From assembly GCA_903882745.1 (NCBI GenBank), contig CAIRYG010000002.1, forward strand, positions 186,001 through 250,000: a stretch of DNA of 64,000 bases, in the 5' to 3' direction. Shown piece after piece: positions 1-64,000 of the stretch (within the stretch, counting starts at the first letter, position 1; each line of letters starts with the position of its first letter). The stretch is from an uncultured Gemmatimonadota bacterium (GTDB lineage: Bacteria; Gemmatimonadota; Gemmatimonadetes; Gemmatimonadales; Gemmatimonadaceae). The notes under the pieces were generated by a model. That model was given only the letters and a program-made list of their open reading frames with translations, did not search any database and was not told where the DNA came from. The translations under genes were made by a program, and so were the position numbers.

Positions 1-1
1 G

Positions 2-1294
2 CTGGTGAACAGCGCCTACGACGTGTGGTCGCTCGCGCTCGACGGCTCAGGTGGTGTGCGCCTCACCAACGGGTCAGCGGAACAGCTCCAGCATCGCGTC
101 GTGATGTTGGGCGGCGGAACTGGCGGAGGAGCCGGTGGTGGATTCGGCGCCGCCACGGGTGAGCGCGGCGTGGATCTCTCCAAGCCGCTGTACCTCGCAC
201 TCTATGGTGCCAAAAGCAAGAAGAGCGGATACGCGCGCCTCATGCCGTCGGGTGAGGTGCAACGCTTGCTCCTCGCCGATCAGTCGGTGGGCGGACTCGC
301 CAAAGCCGACAGTGCCGACCGGTACTCGTTCACGCGACAGAGCTTCGCCGATTCGCCGTCGCTGTACACGGCCGGAGCCGACTTGTCGAATGTCATGGCG
401 ATGGCGACCACCAACAGCTTCCAGAAGGACTACGCGTGGGGCAAGGCCGAGCTGATGGACTTCACGAGCACCATCGGGAAGCCGTTGCAGGCCATTCTGT
501 ATTACCCCGCGAACTACGACCCGAAAAAGAAGTACCCGATGATCGTGTACACGTACGAGTTGCTCACGCAGGGGCTCCACCGCTACATCACGCCGCGCGA
601 GAACGACTACTACAACGCCAACGTCTTCACGCAGAACGGATACTTTGTGCTGATGCCGGACATCGTGTTCCGGCCGCGCGAACCAGGCGTGTCGGTGCTG
701 TATTCCGTGGAAGCGGCGGTGAAAAAAGTCATCGCCCGCGGGTTGGTCGACCCAGCGCGCATCGGACACACCGGACATTCGCAGGGCGGCTACGAAGCGT
801 ATTACCTGGCGACCCACAGCACCCTGTTTGCCACGGCCGTCGCCGGCGCTGGCATTAGCGACATGATCAGCTTTGCCGGCCAGATGCACTGGAGCTCGGT
901 CCCCGAGTTCGATCATTGGGAGACCGGGCAGTTCCGTATGGAGGTCGCCCCGTGGGAGGACATGGCCGCGATGGTCAAGAACTCGCCACTCGACAAAATC
1001 CACGTGATGCCCGCCAAGTCACTGCTGCTCGAAATCGGCGGCGACGATCCCACCGTCGACATGCGCCAGGGCGTAGAGTTCTACAACTACGCGCGCCGCG
1101 CCGGCAAAGAGGTGGTGATGCTGCTCTACCCCGGCGAAGGGCACGGGCTCGGCAAGAAAGAGAACGCCGTCGACTACGAGCGGCGCATCCTCCAGTGGTT
1201 CGGGCACTACCTGAAGGGAGAGCCGGCCGCAAAGTGGATCACCGATGGGCAGAGCTGGCAAGAACGGAAGAAGCTCCTGGACGCCAACAAGTAA
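2..1294 (+). CDS. S9 family serine peptidase, C-terminal part (5' truncated by window)
   Basis: The frame is already open at the left edge, so the N-terminal beta-propeller half lies outside. What remains is mostly the alpha/beta-hydrolase domain of a prolyl-oligopeptidase/acylaminoacyl-peptidase type enzyme. Counting the codon at position 5 as residue 1, the nucleophile is Ser259 in GHSQGG, the acid Asp347 or Asp348 in GGDDPTVD, and the base His380 in GEGHGL, which is the family's order and spacing. A Gly-rich stretch (about residues 35-50) interrupts the incoming propeller. Such enzymes are usually exported and degrade peptides; a signal peptide cannot be checked here. A rhodanese gene follows after 14 bases. 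Family call firm, substrate unknown. Confidence 0.93.
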   Translation: MVNSAYDVWSLALDGSGGVRLTNGSAEQLQHRVVMLGGGTGGGAGGGFGAATGERGVDLSKPLYLALYGAKSKKSGYARLMPSGEVQRLLLADQSVGGLAKADSADRYSFTRQSFADSPSLYTAGADLSNVMAMATTNSFQKDYAWGKAELMDFTSTIGKPLQAILYYPANYDPKKKYPMIVYTYELLTQGLHRYITPRENDYYNANVFTQNGYFVLMPDIVFRPREPGVSVLYSVEAAVKKVIARGLVDPARIGHTGHSQGGYEAYYLATHSTLFATAVAGAGISDMISFAGQMHWSSVPEFDHWETGQFRMEVAPWEDMAAMVKNSPLDKIHVMPAKSLLLEIGGDDPTVDMRQGVEFYNYARRAGKEVVMLLYPGEGHGLGKKENAVDYERRILQWFGHYLKGEPAAKWITDGQSWQERKKLLDANK

Positions 1295-1308
1295 ACTTTG
1301 AGGTTCCG

Positions 1309-1635
1309 GTGAAACTGCCTCGCACGAGCATCGACGACAATAAAACCGCCGCCGGCCCCACCTTTCGCGGCCGGCCCGTGGACTATGTGATCGATGTGCG
1401 CTCCAAGCTCGAGTTCTGGCTCGGACACCTCGACGGCGCGATCTGCATCCCCGTGGGCGGTATGGGACCCGCGCTCGCTGGACGGCCGGAGATCGCCAAG
1501 GAGAGCCGGATTCTCGTCTACTGCGCGAGCGGCGCCCGCTCGGCATCCGCGGCCGGTGAGCTCAAGGCCCTCGGCTTTCGCAACGTGGTCGACGGGGGCG
1601 GCATCGGCGCCGCAAAGGCGGAGTTCCGCAGCTAA
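1309..1635 (+). CDS. single-domain rhodanese-like protein
   Basis: 108-aa protein consisting of one rhodanese domain. The active loop CASGAR carries Cys72, which would hold the persulfide, and the CxxGxR pattern is that of single-domain thiosulfate:cyanide sulfurtransferases of the PspE/GlpE kind. The C-terminus has the usual LKALGFRNV helix-strand. I chose the GTG at 1309 because a GAGG lies five bases upstream and the frame before it overlaps the S9 peptidase. No signal peptide, so probably cytosolic. Probably cotranscribed with the upstream peptidase gene; the physiological sulfur acceptor cannot be told. Confidence 0.85.
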   Translation: MKLPRTSIDDNKTAAGPTFRGRPVDYVIDVRSKLEFWLGHLDGAICIPVGGMGPALAGRPEIAKESRILVYCASGARSASAAGELKALGFRNVVDGGGIGAAKAEFRS

Positions 1636-1709
1636 CGGCCGCTCGCCGCACCCATATCGCCAATCGCCTCGGGTTGCAGTAGCTTCTCTGCTTCACCCCG
1701 AGGCTTCTT

Positions 1710-3803
1710 ATGACCGTCCGCACACCTCTCCTGCTGGCGCTCTTCGCCAGCAGCGCCGTCGTCGCCCCGCTCTCGGCACAGAGCAGCAGCAAGCTGCCCG
1801 AGCGCGCCGTGCGCCGCGACATCCCGCTCACCAACATCATTCGCAAGGCGTTCGCTGCCGGTACGCGCGACTCCACGGGACGCCCGGGAAAGAACTACGC
1901 GCAACTCCGCACCGACTACACGATCAACGCCAAGCTCGATCCGGCGACCTCACGCATCACCGGGCGCGAGTCGATCGTGATCAGCAACAATACCGCCGAT
2001 TCGCTCGCCAGCATCGTGATGCGACTCGACCAAAATCTCTTTCTCTTCCAGAGTCCGCATCTCTCGCCCTGGGTGCCGAGCGAGAACACCGACGGCTTCG
2101 TGATTACCAAGATGTCGGTCAATGGACAGCCGGTGAACCTCGCGGCGGCAGCCGGCGGCGGTCGTGGCGGGCGTGGTGGCGGAGCCGGTGCCGCCCCGAC
2201 CGAGAACCGCGCCAGCGGCATGAACACCAGCCGCGCCACGATCTCGCTCGTGAACCCGATCCCCGCCAAGGGCCGCGCGACGCTCGAGGTCGAGTGGAGC
2301 CACAAGATCCCCGGCGGCCCCGGCGCCAACCACCGCATGATCCAGCGTTGGGCCGACACGCTCTACCAGCCGACGCAGTGGTACCCGCGCGTCGCCGTCT
2401 ACGACGACCTCCGCGGCTGGGACCCGGAGCTCTACCTCGGCCCATCGGAGTTTTACAATAACTTTGGCAAGTTCGACGTCAGCATCGATGTGCCCGCCGG
2501 CTGGGTCGTGAGCGGCACGGGCGTGCTGCAGAACCCGGAGCAGGTGCTCACCGCCACGGCTCGCGAGCGGCTCAGCCATGTGCTCGAGAGCGACGAGGTC
2601 CGCACGATCATCGGGACCGATGAAGTCGGCCCTGGCAAGGCGACCGCCGCTGGCGATCGCCTGATCTGGCACTTTGTTGCGGACACCGTCAACGACTTCG
2701 CCTGGGCCACCGCCAAGAAGTTCAACTGGTCGGCCACGCGCGCCACGATCCCGGGAAAAAAGGCGATTCCGGTGCACATGTATTTCCTCCCCGGTAACGC
2801 CTCGACCTTTGCCAACGCCGGCCCCATCACCCGCCACGCGCTCGAGTTCTACTCGGGGCTCTGGTTCCCTTACCAGTTCCCCCAAATGACGCTCCAGGAC
2901 GGCCCCAGCGCCGGCATGGAGTACCCCATGGTGATCAACTCCAACCAGGGCGCCGCCGACCACGAAACCGGCCACCAGTGGTGGCCCATGACCGTCTCCA
3001 ACAACGAGACCTGGTACGGCTGGATGGACGAAGGCTTCAACCAGTACATGAACATCCTCTCGGCCGCCGACAGCCGCAAAGCACCGCCCGTGCTCGATGG
3101 CCAGGGCCAAAGCTACGGCCGCACCAGCGGCAACGAAGCCGAACCCCCCATGATGTGGAACGCGAACTACGCGGGCCCGCAGTACTACAGCTTCACCACC
3201 TACTCCAAGACCCCCCTGATGCTCTCCATGCTCGGCGGCGTTGTCGGGGATACGGCCGTCTGGAAGGCGCAGAGTGAGTGGGGAAAGACCTGGATGTTCA
3301 AGCATCCGTCCCCGTGGGACTACATGTTCTTCATGAACAAGGCCCTCAAGAAGGACCTGAGCTGGTTCTGGTACTACTGGCTCTTCACGACTGAGAGCGT
3401 GGACGGGTCGATCGCGAGTGTCACCACAAAGGGCGCGACCACCAATGTTGTGGTGCGCCAGGACGGGCAGATGCCGTCGCCGGTCGTGCTCAAGGTCGTC
3501 TTTGCCGCCAAGGGCGCGCCCATCAAGCCGATGGCCAACGCCACGATGCTCGACAGCGTGACGGCGATCGTGACGTATCCCGTGGACGTCTGGTTCGCCG
3601 GCGATCGGACCTTCACCGCCGCACTCAGTTTCGGCGGACGCAAGATCGAGAAAGTGGTATTCGACCCCTTCTGTCGCTTCCCCGATCGTGATCCGTCGGA
3701 CAACGTCTGGCCCAAGGCTGCGCCGGCTCCAACGGCTGGGCCGGCACCCACACCAGCGGCTGGCGGACGGGGTGGCGGGCGAGCCGGGGGCTGTGGCGCC
3801 TGA
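1710..3803 (+). CDS. exported M1-family metallopeptidase (gluzincin)
   Basis: 697-aa zinc aminopeptidase-like protein. A signal peptide is visible (hydrophobic core at residues 5-20, likely cut after LSAQ). Zinc ligands are His418 and His422 of HETGH with Glu419 as general base, and Glu441 in WMDEGF is the third ligand at the normal gluzincin spacing. A Gly-rich insert near residues 145-165 and a Gly/Arg/Pro-rich C-terminal tail ending in GGCGA are low-complexity additions. GAGG six bases before the ATG supports the start. Unlike canonical M1 aminopeptidases, no GxMEN motif is obvious, though GPSAGMEYP could fill its role. Probably periplasmic or secreted peptide degradation. Confidence 0.92.
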   Translation: MTVRTPLLLALFASSAVVAPLSAQSSSKLPERAVRRDIPLTNIIRKAFAAGTRDSTGRPGKNYAQLRTDYTINAKLDPATSRITGRESIVISNNTADSLASIVMRLDQNLFLFQSPHLSPWVPSENTDGFVITKMSVNGQPVNLAAAAGGGRGGRGGGAGAAPTENRASGMNTSRATISLVNPIPAKGRATLEVEWSHKIPGGPGANHRMIQRWADTLYQPTQWYPRVAVYDDLRGWDPELYLGPSEFYNNFGKFDVSIDVPAGWVVSGTGVLQNPEQVLTATARERLSHVLESDEVRTIIGTDEVGPGKATAAGDRLIWHFVADTVNDFAWATAKKFNWSATRATIPGKKAIPVHMYFLPGNASTFANAGPITRHALEFYSGLWFPYQFPQMTLQDGPSAGMEYPMVINSNQGAADHETGHQWWPMTVSNNETWYGWMDEGFNQYMNILSAADSRKAPPVLDGQGQSYGRTSGNEAEPPMMWNANYAGPQYYSFTTYSKTPLMLSMLGGVVGDTAVWKAQSEWGKTWMFKHPSPWDYMFFMNKALKKDLSWFWYYWLFTTESVDGSIASVTTKGATTNVVVRQDGQMPSPVVLKVVFAAKGAPIKPMANATMLDSVTAIVTYPVDVWFAGDRTFTAALSFGGRKIEKVVFDPFCRFPDRDPSDNVWPKAAPAPTAGPAPTPAAGGRGGGRAGGCGA

Positions 3804-3821
3804 GGAAGGACGTCTCACCGT

Positions 3822-4400
3822 ATGAGCGACTGCCGCTCTGAGCAGCAGCACCAAGACACCGCGTCCCCGGGCCAGTCCCCAGGCCAGTCCCCGGGGACGC
3901 TCTTGCCGTGCGACTCCTCCGTTGTTGCCGTTCTCGTGACCAACAATGATCGGTGCTTGGTGGCCATCGCCCCGATTGCGGTCGGCACGGTGCTCTTTTC
4001 CATCACCGGCCGCGAAACACCGACTCCCACGCGCTACTCGCTGCAGGTCGGGGCCACGCTCCACCTCGATCAAGACTGCGCGCGGAGTGAGGACGAGGTG
4101 GTGCAGCGCTATTTCTGGCGCTACATGAACCACCACTGCCAGCCGACGGTGGACATTCACGACCGGGCAGTGCGCGCGCGCCGCACCATCCAGGTCGGAG
4201 AGGCCATCACCTTCGACTACAACACCACGGAGCTCGACATGGCAGAGCCCTTTGCCTGTCACTGTGGAAGCCCGGAGTGCTTGGGGATCGTGCGTGGGGC
4301 GCGCCACTTGAGCCCGGCACAACGCCGGCGTGTTGCCGACCAGCTCTCCCCCTGGTTACTCGACACGACAACGGCAGCCGGCGGCTCAGGGTTTCCCTGA
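3822..4400 (+). CDS. SET-domain protein (putative protein lysine methyltransferase)
   Basis: 192-aa protein with a compact SET domain. The cofactor-binding pattern NHHC (residues 103-106) matches the NHxCxPN signature with Thr in place of Asn. The catalytic-tyrosine region GEAITFDYNTTE has Tyr133. A post-SET-like cysteine cluster CHC...C follows (Cys146, Cys148, Cys153). The first 25 residues are low complexity with a repeated SPGQ unit. No signal peptide. Bacterial SET proteins are sporadic and thought to methylate lysines of host or self proteins; the target here is unknown. It lies 18 bases after the M1 peptidase gene, but no functional link is evident. Confidence 0.85.
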   Translation: MSDCRSEQQHQDTASPGQSPGQSPGTLLPCDSSVVAVLVTNNDRCLVAIAPIAVGTVLFSITGRETPTPTRYSLQVGATLHLDQDCARSEDEVVQRYFWRYMNHHCQPTVDIHDRAVRARRTIQVGEAITFDYNTTELDMAEPFACHCGSPECLGIVRGARHLSPAQRRRVADQLSPWLLDTTTAAGGSGFP

Positions 4401-4596
4401 AAAACATGTAGGGCTAACCCATTGATGGGTTGCGCTTTACCACGGGTTAACGCAGGGGGGTCGTCGCAAAAACACGCGGCAATCCCCCGCTCGATTTGGG
4501 TTGCTCTGCCCATGCTCGCCCGATACTCTTAAAGCGGTCGGGAAGCATCGTCCGTGCCTCACACCCGACTCACATCATCAGAAAGGACTCTGTGTA
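4401..4596 (+). promoter_or_regulatory. upstream region of cytochrome oxidase operon with candidate promoter
   Basis: Gap of 196 bases before ctaC. A small hairpin (AACCCA-TTGA-TGGGTT, 4416-4431) may end the SET gene transcript but has no U-tract. A sigma70-like pair is possible: TTGCTC at 4501-4506 and TACTCT at 4524-4529 with a 17-base spacer, which would start transcription about 60 bases before ctaC. No recognisable operator was found. Confidence 0.3.
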
Positions 4597-5916
4597 ATGC
4601 CCGGTAAGCATTTGCGCCGGCTACCCACCGCCTTGGTTGTTGCGGTGGCTGCGCTGGCGCTGGCGGCGTGTGGAGATCAGTACCCCAATAGCACGTTCAC
4701 ACATCTCACCGACCTGAACACCGCGACCGACGCGCTCTGGAACCGATTGCTGCTCTTCGGGACCGTGGTGTTCGTCTTCGTCGAGGTGCTCCTCCTCGTC
4801 ACGATCTTTAAGTTCCGGCAACGTCCGGGCAGTCCCGCGCCGAAGCAGGTCCACGGCAACGCGGTACTGGAGATCACCTGGACCGCGATTCCAGCACTCA
4901 TCCTTGTGATGATCGCGATTCCCACGGTCAAGACGATCTTCAAGACGCAGGCCAAGGCCGCGACTGGCTCGCTGCAGGTCGAGGTCATCGGCCACCAGTG
5001 GTGGTGGGAGTTCCGCTATCCGGAGCTCGGCGTTACCACGGCCAATGAGCTCTACATCCCGGCCGGCCGCACGGTGAACTTCGCGCTCAAGACGAAGGAC
5101 GTCCTGCACTCCTTCTGGACGCCGAACCTCGGTGGCAAGCGCGATCTCATCTCGAACAAGACCAACTACCTCTGGTACACCCCGAACGCCGACATCGCGG
5201 ACCAGGTGTTCAACGGGTTCTGCACGGAGTACTGTGGGTCGTCGCATGCCAACATGCGCTTCCACGTGTACACCGTGTCCGAAGGCGACTTCGGGAAGTG
5301 GGTGGATCACCAGAAGACCGCAGCCCTCGGCTCGCCGGTCGCAGCAACGCCGGTGATGGCCGCGAGCATGCCAGGGATGCCTGGCATGGCCGGGATGAAG
5401 CACGACGCCAAGGTTGCGGCCGCACCTGCCTCAAACATGGCCGCCGACAGCGGGTATGTCTTCCCGCTCAACAAGATTCCGGCACACGCCATTCCGAGCA
5501 CGCCGCTTCCCACGGGCGAGCGCGAAGTGAAGTTCGACGACACGCTCCTGCCGAATGGCAACGCGGTCGCCGGCCGCGAGCTCATTACGAGCATGGCGAA
5601 CTTGGGGAAGGCTCCTTGCCTGACCTGCCATATCGTGAAGGGCGAAATGACCATGATGGGACTCACGGATGACGCCGCCTCGGGGCCGAATCTGACCCAC
5701 TTTGGTACGCGCCATACGCTCGCAGGCGGCATTTACGCGAGCGATGCCAAGATTCTCGCCCGCTGGCTCAAGAATGCTCGCATGATGAAGCCTGGCTCCA
5801 TCATGCCCACGCTGGGGACCGGGGAGCTCGACCCCCAGTCCGGCAAGAAGCTCGCCGCAGGGCTCGACGACCGGCAGATCGCCGACATCGTCGCCTATCT
5901 GATGACGCTCAAGTAA
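4597..5916 (+). CDS. ctaC: cytochrome c oxidase subunit II fused to cytochrome c (caa3 type)
   Basis: 439-aa lipoprotein-like subunit II: signal with lipobox LAAC, two transmembrane helices, then the CuA cupredoxin domain. CuA ligands are visible as Cys209, Cys213, His217 and Met220 in CTEYCGSSHANM. A C-terminal cytochrome c domain follows, with CLTCH (Cys341, Cys344, His345) and distal Met403 in IMPTL. The covalent heme c makes this a caa3-type oxidase that carries its own electron entry domain. The linker between domains (about residues 252-275) is unusually Met-rich with a Lys-His. The ATG at 4597 was chosen because GAAAGGA precedes it and it yields the lipoprotein signal. First gene of a four-gene oxidase operon. 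Confidence 0.97.
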   Translation: MPGKHLRRLPTALVVAVAALALAACGDQYPNSTFTHLTDLNTATDALWNRLLLFGTVVFVFVEVLLLVTIFKFRQRPGSPAPKQVHGNAVLEITWTAIPALILVMIAIPTVKTIFKTQAKAATGSLQVEVIGHQWWWEFRYPELGVTTANELYIPAGRTVNFALKTKDVLHSFWTPNLGGKRDLISNKTNYLWYTPNADIADQVFNGFCTEYCGSSHANMRFHVYTVSEGDFGKWVDHQKTAALGSPVAATPVMAASMPGMPGMAGMKHDAKVAAAPASNMAADSGYVFPLNKIPAHAIPSTPLPTGEREVKFDDTLLPNGNAVAGRELITSMANLGKAPCLTCHIVKGEMTMMGLTDDAASGPNLTHFGTRHTLAGGIYASDAKILARWLKNARMMKPGSIMPTLGTGELDPQSGKKLAAGLDDRQIADIVAYLMTLK

Positions 5917-5935
5917 GCGCGAGGACAGAACTCAC

Positions 5936-7828
5936 ATGGCCACATACGCCTCCTCCGCTCCCGAGCAGACTGGCATCTGGAGCTGGATCACGACCGTCGA
6001 TCACAAGCGGATCGGCACGATGTACCTCTTCACCGCCCTGTTCTTCTTCCTCTTCGGTGGACTCGAAGCGGGGCTCATTCGCCTGCAGCTCGCGCAGCCG
6101 AACCAGGCGATCATCAGCGCCGAGATGTACAACCAGCTGTTCACGATGCACGGCACGACGATGGTGTTCCTCGCCGTCATGCCGCTCTCGGCAGCGTTCT
6201 TCAACTATCTGATTCCGCTGCAGATTGGCGCGCGTGACGTGGCCTTCCCACGTCTCAACGCCTTCAGCTACTGGGTGTATCTGCTCGGCGCCGTGTTCAT
6301 CACGTTCCCGATCTTCTTCCACGTCGCGCCAAACGGCGGATGGTTCGGGTATGCGCCGCTCACGACCAACCAGTTCTCGCCAGGCGCGAATATCGACTTC
6401 TGGGTGATGGGCCTGCAGATCCTCGGCATCAGCTCGCTGGCCGCGGCCTTCAACTTCATCACGACGATCATCAACATGCGCGCCCCAGGGATGACCCTGA
6501 TGCGTATGCCGATGTTCACCTGGATGTCGTTTGTCGTACAGTTCCTGCTGATCCTTGCCTTCCCCGCCATCACGATCGCGCTCGTGTTCCTGCTGTTCGA
6601 TCGGTTCTTCGGCACGTCGTTCTACGACATCGCCAAGGGCGCCGACCCGCTGCTCTGGCAGCATCTGTTCTGGGTCTTCGGCCATCCCGAGGTGTACATC
6701 CTGATTCTCCCCGCCTTCGGACTGGTGTCGGAGATCCTGCCGACCTTCTCGAAGAAGGCGCTGTTCGGGTACAACGTGATGGTCTACTCGGGCATCATGA
6801 TCGGCTTCCTCGGCTTCGGCGTGTGGGCGCACCACATGTTCGCGGTTGGCATGGGCGCCGTGGCCGACACGCTGTTCTCGATGGCGACGATGTTGATCGC
6901 GATCCCGACCGGCGTAAAGATCTTCAACTGGATCGCGACGCTCTGGGGCGGTCAGATTCGCTTCGTGGCCGCCATGAAGTTCGCGATCGGCCTCGTCGGG
7001 CTCTTCACCATCGGCGGTATCTCGGGCGTCATGCACTCGTCGCCCCCGGCCGACCTGCAGCAGACCGACACGTACTTCGTCGTGGCGCACTTTCACTACG
7101 TGCTCTTCGGCGGCTCCATGATGGGCATCTTCGGCGGTATCTACTTCTACTTCCCGAAGATGTTCGGCCGCTACATGGACGAAGCGCTGGGCACCTGGCA
7201 CTTCTGGCTGACCTTCATCGCGATGAACCTCACGTTCTTCCCGATGCACTTCAGCGGACTGTTGGGTATGCCGCGCCGCATCTACACGTACGACGCCGGT
7301 CAGGGCTGGGAGAAGTTCAACCTCGCCTCCTCCCTCGGCACGCTGCTGCTGATCATCGCCACGGCAATCTTCGTCATCAACTTCCTGAAGAGCCGGAAGG
7401 GCGGACTCCCCGCTCCGCAGGACGCGTGGGGCGCTGCGACGCTCGAGTGGAGCATTCCCTCGCCGCCGCCGGAGTACAACTTTGCGCGCATCCCGATTGT
7501 GACCTCGCGGTCGCCGTTGTGGGATATCAAGCATCCGGAGATGAGCTCGGGTGCCGCGCACGCGGATGCAGATCCCGTGCAGGTTGCCAGCGCAAATGCC
7601 GTCCCGATGCGCGAAGAAACGGAGCACCACACCGCCGCAGAACTCGGCATTCCGATGCCCCTGAACACGGTCAAGCCCCTCCTGACCGCGCTCGGCATCG
7701 TCATCATGTTCAGCGGCCTGATGTTCATCCACCTCGACCACTTCGCGCTTGCGATGGCGGTCTCGCTGAGCGGTGCTGCCCTGTTGATCGGCTCGCTGTA
7801 CGCGTGGCTGTTCAGCCCGCTCGAGTAA
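5936..7828 (+). CDS. ctaD: cytochrome c oxidase subunit I
   Basis: 630-aa heme-copper oxidase catalytic subunit with about twelve core transmembrane helices. Visible ligands: His72 (heme a) in MHGTT; His250 with Tyr254 in HPEVY (CuB and cross-linked Tyr); His299 and His300 in AHHM (CuB); His385 and His387 in AHFHY (heme a3 and heme a). HPEVY with Tyr places it in the A-type family. The protein is roughly 80-90 residues longer than a minimal subunit I: after a soluble loop (about 515-570) two further hydrophobic helices end the chain, a common feature of caa3-type ctaD. It starts 19 bases after ctaC. Confidence 0.98.
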   Translation: MATYASSAPEQTGIWSWITTVDHKRIGTMYLFTALFFFLFGGLEAGLIRLQLAQPNQAIISAEMYNQLFTMHGTTMVFLAVMPLSAAFFNYLIPLQIGARDVAFPRLNAFSYWVYLLGAVFITFPIFFHVAPNGGWFGYAPLTTNQFSPGANIDFWVMGLQILGISSLAAAFNFITTIINMRAPGMTLMRMPMFTWMSFVVQFLLILAFPAITIALVFLLFDRFFGTSFYDIAKGADPLLWQHLFWVFGHPEVYILILPAFGLVSEILPTFSKKALFGYNVMVYSGIMIGFLGFGVWAHHMFAVGMGAVADTLFSMATMLIAIPTGVKIFNWIATLWGGQIRFVAAMKFAIGLVGLFTIGGISGVMHSSPPADLQQTDTYFVVAHFHYVLFGGSMMGIFGGIYFYFPKMFGRYMDEALGTWHFWLTFIAMNLTFFPMHFSGLLGMPRRIYTYDAGQGWEKFNLASSLGTLLLIIATAIFVINFLKSRKGGLPAPQDAWGAATLEWSIPSPPPEYNFARIPIVTSRSPLWDIKHPEMSSGAAHADADPVQVASANAVPMREETEHHTAAELGIPMPLNTVKPLLTALGIVIMFSGLMFIHLDHFALAMAVSLSGAALLIGSLYAWLFSPLE

Positions 7829-7844
7829 CCCGGAGACCGAATCC

Positions 7845-8513
7845 ATGTCTACTGCCACTGCAGCTGCAACGCACGACGACCACGAACACGTGCACTACAC
7901 GACCACCGGGCTCGATAACCGGAAGATCGCCGTCTGGGCGTTCATTGGGTCGGAGTGCATGCTCTTTGCGTCGCTCATCTCGACGTACCTGATCTACAAG
8001 GGACGCTCCAAGGTCGGTCCCTTCCCGCACGAAGCCTGGACCTCGCCCACGGGCGAAGTGTTCAAGCCGATTCTGAACATCCCGGTCACCTCCGCCTCGA
8101 CCTTCGTCCTGCTCATGTCATCGCTGTTCATGGTGATGGCGCTGGCCGCGGTCGAGAATCGCGGCAAGCCGGGCTACGGCGGCCTCAAGGGGAACTCCAA
8201 GTTCTGGCTCGCCACCACGGCGCTCGCCGGCACGGTGTTCCTGGGCTTCCAGGCCTTTGAGTTCACCTCGTTCGTGCACGAAGGGCTCAAGATCACGACC
8301 AATCTGTTTGGGTCGTCGTTCTTCACCCTCACCGGATTCCACGGCGCGCACGTGACGGTCGGCGTGCTCTGGCTCCTGACGCTGCTCGCGATCGACATGA
8401 AGCGCGGCCTGACCCCGAAGGATTCGCTCGTGGTCGACATCTGCGCCCTGTATTGGCACTTCGTGGACGTGGTGTGGATCGCCATCTTCACGCTCATCTA
8501 CCTCATCCAGTAG
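7845..8513 (+). CDS. ctaE: cytochrome c oxidase subunit III
   Basis: 222-aa integral membrane protein with the subunit III pattern: a His-rich N-terminal tail, about five helices, the FHGAHV segment, and the C-terminal WHFVDVVW motif. Subunit III stabilises proton uptake through subunit I. GGAG lies about nine bases before the ATG, and the gene follows ctaD by 16 bases. Length is typical for the five-helix form found in caa3 oxidases. Confidence 0.96.
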   Translation: MSTATAAATHDDHEHVHYTTTGLDNRKIAVWAFIGSECMLFASLISTYLIYKGRSKVGPFPHEAWTSPTGEVFKPILNIPVTSASTFVLLMSSLFMVMALAAVENRGKPGYGGLKGNSKFWLATTALAGTVFLGFQAFEFTSFVHEGLKITTNLFGSSFFTLTGFHGAHVTVGVLWLLTLLAIDMKRGLTPKDSLVVDICALYWHFVDVVWIAIFTLIYLIQ

Positions 8514-8523
8514 GCCGACGACC

Positions 8524-8838
8524 ATGAGCGATCACGCTTCGCACGCGGGACACGAAGTTCACGAGCATCCGGATTGGAAGCAGTACAAGTGGGTGGCCCT
8601 GATCCTCTTTGTGATCACGATCATCGAAGTCTGGGCCTACTACATTCCGGCGTTTGTTGCCTCGAGCGCCTTTGTTCCGATCTTGTTGGTGATGTCAGCG
8701 GTCAAGTTCGCGATTGTTGTGGCGTACTACATGCACCTCAAGTACGACAACCGCCTGTTTGTTGCCCTGTTCGTCGGGCCGCTCTTCATCGCCATGTTCA
8801 CCATTACCGCGCTGCTCCTGCTGTTCGGTAAGCTGTAA
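8524..8838 (+). CDS. ctaF: cytochrome c oxidase subunit IV-type membrane protein
   Basis: 104-aa protein with three hydrophobic helices after a His-rich start (residues 1-18). The pattern, including AIVVAYYMHLKYD, matches the prokaryotic subunit IV/CtaF family (COX4_pro). It is the last gene of the oxidase operon, 10 bases after ctaE, and is followed by a strong hairpin. It has no redox centre and probably serves assembly or stability. Confidence 0.93.
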   Translation: MSDHASHAGHEVHEHPDWKQYKWVALILFVITIIEVWAYYIPAFVASSAFVPILLVMSAVKFAIVVAYYMHLKYDNRLFVALFVGPLFIAMFTITALLLLFGKL

Positions 8839-8852
8839 ATCGCTGTGTGGGT

Positions 8853-8894
8853 CCAACGGGCCGGTCGCACCTTCGGGTACGGCCGGCCCGTTGG
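8853..8894 (+). terminator. hairpin after the oxidase operon
   Basis: Perfect 12-bp stem (8853-8864 with 8883-8894) with an inner short stem closed by a C-TTCG-G tetraloop. No U-tract follows, so it may be a transcript-stabilising 3' end or a weak terminator. The arm ACGGGCCGG recurs in hairpins near 34.1 and 35.15 kb. Confidence 0.6.
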
Positions 8895-8990
8895 CTATTC
8901 GGCCGCGCGGCCCAGCGCCAACGCTCGCATTACGCCCGTCAGCTCTGCATAATTGGGCGAGCCGCCCCGAGCCAGCCACACGAGGATCCT

Positions 8991-10148
8991 ATGACCAGCG
9001 TTGCTTCCGAAGCCCCGCGCGAACGCCTGCTCGCGCTCGATGTTTTTCGCGGCGCGACCGTCGCGGGAATGCTTCTCGTCAATAATCCTGGCACCTGGGG
9101 CGCCATCTTCCCGCCCCTCGAACACGCGGCGTGGAATGGGTGGACCCCCACCGACCTGATTTTCCCATTCTTCTTGTTCATCGCGGGTATTACCACGCAT
9201 CTCTCGCTGTCCGGGCGCCGAGCACGCGGCGCAACGGAGTCTGATATCCGACGCCAGATTATTCGGCGCGGCGTCATGATTGTTGGTTTTGGGCTGATGG
9301 TCGGGGTCTTCCCCTTCTACGACCTCGCCCGGTGGCAGCACGTGCGAATCCCTGGCGTACTGCAGCGGATTGGTGTGGCGTACACCCTGTCGGCGCTGAT
9401 TACCATGCGCGGCACCCTCAAACAGCAGGTGATGGTGCTTGTGGCGCTCTTGTACGGTTACTGGTTCGCGATGACCCTGATCCCAGTCCCCGGCGCTGAT
9501 GGAGGGATCGGCGCAAACCTGCTCGATGCGCCCTCGCGGACCCTCGCCGCGTGGACCGACCGGTTTCTGCTCGACGGCCACCTCTGGGTCAGCTCCAAAA
9601 CATGGGACCCGGAAGGCCTGCTCTCCACGATTCCGGCCATCGGCACGGCCATGCTGGGCGTCTTCACCGGGCGCTGGCTCGCCGAGAAACGCCCGCTGGA
9701 GGAGCGGTTGAACGGGTTATTTGCCGTCGGAGCGATCGGCATGATGATCGGTCTGATGTGGCATTGGTCGTTCCCGATCAATAAGTCGCTCTGGACCAGT
9801 TCCTATGTGGTCTTCACGGCTGGCATGGCCTGCGTGATTCTGGCGACGATTTCGTGGATTATCGACGTCCGGCGCGTTACGTGGTGGACCCCCCCACTCG
9901 TCATCTATGGAGTGAATCCCATCATCGCCTTTGTGGGTTCGGGGATGATGGCGCGCCTGATTTATACCCTGTGGAAGGTGGACTTCCACGGCAAACAGAC
10001 CGCAGTGCAAGCCGTCGTCTACCAGAGCGTGTTCGCGCCTTGGTTTGAACCTCGGGTAGCATCGCTGGCCTTTGCGATCTGTTTCGTGCTGTTCTGGTAC
10101 GGTATCCTCTGGGCGCTTTGGCGTAGGAACATCATATTTAAAGTGTGA
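8991..10148 (+). CDS. multi-pass membrane acyltransferase, HGSNAT/COG4299 (DUF5009) type
   Basis: 385-aa polytopic membrane protein of the family related to heparan-alpha-glucosaminide N-acetyltransferase. Diagnostic segments are RLLALDVFRG at the N-terminus followed by WTPTDLIFPFFLFIAG. About ten helices follow. Family members are thought to move acetyl groups from cytosolic acetyl-CoA to an amino sugar across the membrane. The ATG at 8991 has GAGGA five bases upstream; an upstream extension would run through the terminator hairpin. Its stop overlaps the start of dacB, so the two are probably translationally coupled, which points to cell-wall sugar modification (inference). Confidence 0.85.
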   Translation: MTSVASEAPRERLLALDVFRGATVAGMLLVNNPGTWGAIFPPLEHAAWNGWTPTDLIFPFFLFIAGITTHLSLSGRRARGATESDIRRQIIRRGVMIVGFGLMVGVFPFYDLARWQHVRIPGVLQRIGVAYTLSALITMRGTLKQQVMVLVALLYGYWFAMTLIPVPGADGGIGANLLDAPSRTLAAWTDRFLLDGHLWVSSKTWDPEGLLSTIPAIGTAMLGVFTGRWLAEKRPLEERLNGLFAVGAIGMMIGLMWHWSFPINKSLWTSSYVVFTAGMACVILATISWIIDVRRVTWWTPPLVIYGVNPIIAFVGSGMMARLIYTLWKVDFHGKQTAVQAVVYQSVFAPWFEPRVASLAFAICFVLFWYGILWALWRRNIIFKV

Positions 10149-11749
10149 ACCGCGTGATTTTTTCTTCCCTGCTGGCGCTGGCCCTTCCGATCCATCTTGG
10201 GGCCATGACCCCGGTCCAGTACGCCACCTCGCGCCCGACGATTGCCGTCGACGCGACGCGGCCGGCCCCCGCGGTTCCGGGGAAGAAGAAAGGGAAGAAA
10301 ACAAAGGCATCGGCGAAGCCCGCGGTGAGCACGACCGCCCACGCAAGCACGTCGCGCGCGGTTGGCGCCGTTGGCGCCGTTGGTGCCGACGCGCTGGATG
10401 CCCAGTTCCGTTCCGTGCTCAACCGCACGGGCAGCAAGGGCAAGTGGGGCGTCATCGTCATCTCCCTCTCGAGCGGCGACACCTTGTTCAACCACCACGG
10501 CGACGACCAGCTCCTCCCGGCGTCGACCATGAAGCTCTTCACCTCCGCGATGGCGCTCGATCGGTTCGGCGTCGGTGGGCACTTTGAGACCGAGGTGTTG
10601 CGTGCTGGCGCGATCGGCACCGATGGCACGCTCCGCGGCGATCTGATTTTGCGCGGGGCAGGCGACCCCATGCTCGCTGGAAAGGCCACCGATGAAGCGG
10701 GCGAGCCCCCGATGGAAGCACTCGCACGCCGGATTTCGGAAGCGGGCATTCGCCGCGTGAGCGGCACTATCGTCGCCGATGCGTCAGCGTTCGAAGAGCG
10801 CCGCATTCCTGATGGATGGAAGAAGAAATATCTGCAGGCTGGCTACGCCGCGCGCGTGTCGGCGCTGAGCTTCAACGAAAACAAGATCACGATGATTGTG
10901 CGCCCCGACGGTGATCATGCCGCGGTGTCGTTCAATCCGGCGGTGAGCGGCCTGCCGCTGAGCAACGAAGTGAAAATCGAGAAGGGCTCACGTGGCTCGC
11001 GCATCAGCTTCAAGCAGGACTCCACCGGCACGATGATCGTGCGCGGGACCATGGGGAGTCTCGCCCCGCAGCGTGACTTGTACTTTGTGGTCGAGCGGCC
11101 GGAACTCTTCGCCGCGGGCGCGCTCCGGGCCGCCCTCATTTCGCGCGGCGTGACCGTTGACGGCGCAACAGTACGCGCCGGGCGCGCGGTGGTCGATGCG
11201 CCGCGGGTCACGAGCGTCGCTTCGCCCTCGCTTGAGAAGATCGTCACGCAGATGAACGGCGAAAGCAACAATCACTTCGCCGAGTTGTTGTTCCGTGACG
11301 TCGCGCACGGCTCCGGGAGTGCGGGCACCGCCGAGAACGCCAACGTACTCCTCGGCCGGTTCCTCACGGAAAAGGCGCGCGTCGCACCGAAGGCCGTGTT
11401 CGCCGCCGATGGCAGCGGACTCTCGACCCTCGATCGCGTGACGCCGAGGGCCATGGTGCAGCTCCTGAGCTACGCCAAGAAGACGGCTTGGGGACCGGTG
11501 TTCGAAGCCTCGCTTCCCGTGGCTGGTCGCACGGAGACGCTGCGCAAGCGCATGAAGTGGACCTCGGCCATGGGCAACCTGCACGCCAAGACCGGAACCA
11601 CGAACGACGTAGCCTCGCTCGGCGGGTACGTAACGAGCAAGACCGGCGAGCTGCTCGCCTTCTCGTTCATCTACAATGGCAACGACCGCTGGCGCGCCAA
11701 GGACTCCATGGATCAGATGGGCGTGGCGCTGGCGAGCTTCAGCCGGTAG
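10145..11749 (+). CDS. dacB: D-alanyl-D-alanine carboxypeptidase/endopeptidase, PBP4 (S13) family
   Basis: 534-aa exported penicillin-binding protein. The three active-site motifs are present: Ser127-x-x-Lys130 (STMK), Ser374-x-Asn376 (SNN) and Lys482-Thr-Gly (KTG). A signal peptide at residues 1-20 is followed by a Lys/Ala-rich linker to about residue 75. The large insertion domain typical of class C PBP4 lies between the first two motifs. It trims or cleaves peptidoglycan cross-links in the periplasm. The GTG at 10145 overlaps the acyltransferase stop by four bases; a GTG at 10154 would also keep the signal peptide. Confidence 0.94.
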   Translation: MNRVIFSSLLALALPIHLGAMTPVQYATSRPTIAVDATRPAPAVPGKKKGKKTKASAKPAVSTTAHASTSRAVGAVGAVGADALDAQFRSVLNRTGSKGKWGVIVISLSSGDTLFNHHGDDQLLPASTMKLFTSAMALDRFGVGGHFETEVLRAGAIGTDGTLRGDLILRGAGDPMLAGKATDEAGEPPMEALARRISEAGIRRVSGTIVADASAFEERRIPDGWKKKYLQAGYAARVSALSFNENKITMIVRPDGDHAAVSFNPAVSGLPLSNEVKIEKGSRGSRISFKQDSTGTMIVRGTMGSLAPQRDLYFVVERPELFAAGALRAALISRGVTVDGATVRAGRAVVDAPRVTSVASPSLEKIVTQMNGESNNHFAELLFRDVAHGSGSAGTAENANVLLGRFLTEKARVAPKAVFAADGSGLSTLDRVTPRAMVQLLSYAKKTAWGPVFEASLPVAGRTETLRKRMKWTSAMGNLHAKTGTTNDVASLGGYVTSKTGELLAFSFIYNGNDRWRAKDSMDQMGVALASFSR

Positions 11750-11834
11750 ATCGCGCAGCCGGTAGATCACCAGCCGATAGCTCGCGCAGTCAGCGCCACC
11801 GAGGACGGTGAGCGCGCGTGGAGGAAGACCCGCG

Positions 11835-12710
11835 TTAGGGCTTCCTCCCTCCCGTCCAGATGACGAGCATGCCGCAGGACATATCATTGCCCTGCAGCTC
11901 CATCGGAATATTCGCGCCACGCCGATAGAACTCAGCAGCCACGAGCGCCTCGGGACTGAGGTAGGAATCGATGCTCACGGTGTTCTTCGCCGTTGCCGGC
12001 TCAAAGCGTCCTCCGGCACGGGCCATGGAGCCCGCGCTGATGCTCTGCGACTTCTTGCCGGGCTGCGGGTTGATGACCGCGCCGTCGATCACCACGGTGA
12101 CCTCGCATCCCATGACATCGACCGCGGCGACCGTTCCGGTCGCCACATCGCGCCGGAACTGCAGCCCTGGAAACTCCCGGAGGACGTCGGTGGCAAGATT
12201 GGGATTGCGCCGCTCAATATCTTCCGGCCCGAGGAAAAATCCACTGCCTGCACCTTTCTGGCGCTCGAGCGCCCGTCGGTAGAAGCCTTGTAGTCCGAGG
12301 GGGAGCATCTTCTTTTCGATGATGTCGACCTGCGCCAGACGGTTCACCGTGGGCTCGAGCGTCACCGTGAGGACGCGGGTGGTGTCGTACACAACGACGG
12401 TCCCCTTGAACGGCAAGAATCCCAGCCGTCGCGCCTCCAGCTTCATAGGACCCGGAATCACATTCCCAATCGCGATGGTGCCGGACGAGTCCGCGATGCG
12501 TGCGTTACCGCCCTCGATCCACGCCGTGGCGAATGGAACCGGCGCACCCTGCGGGGACACCACGCGCAGCGTCCTTCCCTGCGCGTCGGCACGATGCGTC
12601 GGTGCGAGCAGGCTCGCGGTAAGGACGAATGCCGTCAGGACGAACACGACAATCCGCGGCGCGGTCGTCCGGCGCACGGCGCTGCCTGCGGATACAGTGT
12701 GCTGTCCCAT
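11835..12710 (-). CDS. exported protein with carboxypeptidase-regulatory-like and TonB-plug-like domains
   Basis: 291-aa protein. After a signal peptide ending at ADAQ (about residue 44) comes a carboxypeptidase regulatory-like beta-sandwich (about 46-125, with the ARRLGF pattern), then a segment (about 150-285) resembling a TonB-dependent-receptor plug (DVLREFPGLQF, VVIDG). No barrel follows, so it is not a transporter by itself. Two cysteines in GCEV and MSCGM could form a disulfide. Such short plug proteins are frequent in Gemmatimonadota and Bacteroidota and have no settled function. Last gene of a three-gene minus-strand run, six bases after the hydrolase. Confidence 0.75.
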   Translation of the reverse strand: MGQHTVSAGSAVRRTTAPRIVVFVLTAFVLTASLLAPTHRADAQGRTLRVVSPQGAPVPFATAWIEGGNARIADSSGTIAIGNVIPGPMKLEARRLGFLPFKGTVVVYDTTRVLTVTLEPTVNRLAQVDIIEKKMLPLGLQGFYRRALERQKGAGSGFFLGPEDIERRNPNLATDVLREFPGLQFRRDVATGTVAAVDVMGCEVTVVIDGAVINPQPGKKSQSISAGSMARAGGRFEPATAKNTVSIDSYLSPEALVAAEFYRRGANIPMELQGNDMSCGMLVIWTGGRKP

Positions 12711-12716
12711 CGCTCC

Positions 12717-13640
12717 TTAGCGCTTTCGGTCGATGAACGTGGTCATCACCCGCACGAACTCGGGCTGCATGTCCTCGAGCAGCGCGGCGTGATCGCCCTG
12801 CTTGATCGTGACCCACTGCTTGTCCTTGACCGTGAGCCGGTCAAAGAACTTGCGCTGTGATGCCTCGGGAGCGAGCGGGTCGTGCTCGCCGGTGATCAGC
12901 AGGGTCGGCACCGTGAGCTTGGCTGGCGACAGGGCGTTGTACTCTTCCATCCGCCGCCAGTCGCTCCGGACCGGATCTGCAGCGAGCGCAGCCTTCACAT
13001 AGAGCTCAATCGCTCGAGCGCTAATGGTGGGTGTGATAAAATCCGAGGCGGCGGCTTTCGCCGTAGTCGCGGCGCGCTTGGGGACAATCGTGTCGGGGCC
13101 GGTGACGCTCAGCGAGTCGGGATCTTTCCAATAGCCGAAAAGCACGAGCGATGAAATCAGCTCGGGATGCTGCTGCGCCATCAGGTGCGCCACCGTTGAG
13201 CCATTCGACCAGCCAAACAGGGCGGGCTTACCGGTGACACCGCTGTTCTTGGTGACCCATTCGACCGCAGCCGCGAGATCGGCCGCCGAGCGATTCGGGT
13301 TCACCCACCCCGATGCGTCGCGCGGGGTGCCGCCGTAGCCGCGCAAGTCGAGCGCGTAGACCGCGTACCCCTTGGCCACGAGCGCATCCATGAGTGAGCG
13401 GTGCTCGCCCGGGACCTGGAGATCAAAATCAGGAAGCGAGCTCCAGGTGCGCCCGTGGAGTAGCACAATCGCCCGCGTGGGCTTGGCGGCACGTTTCTCC
13501 CACAGCGCCATCGGATGGCCGTCCGACTGCACCGTGTGTTTGATCGGCAGGCCCTGCGCGAACGCGGCGGAAACGCCAGCTGTCAGCACCAAGGCAATCG
13601 TTGCGATACGCGTTGCGATACGCGTTGCGATACGAGTCAT
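12717..13640 (-). CDS. exported alpha/beta hydrolase
   Basis: 307-aa alpha/beta-hydrolase with signal peptide (cleavage near AFAQ, residue 29). The nucleophile elbow is GWSNGS, the oxyanion region LLHGRTW, the acid probably Asp in GEHDPLA and the base His in GDHAAL near the C-terminus. Substrate unknown; esterase or C-C hydrolase are both possible. The n-region of its signal peptide is made of a repeated TRIA unit from a 12-bp tandem repeat. The start ATG overlaps the stop of the upstream saccharopine-dehydrogenase-like gene (ATGA), indicating translational coupling. Confidence 0.85.
   Translation of the reverse strand: MTRIATRIATRIATIALVLTAGVSAAFAQGLPIKHTVQSDGHPMALWEKRAAKPTRAIVLLHGRTWSSLPDFDLQVPGEHRSLMDALVAKGYAVYALDLRGYGGTPRDASGWVNPNRSAADLAAAVEWVTKNSGVTGKPALFGWSNGSTVAHLMAQQHPELISSLVLFGYWKDPDSLSVTGPDTIVPKRAATTAKAAASDFITPTISARAIELYVKAALAADPVRSDWRRMEEYNALSPAKLTVPTLLITGEHDPLAPEASQRKFFDRLTVKDKQWVTIKQGDHAALLEDMQPEFVRVMTTFIDRKR
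13599..13634 (-). repeat. three perfect 12-bp tandem repeats in a signal peptide
   Basis: Unit CGTTGCGATACG repeated three times without error, inside the first codons of the alpha/beta hydrolase gene. It encodes a repeated four-residue TRIA unit, so gain or loss of units keeps the frame and changes only the positively charged n-region of the signal peptide. Confidence 0.9.
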
Positions 13641-14788
13641 GCGACCAACTCCTTGATGAGGATACCCCGCGTGGCGAGTTCGGCAATGTATCGCTCGCCC
13701 GGCACCGCCTCGTCTGGCGTATGCACGCCGGCAGGCGCCACAACACCAGCCACTTGGAGGAGCCCGGTAATCGCGAGCGAGAAGCCCGTTGTACGCTCCA
13801 TCGCGGTAATCCCCTTAGCCTCGTCGTACCGGTCCACCAGCTCCCAGCTGTGCGTCACGGGCCTCCCGTCCTTTACCCCGCGCACGACCACGCGGAGTGC
13901 CACGAGATCACGCCCCTTGGGCTTCTTGAGCTTGGGGCCCATCGTGGCGACCGCCACATCGCGCGGACTGACCTGCTGCCCCTTCACATCAATCGGCGCG
14001 AGGTCGAGCAATCCGAGCTCGCGCACCGCCTCCATGATGTGCGCGTGCCCCGGATACCGGAGCGTCTTGTACTCCATCGACGGGATCTTCCCTTCGTAGC
14101 GCTGCGCCATGGTGCTCAGCCCCCCGGCGGTATGGAAGGCCTCGAGCTCCCCCACTGGTGCATCGAACTGCACGGGCTCCACCTCGCTGAGCGCCTTCAC
14201 TTCCATCCGCTTGCCGTCTCGCACAATCCAGCTGAGCGTCGTGTAGTAGTCGAGCACCCCCTCGAGTGAATACACGATCTGGTATTTGAGTGGGCCTTCG
14301 GGCGTCTGCGGAAGGCCGCCAACAAAAATCTTGACGCTCTCCGTGGTATCACAGCGTGAGATGCCCAGTTGTGCGAGAATGTTCACCATGCCTGGCGCGA
14401 GCCCGCAATCGGGAATCACGGTGACCCCAGCGGCCTTGGCCTCAGCGTCTAGCGCCTTCTGCTTATTCACAATCCCCGTGTTGCCGCCTAGGTCGCAGAA
14501 GTGCACGCCGCACGCGAGCGCGGCGCGGGTCGTCTCGAGATTAAAGTAGTACGGCAGTGCACACATCACCGCGGCAACACCCTGCATGGCCTGTCGCGCG
14601 GCGGCAGGGTCGCGCGCGTCCAGCGGGAGCAACACCAATCGCGGATCGTTGCGATACGGCGTGAGGAACGCGGGGAGTGCGCCGAACTCGCGATCCGCGA
14701 GGCGCACTTCGGTCACCGCGGGATGTTGCAGGAGGTCGTAGGCGCACGCTGACCCTTGGAGCCCGGCGCCGAGCACAAGCATTCTCAT
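13637..14788 (-). CDS. saccharopine dehydrogenase-family oxidoreductase
   Basis: 383-aa protein with an N-terminal Rossmann fold (VLGAGLQGSACAYDL, GxGxxG pattern), the central CDLGGNTGIV and the CGLAPGMVN segment of saccharopine dehydrogenase/lysine 6-dehydrogenase-like proteins, and the C-terminal saccharopine dehydrogenase domain. It probably reduces or oxidises an amino-acid derived imine with NAD(P). I chose the ATG at 14788 because homology to the Rossmann start begins there; the frame can extend 14 codons further. The downstream hydrolase starts in an ATGA overlap. Which amino acid it acts on is not shown by the sequence. Confidence 0.85.
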   Translation of the reverse strand: MRMLVLGAGLQGSACAYDLLQHPAVTEVRLADREFGALPAFLTPYRNDPRLVLLPLDARDPAAARQAMQGVAAVMCALPYYFNLETTRAALACGVHFCDLGGNTGIVNKQKALDAEAKAAGVTVIPDCGLAPGMVNILAQLGISRCDTTESVKIFVGGLPQTPEGPLKYQIVYSLEGVLDYYTTLSWIVRDGKRMEVKALSEVEPVQFDAPVGELEAFHTAGGLSTMAQRYEGKIPSMEYKTLRYPGHAHIMEAVRELGLLDLAPIDVKGQQVSPRDVAVATMGPKLKKPKGRDLVALRVVVRGVKDGRPVTHSWELVDRYDEAKGITAMERTTGFSLAITGLLQVAGVVAPAGVHTPDEAVPGERYIAELATRGILIKELVA

Positions 14789-14816
14789 AGGAAATCCGGC
14801 CGTAAGGTGATCCGTC

Positions 14817-14828
14817 GAGAATATTCTC
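14817..14828. promoter_or_regulatory. 12-bp palindrome in divergent intergenic region
   Basis: Perfect palindrome GAGAATATTCTC in the 84-base gap between two divergently transcribed genes (saccharopine-dehydrogenase-like on minus, CoA-binding protein on plus). A TAAAAT at 14839-14844 could be the -10 of the plus-strand gene, but no good -35 accompanies it. It may be an operator serving one or both genes. Confidence 0.35.
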
Positions 14829-14872
14829 ACTACCCCTGTAAAATAGCCCTATCGGCGCGCTAGAGTTAGCAC

Positions 14873-15319
14873 ATGACGGAACACTGGAAGCGACGCCTGA
14901 TTGAGCACGAGGACTGTATTGGCGAGCTCCTGCATCGCGCGCAGACCATTGCGGTGCTGGGGATCAAGGATGGCTCCGATCCGGACCTTCCGGCCAATTA
15001 CGTTCCGGCCTACGCGCAATCGCAGGGATTCACGATCATCCCGGTCCCGGTCTACTATCCCGAGGTCACCCGAATCCTCGGTGCGCACGTCTACCGGACC
15101 ATCGCAGCGATTCCTGAGCGCGTGGACCTTGTCACGATTTTTCGGCGCCCCACCGACATCCCCGCGCACCTGGAGGACATTATTGCGGCGCGTCCACGGG
15201 CGGTCTGGTTTCAGCTCGGCATTCGCAACGCCGACGCGGCGGATCAACTCGCCCGCGCTGGGATTTGGGTTGTGCAGGACCGATGCCTGCAGGTCGAGCT
15301 CCGACAGTGGGGCTGGTAA
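14873..15319 (+). CDS. CoA-binding domain protein (YccU/COG1832 type)
   Basis: 148-aa single-domain Rossmann-like protein of the CoA-binding family related to succinyl-CoA synthetase alpha N-termini. Recognisable parts are TIAVLGIKDG, the IPVPVYYPEV strand, VDLVTIFRRP and the late VVQDRCLQVE segment with the conserved Cys. No catalytic His, so it probably binds CoA or a nucleotide without making succinyl-CoA. Single gene, divergent from the upstream operon and convergent with the M1 peptidase gene. Cytosolic; role not established in the family. Confidence 0.87.
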   Translation: MTEHWKRRLIEHEDCIGELLHRAQTIAVLGIKDGSDPDLPANYVPAYAQSQGFTIIPVPVYYPEVTRILGAHVYRTIAAIPERVDLVTIFRRPTDIPAHLEDIIAARPRAVWFQLGIRNADAADQLARAGIWVVQDRCLQVELRQWGW

Positions 15320-15355
15320 CCCGCTGCTGAGACAGCACGCAACAGCCGAATCCCG

Positions 15356-16999
15356 CTACTTCGCCGTGAAGGTCGCGAGCACGGCGACGCCGGGGTCCAC
15401 GGTCAGCGCGCGCGGCGCGCTCCGCATGGGCACCACAACCTCGGCGCGCGACTGCGCACCGATCTCGAGCACCTGCGTGCGTGTTGCGCCCGCGGCGTCG
15501 GTGATCGCCACTGGCAGCTTCAGTCGATACGGCGCGAAGCGACTCCCTTGCTCGACCACCACGTGGAGTTCGTGCTTTGTGGTATCGTAGCGCCAGGACG
15601 TGGCGAGTTCCGCAACACCGGGGCGTCGCAACCACTGATCAAAGAACCAGCGCAGGTCACGTCCCGCACGCTTCTCCACGGCTGCGCGCAGGTCGTCGGT
15701 GAGTGCCGTCGCATGCTTGTGCGCGGCCCAGTAGTCCCGAATACCACCAAAGAAGGCGCTGTCGCCGACTTCCTGTCGCAACATGTGCAGCACCCACCCG
15801 CCCTTCTGATAGCTGTTGTCATTGAGCAACGCCATCAAATTTGTCTGCAGGGTATCGATGACAGGGCGCGAAGCGACGTTCGCACTCTTCACGAGCCCCT
15901 CGCGATCGCGGCGAAGGTGTCCCACCAACGCCGAGTCGCCAAAGGCGTGCCCGAGGTAGAGCGCCGAGAAGTAGGTGGCGAATCCCTCGGACAACCAGAG
16001 ATGCCCCCATTCACGTTCGGTCACCGCATCGCCGAACCACTGGTGGGCGGTTTCGTGCGCGATCAATCCCGCATCGGCACCTTTGCGACGGAAGATCTTG
16101 TCGTCGTAGAAGATCGCGCTGGCGTTCTCCATCCCGCCGAACCGAGTGCTGCTCTGAAGATGCGAGAGCTTCTCATAGGGAAACGGACCGACCAAACGTC
16201 CGAAGTACTCGACAATATCACCCGCGCGCGCGAACTCCCCTGGGGCCATATGCCGTTGTTCCGGCGCCACGTACAACTGTTGCGGTACGCAGCCCGGAAA
16301 CTCGGCGACACCGCAGGCCGTCGTGCCTAATTCGAAGCGCACCAGTGGCGCGGCCGCAATCACCATGAGGTAGGCGGCAATCGGGCGAGACTCGCGCCAA
16401 CGCGTCACGGTCCAGCTCACGGGTCGGCCGGCGGATCCGTCGGGATCGCGCGGGGTCGGGAGCGGCGTTTCTTCGACGAGCGAACCATTGGCGATCACGC
16501 GGCGATCGCTTGGCGCTTTAACCGTCCACGAAACGGTTGCTTTGTCGGACGGATGGTCGATCGACGGGATCCATCGACGCGCGCGATTCGGCCAGTTGTC
16601 GCCGAACGCCATCCATCGTCCGGCGCTGTCTGTCCCGATGATCAACCCATCGGTAACCGCTCCACCATACTGTACCGCGACCGTGAACCGCGACGTCGCG
16701 CCTGCGACCGCCACGCGCAGCGACGACGAGTCGCGCACAAAGCGCACGTCTTTTCCGTCGAGCTGGACGCGCGACACGGTCAGATCGAGCAAGTCCAAGC
16801 GGAGCGTGTCACCCGGCCCCATGCGCTGCACAGTCAGCACGGCATTCCCGGCGATGGTCTTTCCCGTTTCGGGCAACTCCAGCGACAGGTCGTAGTTGAC
16901 CACGTGGAACGGGCGCGACGTTGGCGTCGGCGCTCCCTGCTGGGCCCATGCGGTCTGGGCGAGGAACACGGCACCAAGCACGAGCCGGACCGTCTTCAT
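15356..16999 (-). CDS. exported M1-family metallopeptidase
   Basis: 547-aa gluzincin aminopeptidase, shorter than and only distantly similar to the M1 protein at the left end of the window. Signal peptide MKTVRLVLGAVFLAQ, cleavage near TAWAQ. Zinc ligands His315 and His319 (HETAH) with Glu338 in WLSEGF; GGMENASAIFYDD supplies the canonical M1 exopeptidase GAMEN-like motif. The C-terminal beta domain after residue 450 resembles other short M1 enzymes. The ATG at 16999 has GAGG seven bases upstream. Last gene of the minus-strand run starting at gyrA, 11 bases after the kinase gene. Confidence 0.93.
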   Translation of the reverse strand: MKTVRLVLGAVFLAQTAWAQQGAPTPTSRPFHVVNYDLSLELPETGKTIAGNAVLTVQRMGPGDTLRLDLLDLTVSRVQLDGKDVRFVRDSSSLRVAVAGATSRFTVAVQYGGAVTDGLIIGTDSAGRWMAFGDNWPNRARRWIPSIDHPSDKATVSWTVKAPSDRRVIANGSLVEETPLPTPRDPDGSAGRPVSWTVTRWRESRPIAAYLMVIAAAPLVRFELGTTACGVAEFPGCVPQQLYVAPEQRHMAPGEFARAGDIVEYFGRLVGPFPYEKLSHLQSSTRFGGMENASAIFYDDKIFRRKGADAGLIAHETAHQWFGDAVTEREWGHLWLSEGFATYFSALYLGHAFGDSALVGHLRRDREGLVKSANVASRPVIDTLQTNLMALLNDNSYQKGGWVLHMLRQEVGDSAFFGGIRDYWAAHKHATALTDDLRAAVEKRAGRDLRWFFDQWLRRPGVAELATSWRYDTTKHELHVVVEQGSRFAPYRLKLPVAITDAAGATRTQVLEIGAQSRAEVVVPMRSAPRALTVDPGVAVLATFTAK

Positions 17000-17010
17000 A
17001 TGTACCTCGG

Positions 17011-18105
17011 TCAACGCTTGAAAAGTTTACTTAGCAAACCACCACCCGTGACCGGAGAGGTGGGGGGCGCTGCAGCGGCCGCGAACTCGCGCGCGAAATC
17101 GACGGTCGACGCAGGTCGCGCGTCGGGATCCCGCGCCATCGCGCGCAACAACGCGTTCTCTACGGCCTCGGGGAACGAGAGATCCGGACGACGTTCCCGC
17201 AGGGGAATCGGCTCGGCGCGCAATCGCGCGATCATCAGTTCCTGCTGATTGCGCCCGTCGAACGGGAGCTTTCCCGTGAGCATCTCGTAGGTCATCAGCG
17301 CCAGCGAATACACATCCGTGCGCGCGTCGAGCGTTTTGCCGCGCAGCTGCTCGGGACTCATAAACTCTGGCGTGCCGAGGATGATCCCGGTGGCCGTGAG
17401 CTTCTCGAGTTCCGCTCCGGAACGTCGTTCCTTGGCGAGGCCAAAGTCCATCACGACCGCCGACTCCACGCCGTCTGCACGGGTGCAGATCATCACGTTC
17501 TCGGGCTTCAGATCGCGGTGGATGATCTTGAGATCATGCGCTACTTGCAACCCAGCGCCAATCTCGGTCACCCACCTCGCCACCTGCGACAGGGGAATCA
17601 CCCCCAATCGGTTGTTCCGGTCGCTCAGTACTTCCCCTTCCACGAAGGGCATTACGACATACACGAGCCCATCCTCTGTTTCGCCCATCCGCACGATATG
17701 ACACACGTTTGGATGTTCGAGCCGGATGCCGAGCGCGGCCTCACGGCGGAGGCGCGCCATCGCGTTGGTGTCTTGCGACAATCCCGGCGACAGAATCTTG
17801 ATCGCGTAGCGTTCGTTGGTGGAGACATCGTGCGCGAGATACACGTACGACATTCCCCCTTCCCCGACTTTCTTGACAATATGATATCGACCGTCGAGCA
17901 CTTGGCCGGCCATGCTCGAGTGGCGCAGTTCCGTCTTTTGCTCGCCCTCGGTTATGGCTGCGCGCGGGGCGGTTTCACCGGGCTGACTGGTTGGCGTCGG
18001 TGCAACCGGCGTGCCTCCCATCGGTAGCAGGCGGCCGCCGTCCTTGGCGCAGAACTTCACGTCCCCTTCATACACGGTGCCGCACGTTGGGCAACGCAGC
18101 TTCAC
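17011..18105 (-). CDS. Ser/Thr protein kinase with N-terminal zinc ribbon
   Basis: 364-aa Hanks-type kinase. An N-terminal zinc-ribbon-like segment (CPTC near residue 6, then FCAKDGG) precedes the kinase domain (about 65-330). Kinase motifs: Gly-loop GEGGMSYVYLA, the Lys in YAIKIL, HRDLKPEN with Asp198, DFGLAK and the SPEQL segment. No transmembrane helix or extracellular sensor follows, so it is a soluble cytosolic kinase ending in a short Ala/Pro linker and basic tail. The GTG start overlaps the dehydratase stop by four bases (GTGA) and has GGGAG upstream. Substrates unknown. Confidence 0.94.
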   Translation of the reverse strand: MKLRCPTCGTVYEGDVKFCAKDGGRLLPMGGTPVAPTPTSQPGETAPRAAITEGEQKTELRHSSMAGQVLDGRYHIVKKVGEGGMSYVYLAHDVSTNERYAIKILSPGLSQDTNAMARLRREAALGIRLEHPNVCHIVRMGETEDGLVYVVMPFVEGEVLSDRNNRLGVIPLSQVARWVTEIGAGLQVAHDLKIIHRDLKPENVMICTRADGVESAVVMDFGLAKERRSGAELEKLTATGIILGTPEFMSPEQLRGKTLDARTDVYSLALMTYEMLTGKLPFDGRNQQELMIARLRAEPIPLRERRPDLSFPEAVENALLRAMARDPDARPASTVDFAREFAAAAAPPTSPVTGGGLLSKLFKR

Positions 18106-19088
18106 GCGTCGCTCCCGCCGAGCAGTTCCTGCAGGCCGTCCCACTCAATATTTCCGCCCGACAACACGCACACCGTTGGGCCCGTGGGTGTGACCAGCCC
18201 TTCCAACAGGGCCGCAGCCGCAATCGCGCCACTGGGCTCGGCCACCAGCTTGTGCCGATCCAAGAGGAAGCGCATCGCCGTCAGGAGTGCCGCGTCAGGA
18301 ACCGTCACCACCTCGTCCATGTAGGCTTGATGATGCGCGAAGGGGAGCGTGCCGATACGTACGGCGAGGAGTCCGTCCGCGAGTCCTGAGGGATTCGGGG
18401 GGATGTTCACCGGCTCACCCGCCGCGCGTGCCTTGCTCAGCTTCGGCGACCCTTCAGGTTCGATACCGATGACGCGTGCATGCGGGGCAAGCGCTTTGAT
18501 GGCGGTTGCAACGCCGGACGAAAGTCCGCCGCCGCCAACCTGCACCAGTACCGTGCCGACCTCGGGAAGATCTTCTCCAATCTCGAGCCCAAGCGTGCCC
18601 TGGCCGGCAATGATCCACGGATGATCGTAGGGCGGTACCATCGTCGCGCCGGTTGTTGCACAAATTTCCGTAGCACGCGCCATCCGCTCGGCGCTCGTGG
18701 TACCCGCAAGCTCGATCGTGGCGCCGAGCCGTTCGGCACCTTCGCGCTTGGCACGCGTGGCCGTGGTCGGCATGACGATTGTGGCCGTGGTGCCAAACAG
18801 TCGCGCGGCAAAGGCCACCGCCTGACCGTGATTGCCTGAGGACGGTGCCACGAGTCCACGCGCCCGCTCCTCTGGAGAGAGCTGCGACACGAACCAGTAC
18901 GCGCCACGGAACTTGAAGGCACCGCCGCGCTGCAGCATCTCCGGCTTGAGATACACCGGAACGCCAGTGTGCGCTTCGAGTGCATCGGAGCGCAGGAGTG
19001 GCGTGCGCACGGCGTTCCCACGGAGTCCCGCGGCCGCGCGACGGATGTCGTCGAGGGAGACGAGCGATGGCGTTGGTGAGATGGTCAT
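18102..19088 (-). CDS. threonine/serine dehydratase-like PLP enzyme (fold type II)
   Basis: 328-aa PLP-dependent enzyme. The cofactor lysine is in FKFRGA, the substrate loop is SSGNHGQA, the phosphate loop is GGGGLSSG and the C-terminal SGGN contacts the pyridine. These match catabolic threonine dehydratase and serine racemase-like proteins; the ACT regulatory domain of biosynthetic IlvA is absent, so it is the short form. Likely reaction: L-threonine or L-serine to 2-oxoacid and ammonia. Sits between an omega-aminotransferase (21 bases upstream) and a kinase gene that it overlaps. Confidence 0.9.
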   Translation of the reverse strand: MTISPTPSLVSLDDIRRAAAGLRGNAVRTPLLRSDALEAHTGVPVYLKPEMLQRGGAFKFRGAYWFVSQLSPEERARGLVAPSSGNHGQAVAFAARLFGTTATIVMPTTATRAKREGAERLGATIELAGTTSAERMARATEICATTGATMVPPYDHPWIIAGQGTLGLEIGEDLPEVGTVLVQVGGGGLSSGVATAIKALAPHARVIGIEPEGSPKLSKARAAGEPVNIPPNPSGLADGLLAVRIGTLPFAHHQAYMDEVVTVPDAALLTAMRFLLDRHKLVAEPSGAIAAAALLEGLVTPTGPTVCVLSGGNIEWDGLQELLGGSDA

Positions 19089-19109
19089 AAGATTTGCGCG
19101 CGATTGCCC

Positions 19110-20480
19110 TTAGGCCACCGCGTCAATCGCCTCACCGAGCACGCCGACGATCTCCTGCATCTGCGACGGTTCGATAATCAGCGGCGGGGTCAGAGCAATG
19201 ATATCGCCCGTCTGCCGCACGAGCACGCCGCGCTTGAAGCACTCCAAGAACACGTCCCACGCACGCGTCCCCGGCTTTCCTTCGCGCGGCTCGAGCTCTA
19301 CCGCACCCACGAGTCCAATGTTGCGGATATCAATGACATTCTTGCGACCGCGCAACGCATGCACCGCGCGCTCCCAGGCCGGGGCCACATCGGCGGCGCG
19401 CTGGAAGAGTCCTTCGCGCTCGTACAGGTCGAGCGTCGCAAGTCCCGCCGCCGCCGCGAGTGGGTGCCCCGAATAGGTATAGCCATGGAATAGCTCGATC
19501 CCGGCCGGTGCGCCGTTGACGACCGTGTCGTAGATCGTGTGGCGCGCGAACACCGCGCCCATGGGCACCGCACCGTTGGTGAGCCCCTTGGCCGCGCAGA
19601 TAAGATCAGGGAGCACATTGAAGCGCGTGGCACCAAACGCGGAGCCCGTACGCCCGAAGCCGGTAATGACTTCGTCGAAAATCAACAGGATGCCGTGCGC
19701 GTCGCAAATTTTGCGCAAGCGATCCAAATAGCCGACGGGAGGAATCAGCACACCGGTAGACCCGGCCACTGGCTCAACAATCACCGCGGCGATCGTATCC
19801 CCACCGCGTTCCGTGATCACGCGCTCGAGGTCGTCGGCCAACTCCGCGCCGTGCTGCGGCTGCCCCTTGCTGAACGCGTTACGCGCCAGATCGTGCGTGT
19901 GCGCAATGTGATCCACCGACGGCAACAGCTGCGACGCGAACTGCTTGGCGTTGGTGGGGATGCCGCCAACGGAGATCCCGCCGAAGCCCACCCCGTGATA
20001 CCCGCGCTGGCGTCCGACAAAGCGCGTGCGCTTGGCATCGCCACGGGCCTGATGGTACGCCAGCGCAATCTTGAGCGCGGTGTCCACCGCCTCGCTCCCC
20101 GAGTTCGTGAAGAACACGTGGTCGAGATCGCCGGGAAGCATGTCCGCCAGCCGTTCCGCGAGTGCGAACGAGAGCGAGTGCCCCATCTGGAACGGGGGCG
20201 CGTAGTCGAGCGTCTTTGCCGCCGTCGCAATGGCGTCGCTGATCGGCGCTCGGCAATGTCCGGCATTCACGCACCAGAGGCCGGCGACGCCATCGAGCAC
20301 CTGGCGACCGTCGGCGTCTGTGTAGTGCATGTCCTTCGCCGACACGAGCATGCGCGGCGCCTGCTTGAACGCGCGATTGTTCGTGAACGGCATCCACAAC
20401 GACTCGAGCGCCGGCGGCGCCTCGAGCGGGGCGTGGAGAAGCGCAGCAAGGGCGCTCGTGCTCGAGGCGATGGTCGTCAT
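19110..20480 (-). CDS. class III aminotransferase, beta-alanine/omega-amino acid--pyruvate type
   Basis: 456-aa fold type I PLP enzyme. LWMPFTNNRAFK at the N-terminus is characteristic of omega-amino acid:pyruvate transaminases. NSGSEAVDTALK, FDEVITGFGRTG and CAAKGLTNG (cofactor Lys) complete the class III signature. It would move an amino group from beta-alanine or another omega-amine to pyruvate in the cytosol. Starts 26 bases after gyrA ends. Substrate range in this family is broad, so the beta-alanine assignment is tentative. Confidence 0.9.
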   Translation of the reverse strand: MTTIASSTSALAALLHAPLEAPPALESLWMPFTNNRAFKQAPRMLVSAKDMHYTDADGRQVLDGVAGLWCVNAGHCRAPISDAIATAAKTLDYAPPFQMGHSLSFALAERLADMLPGDLDHVFFTNSGSEAVDTALKIALAYHQARGDAKRTRFVGRQRGYHGVGFGGISVGGIPTNAKQFASQLLPSVDHIAHTHDLARNAFSKGQPQHGAELADDLERVITERGGDTIAAVIVEPVAGSTGVLIPPVGYLDRLRKICDAHGILLIFDEVITGFGRTGSAFGATRFNVLPDLICAAKGLTNGAVPMGAVFARHTIYDTVVNGAPAGIELFHGYTYSGHPLAAAAGLATLDLYEREGLFQRAADVAPAWERAVHALRGRKNVIDIRNIGLVGAVELEPREGKPGTRAWDVFLECFKRGVLVRQTGDIIALTPPLIIEPSQMQEIVGVLGEAIDAVA

Positions 20481-20506
20481 GTCCGGGGTCCTAGGTCAGA
20501 GTGCGT

Positions 20507-23038
20507 TCATTCCGTCGGGGCCAACGAGAGCTGACCAGAGTCGGCATCATCGCCGCCCTCGCCTCCCTCGCCGCCTTCCGTCTCCGTGTCGTCCGGCACC
20601 ACACGCGCGACAGCCGTGATCACATCCCCCATGTCGAGATTGATCAGCTTCACGCCCTGCGTGTTACGTCCCGCGACGCGGACGTCCTTGACTGGGGAGC
20701 GAATAATCTGCCCGCCACGGGTGATCAGCATTACCTGATCTTCCGCCAGTACTTCCAGCAGTCCGACCACGTTCCCGGTGCGTTCCGTGCGGTTCACCGT
20801 CTTGATGCCCTTGCCGCCGCGCTTCTGCACGCGGTACTCGTCGATCGGCGAGCACTTCCCAAGTCCGAGCTCGGTCACGACCATGAGCGTCGCCTCGCGC
20901 TTGACAACCACCATGCCGATCACGGCATCGTCGTCGGCCAGCTCAATGCCCTTCACGCCCGTGGTGTCACGCCCCATTGGACGGGTGTCCTGCTCGTGGA
21001 AACGCACCGAGAGACCGTGCTTGGTGGCCAGCACGATGTCGTTCGTGCCGCTGGTCACCTGCACATCAATCAGCTGGTCGCCGTCTTCGATCTTGATGCC
21101 CTTCACGCCCGTGCTGCGGACGTTCGAGTACTCGGAGAGTGCCGTCTTCTTGATCGTGCCCTGTCGCGTGCAGAACAGGAGATACTCGTCCTCGGTGAAC
21201 TTCTTGACCGAGACCATCGCGGCAATGAGCGTATCCGGCGCGACGTTGATGAGATTGACGATCGGCTTGCCCTTGGCGGCGCGCCCAGCCTGCGGAATCT
21301 CGTGCACCTTGAGCCAGAAGCAGCGTCCATCCGCCGTGAAGCAGAGGATGTAGGCGTGCGTGCTCGCGGTGAAGAGATGCTCGATGAAGTCCTCGGACTT
21401 GAGGTCCGAACCTTGGAGCCCCTTGCCGCCACGACGCTGCTGGCGGTAGGTGGTGATCGAGGTGCGCTTGATGTAGCCCGAGTGCGAGATGGTCACAACC
21501 ATCTCTTCGTCCGCGATCAGATCTTCGACCGAGAACTCCCCTTCGTCGGCAATGATCGTCGTGCGACGCTCGTCGCCGTACGTGTCGACGATAGCAGCGA
21601 GCTCTTCCTTCATGATGGTCATGCGGCGCGTCTTGCTGCCCAGAATATCGTTGAGCTCGCTGATCAGCGCCTGCACCTCCCGCAGCTCCTCTTCCAGCTT
21701 CTCGATTTCGAGGCCGGTGAGGCGCGCGAGGCGCATGTTGAGGATCGCTTCCGCCTGCTTCTCGCTGAGCTTGAAGCGGCGCTGCAGTTCCTTGCTCGCG
21801 GTGTCCGTGTCGGACGACCCACGAATGACCTTGATGACCGCGTCGATGTTGTCGACCGCAATCTTGAGGCCTTCGAGGATATGTTCGCGATCCTTGGCCT
21901 TATTGAGATCGAACTGCGTGCGGCGAACGATCACCTCGTGACGATGCGCGATGAAGTGCTGGAGCACTTCGCGCATCCCCATGATCTTCGGCACGAGCCG
22001 CTTGCTGATCGGGTCTGGCACCAGCGCGAGCATGATCACGCCGAACGTGCTCTGCATCGTGGTGTGCTTGTAGAGCTGGTTCAGCACCACACGCGGGATC
22101 GCATCACGCTTGAGCTCAATCACAATGCGCATGCCGTCGCGATCCGACTCGTCGCGCAGGTCGCTGATCCCTTCGAGCTTCTTATCGCGGACCTGGTGGG
22201 CGATGTCTTCGACGAGGCGCGCCTTGTTCACCTGGTACGGCAACTCGTTGACCACAATCTGCGACTTGTTGCCCTTCTCGTTCTCTTCGATCACCGCGCG
22301 GGCGCGCATCACGATCTTGCCGCGTCCCGTCTCGAGGTAATCCTTGATCCCCGCCTTGCCGTAGATGTACGCGCCCGTCGGGAAATCGGGACCGCTGATC
22401 AGCATGCGAATCGCATCGACCGACGTCTCGGGGTCGTCGATCAGCGCATTCACCGCCGACGCGACCTCGCGAAGATTGTGCGGCGGAATGTTCGTCGCCA
22501 TACCCACGGCGATGCCCGACGATCCGTTCACCACAAGATTCGGCAGCGCACTCGGGAGCACCGTCGGCTCTTCGAGGCGATCGTCGAAGTTGGGGCCGAA
22601 ATCCACGGTGTTCTTGTCGATGTCCGACAGCAGTTCGGTCGCGATCTTCGTCAGACGCGCTTCCGTGTACCGGTACGCGGCCGCGGAGTCGCCGTCGACA
22701 GAGCCGAAGTTCCCCTGGCCATCCACGAGCGGATAGCGCAGCGAGAAATCCTGCACCATACGCACGAGCGCGTCGTACACCGACGAGTCGCCGTGCGGGT
22801 GGTACTTGCCGAGCACGTCGCCCACCACAGTTGCCGACTTCTTGTACGGACGCCCAGGGACGAGCCCCAGTTCGTTCATGGCGTACAACACGCGGCGATG
22901 CACCGGCTTCAGGCCGTCGCGCACGTCGGGGAGCGCGCGACTGACGATCACGCTCATCGAGTAGTTGATGAACGACTCTTTGATCTCGTCGTCGATCAGG
23001 CGCGGCAGGATGCGTTCGCGATTGTTCGGAGCGGTCAT
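20507..23038 (-). CDS. gyrA: DNA gyrase subunit A
   Basis: 843-aa type IIA topoisomerase subunit. The catalytic tyrosine is Tyr124 in YRYTEARL. In the quinolone-resistance region [12 protein letters not shown] both the Ser and Asp of sensitive enzymes are present. The C-terminal beta-pinwheel carries the GyrA box QRRGGKG near residue 535, confirming gyrase rather than ParC, and a second KRGGKG further on. An acidic Gly/Glu/Asp tail ends the protein. It heads the minus-strand run toward the M1 peptidase. No gyrB is present in the window. Confidence 0.98.
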
Positions 23039-23163
23039 TTATGGGGGCGAAATGGGGTTTCTTCGGCCTTTGACGCTAACCTAGAAATCTACTCGCTGGG
23101 GCCCAGAAAACACAACACCTTTTTCTGCCGCTAAAGCGTTGCTGTGCAAGCCGTTGCGGGGCC

Positions 23164-23201
23164 CAAAAAACAACGCGCCGCCCGGGTCACCGGCGGCGCG
23201 T
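23164..23201 (-). terminator. intrinsic terminator after the MscS-like gene
   Basis: Perfect 10-bp GC-rich stem (23173-23182 with 23192-23201), nine-base loop; on the minus strand it is followed by TTGTTTTTTGGG. This is the best-formed intrinsic terminator in the window, separating the MscS-like gene from gyrA. Confidence 0.85.
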
Positions 23202-23228
23202 GCCAACCCTCCACTTTCTGCACGCCGC

Positions 23229-24020
23229 TTACGCGGCGGGATTCGCCGCACTGGCCTTCGCGTCGGGTAGCAGGTCTTCAAGCCCGTCCGCCACATCCTC
23301 ACGCTTCGACCCCTGCTCAATGGCCTCGCGCTCGGCCTTATAGCTCTCGTACCACGCGCGCGTGACCTCGCCGGCCAGCTCGCGGTTTCCGAGGCCAAAC
23401 GACAGTGCCAACGCCAGCGCAATCGCGCCAAAGATGATCGCGAAGGCGGTGGTCACGATGTCGGTGGCCACACCAAGCTCCTGCAGCGACATAAACACCG
23501 CGAGCAGAATCACCCCGCCTTTTCCCGCGCGAGCCAGCGTCGGACCGCCGTGCAACGTCCCCGTGCTCGCCAAAATCAGCCCCGCGACAAAATCGCCGAG
23601 CACGAGTCCGAGAATCACGATCACGATGGCGGCAATCACACTCGGGATGTAGCTCACCAGCTCACTGAGCACCTGCCCAAGCGAATCGAGCCCGAGCGCA
23701 TTCGCAGCCACCAGCACCACGGTAAACATCACGAACCAGAAGAGCAGGTTCGCGATCACGCGCGCTGGATTGAAGTGCGTGCCGGAGCGGTCGAGCGCCT
23801 GCATCACGCCTCCGCGACGGAGCACATCATTGAGTCGCGTGCGGCGGAGCAGCTTTGAGGCTCCCTTCTGCACGAGCTTGGCAAGCAGGTAGCCCAGCAC
23901 GAGCACCGCGGCCGCGCCAAGGAGGGCGGGGATGAACTCCCACAGTTGGGACAGGCTCTGTTGGAGCCGCTGGGCAAACGTTTCAGTGGTATTCACAATG
24001 TTGGAATCTAGAAGGTCCAC
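23229..24020 (-). CDS. mechanosensitive-channel-related membrane protein (conserved TM helix repeats)
   Basis: 263-aa membrane protein with about four to five helices (roughly 27-50, 90-112, 122-150, 165-185, 190-212), including the VIAAIVIVILGLVLGDFVAG repeat helix found in small MscS-related proteins (TM_helix family). The C-terminal tail (about 215-263) is charged and then Ala-rich. It lacks the large MscS beta domain, so a gating role is uncertain. The GTG start at 24020 overlaps the stop of the upstream gene by 13 bases; a GTG at 23996 is an alternative. Ends at a strong terminator. Confidence 0.78.
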   Translation of the reverse strand: MDLLDSNIVNTTETFAQRLQQSLSQLWEFIPALLGAAAVLVLGYLLAKLVQKGASKLLRRTRLNDVLRRGGVMQALDRSGTHFNPARVIANLLFWFVMFTVVLVAANALGLDSLGQVLSELVSYIPSVIAAIVIVILGLVLGDFVAGLILASTGTLHGGPTLARAGKGGVILLAVFMSLQELGVATDIVTTAFAIIFGAIALALALSFGLGNRELAGEVTRAWYESYKAEREAIEQGSKREDVADGLEDLLPDAKASAANPAA

Positions 24021-25150
24021 TGCAGAAGCGTATGGGCGCCTGGCGTCCGCATGGCGGCAGCCAGCACGCCCTCCGGATGTACCTCGATCCGCCCGAGCTT
24101 GCGCCCGGCATCGGCCAGCGGCGTCACAAAACGCTCCGCCATGACCACTCCACCGAGGGCGCCAGCCGCTGTGAGCGCGGCCGTGGCGGCACTAAACCGA
24201 TCTTTGGATGCCCCGGTGAGGACGCTGACCCCCGCCCCCATCAACCCGCCAGCGGCAGCACCCAGCGAGACAAACTGTGCATCGCCTCGGGTATGGTCGT
24301 AGCGGCGCACCATCCACCGGTCTCCAGCCAACATGCCGAGAGCGCTTCCCGCCAAGAGGACACCCGCCTGCTTGGTCTGGGTCAGCTGCGAATTGGCAAC
24401 GGTCGCATAGGCGGCCGTGGCACCGATCGCGGCGCTCGACCACATGGTTTGCACGTCGCCAGCCGTCACCCGATACGGCACACTGGCCACGTACGCGCCG
24501 CCCAAGGGCGCGCCAATCAACATGCCAGCCAATGCCGCAATCGCGGCGCCGCGGTCGCCGGATCCACCCAGGGCGCGCGACGTCCCGAGACCGGCCAGCG
24601 AACCGGCATCGGCCCCAAACAGCGCGCCCGCCACTTCGTCGTCGGTCACCCCTTTGCCCGCCGCGAGGGCGAGCGCCGTCCCACCCACAGAGCCAAGAAA
24701 GACGGCGCCGGCGGTGGTTTTTGCCCCAGCGTTCGAGATACCGCCCACCAAGAGCGCACCGGCCGCCGCGTGGATTGCCGCGCCATTCGCCAGCCGACGC
24801 ATTGGCTCGGTGATGGTCATGTCGCGCGAGAGTTCAGCGGCCGCGAAAAACGACCCGCCGGCCATCACCAGGTAGCCCGCCGTCCAGCCGAGGGCTTCTG
24901 ATGTGATCGTCGTGGCAAAGGCGGGACCGTACACGGTTGCGCCAAGCCAGGTCTGATCGCGCACGAAGGCGCGGTTCAACTCGCCAGTCGGAGCCGGTGC
25001 GACAGGCGCGCTGGCCGCCGGCGCGGCAACCGGCGGGGCAACCGGCAGCTGCTGCGCCAGGAGCGGCGCGCTGCCCGCGACACCGGCAGCCAGCGTCACC
25101 AACGCGAGAATCGACTGTCGCCGAGTGGCGCGACCAAAGCAGGCTTTCAT
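24008..25150 (-). CDS. Gly/Ala-rich exported protein of unknown function
   Basis: 380 aa from the ATG at 25150. A signal peptide (cleavage near LLAQ, residue 33) is followed by an Ala/Pro linker and then about nine hydrophobic Gly/Ala-rich segments with small-residue spacing, recalling glycine-zipper proteins. The chain ends in an aromatic residue (QWTF), as outer-membrane proteins often do, although the segments look helical rather than amphipathic beta. I do not recognise a family. It overlaps the MscS-like gene by 13 bases, suggesting coupled expression and perhaps a shared membrane role (inference). Confidence 0.65.
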   Translation of the reverse strand: MKACFGRATRRQSILALVTLAAGVAGSAPLLAQQLPVAPPVAAPAASAPVAPAPTGELNRAFVRDQTWLGATVYGPAFATTITSEALGWTAGYLVMAGGSFFAAAELSRDMTITEPMRRLANGAAIHAAAGALLVGGISNAGAKTTAGAVFLGSVGGTALALAAGKGVTDDEVAGALFGADAGSLAGLGTSRALGGSGDRGAAIAALAGMLIGAPLGGAYVASVPYRVTAGDVQTMWSSAAIGATAAYATVANSQLTQTKQAGVLLAGSALGMLAGDRWMVRRYDHTRGDAQFVSLGAAAGGLMGAGVSVLTGASKDRFSAATAALTAAGALGGVVMAERFVTPLADAGRKLGRIEVHPEGVLAAAMRTPGAHTLLQWTF

Positions 25151-25256
25151 ATGGGAGTTCACAGAGCGAAGTGTGCGTCGTGCGGGTTCTACCCCACAGG
25201 ACGATTCAATGCCCCCTGACGTTCCAACACCGGCCGTATGGACTCGTGACCGAGAG

Positions 25257-25481
25257 CTAGTTTCGGGTCCCGCGCTTGATGTCAAAGAGCGCGCTGCGGT
25301 GGCACGTTGGGCAGATCAGCCACTCGCGTTGCCGGGCGTAGCCGAGCCCAAAGCTCCCGCCGCCAATGTGGCGCAGCGTCATTGCCACCGAACAGCGCGG
25401 ACAGTCGGGGGTTCCGCCAGCCGCGACGATCGCGCGAACGGCGGCCTGCTCCTCTCGGGTGTACTGCGCGGCGTCGCTCAC
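25257..25481 (-). CDS. 74-aa zinc-ribbon-like miniprotein
   Basis: Small cytosolic protein with two CxxC pairs, CPRC near residue 27 and CPTC near residue 57, separated by a Gly-rich hairpin (GGGSFGLGYA). The spacing suits a single zinc ribbon. Its GTG start overlaps the stop of the alcohol dehydrogenase gene by four bases (GTGA), so it is translated with it. Function unknown; nucleic-acid or protein binding are both possible for such ribbons. Confidence 0.75.
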   Translation of the reverse strand: MSDAAQYTREEQAAVRAIVAAGGTPDCPRCSVAMTLRHIGGGSFGLGYARQREWLICPTCHRSALFDIKRGTRN

Positions 25482-26515
25482 GCGATCTGGAGCACGACTT
25501 TCCCGAACTGCGCGCCACTCGCGAGATGTGCGAACGCGGCTCGACCATCGGCCAGGTCAAACACGCGATCCACGGGCGGATACAAATGCCCCGCGCGCAA
25601 CTCAGCGACAATGGCCGCGAACTCCGATGCGCTTCCCATCGTAGAGCCGAGGATCGACCACTGGTTCCAAAAGAGCTTGCGCACATCGGTCTGGAGGGTC
25701 GGGCCCGTACTGCCGCCGCAGGTCACAAGCCGCCCCATGCGACCAAGGCTACCGAGCGAGGCGGCCCAACTGTCGGTGCCGCCACTGTCGATCACGACGT
25801 CGGCACCGCGCTTCCCGGTGCGGGCACGCACCTCGCGGGCGACGTCGTGGGTGCGGTAGTTGATGGTGTCATCAGCACCGAGCGCCACGGCGCGGGTGAG
25901 TTTGTCGTCGCTTCCTGAGGTGACAATCACGCGGGCGCCAATCCGTTTGCAGATCTGCAGCGCGGCGATTGCCACGCCGCCACCGATTCCCTGCACCAGC
26001 ACGGTGTCGCCGGGCTGGACCTTGGCGCGGGTGTGCACCATGCGCCAGGCGGTGAGCGTTGCCAGGGTGAAGGCGGCGGCGGTGGTGTCGTCGAGGTCGT
26101 CGGGGATTCGCTGCACATTGGTTGCAGGGACGGTCACATACTCCGCAAAGGTGCCCGGACGGTGCTCCCCGAGCACCCCGAACTTGATGCAGAGCGGCTG
26201 TTGATCGGCCAGGCAGTAGTCGCAGCTGCCGCAGGAGATGCCCGGGTTGATGATTACCCGGTCGCCCACGTGGAGTCCGGTGACGGCGGCCCCGCACTCG
26301 TCGATCCGGCCGGTCCCATCGGCACCCAACACCCATCCCGGTGCGTTGCTATGCCCCGGCAGCCCGCCCACCACGAACAGATCGAGCCGGTTGAGGGCGG
26401 CCGCGCTCAGCCGCACCCGAACATCGAGCGGGCTGGAGACTTCAGGCGCGGGGAGCTCGGACCGGAAGGTGATCTGGTCCAGTCCACCGTGGGCATCGAG
26501 GGTCAGGGCACGCAT
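25478..26515 (-). CDS. zinc-type alcohol dehydrogenase/quinone oxidoreductase (MDR family)
   Basis: 345-aa medium-chain dehydrogenase/reductase. GroES-like N-terminal domain, structural-zinc loop CGSCDYC...C (near residue 95), then the Rossmann domain with GIGGGVAIAALQ. The catalytic-zinc ligand pattern near residue 40 (AAALNRLDLFVV) resembles quinone oxidoreductases, where Cys is replaced by Asn, yet the structural zinc loop is intact, a mixed form seen in many bacterial MDR proteins. NAD(P)-dependent; substrate unknown. First gene of the minus-strand group that ends at the MscS-like gene. Confidence 0.88.
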   Translation of the reverse strand: MRALTLDAHGGLDQITFRSELPAPEVSSPLDVRVRLSAAALNRLDLFVVGGLPGHSNAPGWVLGADGTGRIDECGAAVTGLHVGDRVIINPGISCGSCDYCLADQQPLCIKFGVLGEHRPGTFAEYVTVPATNVQRIPDDLDDTTAAAFTLATLTAWRMVHTRAKVQPGDTVLVQGIGGGVAIAALQICKRIGARVIVTSGSDDKLTRAVALGADDTINYRTHDVAREVRARTGKRGADVVIDSGGTDSWAASLGSLGRMGRLVTCGGSTGPTLQTDVRKLFWNQWSILGSTMGSASEFAAIVAELRAGHLYPPVDRVFDLADGRAAFAHLASGAQFGKVVLQIA

Positions 26516-26650
26516 AATCAGACGTGGGTCGTGAGAAACGAAGCGCAGAATCTGCAGTGGTCGCAGTGAAGCAGGTTATATTTCGGCGTTACGTGGCGCG
26601 GCTTCGATGCGCCCTTTCCAGCCAGTCCCTCGACTTCAGTCAGCACAGCA

Positions 26651-27958
26651 ATGATTGCCATCAAGGTTCCGCCCCTCGGCGAGTCTATTACCGAAGCTAC
26701 CGTATCGCGGTGGCTCAAGAAGGAGGGCGACGCGATCGCCGCCGGCGAGACGTTGGTGGAATTAGAGACGGATAAGATTACGGTCGAAGTGCCCGCGCTC
26801 AAAGCGGGGCGCCTGGCCTCGCGCGCCAAAGGCGAGGGGGACGTCGTGGCGGTGAATGATACGCTCGGCGAAATCGACGAGGCAGGCGCGGGCGCTCCGG
26901 CGAATGCTCCGGCGACTGCTCCAGCCCCGGCAGCCCCTGCCGCCGCCCCGAGTGCCGCTCCGAGTGCAGCTCCAAGTGCCGCTGCCCAAGACTCAGCAGT
27001 TCGCAGCGCACCAGCCGCGCGCCGCCTCGCCGACGAAGCGGGGGTGAACCTGGCCACCGTCGCCGGCACAGGCCGCGGTGGGGTGGTGAGCAAGCCTGAC
27101 GTCATCGCCGCCATCACACCGGCCGCACCGGCCACACCGGCCGCACCGGCCACACCGGCCACACCGGCCGCACCGGCCGCACCGGCCACAGCGCCCGCGG
27201 CAGCTCCTGCCGCCAAGGCGGCCGCACCGGCGGCGCCGGTCGCAGCGCGCCCGGCCGACGGTACCCGCGAGACGCGCGAGAAAATGACGACGCGCCGCAA
27301 GCGGATCGCCGAGAACCTCCTCCTCGCGCAGCACGCCACCGCGCACCTGACCACGTTCAACGAAATCGACATGACCGCAATCATGGCGCTCCGCGAACGG
27401 ATCAAGGAAAAGACGGAAAAAGAGCACGGCGTGAAGCTCAGCTTCATGCCCTTCTTCGCCAAGGCGGCGACGCTCGCGCTCAAGGCCTTCCCGAGCGTCA
27501 ACGCCCAGATCGACGGCGACTCGATCGTCTACAAGCACTACGTGAACCTGGGCATCGCGGTGGCGAGCGAAGCAGGACTCGTTGTCCCCAATGTGAAGGA
27601 CGCCGACCGCCTCGGGATTCTCGGCATCTCGCGCGACATCGCTGCGGTCGCCAAGCGTGCGCGCGACAGCAAGCTCACGATGGATGATCTCACCGGCGGC
27701 ACCTTCACGATCACCAACGGTGGCGTGTTCGGCTCACTCATCTCGACGCCGATCATCAACTATCCGCAGGTCGCGATCCTCGGCCTCCACAAAACGCAGG
27801 ACCGTCCGATCGCGCTCAACGGACAGGTCGTGATTCGCCCGATGATGTACATCGCGCTCTCCTATGACCACCGCATCATCGACGGGCAGCAGGCGGTGCT
27901 CTTCTTGGTGAAGGTCAAGGAGCTGATGGAAGATCCGGCCTCAATGCTGATCGACTGA
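26651..27958 (+). CDS. sucB: 2-oxoglutarate dehydrogenase E2 (dihydrolipoyl succinyltransferase)
   Basis: 435-aa E2 acyltransferase. N-terminal lipoyl domain with Lys42 in ETDKIT, Ala/Pro linker (about 80-115), E3/E1-binding domain (about 117-153, with ARRLADEAG), a second Ala/Pro/Thr linker encoded by 9-bp repeats, and the catalytic domain with His407 and Asp411 in HRIIDG. Similarity in the catalytic core and the single lipoyl domain favour succinyl- over acetyltransferase. No E1 gene lies nearby. The E3 gene follows after 29 bases. A TATATT at 26577-26582 may be the -10 of its promoter. Confidence 0.9.
27117..27188 (+). repeat. eight 9-bp tandem repeats in the E2 linker
   Basis: Eight units of CACCGGCC followed by G or A, encoding the TPA/APA flexible linker between the peripheral-subunit-binding and catalytic domains. 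Unit number can change without a frameshift. Confidence 0.9.
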
Positions 27959-27987
27959 CACCAGTCGGTCGCCCAGCCCAATACCTC

Positions 27988-29400
27988 ATGACCACCGATT
28001 CTCTGCTCACCCCCGACGTCGTCGTGATCGGCGGCGGCCCAGGGGGCTACGTTGCCTCGATTCGCGCCGCACAACTCGGGCTCTCCGTCGTGTGCGTTGA
28101 AGCGGACACGACCCTCGGCGGCACCTGTGTGAACGTCGGGTGCATCCCCTCCAAGGCGCTCCTCGGCAGTTCCGAACATTACGAGTTCACGCGGCTGCAC
28201 GCTGAGGAGCATGGCTTCTCGGTGGGCGGCGTGACGCTCAACCTCGCGCAGATGATGAAGCGCAAGGATGATGTGGTGAGCGCCAACACCAAGGGGGTCG
28301 AGTTCCTCTTCAAGAAGAACAAGGTCACCTGGGCCAAGGGGTGGGGGCAGCTCAAGCCCGGCAATGTGGTCGAGGTGAAGGGACACGACGGCGTCGTGAC
28401 CACCTATCGCGCAAAGCATGTGATCATCGCGACCGGTTCGGTGCCGAGTGCTCTTCCCTTCCTGCCGTTCGACGAGGAGCGGGTGCTCTCCAATGTGGGG
28501 GCGCTCAAGATCCCCGAGGTGCCGAAGCATCTGATTGTGATTGGCGGCGGCGTGATCGGTCTTGAACTCGGCTCCGTGTGGCGTCGACTTGGCGCGAAAG
28601 TCACGGTGGTGGAGTACGCGCCGACGATTCTTCCGGGCAACGACGACGAGATCATCAAGGAAGCGGACAAGATTTTCCGGAAGCAGGGGCTGACCATCAT
28701 GGCCGGCACCAAGGTCACGGGTGGGGCTCGCGCCGGCGACAAGGTCACGGTGCAGGTCGAGAAGGATGGCACGCCGAGCACCCTCGAGGCCGACTATGTG
28801 CTCGTCTCGATTGGTCGCAAGCCGGCGTTGTCGGGCATTGACGCGAAGGCCCTTGGCCTGACACTTGGCGCACGGGGCGAGATCGCCGCCGATGATCAGA
28901 TGCGTACGAACCTCCCGAACGTGTTCGCGATCGGCGACGCGGTGGGCGGCAAGTTGCTGGCGCACAAGGCGGAAGAGGAAGGGGTAATTGCTGCTGAAGT
29001 GATCGCAGGGAAGCCGGTGCACATGCACTACCACAACATGCCTGGCGTGGTCTACACTTGGCCCGAGATTGCGACGGTGGGGCTGACCGAAGCGGAAGTG
29101 AAGGCCAGCGGCCGCGCGTACAAGGTTGGAAAGTTTCCGTTCAGTGCGAATGGGCGCGCGCGCACGATGGCCGAGACGAGCGGCTTCGTGAAGTTCATCT
29201 GCGACGCCGCGACGGACGAGATCCTTGGCGCGCACCTGATCGGCGCGAACGCGAGCGATCTGCTCACCGAGGTCGTCCTGGCGATGGAGTTCCGCGGCAC
29301 GAGCGAGGACATCGGGATCACCGTGCATTCGCATCCGACGCTGAGCGAGGCGGTCAAGGAAGCGGCACTCGCGGTGCGGGGGCACGCGATTCACATCTAA
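27988..29400 (+). CDS. lpdA: dihydrolipoyl dehydrogenase (E3)
   Basis: 470-aa flavoprotein disulfide reductase. FAD-binding GGGPGGYVA, redox-active Cys47 and Cys52 in GTCVNVGC, NAD-binding GGGVIGLE, second FAD motif VFAIGDAVGG, and the C-terminal dimer active-site His-Glu in HSHPTLSE. It reoxidises lipoyl groups of the E2 encoded just upstream and may serve other 2-oxoacid dehydrogenases or glycine cleavage. Followed by a long perfect hairpin. Confidence 0.97.
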   Translation: MTTDSLLTPDVVVIGGGPGGYVASIRAAQLGLSVVCVEADTTLGGTCVNVGCIPSKALLGSSEHYEFTRLHAEEHGFSVGGVTLNLAQMMKRKDDVVSANTKGVEFLFKKNKVTWAKGWGQLKPGNVVEVKGHDGVVTTYRAKHVIIATGSVPSALPFLPFDEERVLSNVGALKIPEVPKHLIVIGGGVIGLELGSVWRRLGAKVTVVEYAPTILPGNDDEIIKEADKIFRKQGLTIMAGTKVTGGARAGDKVTVQVEKDGTPSTLEADYVLVSIGRKPALSGIDAKALGLTLGARGEIAADDQMRTNLPNVFAIGDAVGGKLLAHKAEEEGVIAAEVIAGKPVHMHYHNMPGVVYTWPEIATVGLTEAEVKASGRAYKVGKFPFSANGRARTMAETSGFVKFICDAATDEILGAHLIGANASDLLTEVVLAMEFRGTSEDIGITVHSHPTLSEAVKEAALAVRGHAIHI

Positions 29401-29420
29401 GTATCCTGTGTGCAGCTAAC

Positions 29421-29459
29421 CACCGAGGGGCGATGCGTCAGACGCATCGCCCCTCGGTG
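29421..29459 (+). terminator. bidirectional-looking hairpin between lpdA and a convergent gene
   Basis: Perfect 18-bp stem (29421-29438 with 29442-29459), three-base loop, followed by TTTC on the plus strand. Long and stable, but with a short U-tract. Lies between convergent genes and could stop both directions. Confidence 0.75.
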
Positions 29460-29477
29460 TTTCAACAGGATAGCAGG

Positions 29478-30002
29478 CTAGGCGAGATACTTCTCGCGCA
29501 GCAGCGTCATGTGATGCGCGGTGTGCCCCGCAATGATCCACGCGATCGCACGACTTGAAACCGGCTTTTCGCTTGCCGTCCCCGTGCGTGTCCATGCGCT
29601 CGGCGTGAGCGACTCCACGAGCGTCAGGGTCGCCGCACGGACGGCGGGAAACTCCTCGGCGAGGCTCGCCACAGTTCGGAGCGCGGCATCGGAGGTCGGA
29701 ACCCAGCGGTCCTGATCGAAGCCCGGAAGCGGGGTGGCATCGGCCCGCGCCACGCGGAGGAGTCGATACGCAAAAACCCGCTCAGTGTCGATCATATGCA
29801 GCAACGACTCCTTGAGCGTCCACTTCCCTACCCCGTAGGCGTGATCGCCGCGCGCCTCGGAGACGCCGGCGAGGGCGTCGAGCACGTCCCGCTGCTGGGT
29901 GCGGAGCGTGGCGCGAATATCGCCGTCCGCGACCTGCGCCACGTAGTTGCCGTAGTACGGGGCGAACTCGCCGGCGATTGGGCGGGTGCTGGCATCAGAC
30001 AC
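29478..30002 (-). CDS. DinB/YfiT-family protein
   Basis: 174-aa four-helix DinB-like protein. Potential metal ligands are His in LLHMIDTER and the pair in HTAHHM, the expected three-histidine arrangement. Members include thiol-dependent transferases and damage-inducible proteins of unknown role. The GTG at 30002 was chosen because GGAG lies eight bases upstream; the frame extends further but without homology. Divergent from tldD with 108 bases between starts. Confidence 0.85.
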   Translation of the reverse strand: MSDASTRPIAGEFAPYYGNYVAQVADGDIRATLRTQQRDVLDALAGVSEARGDHAYGVGKWTLKESLLHMIDTERVFAYRLLRVARADATPLPGFDQDRWVPTSDAALRTVASLAEEFPAVRAATLTLVESLTPSAWTRTGTASEKPVSSRAIAWIIAGHTAHHMTLLREKYLA

Positions 30003-30110
30003 GAGAGGGCTCCGAATCACGAGAGAAGGCACACAGTGGGGCTGGTGCCGAAATCTATCGCCCGCCGTATCTTGTGGGGCAGGCTCGTTCACCTCACACC
30101 AGGACCGCCA

Positions 30111-31730
30111 GTGACCCATTCACGCCGCGACTTCGTGAAGACCTCGGCAGCCGTCGCCGCTACCACGGCGATTGGCAACCGGATTCTCACCGCGGGCGAC
30201 GCGTTCGCCTCCTCCGTTCCCTCGGCGGGAGACCCCGCCATCAAAGCGCTTATGCAAGTGGCGCTCGACGTCGCCAAGAGCGGCGGCGCGGGCTACGCCG
30301 ATGTGCGCGTCTCGGCGCGCCGCCAGCAAAACGTCAACACGCGCGAGCGTATCGTGCAGGGCGTCAGCGATACCGACACCTTCGGACTCGGCGTGCGCAC
30401 CCTGGTGGACGGCGCCTGGGGCTTTGCCGCGACCAGCGTGCTCACCAAGGACTCGATCGCCGCGACCACCCGTTCGGCGCTCGACCAAGCCAAGGCCAAT
30501 CGCGCCAGCCAGCTGAAGCCGGTAGTGCTTGCCCCCACGCCGGGCAATCAGGTCGGTGAGTGGAAGAGCCCGATCAAGACCGATCCCTTCACGGTCTCGA
30601 TTCCAGACAAAGTCGCGCTGTTGCTCGCGGCCAATGAAGCCGCGCTCAAGGTGAAGGGCGTTCGCAACGTGAGCTCGTCGATGTTCTTCCTCCGCGAGGA
30701 GAAGACACTGATGACCAGCGACGGGTCCTACATCGTGCAGACGATCTATCGCACCTCACCGTCGATCAGCATCACGGCCGTGAGCAGTGACTTCACCGAT
30801 TTCCAGACGCGCGCCAGCAGCGATATCGCGCCCATGGGACTCGGCTACGAGTGGGTCACCGACAGCCGCATGCTCGAGCGCGCGCCGGAATTCGCCGCCG
30901 ACGCGGTCGCAAAGTTGAGTGCGAAGCCGGTGGAGCCGGGACGTTACGACCTACTGCTCCACCCCAGCAATATGTGGCTGACGATCCATGAGACGGTTGC
31001 GCATCCGACAGAGCTGGATCGCGCGCTGGGCTTCGAAGCCAACTACGCCGGCACGAGCTTTGTTGCCCCGCCAGATCAGGTGCTCGGCAAGCTCAAGTTC
31101 GGCAGCGATGTGATGAACATCGTCGGCGATCGTGAACAGCCCGGCTCGCTCGGCGCCATCGGCTGGGACGACGAAGCGGTGAAGCCGACCAAGTTCGACA
31201 TCATCAAGAACGGTGTGTTCGTGGACTACCAGACCACGCGCGAACAGGCGTCGATGCTGAGCGATTACTACAAAAAGGCCAACAAGCCGGTGAAGAGCTA
31301 CGGCTGCTCGTACGCGCAGAGCTGGAGCGATGTGCAGTTCCAGCGCATGCCCAATGTGTCGCTGCAGCCGGGCAAGAACGATTGGTCGTGGAACGATCTC
31401 GTGGGGCAGATGGACAAGGGCATCGCGATCGTGGGCGACGGATCATTCTCGATCGACCAGCAGCGCTACAACGGCCAGTTCGCCGGCCAGGTGTTCTACG
31501 AGGTGAAGGGCGGAAAGATTGTCGGGCAACTGAAGGACGTGGCGTACCAGTTCAAGACGCCGCTCTTCTGGGGCTCCATGCGCGCCATCGGTGGCGCCAA
31601 GAGCTACGAGCTCGGCGGTGCCTTTGGCGATGCCAAGGGACAGCCAGGCCAATCCAACTCCGTGAGTCACGGCTGCGTGCCGGCGATCTTCACCGAGTGC
31701 AACATCCTGAACACCGGGAGAAAGGCATGA
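30111..31730 (+). CDS. tldD: TldD-family metallopeptidase with Tat signal
   Basis: 539-aa TldD/PmbA-family protein with the zinc motif HETVAH (His293, Glu294, His298), as in TldD, the catalytic subunit of the TldD/TldE heterodimer. A twin-arginine signal SRRDFVK followed by an Ala-rich hydrophobic stretch (residues 4-35) opens the protein, indicating export after folding. Canonical TldD is cytosolic, so this is an exported variant. GTG start at 30111 has AGGA six bases upstream. Its stop overlaps the tldE start (ATGA). Confidence 0.9.
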   Translation: MTHSRRDFVKTSAAVAATTAIGNRILTAGDAFASSVPSAGDPAIKALMQVALDVAKSGGAGYADVRVSARRQQNVNTRERIVQGVSDTDTFGLGVRTLVDGAWGFAATSVLTKDSIAATTRSALDQAKANRASQLKPVVLAPTPGNQVGEWKSPIKTDPFTVSIPDKVALLLAANEAALKVKGVRNVSSSMFFLREEKTLMTSDGSYIVQTIYRTSPSISITAVSSDFTDFQTRASSDIAPMGLGYEWVTDSRMLERAPEFAADAVAKLSAKPVEPGRYDLLLHPSNMWLTIHETVAHPTELDRALGFEANYAGTSFVAPPDQVLGKLKFGSDVMNIVGDREQPGSLGAIGWDDEAVKPTKFDIIKNGVFVDYQTTREQASMLSDYYKKANKPVKSYGCSYAQSWSDVQFQRMPNVSLQPGKNDWSWNDLVGQMDKGIAIVGDGSFSIDQQRYNGQFAGQVFYEVKGGKIVGQLKDVAYQFKTPLFWGSMRAIGGAKSYELGGAFGDAKGQPGQSNSVSHGCVPAIFTECNILNTGRKA

Positions 31731-33121
31731 GCCGCTCAGCCCCCAACTCACTCTACATGCCCGCCGGGATCCTCTCCCGCAGCGAGGCGCAAGAGATCTG
31801 CACGCGCGCGATCAAGAACTCGCCCGCTCCTGAAACGCGCGTCAATATCAACAGTTCAGCACGCGCCGACACGCGCTTTGCGTTGAACCAAGTGACCACG
31901 AGCGGTCAGAACGCCGACACCACGGTGACGATCACCGCGATCGCCGGCAATCGGTCTGCGAGCGTCACCACCAATCGCTTGGACGAAGCGTCACTCTCGA
32001 CCGCCGCCAAGCAGGCGTACGAGATTGCACAGCTTGTGCCGCCGAACCCGGAGCGCATGCCGGAACTTGGTGCGCAGAACTACCCCACGCCGCGCGAGCG
32101 GGCGGTGACCTTGCCCACGCCCGCGGAGCGTGCCGCCGCGGCCAAGAAGGTCACGGAGAAGGCTCGCGCCGCTGGACTCATTGCGACGGGTTTCATTGAG
32201 TGCCGCGCGGGAGCAACTGCGCTTGCGAACTCGAAGGGCCTGTTCGCGTATGACGCGAGCGCGGTGGTGACGATGACGGCCACCGTGCGTTCCACCGACG
32301 GCACCGGCTCCGGCTGGGCGTGCAGCGACGGTGAAGTCTTTGGTGATATCGACGCAGATCACGTGGCCGAAACCGCTGTGCAGAAAGCGTTGCAGTCCCG
32401 GAATCCTGTAGCGATCGAGCCCGGTCGCTACGTGACGATCCTCGAGCCGACAGCTGTGGGAAATCTGGTGCAGTTGATTGCCGGGGCCACACAGGCGCGC
32501 TCTGCCGACGAAGGGCGCTCGTTCTTCTCCAAGGCTGGCGGCGGCAACAAGATCGGCATGAAGGTGGTGGACGAGCGGGTCACACTGCTCACCGATCCTG
32601 CCGATAGTCCGAGCACCGGCGGCGGCTACGACGGCGACGGCCTTCCGCTCGAGAAGGTGGTGTGGATTGAGAATGGTGTGGTCAAGAATCTCGCGTACGA
32701 CCGCTTCTGGGCGCAGAAGCAGGGAGTACAGCCCACGCGTTCCGGTGGTGGTGGCTTTGGTGGCCCGCGTTCACTGCGCATGTTGGGCGGCACCACGAGC
32801 ACGTCGGACATGATCAAGTCCACCGAGCGTGGTATCCTCGTGACGCGGTTCTGGTATATCCGCGCCGTGGACCCGCGCACGATTCTCTACACCGGACTCA
32901 CCCGTGATGGGACGTTCTTGATTGAGAACGGACAGGTCACCAAGCCGGTGAAGAACTTCCGCTACAACGAATCACCGATCTTCTTCTTGAACAACTTGGA
33001 AGCAGTCGGTCCCGCCGTACGGGTAAACGCCTCGGAAAACCTTGGTGCCGGCGGCGCGACCTGGATGCCGACGATCAAGGTGCGCGAGTTCACCTTCAGT
33101 TCGTTGTCGGACGCCGTATAA
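31727..33121 (+). CDS. tldE: TldE/PmbA-like partner subunit
   Basis: 464-aa TldD/PmbA-family protein without the HExxxH motif, so it matches the non-catalytic TldE/PmbA subunit. Recognisable parts are the N-terminal YADVR-like region, RSFFSKAGG, LTDPADSPS and the C-terminal NLEAVGP segment. A Gly-rich loop (GGGGFGG) interrupts the C-terminal half. It has no signal peptide, unlike its TldD partner. Coupled to tldD by an ATGA overlap and closed by a hairpin 22 bases after the stop. Confidence 0.88.
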   Translation: MSRSAPNSLYMPAGILSRSEAQEICTRAIKNSPAPETRVNINSSARADTRFALNQVTTSGQNADTTVTITAIAGNRSASVTTNRLDEASLSTAAKQAYEIAQLVPPNPERMPELGAQNYPTPRERAVTLPTPAERAAAAKKVTEKARAAGLIATGFIECRAGATALANSKGLFAYDASAVVTMTATVRSTDGTGSGWACSDGEVFGDIDADHVAETAVQKALQSRNPVAIEPGRYVTILEPTAVGNLVQLIAGATQARSADEGRSFFSKAGGGNKIGMKVVDERVTLLTDPADSPSTGGGYDGDGLPLEKVVWIENGVVKNLAYDRFWAQKQGVQPTRSGGGGFGGPRSLRMLGGTTSTSDMIKSTERGILVTRFWYIRAVDPRTILYTGLTRDGTFLIENGQVTKPVKNFRYNESPIFFLNNLEAVGPAVRVNASENLGAGGATWMPTIKVREFTFSSLSDAV

Positions 33122-33143
33122 GGCGCTGGAAGTCGTATGCGAC

Positions 33144-33174
33144 AGAGGCCGACTCGGTATTCGAGTCGGCCTCT
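33144..33174 (+). terminator. hairpin after tldE
   Basis: Perfect 13-bp stem (33144-33156 with 33162-33174), five-base loop, followed by TTGCGTT. U-tract weak. It also lies just beyond the 3' end of the convergent acyltransferase gene. Confidence 0.7.
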
Positions 33175-33178
33175 TGCG

Positions 33179-33973
33179 TTACTCCGACGGCGCGCCAGCC
33201 ATGGCGCTCACCACGGCCTCGCGCGACCAATGGGCGAGGGCACGCGCATCGAGACGCGCAGGCTCGGGCTCATGAGCAACCCAGGTGATGCACGGCGTGA
33301 GTCCTGGCGCGGCGACCATACGCCGCAGATGCTTCGGAACCGTGTCGTCTTCGTCGACATAGCCCGCCACCTGCTGCTCGTGCGCCGGATACTCAACACA
33401 GGCCACCCACAGCGGCCGACCAGAGAGCCGGACCGATTCAAACAGCGCCGCCTTAAATGGCAGCACGCCGTTGCCATAGGACGTCGCCGCCTCGGGGAAC
33501 ACAATCACGTGCACACCGGCCCGCATCAGATCGGCAAGCTCGGACAGGTGACGGCGCAAGGCACGCGCCGAACGGCGGTCGACAAACACACAGCCACCCA
33601 GACGACAGAGAAACCCAATCACAGGAGTTTCCTCCACGTCAGTCGATGTCACAAACACGGCCGGTCGCTGTGCGGCCAACAGGAAGATGTCGACGTACGA
33701 GATGTGATTCGCTACCGTCATGCCCGCGCCGCTCGGCGCCTGCGCGAGTCTGTTCCGTGACGAGAGCCTCACCCCAAGACTGCGGATGAACCACGGGCTC
33801 ATGCGATGCACCCATCGCGCACGGGCGAGGCGTTGATCGATCGGCCGACGCCGCAGGAGGCTCACCAAGCCTAACCCCACCGTCGTAAAACTCGCCACGA
33901 GGAAGATGGCCACGAGTCGCGCGATTGAACGGAGTCCGTTCAATCCCAGCGGAAGTGTTGCGCGAACGGGCAC
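33179..33973 (-). CDS. olsA: 1-acyl-glycerol-3-phosphate/lyso-ornithine lipid O-acyltransferase (PlsC family)
   Basis: 264-aa PlsC-family acyltransferase. One N-terminal helix (about 13-33), then the catalytic motif with His90 and Asp95 in NHISYVD and the acceptor motif FPEAATSYGNG. Placement directly downstream of an OlsB-like N-acyltransferase suggests OlsA, which adds the second acyl chain to lyso-ornithine lipid; a general PlsC role cannot be excluded. Start is the first GTG in frame (33973), without a close Shine-Dalgarno; a CTG 15 bases upstream has GGAG at good spacing. A terminator separates it from olsB. Confidence 0.75.
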   Translation of the reverse strand: MPVRATLPLGLNGLRSIARLVAIFLVASFTTVGLGLVSLLRRRPIDQRLARARWVHRMSPWFIRSLGVRLSSRNRLAQAPSGAGMTVANHISYVDIFLLAAQRPAVFVTSTDVEETPVIGFLCRLGGCVFVDRRSARALRRHLSELADLMRAGVHVIVFPEAATSYGNGVLPFKAALFESVRLSGRPLWVACVEYPAHEQQVAGYVDEDDTVPKHLRRMVAAPGLTPCITWVAHEPEPARLDARALAHWSREAVVSAMAGAPSE

Positions 33974-34088
33974 AGACTGCGTCAGAGGAACTCCGAAAAA
34001 GTAGCGGACAGGAAGCAGCGGCGACCCGACGCACGAATCTACGACGTCAGCACCGATGGTGAAATAGGCGCATGACCGGAGAAAACAA

Positions 34089-34121
34089 AACGGGCCGCCT
34101 CCCGCTGGGAGCCGGCCCGTT
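34089..34121 (-). terminator. intrinsic terminator after olsB
   Basis: Outer 9-bp stem (34089-34097 with 34113-34121) plus five inner pairs around one mismatch; minus-strand sequence after it is TTTGTTTTC. The stem arm ACGGGCCG is shared with the hairpins near 8.87 and 35.15 kb. Confidence 0.75.
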
Positions 34122-34146
34122 CTCGGAGTACCGTGAGCCAGCTCAC

Positions 34147-35025
34147 TCACCCACGCGGGGGAAGCGGGAATACGGTCAGTAGGTCGAGACACCGGAACTC
34201 GCGATCGTAGGCGGGCGGGGCAATCACATAGGCCCCCGCACGAATGTACGACCGGAGCAGCGCCGGTAAAATTGCAGACGCGCCTGACACCGGAGGTTCC
34301 CCTGCGTTCGCCACGTCCCAGACATGGCGCATATCGCGCGTCATCTCGTAGCGTTTCTGCGGAACCACCCCCTGAAGCGGGCGCAACGCGTGCAGCGAGT
34401 CCAACTCCTGCCGCAACCCGCCAAGCAGGGTCACACTTGCAGCGCCACGCTCGAACGTCGGCGGGCAGATCACGCTCGAACAGCCGAACATCTGGTCGGC
34501 ACCCTGCGACCGCGCCACGTCCACGAGCCCCTTCCACAGCATGCGAAGGACCGCACCGTTGCGATGCTCCGGATGCACGCAGGCGCGCCCGAGTTCGAGT
34601 CGAACGCCCGGGCGCGCGAGGAACGGCCCCAGGGCGAATTCACGCGCGGAGTAGAACCCCATCCGACTCGTCTCCGCCACCAAGCGATAGACACCAACGG
34701 GCAGGCGTGTCGTGCGGTCGATCACTGCCAAATGAATCGAGTGCCGGTCGAACCCGTCCACGTCGAGGCGGAAGATCGACGGCGGAGACCCGTACTCGGC
34801 ACGAAACACATCGTACCGCAACTGGAACACCTTGCGGAGTTCGCGCCGGTCGCTGATCACGCGGCATTCATAGCGTGTGCCGACCGCGTCGACGCCGACC
34901 GGCTTTAGCGCGAGTTGGCCGTGGGTGCGGAACGCATCAGCCATCGCCCACTGCATGAGCGTGCCGGCGTGGCCCACTGAGCCGCGCACGAGTCGCAGAG
35001 GCGCCAATCGTTGTTGTGACGGCAT
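34147..35025 (-). CDS. olsB: OlsB-like N-acyltransferase (GNAT, hemolysin-like)
   Basis: 292-aa GNAT-fold protein of the OlsB/hemolysin-like acyltransferase family. Typical segments: LRYDVFRAEYG, ELGRACVHPEHRNG, FGCSSV, and the late LLRSYIRAGAYV...PAYDREF pattern. OlsB transfers a 3-hydroxyacyl group from ACP to the alpha-amine of ornithine, the first step of ornithine lipid synthesis; related proteins acylate other amino acids. ATG at 35025 preferred; a GTG two codons earlier is equally possible. Next to the PlsC-type gene. Confidence 0.8.
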   Translation of the reverse strand: MPSQQRLAPLRLVRGSVGHAGTLMQWAMADAFRTHGQLALKPVGVDAVGTRYECRVISDRRELRKVFQLRYDVFRAEYGSPPSIFRLDVDGFDRHSIHLAVIDRTTRLPVGVYRLVAETSRMGFYSAREFALGPFLARPGVRLELGRACVHPEHRNGAVLRMLWKGLVDVARSQGADQMFGCSSVICPPTFERGAASVTLLGGLRQELDSLHALRPLQGVVPQKRYEMTRDMRHVWDVANAGEPPVSGASAILPALLRSYIRAGAYVIAPPAYDREFRCLDLLTVFPLPPRG

Positions 35026-35131
35026 AGACACACGACCTGAGGGATGAGGGACGCAATAACTTTCACCTCCTGCGGTCAGTGTCTCGCAATTTTTGTGTCA
35101 GTGTTCGGTCACGGATGTCAGGGCGCTCAGA

Positions 35132-35175
35132 ACGACAACGGGCCGGCTCCCCGTGGGAGCCGGCCCGTTCGTCGT
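35132..35175 (-). terminator. hairpin after the sigma/anti-sigma pair
   Basis: Core perfect 14-bp stem (35137-35150 with 35156-35169) extended by five pairs past a single bulge. On the minus strand it is followed by TTCTG, a weak U-tract. Separates the sigma operon from olsB. Confidence 0.65.
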
Positions 35176-35185
35176 ACACGGCACA

Positions 35186-35479
35186 TTAGCCGCGTGCGAT
35201 TGCGTCCATAATCTGCGACGACATGCTCGCCGGGGTGGTCATGCTGCGACGGCGGCCCACTTCGGCCTGCACGCCACTCCACAACGCGAACGACGTGCCA
35301 TCGGCCTTGAGCTCCTGCTCGCTGACCGGCTCACCGTCGAGCCACGCATGGAGCGCGGACGACATGGTGGCGGACTCGAGCGGAACTTCACGGTCGATCA
35401 TGGGATCCTGTGACTGCGCACGCGGCGCGGCCAGTTCTTCGCGACCCGACTCACGTGGGTCCAAGTGTTCCATCATCAT
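35186..35479 (-). CDS. small probable anti-sigma factor
   Basis: 97-aa cytosolic protein whose middle (about 38-65, SALHAWLDGEPVSEQEL) resembles the N-terminal sigma-binding helices of anti-sigma factors of the RseA kind, and which ends in a short basic segment. No transmembrane helix and no HxxxCxxC zinc motif, so if it is an anti-sigma factor it is a reduced one. Start overlaps the ECF sigma gene stop (ATGA), the usual arrangement for such pairs. Assignment rests on context plus weak similarity. Confidence 0.55.
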   Translation of the reverse strand: MMMEHLDPRESGREELAAPRAQSQDPMIDREVPLESATMSSALHAWLDGEPVSEQELKADGTSFALWSGVQAEVGRRRSMTTPASMSSQIMDAIARG

Positions 35480-36039
35480 GGTGCTCGCTCCTCCAAAAGC
35501 TTTTGCAGCGCCTCACGGGCGCGGTGAACGCGCATTTTGAGTGCGCCGACCGACGTATTCAGCAGCTCCGCCATCTCCTCGTAGGATCGCCCTTCCACGT
35601 GCTTCATCACGAAGGCTTCTCGCAATGAGGCTGGCAACGAGGCCAGCGCACGGTCGAGGTGACCACGAAGCTCCCCCCGGTCCAGCTCTTCTTCAGGGGT
35701 CTCGTATCCAGACGGTTGATCGTCTTCTTCGTAACTGAGATGGGTCCGGCGGATGTTTTTGAGCCAGTCCTTGCACCCATTGGCCACAATCCGGAAGACC
35801 CAGGCATCGAAGCGGCCGCGCACCTCACCGAGGTGGTGGAACGCCTTGATAAACGAGTTCTGCAGGATGTCAGCCGCATCATCCGGACTCCCCGTCATGC
35901 CGACGGCATGCCGGTACAACGGATCGCTATAACGAACAATCAGCAGCGAAAACGCCTGCTGGTCGCCGGCGAGGACGCGATCGATAATAGCCTGATCGGC
36001 GTCTTCCGGAAGCTCCGTAGGGGGAACAGCCGCGGTCAT
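35476..36039 (-). CDS. ECF-type RNA polymerase sigma factor
   Basis: 187 aa from ATG 36039. Region 2 (about residues 18-85) shows AGDQQAFSLLIVRYSDPLY, DAADILQNSFIKAF and FDAWVFRIVANGCKDWL; region 4 (about 120-185) has LPASLREAFVMKHVEGRSYEEMAELL and a clear helix-turn-helix with VGALKMRVHRAREAL. Regions 1 and 3 are absent as in group 4 sigma factors. A GTG at 36066 would add nine residues. Paired with the small downstream gene. The target promoters are unknown. Confidence 0.95.
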   Translation of the reverse strand: MTAAVPPTELPEDADQAIIDRVLAGDQQAFSLLIVRYSDPLYRHAVGMTGSPDDAADILQNSFIKAFHHLGEVRGRFDAWVFRIVANGCKDWLKNIRRTHLSYEEDDQPSGYETPEEELDRGELRGHLDRALASLPASLREAFVMKHVEGRSYEEMAELLNTSVGALKMRVHRAREALQKLLEERAP

Positions 36040-36220
36040 GGTCACGACGCTAGTGTAACCTCCCACGCGCCTCGACGACAGACCTTGCCGGAGCCGCAGC
36101 CCCGAAGGGTTACAGCCTCGTCACATCCTAAGGACGAATGCCGCGGCGTCGGGTAACGGCGCGCGCCGTCACGGACGACGGGCCGGAGTTTCTTCGGGCG
36201 CATCACAGCCGCGGCGCGGG

Positions 36221-37507
36221 TCACGGACACAACTGCGCGGCGGCAACGCCGGTCGGCTTGGCCGTGGGGAGCGCAAACCCGTACTTCGCGTTCACCGACT
36301 CGGCGACAATGCTCGCGATCACCTGATGCCCCGCGACATTCGGGTGTAGCCCATCGAGGGAGATGTACTGACCATAGGGCGAGGTGCAGCCGAGTTCCGC
36401 GGTGGACCGATACGCGCCACGCGCCGTCATCGCGGCATCGAACAGCGCGCTGATATCGGCAAACGCCCAACCTTTGCTCTGCGCCACCGACCGCAGCGTG
36501 CTGTTCATTGCCGTGGCCTGCGCGTCGAGCGTCGCCACATCGGCAGCGGTCAGAATAAAATCGTCGGCTCCCGCCACATCGGTGCACGAGAAGGGACGCG
36601 ACGTTCCCATGCCCGCGGCCAGATACGCAAGCACCGGAACGACGGCCGGTGTGTAGATGAGATTCGTGCTCCCGCTGCAGTCGGCGTTCACCGTGATTCC
36701 GGCGGCCGCGAGTGCCACCCGATCGCTCCAGAGGTCGTCGCCCGTGCGGAGTCCCACCGTGCGCGACGGCATCGGCACACTGAGCACCACCGCGCGTGCG
36801 CCAGTGGTGGAGACGCTGTCGGCAATGGCGCGGAAGATCGTGTCAAACTTTGCCGCGGGCACATAGGTCCAGAGCGCACTCTGGGTGTAGCTCGTGGCGG
36901 CCACGAGTCGCCCGCGCACAATGGCAGGGAGCAACTCACCCCAGCCGAGTTCGAGCGAGACGAAGGTGGGCAGCTGCACAATCATCGCGGTGACCTGCGA
37001 CTGCGTGCTCGCGAGCACCAGCGGGTACCGCGCGCGGTCGAGGTACGGGGCGAGCCCCGCGCCGGTGATGGACTTGGGGGTGGTGTGCAGCGCGTCGTAC
37101 GCCGTGGCGTTGAGTAGGGCCAGGTTGTTGAGCGGGAGTGTGTCGACGCCGCGAGCGCCGGCGCAGACGGTGTCGCTCACCGTGATGGCGCGTCCGTCGA
37201 GCCGAAGCCCAGTGCGAAGCGGCGCCACGCGCGGGGCGGGGCACCCTGGGGTGGCGAGTTGCGGCGCCACGAACCGCGCGCCCGCGCTGTGCGCGAGAAG
37301 CGAGGCCCACCCCTGCACCTGCGAGTCGTAGAGGACACCGCTGCCCTGAGCACCCATCGTCAGCCCCGTACCGATCGCATAAAAGCGACTGAGCGCGCTT
37401 GCCCCCTGCACGGCGGCGGTCGGCGCAGTGCCATTGTCGCACGACACAACACCCGCGACGAGCACGAGGGTGAGGATCGCGAGACGACGAAACACGGAGT
37501 GGATCAT
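36221..37507 (-). CDS. SGNH-hydrolase-like lipoprotein lacking the catalytic Ser
   Basis: 428-aa lipoprotein: signal with lipobox VVSC (Cys23). The SGNH block I position reads AIGTGLTMG, with Gly48 where the nucleophilic Ser of GDS/GNS is expected, whereas block V SLDGLHPN, holding the Asp and His, is intact near residue 395. The fold is therefore likely kept, but activity by the usual mechanism is doubtful. Related lipoproteins in other phyla are outer-membrane esterases. The ATG at 37507 gives a clean signal sequence. Probably surface or periplasmic. Confidence 0.75.
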   Translation of the reverse strand: MIHSVFRRLAILTLVLVAGVVSCDNGTAPTAAVQGASALSRFYAIGTGLTMGAQGSGVLYDSQVQGWASLLAHSAGARFVAPQLATPGCPAPRVAPLRTGLRLDGRAITVSDTVCAGARGVDTLPLNNLALLNATAYDALHTTPKSITGAGLAPYLDRARYPLVLASTQSQVTAMIVQLPTFVSLELGWGELLPAIVRGRLVAATSYTQSALWTYVPAAKFDTIFRAIADSVSTTGARAVVLSVPMPSRTVGLRTGDDLWSDRVALAAAGITVNADCSGSTNLIYTPAVVPVLAYLAAGMGTSRPFSCTDVAGADDFILTAADVATLDAQATAMNSTLRSVAQSKGWAFADISALFDAAMTARGAYRSTAELGCTSPYGQYISLDGLHPNVAGHQVIASIVAESVNAKYGFALPTAKPTGVAAAQLCP

Positions 37508-37533
37508 TGCCTGAATTCTAATCGGGGCACCTC

Positions 37534-38649
37534 TCAGGCGTGACGGAATGCCTCCCATCCGTGTGCGCGCACCAGGGCGGAATGTTCACCCAGGCGAGGC
37601 GGATCGCGGCGCACCGTTCCCGGCGCCTGCGGCGCGACCCCGCTTTGCGGCGAGGCGTCCACGTCGCGGAGCGCTTCGCGCACGCCACGCACAATGCCGC
37701 ACGGCACACCTGCCGCATTGAGCGCGGCAATCCATGTCGCGGCGCTCGCCGTTGCAACGCGCGCCGCGATCGTATCGACCACCAGGTCGCGATGTGCGAG
37801 GCGGCCGGCATTGGTCGCGTAGCGTGGATCGCCGAGCGGGGGGAGTTCCAGCGCGCGGACGAGTGCGGCGAACTGCGGGTCGTTGCCGACCGCGATCACC
37901 AGGGGCCGGTCGGCGGCATCGAAAAGTTGATAGGGTACCAGATTGGCATGCGCGTTCCCCCAGCGCGCGGCATCGCGTCCCGTGACGAGGGTATTCTGCG
38001 CCACGTTCACCAGCGCGCCGACCGCCGAGTGGTAGAGTGCCACGCTCACTCGACGGTCTTCGGCGGGAACGGAGGCACCAGCGGTGAGCTGCGCGCGGGT
38101 GCCGACGAGGGCGGCCAGGAGCTGGATGGCGGCGTCCTTGCCGGTGATCACGTCAACGAAGGCCACGCCGGCGCGCATGGGGGCACCGTCGGGCTCGCCG
38201 TTGATGCTCATCCAGCCCGATTCCGCCTGCACCACAAAGTCGTAGCCCGCCCGTGTGGAGTCGAGCCCGAAGCCGGTGATCGTGCACCAGACGAGCGCCG
38301 GATTGGCATGCAGTAGTTGCGCTGGGGTGATGCCGCGTCGTTCGAGGGTCCCGGGGAGGAAGTTGTCGACGACGGCATCGGCGCTGGCGATGAGGCTCGT
38401 GAGGAGCGCGCGATCGGAGGCATCTGCCAAGTCAGCAGTGCAGCTCAGCTTGTTGCGATTGGTGGAGAGGTAGTAGGCACTTTCGCCGCGATCGTCGAAC
38501 GGCGGTCCCCATCCGCGGGAGTCATCACCGGTTACGGGGCGCTCAATTTTGATGACATCGGCGCCCAGATCGGCGAGTGTAGCGGTGCAATGTGGCCCCG
38601 CGAGCACCCGAGTGAGGTCGAGAATGCGGATTCCTTTGAGTGGAAGCAT
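37534..38649 (-). CDS. family III CoA-transferase (CaiB/BaiF)
   Basis: 371-aa CoA-transferase. N-terminal GIRILDLTRVLAGPH and LGADVIKIERP are family hallmarks, and the catalytic aspartate is Asp166 in AFVDVITG. SGWMSINGEPDG precedes it. It exchanges CoA between carboxylic acids in the cytosol; the acids are not identifiable. Slightly short of the family's usual 390-410 residues. It starts in the AT-rich gap that is shared with the divergent H1-like gene. Confidence 0.92.
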   Translation of the reverse strand: MLPLKGIRILDLTRVLAGPHCTATLADLGADVIKIERPVTGDDSRGWGPPFDDRGESAYYLSTNRNKLSCTADLADASDRALLTSLIASADAVVDNFLPGTLERRGITPAQLLHANPALVWCTITGFGLDSTRAGYDFVVQAESGWMSINGEPDGAPMRAGVAFVDVITGKDAAIQLLAALVGTRAQLTAGASVPAEDRRVSVALYHSAVGALVNVAQNTLVTGRDAARWGNAHANLVPYQLFDAADRPLVIAVGNDPQFAALVRALELPPLGDPRYATNAGRLAHRDLVVDTIAARVATASAATWIAALNAAGVPCGIVRGVREALRDVDASPQSGVAPQAPGTVRRDPPRLGEHSALVRAHGWEAFRHA

Positions 38650-38933
38650 TGGCTAAAATGATTGTATTATGGCGTTATTATGTTCTATTACTGTCACTAA
38701 ATAGCTGGTCTAAATGCACGAATAAGCCAGAATTGGCACTCAAAAACGACCTTTTTCTGTCGCATCTCTTTATCAGTTAGTCACTTGCGTAGATGTCGAT
38801 AATTCATATACTTGGCAGAATCACTTCGCGCGGATTCTCGTGATTTTGGTCCAACGACCCAAAAGGTCGATCCGCGCGAGCCTCGGTGTCACGTCACGAG
38901 CGACACCTGCTCTATCGCGGAGCATATAACAGA
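38650..38933 (+). promoter_or_regulatory. AT-rich divergent promoter region with candidate promoter and leader hairpin
   Basis: This 284-base gap is much richer in A/T than its surroundings. A sigma70-like promoter faces right: TTGCGT at 38785-38790, 16-base spacer, TATACT at 38807-38812. It would give a leader of about 115 bases. Within that leader an inverted repeat spans 38827-38878, with outer 9-bp arms CGCGCGGAT/ATCCGCGCG and an inner TTTTGG/CCAAAA pair. The left half probably also holds the promoter of the divergent CoA-transferase gene. Confidence 0.5.
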
Positions 38934-39482
38934 ATGACTGACAAGACTCCTGCGGCCGCCAAGGGCGCCGCGGCCGGAACGCCCGACTCGGCGGCAACGC
39001 CCGCTACGCCCGTACGTCGTAGTCCGGGCCATCGTGGCGCGGATGTACGAGACACCGTGGCCGAAATGGCTGCCAAGGCGCATGAAATCAGCATGGAGGC
39101 CGGCAGCAAGATGTCGGGCGCCGTGCGAGACATTATCAATGCCGCCGCGGGACTGACGACGTTCGCCGTCGAGAGTGCCCGTGACTTGGTGCAGTTCATG
39201 GTTCGTCGCGGTCAGATGACGCAGAATGAAGCCGACCGCTTGATTCGCGAGGCCGAAGAGGCGTGGTCCAAGAAACATAAGGGAATGAAGCCTCCCGCCC
39301 GAGTCGAGGTGAAGGCCCCAGTCAAAACGGCCGCCAAGCCGGCCGCCAAGCCCGCTGCGAAGCCGGCTGCAAAGGCGCCGGCGAAGCCAGCTGCCAAGCC
39401 AGCCGCCAAGCCCGCTGCAAAGCCGGCGGCGAAGGCACCGGCCAAGCCTGCTGCCAAGAAGACACCGGCGCCCAAGAAGTAA
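38934..39482 (+). CDS. phasin-like protein with histone-H1-like AAKP tail
   Basis: 182 aa. Low-complexity Ala/Pro start (1-45), a helical middle (about 46-125) with a phasin-like DLVQFMVRRGQMTQNEADRL segment, then a Lys/Ala/Pro tail (about 130-182) of repeated AAKP units. The architecture recalls PhaF, a granule-associated protein with a DNA-binding H1-like tail, and also bacterial H1 homologues. Probable roles are nucleoid binding or granule-nucleoid linkage. No pha synthase gene is in the window. The ATG at 38934 was chosen over an upstream frame extension with no similarity. Confidence 0.7.
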   Translation: MTDKTPAAAKGAAAGTPDSAATPATPVRRSPGHRGADVRDTVAEMAAKAHEISMEAGSKMSGAVRDIINAAAGLTTFAVESARDLVQFMVRRGQMTQNEADRLIREAEEAWSKKHKGMKPPARVEVKAPVKTAAKPAAKPAAKPAAKAPAKPAAKPAAKPAAKPAAKAPAKPAAKKTPAPKK

Positions 39483-39513
39483 GGGCGCCGGGATTTTTGT
39501 CCCGGCTGATCAC

Positions 39514-40695
39514 ATGACTCCGGTTACTGTTCCGCGCGGCGACGCGCTCGCACTTACGCGAGCGCTTGTCGCCGTGGATTCCCGCAATCCGGCCCTCGTG
39601 GTCGATGCGCCGGGCGAACAGGCCGTCGCGCTCCGGTTGGCCGAGATCCTCACCAGTTGGGGACTCGACGTCACGCTGATGGACGCCGGCCCAGGACGAC
39701 CAAACGTGGTTGCTCGGGCCAAGCATCCCGCCACCCACCGGTCGACCAACCGTTCCCTGCTCTTCAACGGCCACCTCGATACCGTCGGCGTCGAGGGGAT
39801 GATGCACGCGCCGTGGGACGCCGCCATTCGCGATGGCCGACTCTATGGGCGTGGTGCCACGGACATGAAAGCGGGGGTTGCCGCGATGTGCGCCGCGGCG
39901 GTGCACGCGCTCGACGCGGGGCTCGCTGGCGAGGTCATCATCACCGCAGTGGCGGATGAGGAATACGGCAGCATTGGCACGCGCGCGATCATCGACGCTG
40001 GAATCCGCGCCGATGCCGCGATCGTCACCGAGCCGACCCGACTCGCCATTGTTCCAGCGCACCGCGGCTTCGCGTGGGCGGACCTCACGGTGCATGGGCG
40101 CGCGGCCCACGGAAGTCGCTACGACATCGGCGTGGACGCCAACACCTTGGCCGCGCTCGTGATGGCCGAAGTGGAGCAGCATCAACACACCGTGCTGACC
40201 ACACGCACGCATCCGTTGCTTGGCCGCGCGTCGGTCCACGCCGCGAATATCCGCGGTGGCTTGGGGCTCTCGACCTACTCCGACAAATGCGTGGTGTCGT
40301 ATGAGCGCCGCACACTGCCGGGAGAATCGGCGGAGTCGTTTGCCGCCGAGTTACAGGGGGCGTGCGATCGTGTGCGGGCCGTGCGACCCGAACTGCGCGC
40401 GGAGATCGCCGTCGGCTTCTCGCAGGGGCCCAACGACATTTCGGTTGAGCACCCGATTGTGCGTGCGCTGGATGCGGCGCTGGTGGCAGAGCAGCGCCCC
40501 ACGCCGATTGAAGGGCTCGCCTGCTGGACGGATGCCGCCTTGCTCTCCGCTGCGGGGATTCCCGCCATCTGCTTTGGCCCGGGCGACATCGCGTTGGCGC
40601 ACGCCGCCGAGGAGTATGTGGAGGTGGAAGAGATTGCGATTGCCACGCGCGTGCTCACGCGCCTCGCGCTCGATTGGTGTGGAGTGGCGCGATAA
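39514..40695 (+). CDS. M20-family deacylase (ArgE/DapE/ACY1 type)
   Basis: 393-aa binuclear metallohydrolase. Metal-binding segments: NGHLDTVG (His, Asp), RGATDMKAG (bridging Asp), ADEEYGS (catalytic and ligand Glu), and the C-terminal His in ALAHAAEEYV. The dimerisation lid domain lies around residues 180-295. It hydrolyses an N-acyl amino acid or peptide in the cytosol. Its stop overlaps the ATG of the 72-aa gene in TAATG, so it starts a coupled gene group. Substrate uncertain. Confidence 0.9.
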   Translation: MTPVTVPRGDALALTRALVAVDSRNPALVVDAPGEQAVALRLAEILTSWGLDVTLMDAGPGRPNVVARAKHPATHRSTNRSLLFNGHLDTVGVEGMMHAPWDAAIRDGRLYGRGATDMKAGVAAMCAAAVHALDAGLAGEVIITAVADEEYGSIGTRAIIDAGIRADAAIVTEPTRLAIVPAHRGFAWADLTVHGRAAHGSRYDIGVDANTLAALVMAEVEQHQHTVLTTRTHPLLGRASVHAANIRGGLGLSTYSDKCVVSYERRTLPGESAESFAAELQGACDRVRAVRPELRAEIAVGFSQGPNDISVEHPIVRALDAALVAEQRPTPIEGLACWTDAALLSAAGIPAICFGPGDIALAHAAEEYVEVEEIAIATRVLTRLALDWCGVAR

Positions 40696-40913
40696 TGGCG
40701 CAGCTGACGGTGGCGCAGTACGACGCGTTGGAGAATGCGATTCGCGACGGCAAGCGGATTGCGGTGTATCGCCGCGGCACGGAGTACATGGTGGTACCCG
40801 ATCGGCTCGTACTGCGCGGGCGGCGTGAGGCCATTGAAGCGCGGCATCCGACCACCGGGCAGCCGCTCACGCTGTGGGTTGATGAAGCAGACACGATTGA
40901 GGTGTTGAAGTGA
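40695..40913 (+). CDS. 72-aa protein of unknown function
   Basis: Small acidic-to-neutral protein, predicted mixed alpha/beta: a helix (QYDALENAIRDG) followed by beta strands (RIAVYRRGTEYMVVP, RREAIEARHP, LTLWVDEADTIEV). No Cys, no signal peptide, no family I recognise. Its start is in a 1-base overlap with the M20 gene and its end overlaps the RNase H-like gene by four bases, so its synthesis is tied to both. Confidence 0.75.
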   Translation: MAQLTVAQYDALENAIRDGKRIAVYRRGTEYMVVPDRLVLRGRREAIEARHPTTGQPLTLWVDEADTIEVLK

Positions 40914-41530
40914 GCGACGCGACCTCCCGCGACGTGATTGCGATTTACGCCGACGAATCCTGCCTGGGCAATGGCCGCGAGGGGGACAACCCCGGCGGCG
41001 CCGGTGCATTGGTGGAGTACCAGACGGCGGCGGGCGTGATGGTGCGTCGGGACATTTGGCTCAGCGAGCCCGGTACGACCAACAATCGGATGGCGCTACG
41101 CTCGGTATCGGAGACGCTTGCAGCAATCGGCGCCCGCGGCGCGCGGTTCCGTGTGGTCTTCACGACGGACTCGCGGTATATCGTCGACGGGATGACGCAG
41201 TGGGTCTTTGGGTGGGCGCGCAACGGGTGGAAGCGGAAGACCGGCGCCATCGAGAATCTCGAACTCTGGCGTGGCGCCATAAGGGCCGTGGATGGACATG
41301 CCGTGTCCTGGCGCTGGGTCAAGGGACACAACGGCCACGCGCAGAATGAGTACGCCAATCACTTGGCGACCACGGCCGCCGCTGAGCAGTCCAACTCCGG
41401 TGGATTGGTGGAATCGGAGTTTGATAGTTGGCTCGCGCTCGCGCGTGCCAAGGGCGCGCGACACGCGAACCCGAGTCCCTTTCCGGACGCCGCGAGCTTC
41501 ACAGCATCACCCGCTCTTCCCCGGACCTGA
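40910..41530 (+). CDS. RNase H-fold protein with degenerate active site
   Basis: 206-aa protein with RNase HI topology. Compared with the classical D-E-D-D set, Asp15 (YADES) and Asp87 (TTDSRYIVDG) are kept, but the Glu of NNRME is Ala62 (NNRMAL) and the final Asp is Asn150 (NEYANHLA). His140 of the WVKGH loop remains. Two of four metal-binding carboxylates are thus missing, so hydrolysis is doubtful and RNA/DNA hybrid binding more likely. A 50-residue C-terminal tail is extra. GTG start in a GTGA overlap with the 72-aa gene. Confidence 0.85.
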   Translation: MSDATSRDVIAIYADESCLGNGREGDNPGGAGALVEYQTAAGVMVRRDIWLSEPGTTNNRMALRSVSETLAAIGARGARFRVVFTTDSRYIVDGMTQWVFGWARNGWKRKTGAIENLELWRGAIRAVDGHAVSWRWVKGHNGHAQNEYANHLATTAAAEQSNSGGLVESEFDSWLALARAKGARHANPSPFPDAASFTASPALPRT

Positions 41531-41547
41531 ACCGAGGCGTCACCGCC

Positions 41548-42276
41548 ATGTCCGAACTGGATCGCCTGTTCGCCACCCTTGTGCGGGTCCTTCGCGACTC
41601 GCGCCCGGAATATCTCGCGCAACCGTTTGAGGTTGCCGAACTGATGGGATATGTGCCGTATCGCACGGTGCGGACGGCCATTGGGACCGAGACGAACGAT
41701 GATTACGCGCACGTGGTGATGCGACTGCTCTCTGGCGAAGGGGGCTACATCTTTGCCGACGAGATGCTGCAGGACGACATGCGCAACGAGTTGTCGTCGC
41801 CGAATCCGAATCTCGCGGTGTACCGTTCGTATCTGAACGCGCGTGTGGCGCTGTCGCAGGACCACACGCGCCGTGCGCTGGAACGCATGGAGTCGCTTGA
41901 CCCAGCGCCCGACCTTGCGCCTACGACTGCCGTGGAGACCGCACTCGAGACGGCACTCGAGACGGCACTCGAGACGGCACTCGACGCGGCTCCGGTGGTC
42001 CCGCATCAGCCGGAAAGTGAGCTGAGTGCATTAGCCAACGCGCTCGCAGACTTGGCGGCAGCGCCGGTACGTCCGCGCGCTGCAGGGTCCGCAGGGTCCG
42101 CAGGGTCCGGAGGGCCCGAGTGCACGCACTGCGGCCACACCCTGCCCGATGGACGCGCCGCGCACTTCTGCCCCAACTGCGGACAGAACGTGCTCGCGCG
42201 CCGCTGTGCCGCGTGCAGCAGCGAGCTCGAAGCGGGATGGAAGTTCTGCATCACCTGCGGGCGCTCCTCCATCTGA
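41548..42276 (+). CDS. zinc-ribbon protein with a conserved helical N-terminal domain
   Basis: 242 aa. The N-terminal 115 residues form a helical domain I do not recognise (MSELDRLFATLVRVL through ALERMES). A variable middle contains a fourfold ETAL repeat and a GSA repeat. The C-terminus is a double zinc ribbon with four CxxC pairs: CTHC, CPNC, CAAC and CITC. No signal peptide. Such double ribbons mediate nucleic-acid or protein contacts. GAGG lies ten bases before the ATG. It sits 17 bases after the RNase H-like gene. Confidence 0.75.
   Translation: MSELDRLFATLVRVLRDSRPEYLAQPFEVAELMGYVPYRTVRTAIGTETNDDYAHVVMRLLSGEGGYIFADEMLQDDMRNELSSPNPNLAVYRSYLNARVALSQDHTRRALERMESLDPAPDLAPTTAVETALETALETALETALDAAPVVPHQPESELSALANALADLAAAPVRPRAAGSAGSAGSGGPECTHCGHTLPDGRAAHFCPNCGQNVLARRCAACSSELEAGWKFCITCGRSSI
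41935..41982 (+). repeat. four 12-bp tandem repeats
   Basis: Four near-identical units of GAGACGGCACTC (first with one change) encode the repeated ETAL segment. A second short array, three perfect copies of GCAGGGTCC, lies at 42082-42108 in the same gene. Both keep the frame if unit number changes. Confidence 0.9.
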
Positions 42277-42314
42277 CGGCGATCCTCTTGGGCATTCGAG
42301 GGTTTCAGGTAGAC

Positions 42315-43430
42315 ATGCCATACGCGCCGCGTCGACTCCGTTCTGTGCTCGTGACCGCCTTCGCGGCCATCTCCCTGCTCACGCTGGGTGCGCCACACAC
42401 CGCACGGGCCCAGTCGCCCCGCACCGACACCCGCACCGACACCCGCACCGCCGCCCGCTGGCCGGTGCGATCCCGCGAGCATGTGGACCTCTGGCTCCAC
42501 GGCTTCGCCATGATCTCGAGCGATAGCTCACAGATTCCGATCTTCGCCCCTACCTATCGCACCGCACTCACGGTCGCCAAACGCTCGGCGAACATCTTCA
42601 GCGAGCTCGATGCGAACCACGAATCGCTCGCGAAGCGCCTGCACGACAACCCGTCGCTGCTCGCCGCACAGTTCCTGCCGCTCTACTTCGGGAGCTGGGC
42701 TGAGATGGAGTCGGCCCTCGATCTGTTCGTCAAATCCGACGGCAATCCGCGCGCTGCAAAAACTGAGGCATCCGCGGAACTGATGGCCTTTCTCGCGAGC
42801 ACCTTCCGCAGCACGGAAGACCGCGATTTCGCCCGACGCTTTCTGGCCGGGCTGCGCAGCGAGCGTGATCTGTTCTTCCACAGCTGGTGGCTCGCCGAAA
42901 CCAAGAAGCGTGATCAGCTGTTCGAGGTGGTGGATTCGCTCTGGCAAAACGTCCAGCGCCCCGCCCTTCAGCCCTTCTTGAACCACACCCAGCTCGGCGA
43001 TGGCGAGTTGATGCTCTCGCCGTCGCTCGACGCCGAAGGTCGCACGGTGAATGAAGGGAAAAAGATGAATCGTGTGGCCGTTGGCTTTCCGGAATCGCGG
43101 GAACATGCCACCGATGTGCTCTTTGCCTTTGCGCACGAAGCGGTGTCGTCGCTGACCACGGCCTCGGTGGACGACAACACCACGCCGGCGGAAAAGCGCA
43201 GTGGTGCCGCCGCCAAACTCCAGAGCACGGCCAGTGTGCGCGGCGGGGCGATGCTCGTGGGCAAGATCTCACCCGCGCTCGCGACGAAGTACGCGGCGTT
43301 CTATCTGCGTGCTGCGGGCGTCGCGCCGGGCACCGATGTGATGGCGACCTTCGCCAAGACCTTCCCACTCCCTGCCGAGATGTTGGCGTCGATCGAGCGG
43401 CAGATTGCGATTGCCTTTGGTGGGATCTAA
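42315..43430 (+). CDS. exported protein of unknown function
   Basis: 371-aa protein with signal peptide (cleavage near ARAQ, residue 33), then a TDTR repeat and a largely helical domain (about 50-370). No Cys in the mature part and no motif I can place. FAFAHEAVSS resembles a metallopeptidase helix but lacks the second His, so no peptidase call is made. AGGT lies five bases before the ATG. 38 bases after the zinc-ribbon gene, 69 before the squalene/phytoene synthase gene. Confidence 0.7.
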   Translation: MPYAPRRLRSVLVTAFAAISLLTLGAPHTARAQSPRTDTRTDTRTAARWPVRSREHVDLWLHGFAMISSDSSQIPIFAPTYRTALTVAKRSANIFSELDANHESLAKRLHDNPSLLAAQFLPLYFGSWAEMESALDLFVKSDGNPRAAKTEASAELMAFLASTFRSTEDRDFARRFLAGLRSERDLFFHSWWLAETKKRDQLFEVVDSLWQNVQRPALQPFLNHTQLGDGELMLSPSLDAEGRTVNEGKKMNRVAVGFPESREHATDVLFAFAHEAVSSLTTASVDDNTTPAEKRSGAAAKLQSTASVRGGAMLVGKISPALATKYAAFYLRAAGVAPGTDVMATFAKTFPLPAEMLASIERQIAIAFGGI

Positions 43431-43499
43431 CCGCGTGTCGTCACCTCACGGGCCTTCCCGCGACTATCCCAACGCCGGTCAATCACGTAGCGTTCGTGC

Positions 43500-44576
43500 A
43501 TGACGATGCCGTCAGCTCCTAGCCCCCTCGACACGCCCGCGCGGCTCCGCTACGCGGAGAAGTTCGGGCGCGTGGTGCTCCCTGAGGTGTCGCGCACCTT
43601 CGCGATCTCGATCCGCTTTCTTCCGGGCACCCTGGGGCGTGCCGTACTCACGGCGTATCTGCTCTGCCGCATTGCCGACACGATCGAAGATGACGGCCAC
43701 GCCTCCCCTGATCGGAAGCGCGAACTCCTCGACCAGTTCTTGATCTGCCTGCGCGACGCCAGCGTCGCCGACGGATTTCCAGTCGCGGCGGCCGACATTC
43801 AGGGCGATCCGGCGCATGTCGATCTGTTGCGTCACACCGACCTCGTGTGCGTGTTGCTCCGCTCGCTCCCCGAACGCACACGCGACCGCGTGATGCACTG
43901 GGTGGGCGTGATGGTGCATGGGATGCGAAAGTTCGTGGGGCTCTATCCGAACGGGATTCGCATTCAGACCGTCGCCGAGTATCGCGAGTATTGCTATTAC
44001 GTGGCCGGCACGGTGGGATGCATGCTCACCGAACTCTGGCAGCTCCATGGCCCAGGCATCGGGAAGCCGGAGTTCACCAAGCTCTGGGACAAGTGTCAGC
44101 AGTTTGGCCAGGCGCTGCAGACGGTCAACATCCTGAAAGACATTGCCTGGGACGCGCGCCACGAGAACTCCATCTACATCCCGGAGCACTCGCTCGTAGC
44201 ACAGGGCAGTGGGCACGCCACCCTGCTCTCCCCCGAGCATCTCGATCGCAACCACGCCGCGGTGGTGGATTTCATTGAGATGGCGTGGAAGGACCTCGAC
44301 GATGCGCTCGAGTACATCCTGATGATTCCGCGCCGCGCGATCGCTATCCGCGCCTTCTGTGTGCTTCCCCTGCTCTTCGCCTACGCCACCCTGCGCGATC
44401 TCACACGCACGCAAGCGATGCTGATCGAGGGGGGCACCGTAAAAATCACGCGGGCCGAAGTGAAATCCTTGATGGTCGCGGGACTCATGGCGCTGGTCAG
44501 CAACGTCGCCCTCCGCGCGCTCGTGGAACGGGTGAAGGATCGACGGTTCGCGCCGTTCGCGGCGGCATCAGCCTGA
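43500..44576 (+). CDS. squalene/phytoene synthase family protein
   Basis: 358-aa head-to-head prenyl synthase. The two aspartate-rich motifs are RIADTIEDD and NILKDIAWD, with VSRTFAIS and YCYYVAGTVG also present. The last plus the C-terminal hydrophobic region (about 285-335) resemble squalene synthase more than short bacterial CrtB. It would condense two farnesyl- or geranylgeranyl-diphosphates. No desaturase, cyclase or hopanoid gene is in the window, so product identity is open. Confidence 0.88.
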   Translation: MTMPSAPSPLDTPARLRYAEKFGRVVLPEVSRTFAISIRFLPGTLGRAVLTAYLLCRIADTIEDDGHASPDRKRELLDQFLICLRDASVADGFPVAAADIQGDPAHVDLLRHTDLVCVLLRSLPERTRDRVMHWVGVMVHGMRKFVGLYPNGIRIQTVAEYREYCYYVAGTVGCMLTELWQLHGPGIGKPEFTKLWDKCQQFGQALQTVNILKDIAWDARHENSIYIPEHSLVAQGSGHATLLSPEHLDRNHAAVVDFIEMAWKDLDDALEYILMIPRRAIAIRAFCVLPLLFAYATLRDLTRTQAMLIEGGTVKITRAEVKSLMVAGLMALVSNVALRALVERVKDRRFAPFAAASA

Positions 44577-44583
44577 CGCGTCG

Positions 44584-46218
44584 GTGATGTCCTCGCCGAT
44601 GGGCCCGCTGACCGCGCCAGCTGGATTCCGCGGCGCGTTCCGCACCGATGCTGCCGCCTGCGGCGTGTACAGTGAATCCGCGGGAATCGGGCGCATCATA
44701 CCGTGCGCGGTGGCCGTGCCGATCGACACCGACGACGTGGTCACCCTCGTGCGGTGGGCATACGCCAACGGCATTCCACTGATCCCGCGCGGCTCCGGCA
44801 GCTCTATGGGCAATGGCGCCGTGGGCGAATGGGTCATTGTTGATCTCGGTCAGCTGCGTACGTATGCGCCGGCCAACGCATCCACCGCACGCATGATCTG
44901 CGGCACAGGCATCGAACGTGATCGGGCGGAGCAGATCGCCAATCAGGCCGCGCTCTCCTTTCCGGTGGACCCCTCAAGCGGGGCCTTTGCAACACTCGGC
45001 GGCATGGTCGCCTGCAATTCGGCGGGAGCACGATCCGTGCGCTTTGGCGCCACGCGTGAGTGGGTCACGGGACTCGAGTGCATTTTTGCCGATGGCACGC
45101 GCGCGTGGATTCGGCGCGGTGCCGCGCTTCCGACCGAACTCCCGACGGTGGAACGGTTCCTTCGTGATGTGGCGCCGCGTGTGTTAGCGTCGACCGATCC
45201 GCTGGCGCATGTCGGCGTGCGCAAAGAGTCGAGCGGCTACGCCCTGGCCGCCTGGCGCGACAGCCGCGACCTCGTGGATCTGTTGGTGGGGAGCGAGGGC
45301 ACACTCGCGCTCTTTGTGAACGTCGAGTTGCGGCTGATCCCAATGCGCAGCGCTACGGCGAGTCTCTTTGTCACCTTCGACACGCTCGAAGCTGCCGTCG
45401 AAGCTGCCGGCGAGGCCACCCGACTCGGCGCGACGGCGGTGGAGTTGCTCGACAAGACCTTTCTCGACATTGCCCGATCGGCAACGCCGATCACCATTCC
45501 TGAGAGCGCGGAAGGAGCGTTGCTGATCGAGGCTGAAGGAGATTCGGAGCGCGGAGCTGCCGACCACATGCGCCAGATGGCGGAGGCATGTCGAGCGGCT
45601 GGAGCGGCGAGTGTGCTGGAAGCGCCGGACGATCCCATGGCGAGTCAGATTTGGGCCATTCGTCACGCGGCGAGCCCGACGCTGAGTCGGTTGCATCCGT
45701 ATCTGTCGTCGATGCAGGTCGTCGAGGACGGCGCGGTGCCACCGGCCAAATTTCCTGCGTATGTGCGCGGGGTTCGGGCGGCATTCGCGGCGCAGCGTAT
45801 GCAGTGCGTGATCTTCGGACATGCGGGCGATGCCCACGCGCATGTGAATGCGCTGGTCGACGTACGCGAGGCGGATTGGCGCGGCCGACTCGCGGCGGTG
45901 CTCGCCAATGTGACGGCGCTCATTGCGCGACTCGGCGGCACGCTGAGCGCCGAGCATGGCGATGGGCGGCTCCGCACCCCGTTGCTGGCGCAGGTGTGGA
46001 ACGCCGAGTCGGTGGCGCTCTTTGCGGCCACGAAGGTGGCCTTTGACCCGACGGGGATCCTGAACCCCGGGGTCAAGGTGCCGCTGGCTGGGCAAGAGCC
46101 ATTTCCGGCGATCAAGTACGATCCCGAGGCGGCGGCGATCGCCCCTGAGGCGCGGGTGGCGTTGGACGCTGTGAACCGTTCTCAGGGGTGGGCGCAGCAT
46201 CGACTGGGGCTGCTGTAG
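44584..46218 (+). CDS. FAD-linked oxidase (GlcD/D-lactate dehydrogenase type)
   Basis: 544-aa flavoprotein with N-terminal PCMH FAD-binding domain (PLIPRGSGSSMGNG, then SSGAFATLGGMVACNSAG) and C-terminal FAD-oxidase domain (FGHAGDAHAHVN, GGTLSAEHGDGRLRTP, FDPTGILNPG). These are typical of 2-hydroxyacid dehydrogenases such as glycolate oxidase subunit D or D-lactate dehydrogenase. No Fe-S subunit is adjacent. GTG at 44584 is followed at once by an ATG; either could start. It follows the prenyl synthase stop by seven bases. Confidence 0.92.
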   Translation: MMSSPMGPLTAPAGFRGAFRTDAAACGVYSESAGIGRIIPCAVAVPIDTDDVVTLVRWAYANGIPLIPRGSGSSMGNGAVGEWVIVDLGQLRTYAPANASTARMICGTGIERDRAEQIANQAALSFPVDPSSGAFATLGGMVACNSAGARSVRFGATREWVTGLECIFADGTRAWIRRGAALPTELPTVERFLRDVAPRVLASTDPLAHVGVRKESSGYALAAWRDSRDLVDLLVGSEGTLALFVNVELRLIPMRSATASLFVTFDTLEAAVEAAGEATRLGATAVELLDKTFLDIARSATPITIPESAEGALLIEAEGDSERGAADHMRQMAEACRAAGAASVLEAPDDPMASQIWAIRHAASPTLSRLHPYLSSMQVVEDGAVPPAKFPAYVRGVRAAFAAQRMQCVIFGHAGDAHAHVNALVDVREADWRGRLAAVLANVTALIARLGGTLSAEHGDGRLRTPLLAQVWNAESVALFAATKVAFDPTGILNPGVKVPLAGQEPFPAIKYDPEAAAIAPEARVALDAVNRSQGWAQHRLGLL

Positions 46219-46306
46219 GGCTGGGGGATTGGAGGCGGGGTGGAGCCCTGGCGCCCGTCTGGAGCGTCGGGGCGTTATTTTTCTGGGGAACTCAACCCCC
46301 GTACCG

Positions 46307-47062
46307 ATGCCGCATTTCTATACCGAACCCACGATCACTGTTCTCGCTCGGCCGCAGTTCATTGAGCCGGCGCATCTTCCTGTGAACTGGATGGGCGAGA
46401 GCACCGATGGTGAGCGGCTCGCGGAGTTCGCGGGGCGTCTCTGCTACATGAGCCAGAAGAACCCGGCCAATCGGACGACGCGCGAGTATCTGGAGAACAT
46501 CAAGAAGCAGGGACACGGGAGCGTGCTCGAGCATGCGACCTACTCGCTCCTGTTCGAGGGGGTGAGCCGCTCGTTGACGCACGAGTTGGTGCGGCATCGT
46601 GCGGGTTTTGCGTATTCGCAGCTGTCGCAGCGCTACGTGGACGAGAGCGAGGCGGCGTTTGTGGTACCGCCGTCGATCATTGGCGATGAGAGCCTTCTGA
46701 AGGCTTGGCAGACGCAGATCGAGTCGGCGCAGACGTCGTATGTGGCGTTGGTCGCCGAGTTGATGGAGCGGTATAAGTGGGTGGAGGACAAGGTCCACCG
46801 TCGGAAGATGGCGCGCGAGGCCGCGCGCGGCGTGCTGCCGAACTCGACGGAGACGAAGATCGTGGTCACCGCCAATGTGCGCGGCTGGCGCACGATGCTG
46901 GAGCTGCGTTCGAGCGAGGGGGCGGAGTTTGAGATCCGGCGGATGGCGGTGATGACGCTGCGGATCATGCAGAAGGAAGCGCCGGGGATGTTCTCGGATT
47001 TCGAGACGTACATCGCGCCCGATCGGGCGGAGGCGGCGCGGATCGCTTATCACAAGATCTGA
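46307..47062 (+). CDS. thyX: flavin-dependent thymidylate synthase
   Basis: 251-aa FAD-dependent thymidylate synthase. The ThyX signature is visible as Arg96-His-Arg98 through Gln108-Arg109 in RHRAGFAYSQLSQR. It methylates dUMP to dTMP with methylenetetrahydrofolate and NADPH. The ATG at 46307 is chosen because similarity begins there. Followed 17 bases later by a strong terminator. Confidence 0.97.
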   Translation: MPHFYTEPTITVLARPQFIEPAHLPVNWMGESTDGERLAEFAGRLCYMSQKNPANRTTREYLENIKKQGHGSVLEHATYSLLFEGVSRSLTHELVRHRAGFAYSQLSQRYVDESEAAFVVPPSIIGDESLLKAWQTQIESAQTSYVALVAELMERYKWVEDKVHRRKMAREAARGVLPNSTETKIVVTANVRGWRTMLELRSSEGAEFEIRRMAVMTLRIMQKEAPGMFSDFETYIAPDRAEAARIAYHKI

Positions 47063-47079
47063 GGGCTTTCGAAACGAGC

Positions 47080-47116
47080 AGCGCGCGCCGCGACGGGGAG
47101 CGTCGGGGCGCGCGCT
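47080..47116 (+). terminator. intrinsic terminator after thyX
   Basis: Ten outer pairs (47080-47089 with 47107-47116), one G-G mismatch, five inner pairs, five-base loop, followed by CTTTTTGTTC. A canonical Rho-independent terminator. Confidence 0.88.
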
Positions 47117-47155
47117 CTTTTTGTTCGATATTCGATGACTAAACCACTATTTGAG

Positions 47156-47184
47156 TTGATGTTTCATCATAAGCGGCTTATGTT
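47156..47184 (+). promoter_or_regulatory. candidate promoter with overlapping inverted repeat for the nucleotidyltransferase module
   Basis: TTGATG at 47156-47161 and TATGTT at 47179-47184 are spaced by 17 bases in an AT-rich patch. The inverted repeat CATAAG-CGG-CTTATG (47168-47182) overlaps the spacer and -10, an arrangement typical of autorepressed modules. Transcription would begin about at the ATG (47190), and there is no Shine-Dalgarno, so the mRNA may be leaderless. Confidence 0.5.
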
Positions 47185-47189
47185 CAGTC

Positions 47190-47702
47190 ATGCGCCCAAT
47201 CAATCGTTATCTCGCGACGATCGGTGCTCGCGGAGGCCGGAAGAGCCGCCGCACCCTCAGCCCTGAGGCGGCAGCGGCGATGGTTCGGGTCCGCGAAGCT
47301 GGGCGCGCGTATCGGCGTTTCCACGACCAGTGTTTCGCAGCGTGGCCGAGCGACCGTAGGATCACCGCGGCAGATATCGAGTGGGTGGCGGAGCGATTGC
47401 TCGCGTTCGGTGATGATGCGGCACGTACAAAAGCTGTGAAGCTCATGCCGTTGGCGCTCGTCGCGGAGCCGCGTTCGGGGCGGCGGCCGGTGCGGTATGA
47501 CATCACGGCGCGGATCCTGCCGCGCCGAAGTGCGGAGGCCGCAAGCACGTACGTGGTGGCGACGCGCGAGCGTCGGATCGCGATGGTCGAGGAACTGAGC
47601 GCGGAGCTCTGGGCGCTCGCGAAGCTGCCTCTGCCGAGCTATTCCAGGGCCGAGATGCCGGTGCACATCATACCGCGAGCCCGCCGCTCGCCGTCGCCAT
47701 GA
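47190..47702 (+). CDS. 170-aa basic protein, probable partner of the nucleotidyltransferase
   Basis: Arg-rich protein with a GARGGRKSRRTLSPEAAAAMVRVREA start, then a helical body and a short Arg/Pro/Ser tail. No family I can name with confidence. Genes of this size with a GGRKS-like opening often precede AbiEii/MNT-type nucleotidyltransferases (inference from recall). Stop overlaps the next start (ATGA). Likely DNA-binding or antidote role, unproven. Confidence 0.6.
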   Translation: MRPINRYLATIGARGGRKSRRTLSPEAAAAMVRVREAGRAYRRFHDQCFAAWPSDRRITAADIEWVAERLLAFGDDAARTKAVKLMPLALVAEPRSGRRPVRYDITARILPRRSAEAASTYVVATRERRIAMVEELSAELWALAKLPLPSYSRAEMPVHIIPRARRSPSP

Positions 47703-48157
47703 ATCGAGATTTTCGCGATCTGATCGTCGAGCTGCAGTCAGCGGACGCGCGATTCCTCGTCGTGGGAGCGTACGCCCTCGGCGCGCACGGTATCCCGCGT
47801 GCTACCGCGGATTTCGACATCTGGATTGACGCGTCCGCGGAGAACGCAACGCGCGTGATGCGCGCGCTCGCCGAATTCGGTGTGGCGCTCGACGCGCTCG
47901 GAATCCGAGCTTCGGACCTTGTAGACCCCGACAAGCTGGTGCACTTCGGCGTGCCGCCCTATCGGATCGACATCATGAGCGCGATCGACGGCGTTGAGTT
48001 CGCCGACGCGTGGCAACGCAGGATTATGGAGCGATTCCAGGGGATCCAGGCGCCGTTCATCGGGCGGCAGGACCTGATGGCGAACAAGCGCGCGGTCGGT
48101 CGACGGAAGGACCTAGAGGATCTCGAGAACTTACAGGCGCTCGCCGAGCCGGAATGA
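47699..48157 (+). CDS. minimal nucleotidyltransferase-like protein (AbiEii/MNT superfamily)
   Basis: 152-aa protein with the nucleotidyltransferase core: VVGAYALGAHGIPRATADFDIWI, where DFDIW carries the catalytic-type Asp pair, and a later RIDIMSAI strand with a third Asp. This is the form found in toxin-antitoxin and abortive-infection modules, where such enzymes transfer NMPs to RNA or proteins. It lacks the C-terminal extension of full AbiEii toxins. Coupled to the 170-aa gene. Toxin function is an inference from family and context. Confidence 0.75.
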   Translation: MNRDFRDLIVELQSADARFLVVGAYALGAHGIPRATADFDIWIDASAENATRVMRALAEFGVALDALGIRASDLVDPDKLVHFGVPPYRIDIMSAIDGVEFADAWQRRIMERFQGIQAPFIGRQDLMANKRAVGRRKDLEDLENLQALAEPE

Positions 48158-48241
48158 CCGTCGCTACAGTCGGTCGCGCGCTCGTTCGATAGGAATGACC
48201 GAGTCCGTAAGGAAGCCGCGCATCTTCCGTGCGGAGCGACG

Positions 48242-48469
48242 TTAGCCCTCGTCGGAGTCCGTCCAGTCCGCCCCGTCACTTTCCCGGAAGACCGCGAGTT
48301 GCTCTTCGCGAGCGGGCGCGTCGATCAAGACCGACCGGAACCCCGCCGAATCGCCACCGGGCGACAACATCAAAGCATGCGGCGAGATCGCAGCACCGGC
48401 ACCCAGATACGTCTCGAGGAGCGCATTGGCTTCCGAGGCAAGCAGGTCGAGGGCGTGGAGCGGGTTCAT
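48242..48469 (-). CDS. 75-aa hypothetical protein
   Basis: Small acidic protein, MNPLHALDLLASEANAL start and a DWTDSDEG tail. No motif recognised. It is convergent with the nucleotidyltransferase and divergent from the DUF1800 gene. Protein-like composition and an ATG with a GGA-containing leader support it, but it could be spurious. Confidence 0.45.
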   Translation of the reverse strand: MNPLHALDLLASEANALLETYLGAGAAISPHALMLSPGGDSAGFRSVLIDAPAREEQLAVFRESDGADWTDSDEG

Positions 48470-48643
48470 GAGCGCTGTTTCCGGTGTCTGGACGAGAGGG
48501 ACCGACTGGCTTTCCCTAGTGGCTATACCTTGCCTACTGAGTATCGGTCACAACGCCTTATTGATTAATTGAAACTTTCATCGATTCTTAACAAGTCAGC
48601 GGACGACGACGTCTGCCCTACGGTCGCATTACGGGAGTGTCAC
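48470..48643. promoter_or_regulatory. divergent upstream region, AT-rich
   Basis: 174 bases between the 75-aa gene and the DUF1800 gene. The part 48538-48600 is clearly AT-rich (two TTGA-type hexamers at 48561 and 48569), so the DUF1800 operon promoter is probably here; no confident -10 was found. Confidence 0.3.
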
Positions 48644-50470
48644 ATGTTGAATCGTCGGGTTTTCAGCGCTTGGTGGAGCCTCGGCGCCGCGCGCGTGCTC
48701 TGCGGCGGGGTGGCTGCGCTGACCGTGACCGCCTGCGGCGGGAGCGCCGCCGGGAGCGCCGCCGGGAGTGGCGCGCGAACCGCTGCCACCCCGGCGATGG
48801 CTCCCTCCGGCCCGCGGGAGCAGACCGCCGACCAACAGCTCTCACATGTCCTGAGCCGGCTCGCCTTCGGAGCACGCCCGGGTGACGTCTCGCGCGTCCG
48901 TGAAATGGGGGTGGACCGGTGGATCGACCTCCAGCTGCACCCGGACCGGATTGACGACGCCGCCGCCGAGCAGTTTATGCACGAGAACTACAAGCTGCTG
49001 GAGGTCGACGCCGCCGAGCTGCAACGGATGGTTCCCCCGCCTGGCGTGCTGCAGCAGGAAATGGCCGCCCGCACCAAGGGGCGCGAGGCCACCGCCGCCG
49101 ACAGCGCCGACTATAAAAAGGCACTCGAAGCCAGCCGTCAGCTCGTGGGCGAAGTGAACAGCGCGCGGGTGACGCGCGCCGCCACTAGCCAGCGCCAACT
49201 GCAGGAAGTGATGGTCGATTTCTGGCTCAATCACTTCACGGTGTACGCCGCCAAGGGGCCGCAGGCGCGGTATCACTTGGCCGAATACGAGACCAAGTCG
49301 ATTCGCCCGCATGCGCTCGGGAAGTTCCGCGACCTCCTTGGCGCGGTGGCCAAGAGCCCCGCGATGCTCTTCTACTTGGATAACTGGCAGAGCCAGGCCG
49401 ACAGTACACGTCCGCGACTTGTGATGGCCGGTGGCCGACTCACCGCGCTCTCGCCCGCGCAGATTCGTGCACTGCAAACGCGCGCGGCCGCTGGGGGACG
49501 CGGGCAGCAGGCGATTGCTGCCACTCCACCCCGCGGACGGGCCGGACTCAATGAGAACTACGGGCGTGAGTTGCTCGAACTGCACACCCTGGGCGTGGAT
49601 GGCGGCTACACACAGGCCGATGTGATCAATGTGGCGCGCGCGCTGACCGGCTGGACACTGCAGGGCCCCCGCCAAGCAGAGAGTGGCTTCAACTTTGTGC
49701 CGCTGATGCACGACGCCGGCGAGAAAGTGGTGCTGGGCCATACGCTCGCCGCCGGCCGCGGCGTCGAGGATGGCGAGGAGGTGCTCGACATTGTCGCGCG
49801 CCATCCGAGCACCGCGCATTACATCGCCTTCAAACTGGCGCGCCATTTTGTGAGTGATACGCCAAGCCCCGCGCTGGTGGATCGCGCGGCGGCGGTTTTT
49901 ACGGCGACTGATGGCGACATTCGCGAGGTGCTGCGGACGATTGTGACGAGTCAGGAGTTTTTTGCGGCGTCGACGTATCGCGGCAAGGTGAAAACACCCT
50001 TCGAGGTGGTGGTGAGCACCGTGCGCGCGCTCGACGGCAAGCCGGATCCGACGCCGCGCACCGCGCAGCTCGTGGCCGGGCTCGGGCAGCCGATCTTCGG
50101 GCATCAGACGCCGGATGGGTGGCCCGACACCGGCGACAAGTGGATGAACACCGGGGCGATCATGCAGCGGATCAACTTTGGCTTTGTAGCGGCAGCTGGT
50201 CGGGTACCCGGTGCGGCAGCACTCGGATTCCCTGGCGCTGATGCGCTCAAGAACGCGCCGCTCGAGCAACAAGTGGATGGGGTAACGGCAGCACTGCTTG
50301 GGGGGTCGATTTCCGCTGACACACGCGCCGTACTGTTGAGCGGCACGAATCCGCTGCTTACCGCAACACCGGCCGACGGGGCCATGGCGAGTCGCCCATT
50401 ACCGCCGATCAAGGGGATCAATCAAGTCATTGGTCTCGCGCTCGGCTCTCCCGAATTCCAGCGGCGGTAA
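48644..50470 (+). CDS. DUF1800 lipoprotein
   Basis: 608 aa. Lipoprotein signal with TVTAC lipobox (Cys31), Ser/Gly/Ala linker, then a DUF1800 domain: HVLSRLAFGARPGDV, DFWLNHFTVYA, GLNENYGRELLELHTLGV, VARALTGWT and KLARHFVSDTP are its hallmarks. DUF1800 proteins are nearly always encoded beside DUF1501 proteins, as here (two bases apart). Function is not established. GGGAG seven bases before the ATG supports the start. Surface or periplasmic location likely. Confidence 0.92.
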   Translation: MLNRRVFSAWWSLGAARVLCGGVAALTVTACGGSAAGSAAGSGARTAATPAMAPSGPREQTADQQLSHVLSRLAFGARPGDVSRVREMGVDRWIDLQLHPDRIDDAAAEQFMHENYKLLEVDAAELQRMVPPPGVLQQEMAARTKGREATAADSADYKKALEASRQLVGEVNSARVTRAATSQRQLQEVMVDFWLNHFTVYAAKGPQARYHLAEYETKSIRPHALGKFRDLLGAVAKSPAMLFYLDNWQSQADSTRPRLVMAGGRLTALSPAQIRALQTRAAAGGRGQQAIAATPPRGRAGLNENYGRELLELHTLGVDGGYTQADVINVARALTGWTLQGPRQAESGFNFVPLMHDAGEKVVLGHTLAAGRGVEDGEEVLDIVARHPSTAHYIAFKLARHFVSDTPSPALVDRAAAVFTATDGDIREVLRTIVTSQEFFAASTYRGKVKTPFEVVVSTVRALDGKPDPTPRTAQLVAGLGQPIFGHQTPDGWPDTGDKWMNTGAIMQRINFGFVAAAGRVPGAAALGFPGADALKNAPLEQQVDGVTAALLGGSISADTRAVLLSGTNPLLTATPADGAMASRPLPPIKGINQVIGLALGSPEFQRR

Positions 50471-50472
50471 TC

Positions 50473-51723
50473 ATGCAACGTCGATTCTTTCTGCGGTCTG
50501 GTGCGGCCGCGCTCGTCACGATGGGGCTGAGCCCCTCGTTTCTGCGGCGCACCGCGTTCGGCATGGAGTTGCCCGCGGCACAGAAGGGGAAAGTGCTCAT
50601 CTGCCTCTTTCAGCGCGGCGCGGCCGATGCCTTGAATGTGGTGGTCCCCTTTGGCGACCCCAACTACTACAAGCTCCGTCCCAACATCGCGATTCCGACG
50701 CCGCTGAATGGACGCGGGACTGCTGGGGCGATCGACTTGGATGGCTTCTTTGGATTTCACCCGATGCTCGCGCCGTTGCAGCCGCTGTATGCTCGCGGGA
50801 TGCTCGCACCGATTCACGCGGTTGGAAGCCCGAGCAGCACGCGCTCGCATTTCGACGCGCAGGATTACATGGAGAGCGGCACCCCCGACAACAAAGGCAC
50901 AGGAGACGGCTGGCTGAATCGCTATCTCGCCATGAACGGCACCTGTCAGCAGTGTGAGGTGACGCCATTCCGCGCGGTGGCCATGGTGGAGCAGACGCCG
51001 CGCATCCTGCAGGGGAACGCACCGGCCGTTGCGATGGGTTCGCTCGACCAGTTCACCGTGCGCAGCACGGGGGACGCGGTCACGCGCCTGGAAGCGCTCT
51101 ACCGCAACGGCACCCCCGATGCGATTCATGGCGCCGGCGCCGAGATGTTTGACGCCGTGAAGATGCTGAAGAGCGCCAACCCGCAACAGTATCAGCCGCG
51201 GAATGGTGCCTCGTATCCCAACACGCAATTTGGCAACCGGTTGCGGCAGGTGGCACAGCTCATCAAGTCGAATGTCGGACTTGAGATTGCCTTTGCCGAT
51301 ATCGGCGGCTGGGACACGCATGTGAACCAAGGCAGTGTGACTGGCGCGCTCGCGGGACGACTCGACGATTTCGCCAAGTCGATTGCGGCGCTCGTCACCG
51401 ACCTCGGCGACAAGATGGACGATGTGGTGATTCTCACCATGAGTGAGTTCGGCCGCATGGCGCGTCAGAATGGCAATGGCGGCACCGATCACGGACATGC
51501 CGGCGCCATGATGGTCATTGGCGGCCAGGTGAAAGGACAGAAGGTGTACGGCTCGTGGCCCGGACTGGCGCCCGAGAAGTTGTATGAAGGACGTGACTTA
51601 GCACTCACGACCGACTTCCGTACGGTGTTCCGCGAGATTGCCACGCGACACATGGGTGCGACAAAGCCCGAAGCACTCTTTCCAGGGTTCAGCGGCGGCA
51701 GCGCACTCGGATTGCTGGGCTAA
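50473..51723 (+). CDS. DUF1501 protein with Tat signal
   Basis: 416-aa protein opening with QRRFFLRSG, a twin-arginine signal. The DUF1501 domain follows: VLICLFQRGAADALN, GFHPMLAPL, DIGGWDTHVNQG and VVILTMSEFGR, related to the alkaline phosphatase/sulfatase superfamily. Probably folds with metal in the cytosol and is exported folded. Partner of the preceding DUF1800 lipoprotein. Enzymatic activity unproven. Confidence 0.92.
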   Translation: MQRRFFLRSGAAALVTMGLSPSFLRRTAFGMELPAAQKGKVLICLFQRGAADALNVVVPFGDPNYYKLRPNIAIPTPLNGRGTAGAIDLDGFFGFHPMLAPLQPLYARGMLAPIHAVGSPSSTRSHFDAQDYMESGTPDNKGTGDGWLNRYLAMNGTCQQCEVTPFRAVAMVEQTPRILQGNAPAVAMGSLDQFTVRSTGDAVTRLEALYRNGTPDAIHGAGAEMFDAVKMLKSANPQQYQPRNGASYPNTQFGNRLRQVAQLIKSNVGLEIAFADIGGWDTHVNQGSVTGALAGRLDDFAKSIAALVTDLGDKMDDVVILTMSEFGRMARQNGNGGTDHGHAGAMMVIGGQVKGQKVYGSWPGLAPEKLYEGRDLALTTDFRTVFREIATRHMGATKPEALFPGFSGGSALGLLG

Positions 51724-51741
51724 TCTGATTATTGTTCCTGC

Positions 51742-52719
51742 GTGACCAACCATCGACTGTTGCTCGTTGCCGCGTGTGTGTTTGCCGCGGCAACGCTCCC
51801 CGCTCAAAACGCCACCGGCACCGCGACTCCAAGCGCCGCGACTCCAAGCGCGGCGACTCCAAGCGCCGCGACTCGCGCGCCGAATCAGAACGGCCGTGTG
51901 CCGATTCTCGAGTATCACCTCATTGGTGACAAAGACGGTACTTACAGCCGCGAGGTGAATCACTTTCGGCGCGACATCCAGCTGTTGTATGATCGCGGGT
52001 ATCGTCCGATCACCGTTGCGCAGTTGATGGATAAGAAGTTCGACATTCCCGCGGGCACCTCACCGGTCGTCTTCACTTTTGACGACGCGTCGCCGGGGCA
52101 GTTCCGCTACCTCGAGAAGAATGGGCAGTTGGAGATTGACCCCAACAGCGCGGTTGGTATTTGGCTCGACTTCAACAAGAAGCATCCGGATTGGAAGAAC
52201 CGCGCCACCTTCTGCCTGCTCCCGGCGGCGAAGGCGGGGCATGCGTTCTTTGGCGAGAAGGGCATTGAAGGACAGAAGTCCGAGTGGCGCTTCAAGAAAG
52301 TGAAGTTCCTGGCGGACCAGGGGTTCGAGCTTTGCAACCACACGCTCTGGCATGCGCAGCTCAACAAGTATCCGGATGGCTTTGTGCAGGAGCAGATTGC
52401 GCGTGGCGTGATGGCCATCGATTCGGCGGTGCCGGGCTACAAGGTGCGCACCATGGCACTCCCGCAGGGGCTGTGGCCAAAGAACCGTCCACTGGCTTGG
52501 CAGGGGAGCTGGACCGACAAGAAGAGCGGCCGCACGATCCACTACGCGCACGACGGAGTGCTCGAAGTGGCGGGGCCGGCGGCGCCGAGCCCGTTTACCG
52601 GGGCATTCAACACGCACAGCCTGCCGCGTGTGCAGGTGATCGGGAACGCGATCGAGAAGACACTCGATCGGCTCGAGGCGACACACGAGCGCTTCGTGGT
52701 GGGAAGCGCCAAGCCCTGA
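51742..52719 (+). CDS. exported polysaccharide deacetylase (NodB/CE4)
   Basis: 325-aa protein with signal peptide, a Ser/Ala/Thr/Pro linker from three 15-bp repeats, and a CE4 domain. Metal-binding motifs: TFDD (about residue 113) and HTLWH (HxxxH, about residue 200). It would deacetylate N-acetylated glycans of peptidoglycan or capsule outside the cytoplasm. GTG start at 51742. It follows the DUF1501 gene by 18 bases. A perfect hairpin follows. Confidence 0.88.
   Translation: MTNHRLLLVAACVFAAATLPAQNATGTATPSAATPSAATPSAATRAPNQNGRVPILEYHLIGDKDGTYSREVNHFRRDIQLLYDRGYRPITVAQLMDKKFDIPAGTSPVVFTFDDASPGQFRYLEKNGQLEIDPNSAVGIWLDFNKKHPDWKNRATFCLLPAAKAGHAFFGEKGIEGQKSEWRFKKVKFLADQGFELCNHTLWHAQLNKYPDGFVQEQIARGVMAIDSAVPGYKVRTMALPQGLWPKNRPLAWQGSWTDKKSGRTIHYAHDGVLEVAGPAAPSPFTGAFNTHSLPRVQVIGNAIEKTLDRLEATHERFVVGSAKP
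51826..51870 (+). repeat. three 15-bp tandem repeats
   Basis: Units of ACTCCAAGCGCCGCG (the middle one with one change) encode a repeated TPSAA linker between signal peptide and deacetylase domain. Confidence 0.88.
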
Positions 52720-52728
52720 GTCACAGTG

Positions 52729-52755
52729 CCGACGCCGGTCCGTGACCGGCGTCGG
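52729..52755. terminator. hairpin between convergent genes
   Basis: Perfect 12-bp stem (52729-52740 with 52744-52755) and 3-base loop, abutting the stop codon of the minus-strand gene. No U-tract on either side, so it may act as a 3'-end barrier rather than a classic terminator. Confidence 0.5.
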
Positions 52756-53349
52756 TTAGATCTTCCAGTCGCGCAGTGTTTTGAGTGCGCTGCCAAGCGC
52801 GGCGCGTTGTGCATCGTGCGTCGCGTTGGCGAGGAGCCCTTCGTACGTCGCAATCGCGAGCTTCAGCGCGACAGGATCATTCTCGGCGCCGGCGAGTGCG
52901 GCGGCGTTGTCGGCGAGATTCGCTTGCGCGAGTTGGTCGTCTGGAAAGCGCGTCACCACCTGCTGCCAGCGCTGTGTGCGCTGGCGGGGCGAGGATTCCG
53001 TGAGCGCCCAGAGATGCCAGGCGGCGCGATTTTCCGGATCGGCGGCCAGCGCGCGTGAGGCGAGCCCACCCACCACGTCGGGTCCCCGTCCGGTGAGCCA
53101 GTACGCGTTGGCGAGTGCAACCAACACTTTCGCGTTGTTCGGTTCGCGGCCAGCGATCACTTCATAGATCGGGCCCGCGACTTCGTGCATTTCGCGGTAG
53201 GGCTCGACCGCGATCAGGAGCTGATCGGAGGGTGCCGCTTCGGCGAGTGTGGAGACCTGCTCCAAGAGTCGGGGCACGTCGCCGCGCTGATGATATTCTT
53301 GGACGATGGCGCCGAGTGCAGCGCGGATGTCGGTGAAAGGCGAGAGCAT
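52756..53349 (-). CDS. TPR-like repeat protein
   Basis: 197-aa helical protein with tetratricopeptide-like units, for example AKVLVALANAYWLTGRGPD followed by ALAADPENRAAWHLWAL and PDDQLAQANLADNAAAL. No signal peptide. Such repeats mediate protein contacts; partner unknown. It ends at the hairpin and is divergent from the gap before rho. Confidence 0.7.
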   Translation of the reverse strand: MLSPFTDIRAALGAIVQEYHQRGDVPRLLEQVSTLAEAAPSDQLLIAVEPYREMHEVAGPIYEVIAGREPNNAKVLVALANAYWLTGRGPDVVGGLASRALAADPENRAAWHLWALTESSPRQRTQRWQQVVTRFPDDQLAQANLADNAAALAGAENDPVALKLAIATYEGLLANATHDAQRAALGSALKTLRDWKI

Positions 53350-53755
53350 AGGCAGAGGAATCTAAACGGTCTGGTGGGAGTGAGTGCACCGCACGGGGGT
53401 GCAAGCCCTCACCGACTGGGGGACAGCCGTGGCGACACCCGGTGGGTGGGTTGCGCGATTCGTGAGCGGACGCCATACTCAATGGTGAGCGCCCTGTTGC
53501 ACTTGGGGGCTGAGAGTTGTCGCTGGTCCGCGTGTGAACTGTCCACGCATACCGCGACCCGAAGATGTGGCGGAGGCTGTGCCTCTGCGCTGTCTCTCCA
53601 GATTGAGCAACGTTCGCGTTTCCCCCGTGTTTTTAAGATTCGCGTGGCCATTGTGGGCCTGCGGATAGATGGATGGATTTGCGCTTTTCTTGGCGCCGTA
53701 GCGGCCGCTCCGCGGCCATCGTGTACCCAACCGAATCACTCGTACTACACACTGC
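53350..53755. other. 406-base gap before rho, no gene recognised
   Basis: No open frame here has protein-like composition. The part from about 53600 contains T/A-rich stretches (GTGTTTTTAAGATT) that could hold the rho promoter, and a GCGGCCGC..GCGGCC inverted stretch near 53700. Long rho leaders often regulate rho by attenuation; nothing here proves that. Confidence 0.4.
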
Positions 53756-55558
53756 ATGACTGAACCACGACGCCCCGCTCGTCGCGGCCGCACCCCGCGT
53801 GCCCGCTCGACCGACGCTGCTCCCGCGCAGGACATGGCCGGGGAAGCCGATCCGTACCGCGACGCCAGCGAGAGTCCTGCGCCCAGTGCGCCCTCACCGG
53901 CCACTCCAGACGCCACATCAGACGCCACATCAGATGGATCGGCCAAGCCGCGTCAGCCACGTCGTCGTGGACCGCGCGTCCCGAAGGCGGGAGCAGCCGA
54001 TGCCGCTGGTACCACTGAATCCACGCCAGAAGCGCCGCGAGCGGAAGCGCCGCGCGTAGAAGCGCCACGCGCCGAACCGATCGCCGAGGCGCCGCAGTCC
54101 CCGCGTCACGAGCGTCAGGACCAGCGAATGGATGGGCAGGCCTATTCCCAGCAGCCGCAGGGGCAGGGCCAGCCGCAGGGCCAGGGGCAGGGCCAGTCGC
54201 AGGGTGGACGGCACCATCACAATCCGCGCCAGGGGCAGCCGGGGCAGCATCCGGGCCAGGGCGGCGACCAGCAGCGTGGTGCGCGCCGTGGGCGTCGGAA
54301 TCGTCGGGGTCGTCAGCGGAATGGCAGTGGCGGCGGTATGCAGAACGGCGGCGGACAGGGACCGAATGGCAACATGGCGAGCACCGGGGGATTCACCTCG
54401 GGTGAGCCGCGGCTCGACGGGCCGCCGCCGACGGTCTCGCCAGATGCGCCGACGGTTGGCTGGTATGATCCTTCGCGTGACGCTGGGTTCGTCCGCCGAC
54501 CGGGCAATAGCTATCTCGCCGACCAGGGCGATGCCTACGTGCACCCGTTCTTCGTGCGGAAGTTCGGACTGCGGCGCGGCGACAAGCTGGCCGCGACCAC
54601 CGGCCGCGATCACCGGAACCGATTGATGGTCACCGATATCACGGCGATCAACGACATGGAACCGAACCTCGAAGTGCGGCGCCCTGACTTTGGGTCGCTC
54701 ACCGCGAGCTATCCCGAGCGGAAGCTGACGCTCGAGACGGGGCGTTCGGCGAAGGGGGGTCCGGAACTCACGCGTCGCGCGATCGACTTGATTGCGCCGA
54801 TTGGCTACGGCCAGCGTGCGCTGATCGTGGCGCCGGCCCGCGCCGGCAAAACGATGTTGCTCCAAGCGATCACCGAAGGCGTGGCGATCAATCACCCGAA
54901 TGCCGTGTTGCTGATCCTGTTGGTGGATGAGCGTCCCGAGGAAGTGAGCGAAGCGATCTCGTGGGGTGTTGGCGAGGTTGTGGCGAGCAGCTTCGATCAG
55001 CCGGCGTCGCGCCACGTCGAAGTCACCGAAATGGTACTCGAGCGTGCGCGTCGTGAAGTCGAACTGGGCAAGGACGTCGTGATTGTGCTCGACTCGCTGA
55101 CGCGTATGGCACGTGCATTCAATACGGCCGAGCGTGGCACGGGACGTACGCTGTCGGGCGGCTTGGACAGCTCGGCGATGGCACGGCCGAAGGCGTTCTT
55201 TGGATCGGCCCGTTCGATCGCCCCAGAGCATGGCGGTGGATCGCTCACGATTATTGCGACCGCGCTGGTTGAAACGGGCTCGCGTATGGATGACGTGATC
55301 TTCGAAGAGTTCAAGGGCACGGGCAACTGCGAGATCAAGCTCGATCGCGGGCTGGCCGAGAAGCGTATTTTCCCGGCATTCGATATTGCGACGAGCGGGA
55401 CGCGTCGCGAGGAAAAACTGTATCGGCAGGATCAGATCGACGCGATCTACACGCTGCGTCGCGGGCTGCAGCAGATGCCGCCGACGAGCGGCATGGAGTG
55501 GCTGATCAAGCGGATCGCCGGCACGACAAGCAACGAAGCGCTCTTGGCTGGGTTGTAG
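53756..55558 (+). CDS. rho: transcription termination factor Rho with a long disordered N-terminus
   Basis: 600-aa Rho, about 180 residues longer than the E. coli protein. The first 225 residues replace the usual Rho_N helical domain with low complexity: Ala/Pro/Glu (to about 120), Gln/Gly repeats (about 125-165) and Arg/Gly/Asn clusters (about 165-215). Then come the OB-fold RNA-binding domain (RNP-like GFVRRP...YVHP), Walker A APARAGKT with Lys365, Walker B VVIVLDSLTRMAR and the Q/R-loops. ATPase and translocase parts look intact. Followed by a GC-rich hairpin. Confidence 0.97.
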   Translation: MTEPRRPARRGRTPRARSTDAAPAQDMAGEADPYRDASESPAPSAPSPATPDATSDATSDGSAKPRQPRRRGPRVPKAGAADAAGTTESTPEAPRAEAPRVEAPRAEPIAEAPQSPRHERQDQRMDGQAYSQQPQGQGQPQGQGQGQSQGGRHHHNPRQGQPGQHPGQGGDQQRGARRGRRNRRGRQRNGSGGGMQNGGGQGPNGNMASTGGFTSGEPRLDGPPPTVSPDAPTVGWYDPSRDAGFVRRPGNSYLADQGDAYVHPFFVRKFGLRRGDKLAATTGRDHRNRLMVTDITAINDMEPNLEVRRPDFGSLTASYPERKLTLETGRSAKGGPELTRRAIDLIAPIGYGQRALIVAPARAGKTMLLQAITEGVAINHPNAVLLILLVDERPEEVSEAISWGVGEVVASSFDQPASRHVEVTEMVLERARREVELGKDVVIVLDSLTRMARAFNTAERGTGRTLSGGLDSSAMARPKAFFGSARSIAPEHGGGSLTIIATALVETGSRMDDVIFEEFKGTGNCEIKLDRGLAEKRIFPAFDIATSGTRREEKLYRQDQIDAIYTLRRGLQQMPPTSGMEWLIKRIAGTTSNEALLAGL

Positions 55559-55579
55559 GTCGTTTCGTTCACGAACGAC

Positions 55580-55612
55580 ACGCGGCCCCGCGCACATCGC
55601 GCGGGGCCGCGT
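55580..55612 (+). terminator. hairpin after rho
   Basis: Perfect 14-bp stem (55580-55593 with 55599-55612), five-base loop, followed by TGCTTATT. Preceded by a small second hairpin at 55565-55578. It also lies beyond the end of the convergent M20 gene. Confidence 0.7.
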
Positions 55613-55635
55613 TGCTTATTCCGGACGACGACGCG

Positions 55636-57036
55636 TTACTTTGCGACTTCCTCGTAGAGTACGGCCATCGCGCGGAGTCCGCGGCGCAGATTGTCGACGC
55701 TGATCCATTCGTCCGGCGCGTGCGCGTTCTCCCCGGGCAATCCAAAGCCCACGAGCAACACCGGTGCTTTCAGAATCCGCTCAAAGTCGCCAACCACGGG
55801 AATCGACCCGCCCTCGCCAACAATCACCGCGTCGCGCTTGAACGCCGCTTTGAGTGCGATCTGCGCCGCATCAAACAACGGACCGTCGAGCTCGGCGCGC
55901 CACGGCTTTCCACCATGCAGGTGCGTGACGGTGACCTTCACACCAGCGGGCGCGACCTTCTTCACGTGCGCCTTCATCAGCTTTTCGATCTGCTTGGGGT
56001 CCTGCCCCGGTACTAATCGGCAGCTGACCTTTGCCATGGACTTGCCGGGGAGCACCGTCTTGGCCCCTTCGCCAGTATAGCCGCTGAGCAGGCCATTCAC
56101 TTCACAGGTCGGGCGCGTCCACAACTTCTCGAGCGTTGTGTAACCTGGCTCACCACCGAGCGCTTTCACACCAAGTTCGCGCATGAATGTGGTGTCCTTG
56201 AACGGCAGCATCTTCATGCCTTTGCGCACGGCGGCGGTGAACGGCTTGATGCCGTCGTAGAACCCCTTGATGGCGACCTTCCCCTTGGCATCGTGGAAGG
56301 TCGCGAGGATCCGCGCGAGCGCCATGCCAGGGTTCACCACAGCGCCGCCGTACATGCCGGAATGCAGATCGCTGTTCGGCCCTTCGACGTTGATCTCGAA
56401 ATAGGCGAGTCCACGGAGCGAGCTCAGGATGCTCGGAATCCCAGGCGCGAACATCGCGGAATCGGAGATCACCACGCCGTCGCAGGCGAGCCGTTTCTTG
56501 TGCTGCTCAATAAACGGCGCGAGATGCTCGCTTCCCACTTCTTCTTCGCCCTCGGCGAGCACGATCACATTGCACGGTAGCGTGCCACGCACGGCGAGAT
56601 GCGCTTCGAGCGCCTTGACGTGCACCCAGAGCTGTCCCTTGTCGTCCACCGAGCCGCGGGCAAAAATCTTGCCGTCGCGAATCGTGGGTTCAAAGGCCGG
56701 GCTCGTCCAGAGCTCGAGTGGTTCGGCGGGCTGTACGTCGTAGTGGCCGTAGATCAGCAACGTTGGCGCGCCAGCGGGCGCCTTCCGCCATTCGGCGAGT
56801 ACCACCGGATGCCCCGGTGTTTCGTGCACGGCGCTCGTGAATCCGATGCTGGTGAGTTTGTCGTTGAGCCACTTCGCCGCGCGACGCGTGTCGGGATTGT
56901 GCTCGCTGCGCGCGCTGATGCTCGGAATACGGAGGAAGTCAAAGAGCTCGTCGTGAATGCGCTGATCATTGTCAGCGAGCCAGTGATCGAGATCGGCAGG
57001 AACCATCGGCTTGGTGGTGCGACGAGTGGTGCTCAT
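55636..57036 (-). CDS. M20-family dipeptidase
   Basis: 466-aa binuclear zinc peptidase. Ligand segments: IYGHYDVQP (His, Asp), GSVDDKGQ (Asp), EGEEEVGS (Glu pair) and the lid-domain HSGMYGG, all as in M20 dipeptidases of the carnosinase/CNDP-like group; the larger lid domain also fits. Probably cytosolic since no signal peptide follows the chosen ATG at 57036. Begins one base after the stop of the GT39 gene, so the two are coupled, though a functional link is not obvious. Confidence 0.92.
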   Translation of the reverse strand: MSTTRRTTKPMVPADLDHWLADNDQRIHDELFDFLRIPSISARSEHNPDTRRAAKWLNDKLTSIGFTSAVHETPGHPVVLAEWRKAPAGAPTLLIYGHYDVQPAEPLELWTSPAFEPTIRDGKIFARGSVDDKGQLWVHVKALEAHLAVRGTLPCNVIVLAEGEEEVGSEHLAPFIEQHKKRLACDGVVISDSAMFAPGIPSILSSLRGLAYFEINVEGPNSDLHSGMYGGAVVNPGMALARILATFHDAKGKVAIKGFYDGIKPFTAAVRKGMKMLPFKDTTFMRELGVKALGGEPGYTTLEKLWTRPTCEVNGLLSGYTGEGAKTVLPGKSMAKVSCRLVPGQDPKQIEKLMKAHVKKVAPAGVKVTVTHLHGGKPWRAELDGPLFDAAQIALKAAFKRDAVIVGEGGSIPVVGDFERILKAPVLLVGFGLPGENAHAPDEWISVDNLRRGLRAMAVLYEEVAK

Positions 57037-57037
57037 A

Positions 57038-58615
57038 TCAGTTAATCCACGGGAAAGGTTGGGTGCGCAGCGGCCAGTCACCGGTCCACTCGCGCAGGAA
57101 CCACAAACGCTTGCGTGTGACGACACCATCGCCGCGCACAAGCGCGACCATCTCGCGCTGATCAATGCGGCGGAAACAACAAGCGAGCTTGCGAATCTCT
57201 TTGGGCTCGGAGGGCTCTTCGTCGAGCACGAGCAGGATCGCGTCGCCGGGCTTGGCGCGATCGGTGAAGGTGGGACGCAGGTCGTAGTGATTGGGACGTC
57301 CCATCAAGTTGAGCGAGAGCACCTGAGGCTTGTCGGCCAGATGGAAGGCGAGCTCGCTCACATCCTGATAGCGCTCGGCTGCCACGAATAGGGTGCCAAC
57401 ATTGAACGCCGCGCGATCGGTGATGTACCCACGATTCCGATCGACCACCGCACCGAGCTGATCCCAGCCCCAGGCTTTGGCGACCTGATCGCGATCGGCG
57501 CGGAGCGGGAGAATGGGTGTAATCGTATGCAGGTATATGATGGCCGAGAGTGTGCCCGCAAACACCAGCCCGCCGTTGAACCATTTCTTGGCGCGTTCGC
57601 GCACTGGTGGATCACTTGCGAGCAGCACCACCGCTGGCAGCCAGGCAATAGCGGGCCAGTTGGCCTCGACCGATTTGCGCGTGGCGCTGTAGAAGAAGAA
57701 GCAGAAGCAGACAATCGGAATGACGCTGAGCACGAGCCGGACACCGTCGGGCGTCGGATCGAGCCCGCGACGAATCGCGCGAACGATGAAGTAGAACAAA
57801 ATCGGCGATACCAAGCCGATTTGTCCGCCAATGAGCTCGAGCTCGCGATTGAGCGCGCCGAGTGCCCCGCCCTTTGGGTCGCCGAGCCCGTGCTTGAATT
57901 GGAAGGCGAAGGCGACCCAGTCGTGTTGCCAGTTCCAGTAGAGTACGGGAGCCAGCACGAGCGAAGCGAGCATCACGGCCAGATAGGGGCCGGGCTCGCC
58001 GAGTCGATTTTGCAGTCGTGAGTGGAGCAGGCAGGCGATTGCGATGGCGGCCGGAACGAACACGCTCGTGAACTTGGATGCCATGGCGCAGCCAATGAAG
58101 AGCCCTGCCAACGCCCACCAGAGGAGCGTCTTGGGCCGTTCGCGCTCGGTGGCGTGCCCGGGTTCATCGTCCGACTCGGCGCTGATGAGGAGCGCGTGGA
58201 CCACCGCCCAGATGGTCCAGGCCAGCGCGCACAGCATTGGAGCGTCGGGGGTCGCGAGAATGAATCCCGCGGCCGAGATCGGCATGACGACAAACAGGAT
58301 GACCGCGAGCCGTCCGGCGGCATCGCCCGCGATCGTCCGAGCCGTGAGGGCTAGCGCGAGTGTTGCAGCGCTTCCGGCGAGGATGGGGAAAAAGCGAACG
58401 CCGAGCGGTGTGGAACCGAAGATGAGGGTTCCACCCTTCACTAGCAGGGCGATCATTCCGGGATGGTCGAAGTAGCCCGGCTGCAGGGCGCGCGACCAGT
58501 CCCAGTAGTAGGTCTCGTCGGGGAAAAGCGGCACGACGGCGCCAATGACAAGGCGCAAAACGGTCGTGAGACCGAGGATCGTGAGTGCTTGGCGCCACGC
58601 GCGGGAATCGTTCAC
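57038..58615 (-). CDS. GT39-family membrane glycosyltransferase (ArnT-like)
   Basis: 525-aa polytopic protein with about ten helices in the first 400 residues and a soluble C-terminal domain. The catalytic-type acidic pair is in the first periplasmic loop, [11 protein letters not shown], and [14 protein letters not shown] follows, a GT39/GT83 signature. It would move a sugar from a polyprenyl-phosphate donor to a lipid or protein acceptor on the outer face of the membrane. GTG start at 58615 is the only good choice in frame. Divergent from the DUF255 gene. Confidence 0.85.
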
Positions 58616-58669
58616 GATGTTAAAGTTCTCCGAAGTACCCCTCTCCCGCCACTCTGGAGTTTGGACCCG

Positions 58670-60706
58670 ATGCCGAATCGCCTTTCGGGGGAGACCAGCC
58701 CCTACCTGTTGCAGCACGCCGAGAACCCCGTGGAGTGGTGGCCCTGGGGGCCCGAGGCCTTGGCGGAAGCGCGGCGGCGGGACTGCCCGATTCTGCTCTC
58801 GATTGGCTACGCGGCCTGCCATTGGTGCCATGTGATGGCGCACGAGTCGTTCGAGAACGCTGACACCGCGGCGGTGATGAACACGCTGTTCGTGAACATC
58901 AAGGTAGACCGCGAGGAGCGCCCGGACCTCGACGGGATTTACATGCAGGCCGTGCAGGCGATGACCGGGCACGGGGGGTGGCCGATGACGATGTTCCTGA
59001 CACCAGCCGGCGAGCCGTTCTACGGGGGGACCTATTACCCCCCGACCGAACGCCACGGGATGCCCAGTTTCCGACGGGTGATGGAGTCGGTGGCGGAGGC
59101 CTGGCATGGCCGACGCGACGATGTGACGCGCGCGGTGAAGTCGATTGGCGAGATCTACACGGCGGCGGCAGGCCCGGCGCGCTCAGGGAACGCCGCGGGC
59201 GGCGCGGGCGGCACCGCCGTTACGGCGGACGCGCTCACGACCGCGTATCGTGATGCCGCGCGACGGTTCGAGCCGCTGGAGGGGGGATTTGGCGGCGCGC
59301 CAAAATTTCCTCCGTCGATGACGCTCGACTTTGTGCTCCGCTACTGGGCGCGGACGGGCGAGCCAAATGCCCTGATGATGGTGCAGCATTCGTATCAGAA
59401 GATGGCGCGGGGTGGCATCCACGATCAGGTCGGGGGCGGCTTTCATCGGTACACGGTGGACGCGCATTGGTTGGTGCCCCACTTCGAGAAGATGCTGTAC
59501 GACAACGCGCTGCTCTCACGCCTTGGCGTGCATCTGTGGCAGGCAACGGGCGACACCGTGGCGCGCGACGCTGCCCGCGACACACTCGACTGGGTGCTGC
59601 GCGAGATGACCGACGCGAACGGTGGATGGTACTCCTCGCTCGATGCCGACAGCGAAGGCGAAGAAGGTAAGTTCTATGTGTGGTCCGAGCCTGAGTTGCG
59701 CGCCCTGCTCGGCGCCGATTTCGAAATTGCCGCGGCCTACTGGGGCGTGCGTGCGGCCGGGAACTTTGAGGGCCACACCATTCTGAGCGTGGTGGGCGCA
59801 GCGCCCATCGTGCCCGAGCCCGATGCGGTCACACGCGCCCGCGCCGTGCTGTACGCGGCACGGGCCCAGCGCGTGTGGCCGGGGCGCGACGAGAAGATTC
59901 TCGCCGCATGGAACGGGCTCATGTTGCGTGGCATGGCCGAAGGGGCGCGCGTGTTCGGCGATGCGCGCTACCGTGCTGCCGCCCTTGCAAACGGGGAGTT
60001 CTTGTGGGAGCAGATGGTACGCCAGGGGCGTGCTTGGCGCACGCACATGCGCGGCGAAACACGGATTCCAGGGTTTCTGGAGGACACCGCGGCCGTCGCG
60101 CTTGGCATGCTCGCCCTCTACGAGCTCACCTTCGACGCACGCTGGCTCGAGCGGGCGCAGCTGATGGGCGAGGCCTGTGTGCGCGACTTTTGGAGCGACG
60201 ACGCCCACTCGTTTTATGACACCGCACATGATCATGAGCGGCTCGTGGCACGGCCGCGAGATGTGATGGACAACGCGGTGCCATCGGGGACGTCGCTTGC
60301 GGCAGAGTTACTGCTCCGGCTCTGGAGCTACTCTGGCGACGAGGCGTTGCGTGCGAAAGCCGCGGACGCGCTGGATGCGCTCAGTGCCGCGATGGTGCAG
60401 TACGCACCGATGTTCGGCCAACTGCTGTGCGCGGCCGACCTCGCGGTGCACGGCGCGACCGAGGTGGTTGTCGCTGGCGCTCCAGAGGGAAATGCGAGCC
60501 ACGCGATGCGCGATGCGGTTGCCGGCTGTTATGTGCCCGGACTGCTCTTGGCGGGCGGCTCGAGCGGAGAGGGCGCGTTGTTTGCGGGACGTGCACCGAT
60601 AGACGGGCGTACCGGTGCGTATGTCTGCAGAGCTGGAGTGTGCGATGCGCCAGTGTTTGTGGCAGACGAACTCAATAAGCGACTGCGCGCGCTGTACGCG
60701 CACTGA
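58670..60706 (+). CDS. DUF255/YyaL thioredoxin-domain protein
   Basis: 678-aa protein. An N-terminal thioredoxin-like domain has Cys50 and Cys53 in [13 protein letters not shown], the DUF255 signature, together with [19 protein letters not shown] and [12 protein letters not shown] long alpha-barrel domain of the glycoside-hydrolase (six-hairpin) type follows from about residue 185, with [17 protein letters not shown] and YDNALLS. Spermatogenesis-associated 20/YyaL family; function unknown. No signal peptide. ATG at 58670 chosen by similarity. Confidence 0.93.
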
Positions 60707-60723
60707 AGGCGCACTGAACGCGA

Positions 60724-60879
60724 TCAGAGATCAGCGCACGATTTATTAATGTTTCGGCAGTTCTCGCAAATCAGCTTGCACTTACGCCACGAGAGTGCGG
60801 CGACGCCGCAGTAGTCGCAGGGCACGCCAGGCTCCGGGCGGTCTTCCTGCCGATCGTATGGTGGGATGCCTGCAGTCAT
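60724..60879 (-). CDS. 51-aa Cys-rich miniprotein coupled to cydB
   Basis: A short gene: MTAGIPPYDRQ start, then CDYC, C, C, C, C at residues 21, 24, 34, 38, 41 and 48. The spacing CxxC...CxxxCxxC suits one zinc site or an iron-sulfur type cluster. No transmembrane helix. The ATG overlaps the cydB stop by four bases (ATGA), and the stop codon is at 60724-60726. I do not recognise a family with certainty. Context suggests a role linked to bd oxidase expression, assembly or iron (inference only). Confidence 0.75.
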   Translation of the reverse strand: MTAGIPPYDRQEDRPEPGVPCDYCGVAALSWRKCKLICENCRNINKSCADL

Positions 60880-61958
60880 GGCGTTCCGCGGAGTCGCGTG
60901 GGGCGAGCATCTGGCGTCGGCCCGCTCGTTTCAAGACGATCAAACGCATTACCGTCGCCTTTGAAAATGCGAAGCAGATAGGCCAGCGATGGAATGATCA
61001 GCATCATGCCGCCGGTGATCCCAATCACCACGAGCTTGAGCGTGATGTCAGGCGCAGCAGCGTCGCGGAGCGAGAGCGCGCCGGGAATGATCTCCGGAAA
61101 CTGCGCATAGACCCAACCCCAGAGAATGAGCGAGACTTGCACGGGTGCAGCGATACGGGCCACACGGTATCGGCGATTCGCTAACCCCCAGAGCGCCGTG
61201 AGTGCTGCACTCGCGGTGGCGATCTGCAATGGCAGCGCGAGGGGGGCGAACATGACTCCATGCACAATGAAGGCCGCTTGCTCGCGCGCCAAATACAGCA
61301 CCACACCGGCGACCACGAACACCGCCATCCCCGCCCCGAGTGCGCGTCGCCGGAAATCTTCTTTGAGTCGCTCTTCGTTGGCTTCGACCGTGAGGTAAAC
61401 GGCCGCGAGGTAGGCGAAGAGCACCAGCGCCAACGCACCGACCGCGAACGCGAAAGGGGTCATCCACGGGGCGACGAAGCGCGCCTGGAACGATGTGGTT
61501 GGCGCCGCACCGACAGCCCCCGACACCAGTGCGCCCACGCAAATCCCCAATGGCACCGGTGTGACGGTACTCGCCACAGCAAAGATGACCCCCCATCGCC
61601 GCTGCAACGCGCGATGGCTACTGTCGTACGAGCGAAAGGTTAACGCCGAGCCGCGCAGCACGATACCAACCAGCAAGAGCGAGAGCGGAATGTGGAGCGT
61701 GATTGCCAGCCGGCTGAAGGCCGCCGGAAAACAGACGAAGGTGAGCACCAGCACAAGAATCAGCCATACATGATTGGCTTCCCAAATGGGGCCGACCGCG
61801 TGTTCGATCAATTCACGCTGCTGCTGCTTGCGCGGACCGCCCGCGAGGAGATCCCACACCCCGCCCCCGAAGTCCGCACCGCCGAACAGCACATACGCAT
61901 TGAGCGCAATCACAAGGATCGCCGCGACCGCGAGCACGAGCGGCGGAGTACCACTCAT
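60876..61958 (-). CDS. cydB: cytochrome bd oxidase subunit II
   Basis: 360-aa membrane protein with about eight to nine helices. The GGADFGGGVWDLL start and GPIWEANHVWLI segment are CydB hallmarks. It scaffolds the heme-bearing CydA in a quinol oxidase that reduces oxygen without proton pumping. Its start overlaps the cydA stop (ATGA) and its stop overlaps the 51-aa gene. Confidence 0.96.
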   Translation of the reverse strand: MSGTPPLVLAVAAILVIALNAYVLFGGADFGGGVWDLLAGGPRKQQQRELIEHAVGPIWEANHVWLILVLVLTFVCFPAAFSRLAITLHIPLSLLLVGIVLRGSALTFRSYDSSHRALQRRWGVIFAVASTVTPVPLGICVGALVSGAVGAAPTTSFQARFVAPWMTPFAFAVGALALVLFAYLAAVYLTVEANEERLKEDFRRRALGAGMAVFVVAGVVLYLAREQAAFIVHGVMFAPLALPLQIATASAALTALWGLANRRYRVARIAAPVQVSLILWGWVYAQFPEIIPGALSLRDAAAPDITLKLVVIGITGGMMLIIPSLAYLLRIFKGDGNAFDRLETSGPTPDARPTRLRGTP

Positions 61959-63283
61959 GGCAGCGGGTCGGTGGAGTACGCCGAAGAGTTGGGCACAGTG
62001 CGCAGGATTTGGCTATACAGCAGCCAAGTGACGATGACCGCCAGAAACAGATAGAGCAACGAAAACCCTGTCATCGACCAGATCAGCCCGGGCATCGGCG
62101 TCACAGCTTGCGACGTGCGCAGCACCTTGTAGATGATCCACGGCTGACGCCCTACCTCGGTCACAATCCACCCGGCCTCAATGGCGAGGAATCCGAGCGG
62201 CGTGCAGAGTGCAAGGCACCAGAGCAGCGGCCGCGAGCTCTCCACCGGACGCTTCTTGAACCATCGCCACGCTACCCAGCTGGCGGCCAGCGAGAGGAGT
62301 GTTCCGAGCGCCACCATAATTTGGAACGCGACATGCACAATCGCGACAGGCGGCCACTGATCCCGCGGCACGCTGTCGAGACCTTTCACTTCGGCGAACG
62401 GATCGTTGAATGCCAAAATCGAGAGGCCGTACGGCACTTCGATAGCGCCACGGGTCTCAAAGGTGCTCTCGTCAGGGATTCCGCCGATTCGCAGAGGCGC
62501 GCCAACCTCGGTGAGAAACTGCCCTTCCATCGCCGCGAGTTTCACGGGTTGCCGCTCGGCCACCCATTGCGCACTGAAGTGTCCAGATTCGGGTTGCAAC
62601 ACTGCCGCCGGCACGCCAACCCAGAGCGCGATCATGAGCGCCGCGCGGTGAAACCGATCGCCGGGATGCTTGAGCAAGAGGAGTGCGTGAATCCCGGCGA
62701 CGGCCATGCCTGTCGCGCAGTACGAGGCGATGGTCATGTGCAACGTCTGTTGCACGACGGCCGCGTTGAATAGCGCAGCAATCGGATCCACATGCACGGC
62801 CTTTCCCTGCACGAGTTCGAATCCGGCGGGAGCATTCATCCACGCATTGGCCATTACCACGAACACGCCGGAGATCATCCCACTCACCGCCACGGCTACC
62901 CCAGACCAGAGATGCGCCTTGGGCGAAATCCGATTCCAGCCGTAGAGATAGATGCCGAGGAAAATGGCTTCTGTGAAAAACGCGAAGCCCTCAAGCGAGA
63001 AGGGCATCCCAATGATCGGCCCCGCGAACTCCATGAAGCTCGGCCAGAGCAAGCCGAGCTCGAACGAGAGCACAGTACCCGACACCGCGCCAACGGCAAA
63101 GAGAATCGCCGTGCCTTTGCTCCAGCGTTTGGCGAGCTCGAGGTACATGGCGTCGCCCGTGCGCTGGGCACGCCATTCGGCGAGCACCATCAACGCGGGC
63201 ATGCCGATCCCCACCACCGCGAAGATGATGTGAAACGCGAGTGAAATGCCCATCTGGCTGCGAGCGGCGAGTAGATCGCTCAT
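61955..63283 (-). CDS. cydA: cytochrome bd oxidase subunit I (short Q-loop)
   Basis: 442-aa CydA with about nine helices. His18 in SLAFHIIFA, a second His in QTLHMTI and the C-terminal GRQPWIIYKVLRTSQAVTP are typical. The quinol-binding loop is short: no C-terminal extension of the E. coli long-loop type is seen, as in CIO/cyanide-insensitive or Bacillus-type enzymes. Begins 25 bases after nadC. High-affinity oxidase likely used at low oxygen, complementing the caa3 oxidase encoded at 4.6 kb. Confidence 0.96.
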   Translation of the reverse strand: MSDLLAARSQMGISLAFHIIFAVVGIGMPALMVLAEWRAQRTGDAMYLELAKRWSKGTAILFAVGAVSGTVLSFELGLLWPSFMEFAGPIIGMPFSLEGFAFFTEAIFLGIYLYGWNRISPKAHLWSGVAVAVSGMISGVFVVMANAWMNAPAGFELVQGKAVHVDPIAALFNAAVVQQTLHMTIASYCATGMAVAGIHALLLLKHPGDRFHRAALMIALWVGVPAAVLQPESGHFSAQWVAERQPVKLAAMEGQFLTEVGAPLRIGGIPDESTFETRGAIEVPYGLSILAFNDPFAEVKGLDSVPRDQWPPVAIVHVAFQIMVALGTLLSLAASWVAWRWFKKRPVESSRPLLWCLALCTPLGFLAIEAGWIVTEVGRQPWIIYKVLRTSQAVTPMPGLIWSMTGFSLLYLFLAVIVTWLLYSQILRTVPNSSAYSTDPLP

Positions 63284-63308
63284 ACAATTCCACGCAGCAT
63301 GGGAACGC

Positions 63309-64000
63309 TCACTCGAAGTCGAGCGCGAGATTCAGGGCGGGCGCCGAGTGCGTGAGCGCTCCAACGCTAATGCGATCCACGCCCGACTCGGCGATTGCGC
63401 GGACCGTGTCGAGTCGCACGCCACCACTGGCTTCGGTCATCACCTGACCTGCCGCGATCGTCACGGCTTCGCGCATCTGCTCGACGGACATGTTGTCGAG
63501 CAACACGCTGTCAGCGCCGGCAGCGATCGCAGCACGGAGTTGCTCAAGGGTGTCGCACTCCACCTGCACCGGGATTCCCGAGGTCGCGAACTCGCGCACG
63601 CGCCGGACCGCGGTGCCAACATTGCCGTCGACCGCCGCAAGATGGTTGTCCTTAATCAGCACAGCGCTCGCAAGATCCATGCGGTGGTTGGTACCACCGC
63701 CGCAGCGAACCGCGTACTTCTCGAGCAGGCGCCAGCCCGGCGTGGTCTTGCGCGTGTCGAGGATGGCCGCGCGCGTACCCTTCACGAGGTCCACATATCG
63801 GCGCGTGAGCGACGCGACACCGCTCAGGCGCTGCATAAAGTTGAGGGCGGTGCGTTCTGCGGCGAGAATGCCGCGTGCGTGCCCTGAGATGTGGAGCACC
63901 GTGTCTCCGGGGTGAACCGAGCTGCCGTCTGCGCGCTCCGTGCGAATCTGGACGTCGGGATCCGCGAGACGGAACGCCTCAAGCGCGAGTGGAACACCCG
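63309..64000 (-). CDS. nadC: nicotinate-nucleotide pyrophosphorylase (carboxylating), 5' part beyond window
   Basis: Quinolinate phosphoribosyltransferase of NAD synthesis. The frame stays open through the right edge (reading ALEAFRLADPDVQIRTERAD before the first internal GTG), so the gene begins outside. Family motifs: ERTALNFMQRLSG, LDTRKTTPGWR, VRCGGGTNHRM, LIKDNH and VLLDN. Converts quinolinate and PRPP to nicotinate mononucleotide. Apparently first in a run with cydA, cydB and the 51-aa gene. Confidence 0.95.
   Translation of the reverse strand, partial: GVPLALEAFRLADPDVQIRTERADGSSVHPGDTVLHISGHARGILAAERTALNFMQRLSGVASLTRRYVDLVKGTRAAILDTRKTTPGWRLLEKYAVRCGGGTNHRMDLASAVLIKDNHLAAVDGNVGTAVRRVREFATSGIPVQVECDTLEQLRAAIAAGADSVLLDNMSVEQMREAVTIAAGQVMTEASGGVRLDTVRAIAESGVDRISVGALTHSAPALNLALDFE

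Follow-up and report, generated by a model that had tools for sequence, protein, structure and literature searches.

TldD and TldE are among the most widespread bacterial peptidases and are known as an intracellular processor of RiPPs and antitoxins. The E. coli pair TldD/TldE (PmbA; MEROPS M103, PDB 5NJ5) shows activity only in its heterodimeric form, which measures about 65 Å across and is also the most stable, and it threads unfolded peptides and shortens them from the N-terminus; its metal is held by His262, His267 and Cys454 of TldD (PMC5810440). Known substrates of the Tat pathway measure 20 to 70 Å, and HybC and PaoB/PaoC are among the hitchhikers that leave the cytoplasm in this way (PMC4273604). 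The pair described here resembles HybO/HybC and PaoABC in having a signal on one subunit, in being a metal enzyme and in its comparable size; those complexes are redox enzymes, whereas our pair is of peptidase type and its hitchhiking is deduced from sequence. In a search mostly confined to literature outside subscription, neither a peptidase pair acting as a Tat hitchhiker nor a published laboratory localisation of any member of the clade treated below was found.

In the 64,000-nucleotide stretch of DNA analysed here (the window), which comes from a Gemmatimonadota MAG with a genome reported as 100% complete, the pair is encoded on the plus strand by tldD (30111 to 31730; GTG start, TGA stop, 539 aa), the gene of a TldD-type catalytic subunit with a Tat signal, and tldE (31727 to 33121; ATG start, TAA stop, 464 aa), the gene of a TldE-type partner without one. 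An identical locus is present in LacPavin_0818_WC50_MAG_63_9 (L040). The two genes share an ATGA, as the first-pass annotation had described with correct coordinates and frames, and tldE is thereby translationally coupled to tldD. Both proteins matched Pfam PF01523, PF19290 and PF19289 above cut-off, TldE consisting of these three PmbA/TldD domains only. The fold, the domain order and the two-subunit unit are those of the E. coli enzyme, and in both systems HExxxH is present in TldD and absent from TldE. The E. coli enzyme, however, is treated as intracellular and uses Cys454, while the window TldD carries a predicted Tat signal and Asp507 and belongs to a separate clade.

The structural models agreed with this assignment. 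For the TldD model (pLDDT 89.7) the best PDB match was E. coli TldD (5nj5_C, Z 34.1, rmsd 3.0, 455 residues), and the TldE model (pLDDT 91.6) matched 6j6a with a TM score of 0.85 and 1vl4 with 0.84 (by target length), consistent with the TldD/TldE fold. The best phmmer match of TldE in the PDB was 1VPB, Bacteroides thetaiotaomicron BT3649, which shares the TldE-like fold and was solved as a homodimer. A Gly-rich stretch of TldE (window positions 32740 to 32770) occurs in 29 of 144 clade TldE and in 0 of 53 canonical TldE; the corresponding loop is poorly ordered in the model.

TldD opens with MTHSRRDFVK followed by a weakly hydrophobic stretch, which confirms the first-pass reading, and residues 1 to 33 (MTHSRRDFVKTSAAVAATTAIGNRILTAGDAFA; 30111 to 30209, plus strand) are predicted to form a Tat signal peptide. 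This N-terminus scored above the cut-offs of both Pfam TAT_signal (25.8 bits, cut-off 22.7) and NCBIfam TIGR01409 (21.9 bits, cut-off 16.7). It has the n-region of (S/T)RRxFLK type, the weakly hydrophobic h-region (best 13-residue Kyte-Doolittle mean 0.84) and the AxA site of a Tat substrate, the last at residues 31 to 33 (AFA, followed by SS), and the signal would be cleaved after AFA. In the AlphaFold model residues 1 to 40 were poorly ordered, with 21 to 35 disordered, and the helix of the first domain began at residue 42. The reading frame is open back to 29796; a Shine-Dalgarno-like AGGA, identified by sequence (30101 to 30104, plus strand), lies 6 nt 5′ of the GTG at 30111, and the starts of relatives fall at or adjoining the same point (VTHSRRDFLK in L012/L041, MTRSRRDFLK in L013). 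Among 58 diverse TldD homologues, Arg5 and Phe8 were invariant, Arg6 was conserved in at least 90%, and the next invariant residue after RR..F was Gly59, so that the twin-arginine motif appears to be conserved more than chance would allow.

The signal was followed through 475 distinct family proteins from about 340 loci of Gemmatimonadota, Acidobacteriota, Bacteroidota, Ignavibacteriota, Chlorobiota and Pseudomonadota. Signals were called by a home-made rule, with public profiles as backing on a subset; most of the relatives are MAGs, and some N-termini may be misassembled. Scored against a profile of the three TldD proteins of the source genome, TldD proteins fell into a strictly bimodal distribution (43 to 137 or 346 to 1023 bits), and these two groups are canonical TldD and a clade of predicted exported type. 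A Tat-like motif was present in 157 of the 166 complete N-termini of clade TldD. Of the 58 diverse TldD, the public Tat profiles recognised 20 (Pfam) and 25 (NCBIfam), and the Pfam profile matched none of 52 TldE. In 17 further genomes of relatives every TldD examined was signalled; in other Gemmatimonadota, canonical TldD lack a signal and have the domain at their very N-terminus.

The absence of a signal from the window TldE, also claimed in the first-pass annotation, held for every upstream start, and the tldE frame 5′ of 31727 is charged and antisense-like, without a hydrophobic stretch. The same asymmetry was recovered across relatives: in 148 adjacent pairs with a signalled TldD, the number of TldE signals was zero. 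It is highly improbable that TldE leaves by a route of its own that escaped notice or has a missed upstream start, a reading for which no supporting point was found; a liberal scan of all ATG, GTG and TTG starts up to 75-90 codons upstream gave no Tat motif and two Sec-like matches, both spurious-looking, in 137 partner TldE, and many TldE begin directly at the domain. The swapped arrangement, with a signal on TldE and none on TldD, was also sought and was found in none of 190 TldE with N-termini. The combination of a putatively signalled TldD with an unsigned TldE is not a one-off; it recurs in several phyla.

Several variants of the N-terminus were observed. A lipobox lies just past the hydrophobic stretch in five signalled TldD among 147 relatives, a position that fits real export; clade TldD with a Tat signal and a lipobox in L050, L053, L072 and L074 are predicted to be membrane-anchored lipoproteins. 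In a minority of clade TldD from Bacteroidota, KRKDF replaces the RR motif, and Tat signals tolerate replacement by lysine poorly (PMC7317946). These R-K proteins (L083, L084, L089, L098, L101 and L104-L109, from Chitinophaga, Pedobacter and relatives) occur once per array and mostly adjoin an R-R paralogue. Other Bacteroidota loci (L093, L110, L112, L115 and L095) hold arrays of two or three signalled TldD genes with fewer TldE genes in the DNA covered, which suggests that a single TldE may serve several TldD there. At L277 (minus strand) the start of an unsignalled Asp-type TldD coincides with the end of a small ORF that opens with the Tat-like MDRRAFLRSSLHLVAALGAVLPALPG; this ORF may be unrelated, or it could provide a signal in trans. 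To judge by the ranges over which the models matched, the in-frame stops seen in some relatives lie close to the C-terminus of the shorter C10-type TldD and are probably its genuine termination codon.

These N-termini also bear on the reading that the twin-arginine segment does not export, or does so only in part, and that the enzyme is mainly cytosolic, the segment perhaps acting as a membrane anchor or translation starting internally at Met48. The weak h-region, the R-K variants and the position of Met48 ahead of the first domain would agree with it, but RR..F persists from one phylum to another in an otherwise variable segment, curated Tat profiles match, the lipoboxes are rightly placed and the segment is missing from canonical TldD of the same phylum. 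Moreover, weak hydrophobicity is usual in Tat signals (PMC7317946), and no ribosome-binding site was seen in the sequence before Met48. We therefore regard this reading as improbable.

The history of the signal was traced in a maximum-likelihood tree of 110 TldD cores from which the signal was excluded (quick search, no bootstrap). The clade split from canonical TldD with an SH-aLRT of 100; its base is formed by acidobacterial members without a signal, and the signal is found in a fully supported inner clade, within which two members, L277 and L308, appear to have lost it. A Tat signal was also carried by 12 acidobacterial TldD in the canonical half (a 13th listed was a false match); 8 of these 12 adjoin a TldE within the DNA covered, and it is unsigned in all 8. 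Parsimony gave six changes over the whole tree; more than one gain of the signal is therefore probable, with the exact number uncertain given the quick search and two long branches that meet at the midpoint.

The zinc site provided a second character. HExxxH (HETVAH, residues 293-298; 30987 to 31004, plus strand), aligned with His262, Glu263 and His267 of E. coli TldD, holds two predicted zinc ligands and the catalytic Glu; H293, E294 and H298 were invariant, and the motif was present in 166 of 166 clade TldD. At the alignment column of the zinc ligand Cys454, the window TldD has Asp507 (31629 to 31631, plus strand). Where this column was filled, Asp occupied it in 154 of 155 signalled clade members, the exception being L081, a Chlorobiota MAG, whereas Cys was found in 72 of 72 canonical TldD, Tat-tagged ones included. 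Cys was also found in all seven basal unsignalled clade members and Asp in the nested unsignalled L277 and L308, which places the gain of the signal and the change from Cys to Asp on the same or neighbouring branches. The motif at this site is DAKGQP with Asp versus CGK.GQ with Cys. A further residue, His520 (31668 to 31670, plus strand), was conserved in 164 of 164 clade members with a filled column and in 0 of 72 canonical TldD, and is possibly an extra metal ligand.

The Asp variant itself is not new: it was noted in 2017, "e.g., in Gemmatimonas sp.", as making the site more thermolysin-like (PMC5810440), and the Gemmatimonas protein, with the same Cys-to-Asp change, very probably belongs to the same subfamily. 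With Asp507, the window TldD departs from the M103 family in its Cys third metal ligand, and since PMC5810440 counts Asp as a possible substitute, it is best taken as a variant within the family. That paper makes no mention of Tat or the periplasm, and no literature tying the Asp ligand to export was found; the tie between the Asp change and the signalled clade is what is added here. Asp may suit an oxidising compartment better than Cys. The Tat-tagged canonical TldD keep Cys, so the switch is not required for export. The Cys-to-Asp change, which the first-pass annotation did not mention, is the further evidence that points most strongly to a separate exported subfamily.

The pairing of the two subunits was analysed in a sample of 146 distinct D-E neighbours. 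The genes overlap by ATGA in 47 of them and otherwise in 16, and lie within 30 nt of each other in 61. TldD and TldE distances correlated with an r of 0.90, much of which reflects shared ancestry, and at loci with two pairs the paralogue matching based on TldD agreed with that based on TldE in 22 of 22 comparisons, which are not independent of one another. The two proteins appear to co-diverge as fixed pairs and look like fixed partners, and such partners must meet in one compartment. Counts by PF01523 and by PF19289 both give six family members in the source genome, exactly three of each subunit, arranged as three pairs. Its TldD open with MTHSRRDFVK, MGTKRRDFLK and MSSSRRDFLK, a (S/K)RRDF(V/L)K pattern in all three, and none of its three TldE has a signal. 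A cytosolic TldE would therefore have no TldD partner in this genome, and the shared compartment is most simply extracytoplasmic. The third pair (L008:833-4200, minus strand; G000:C10) has the reverse order, with tldE first, and long Gly-rich insertions in both proteins that are absent from the other two TldD; the TldD of L341 has a similar insertion.

TldE composition was also considered as a sign of export. The clade differs from canonical TldE, but the shift lies mostly in the basal unsignalled pairs and is absent from the independently tagged acidobacterial pairs, so it was not used.

These observations bear on whether TldD could be exported alone, to act as a homodimer outside while TldE forms a cytosolic homodimer with another role. 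TldE shows no signal and has been crystallised as a homodimer, and according to a report cited in PMC5810440 the TldD of a Sulfolobus is active by itself as a homodimer. Yet the E. coli enzyme requires both of its subunits for activity and is most stable as the heterodimer, the coupling and co-divergence of the two genes would be hard to explain across a membrane, and the source genome has no signal-less TldD; export of TldD alone is therefore rather unlikely. In the E. coli structure the helices of the N-terminal domain are exposed on the outside, so a signal at the N-terminus could stick out once the dimer has formed, and the diameter of about 65 Å falls inside the size range of Tat substrates.

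The surroundings of the locus were less informative. A DinB-like gene, so named from its sequence, and the Pfam-supported lpd lie upstream of tldD, and a gene read from its sequence as acyltransferase-like lies downstream of tldE on the opposite strand; no Rfam RNA element was matched within the window. No neighbour family (peptide, transporter or modification enzyme) was conserved, the commonest occurring in 4 of 111 flanking genes, so that the neighbourhood suggests no substrate peptide, transporter or modification enzyme, and the earlier proposal of a secreted peptide as substrate was not borne out. The genome encodes one TatC and one TatA/B/E on a contig other than that of tldD/tldE, and none of its three pairs has tat genes nearby. 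TatC was found in 98 of 99 genomes of a Bacteroidota sample and is so nearly universal that its co-occurrence with the pairs carries no information.

In summary, tldD and tldE probably encode an extracytoplasmic TldD/TldE metalloprotease that is exported via Tat as a hitchhiker pair. One coupled message would yield both TldD and TldE, which would come together as a hollow sphere while still in the cytosol, with the metal loaded there; the folded dimer, and TldE with it, would then pass through the Tat translocase, led by the single Tat signal that projects from the N-terminus of TldD. Outside, the enzyme would probably trim short unfolded peptides from the N-terminus, as the E. coli enzyme does, and its job may, tentatively, be periplasmic peptide turnover or scavenging. 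Assembly before export, co-export, the identity of the metal and the job are steps that we infer; the signal on TldD only, the pairing, the clade-wide rule and the replacement of Cys by Asp are supported at the level of sequence. Weighing against hitchhiking are the R-K variants, the dispensability of the Asp switch, the unlinked tat genes, the active Sulfolobus homodimer and the failure of any export-related shift in TldE composition to recur in the acidobacterial pairs. The first-pass proposal that the heterodimer is exported whole thus retains the Tat signal, the asymmetry, the fixed pairs and the lack of a signal-less TldD in its favour, and loses the coupled tat genes and the secreted peptide.

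For the family as a whole, we favour on balance the existence of a distinct and widespread extracytoplasmic TldD/TldE subfamily, marked by the gain of a Tat signal and a change from Cys to Asp that would give a thermolysin-like site in an oxidising compartment, with TldE hitchhiking. If so, many genes of soil and water bacteria would be wrongly annotated, for instance as "modulator of DNA gyrase" or "microcin maturation", and a hollow two-subunit protease would join the few natural complexes that use Tat hitchhiking. The signal together with the Asp ligand would make this exported branch recognisable from sequence.
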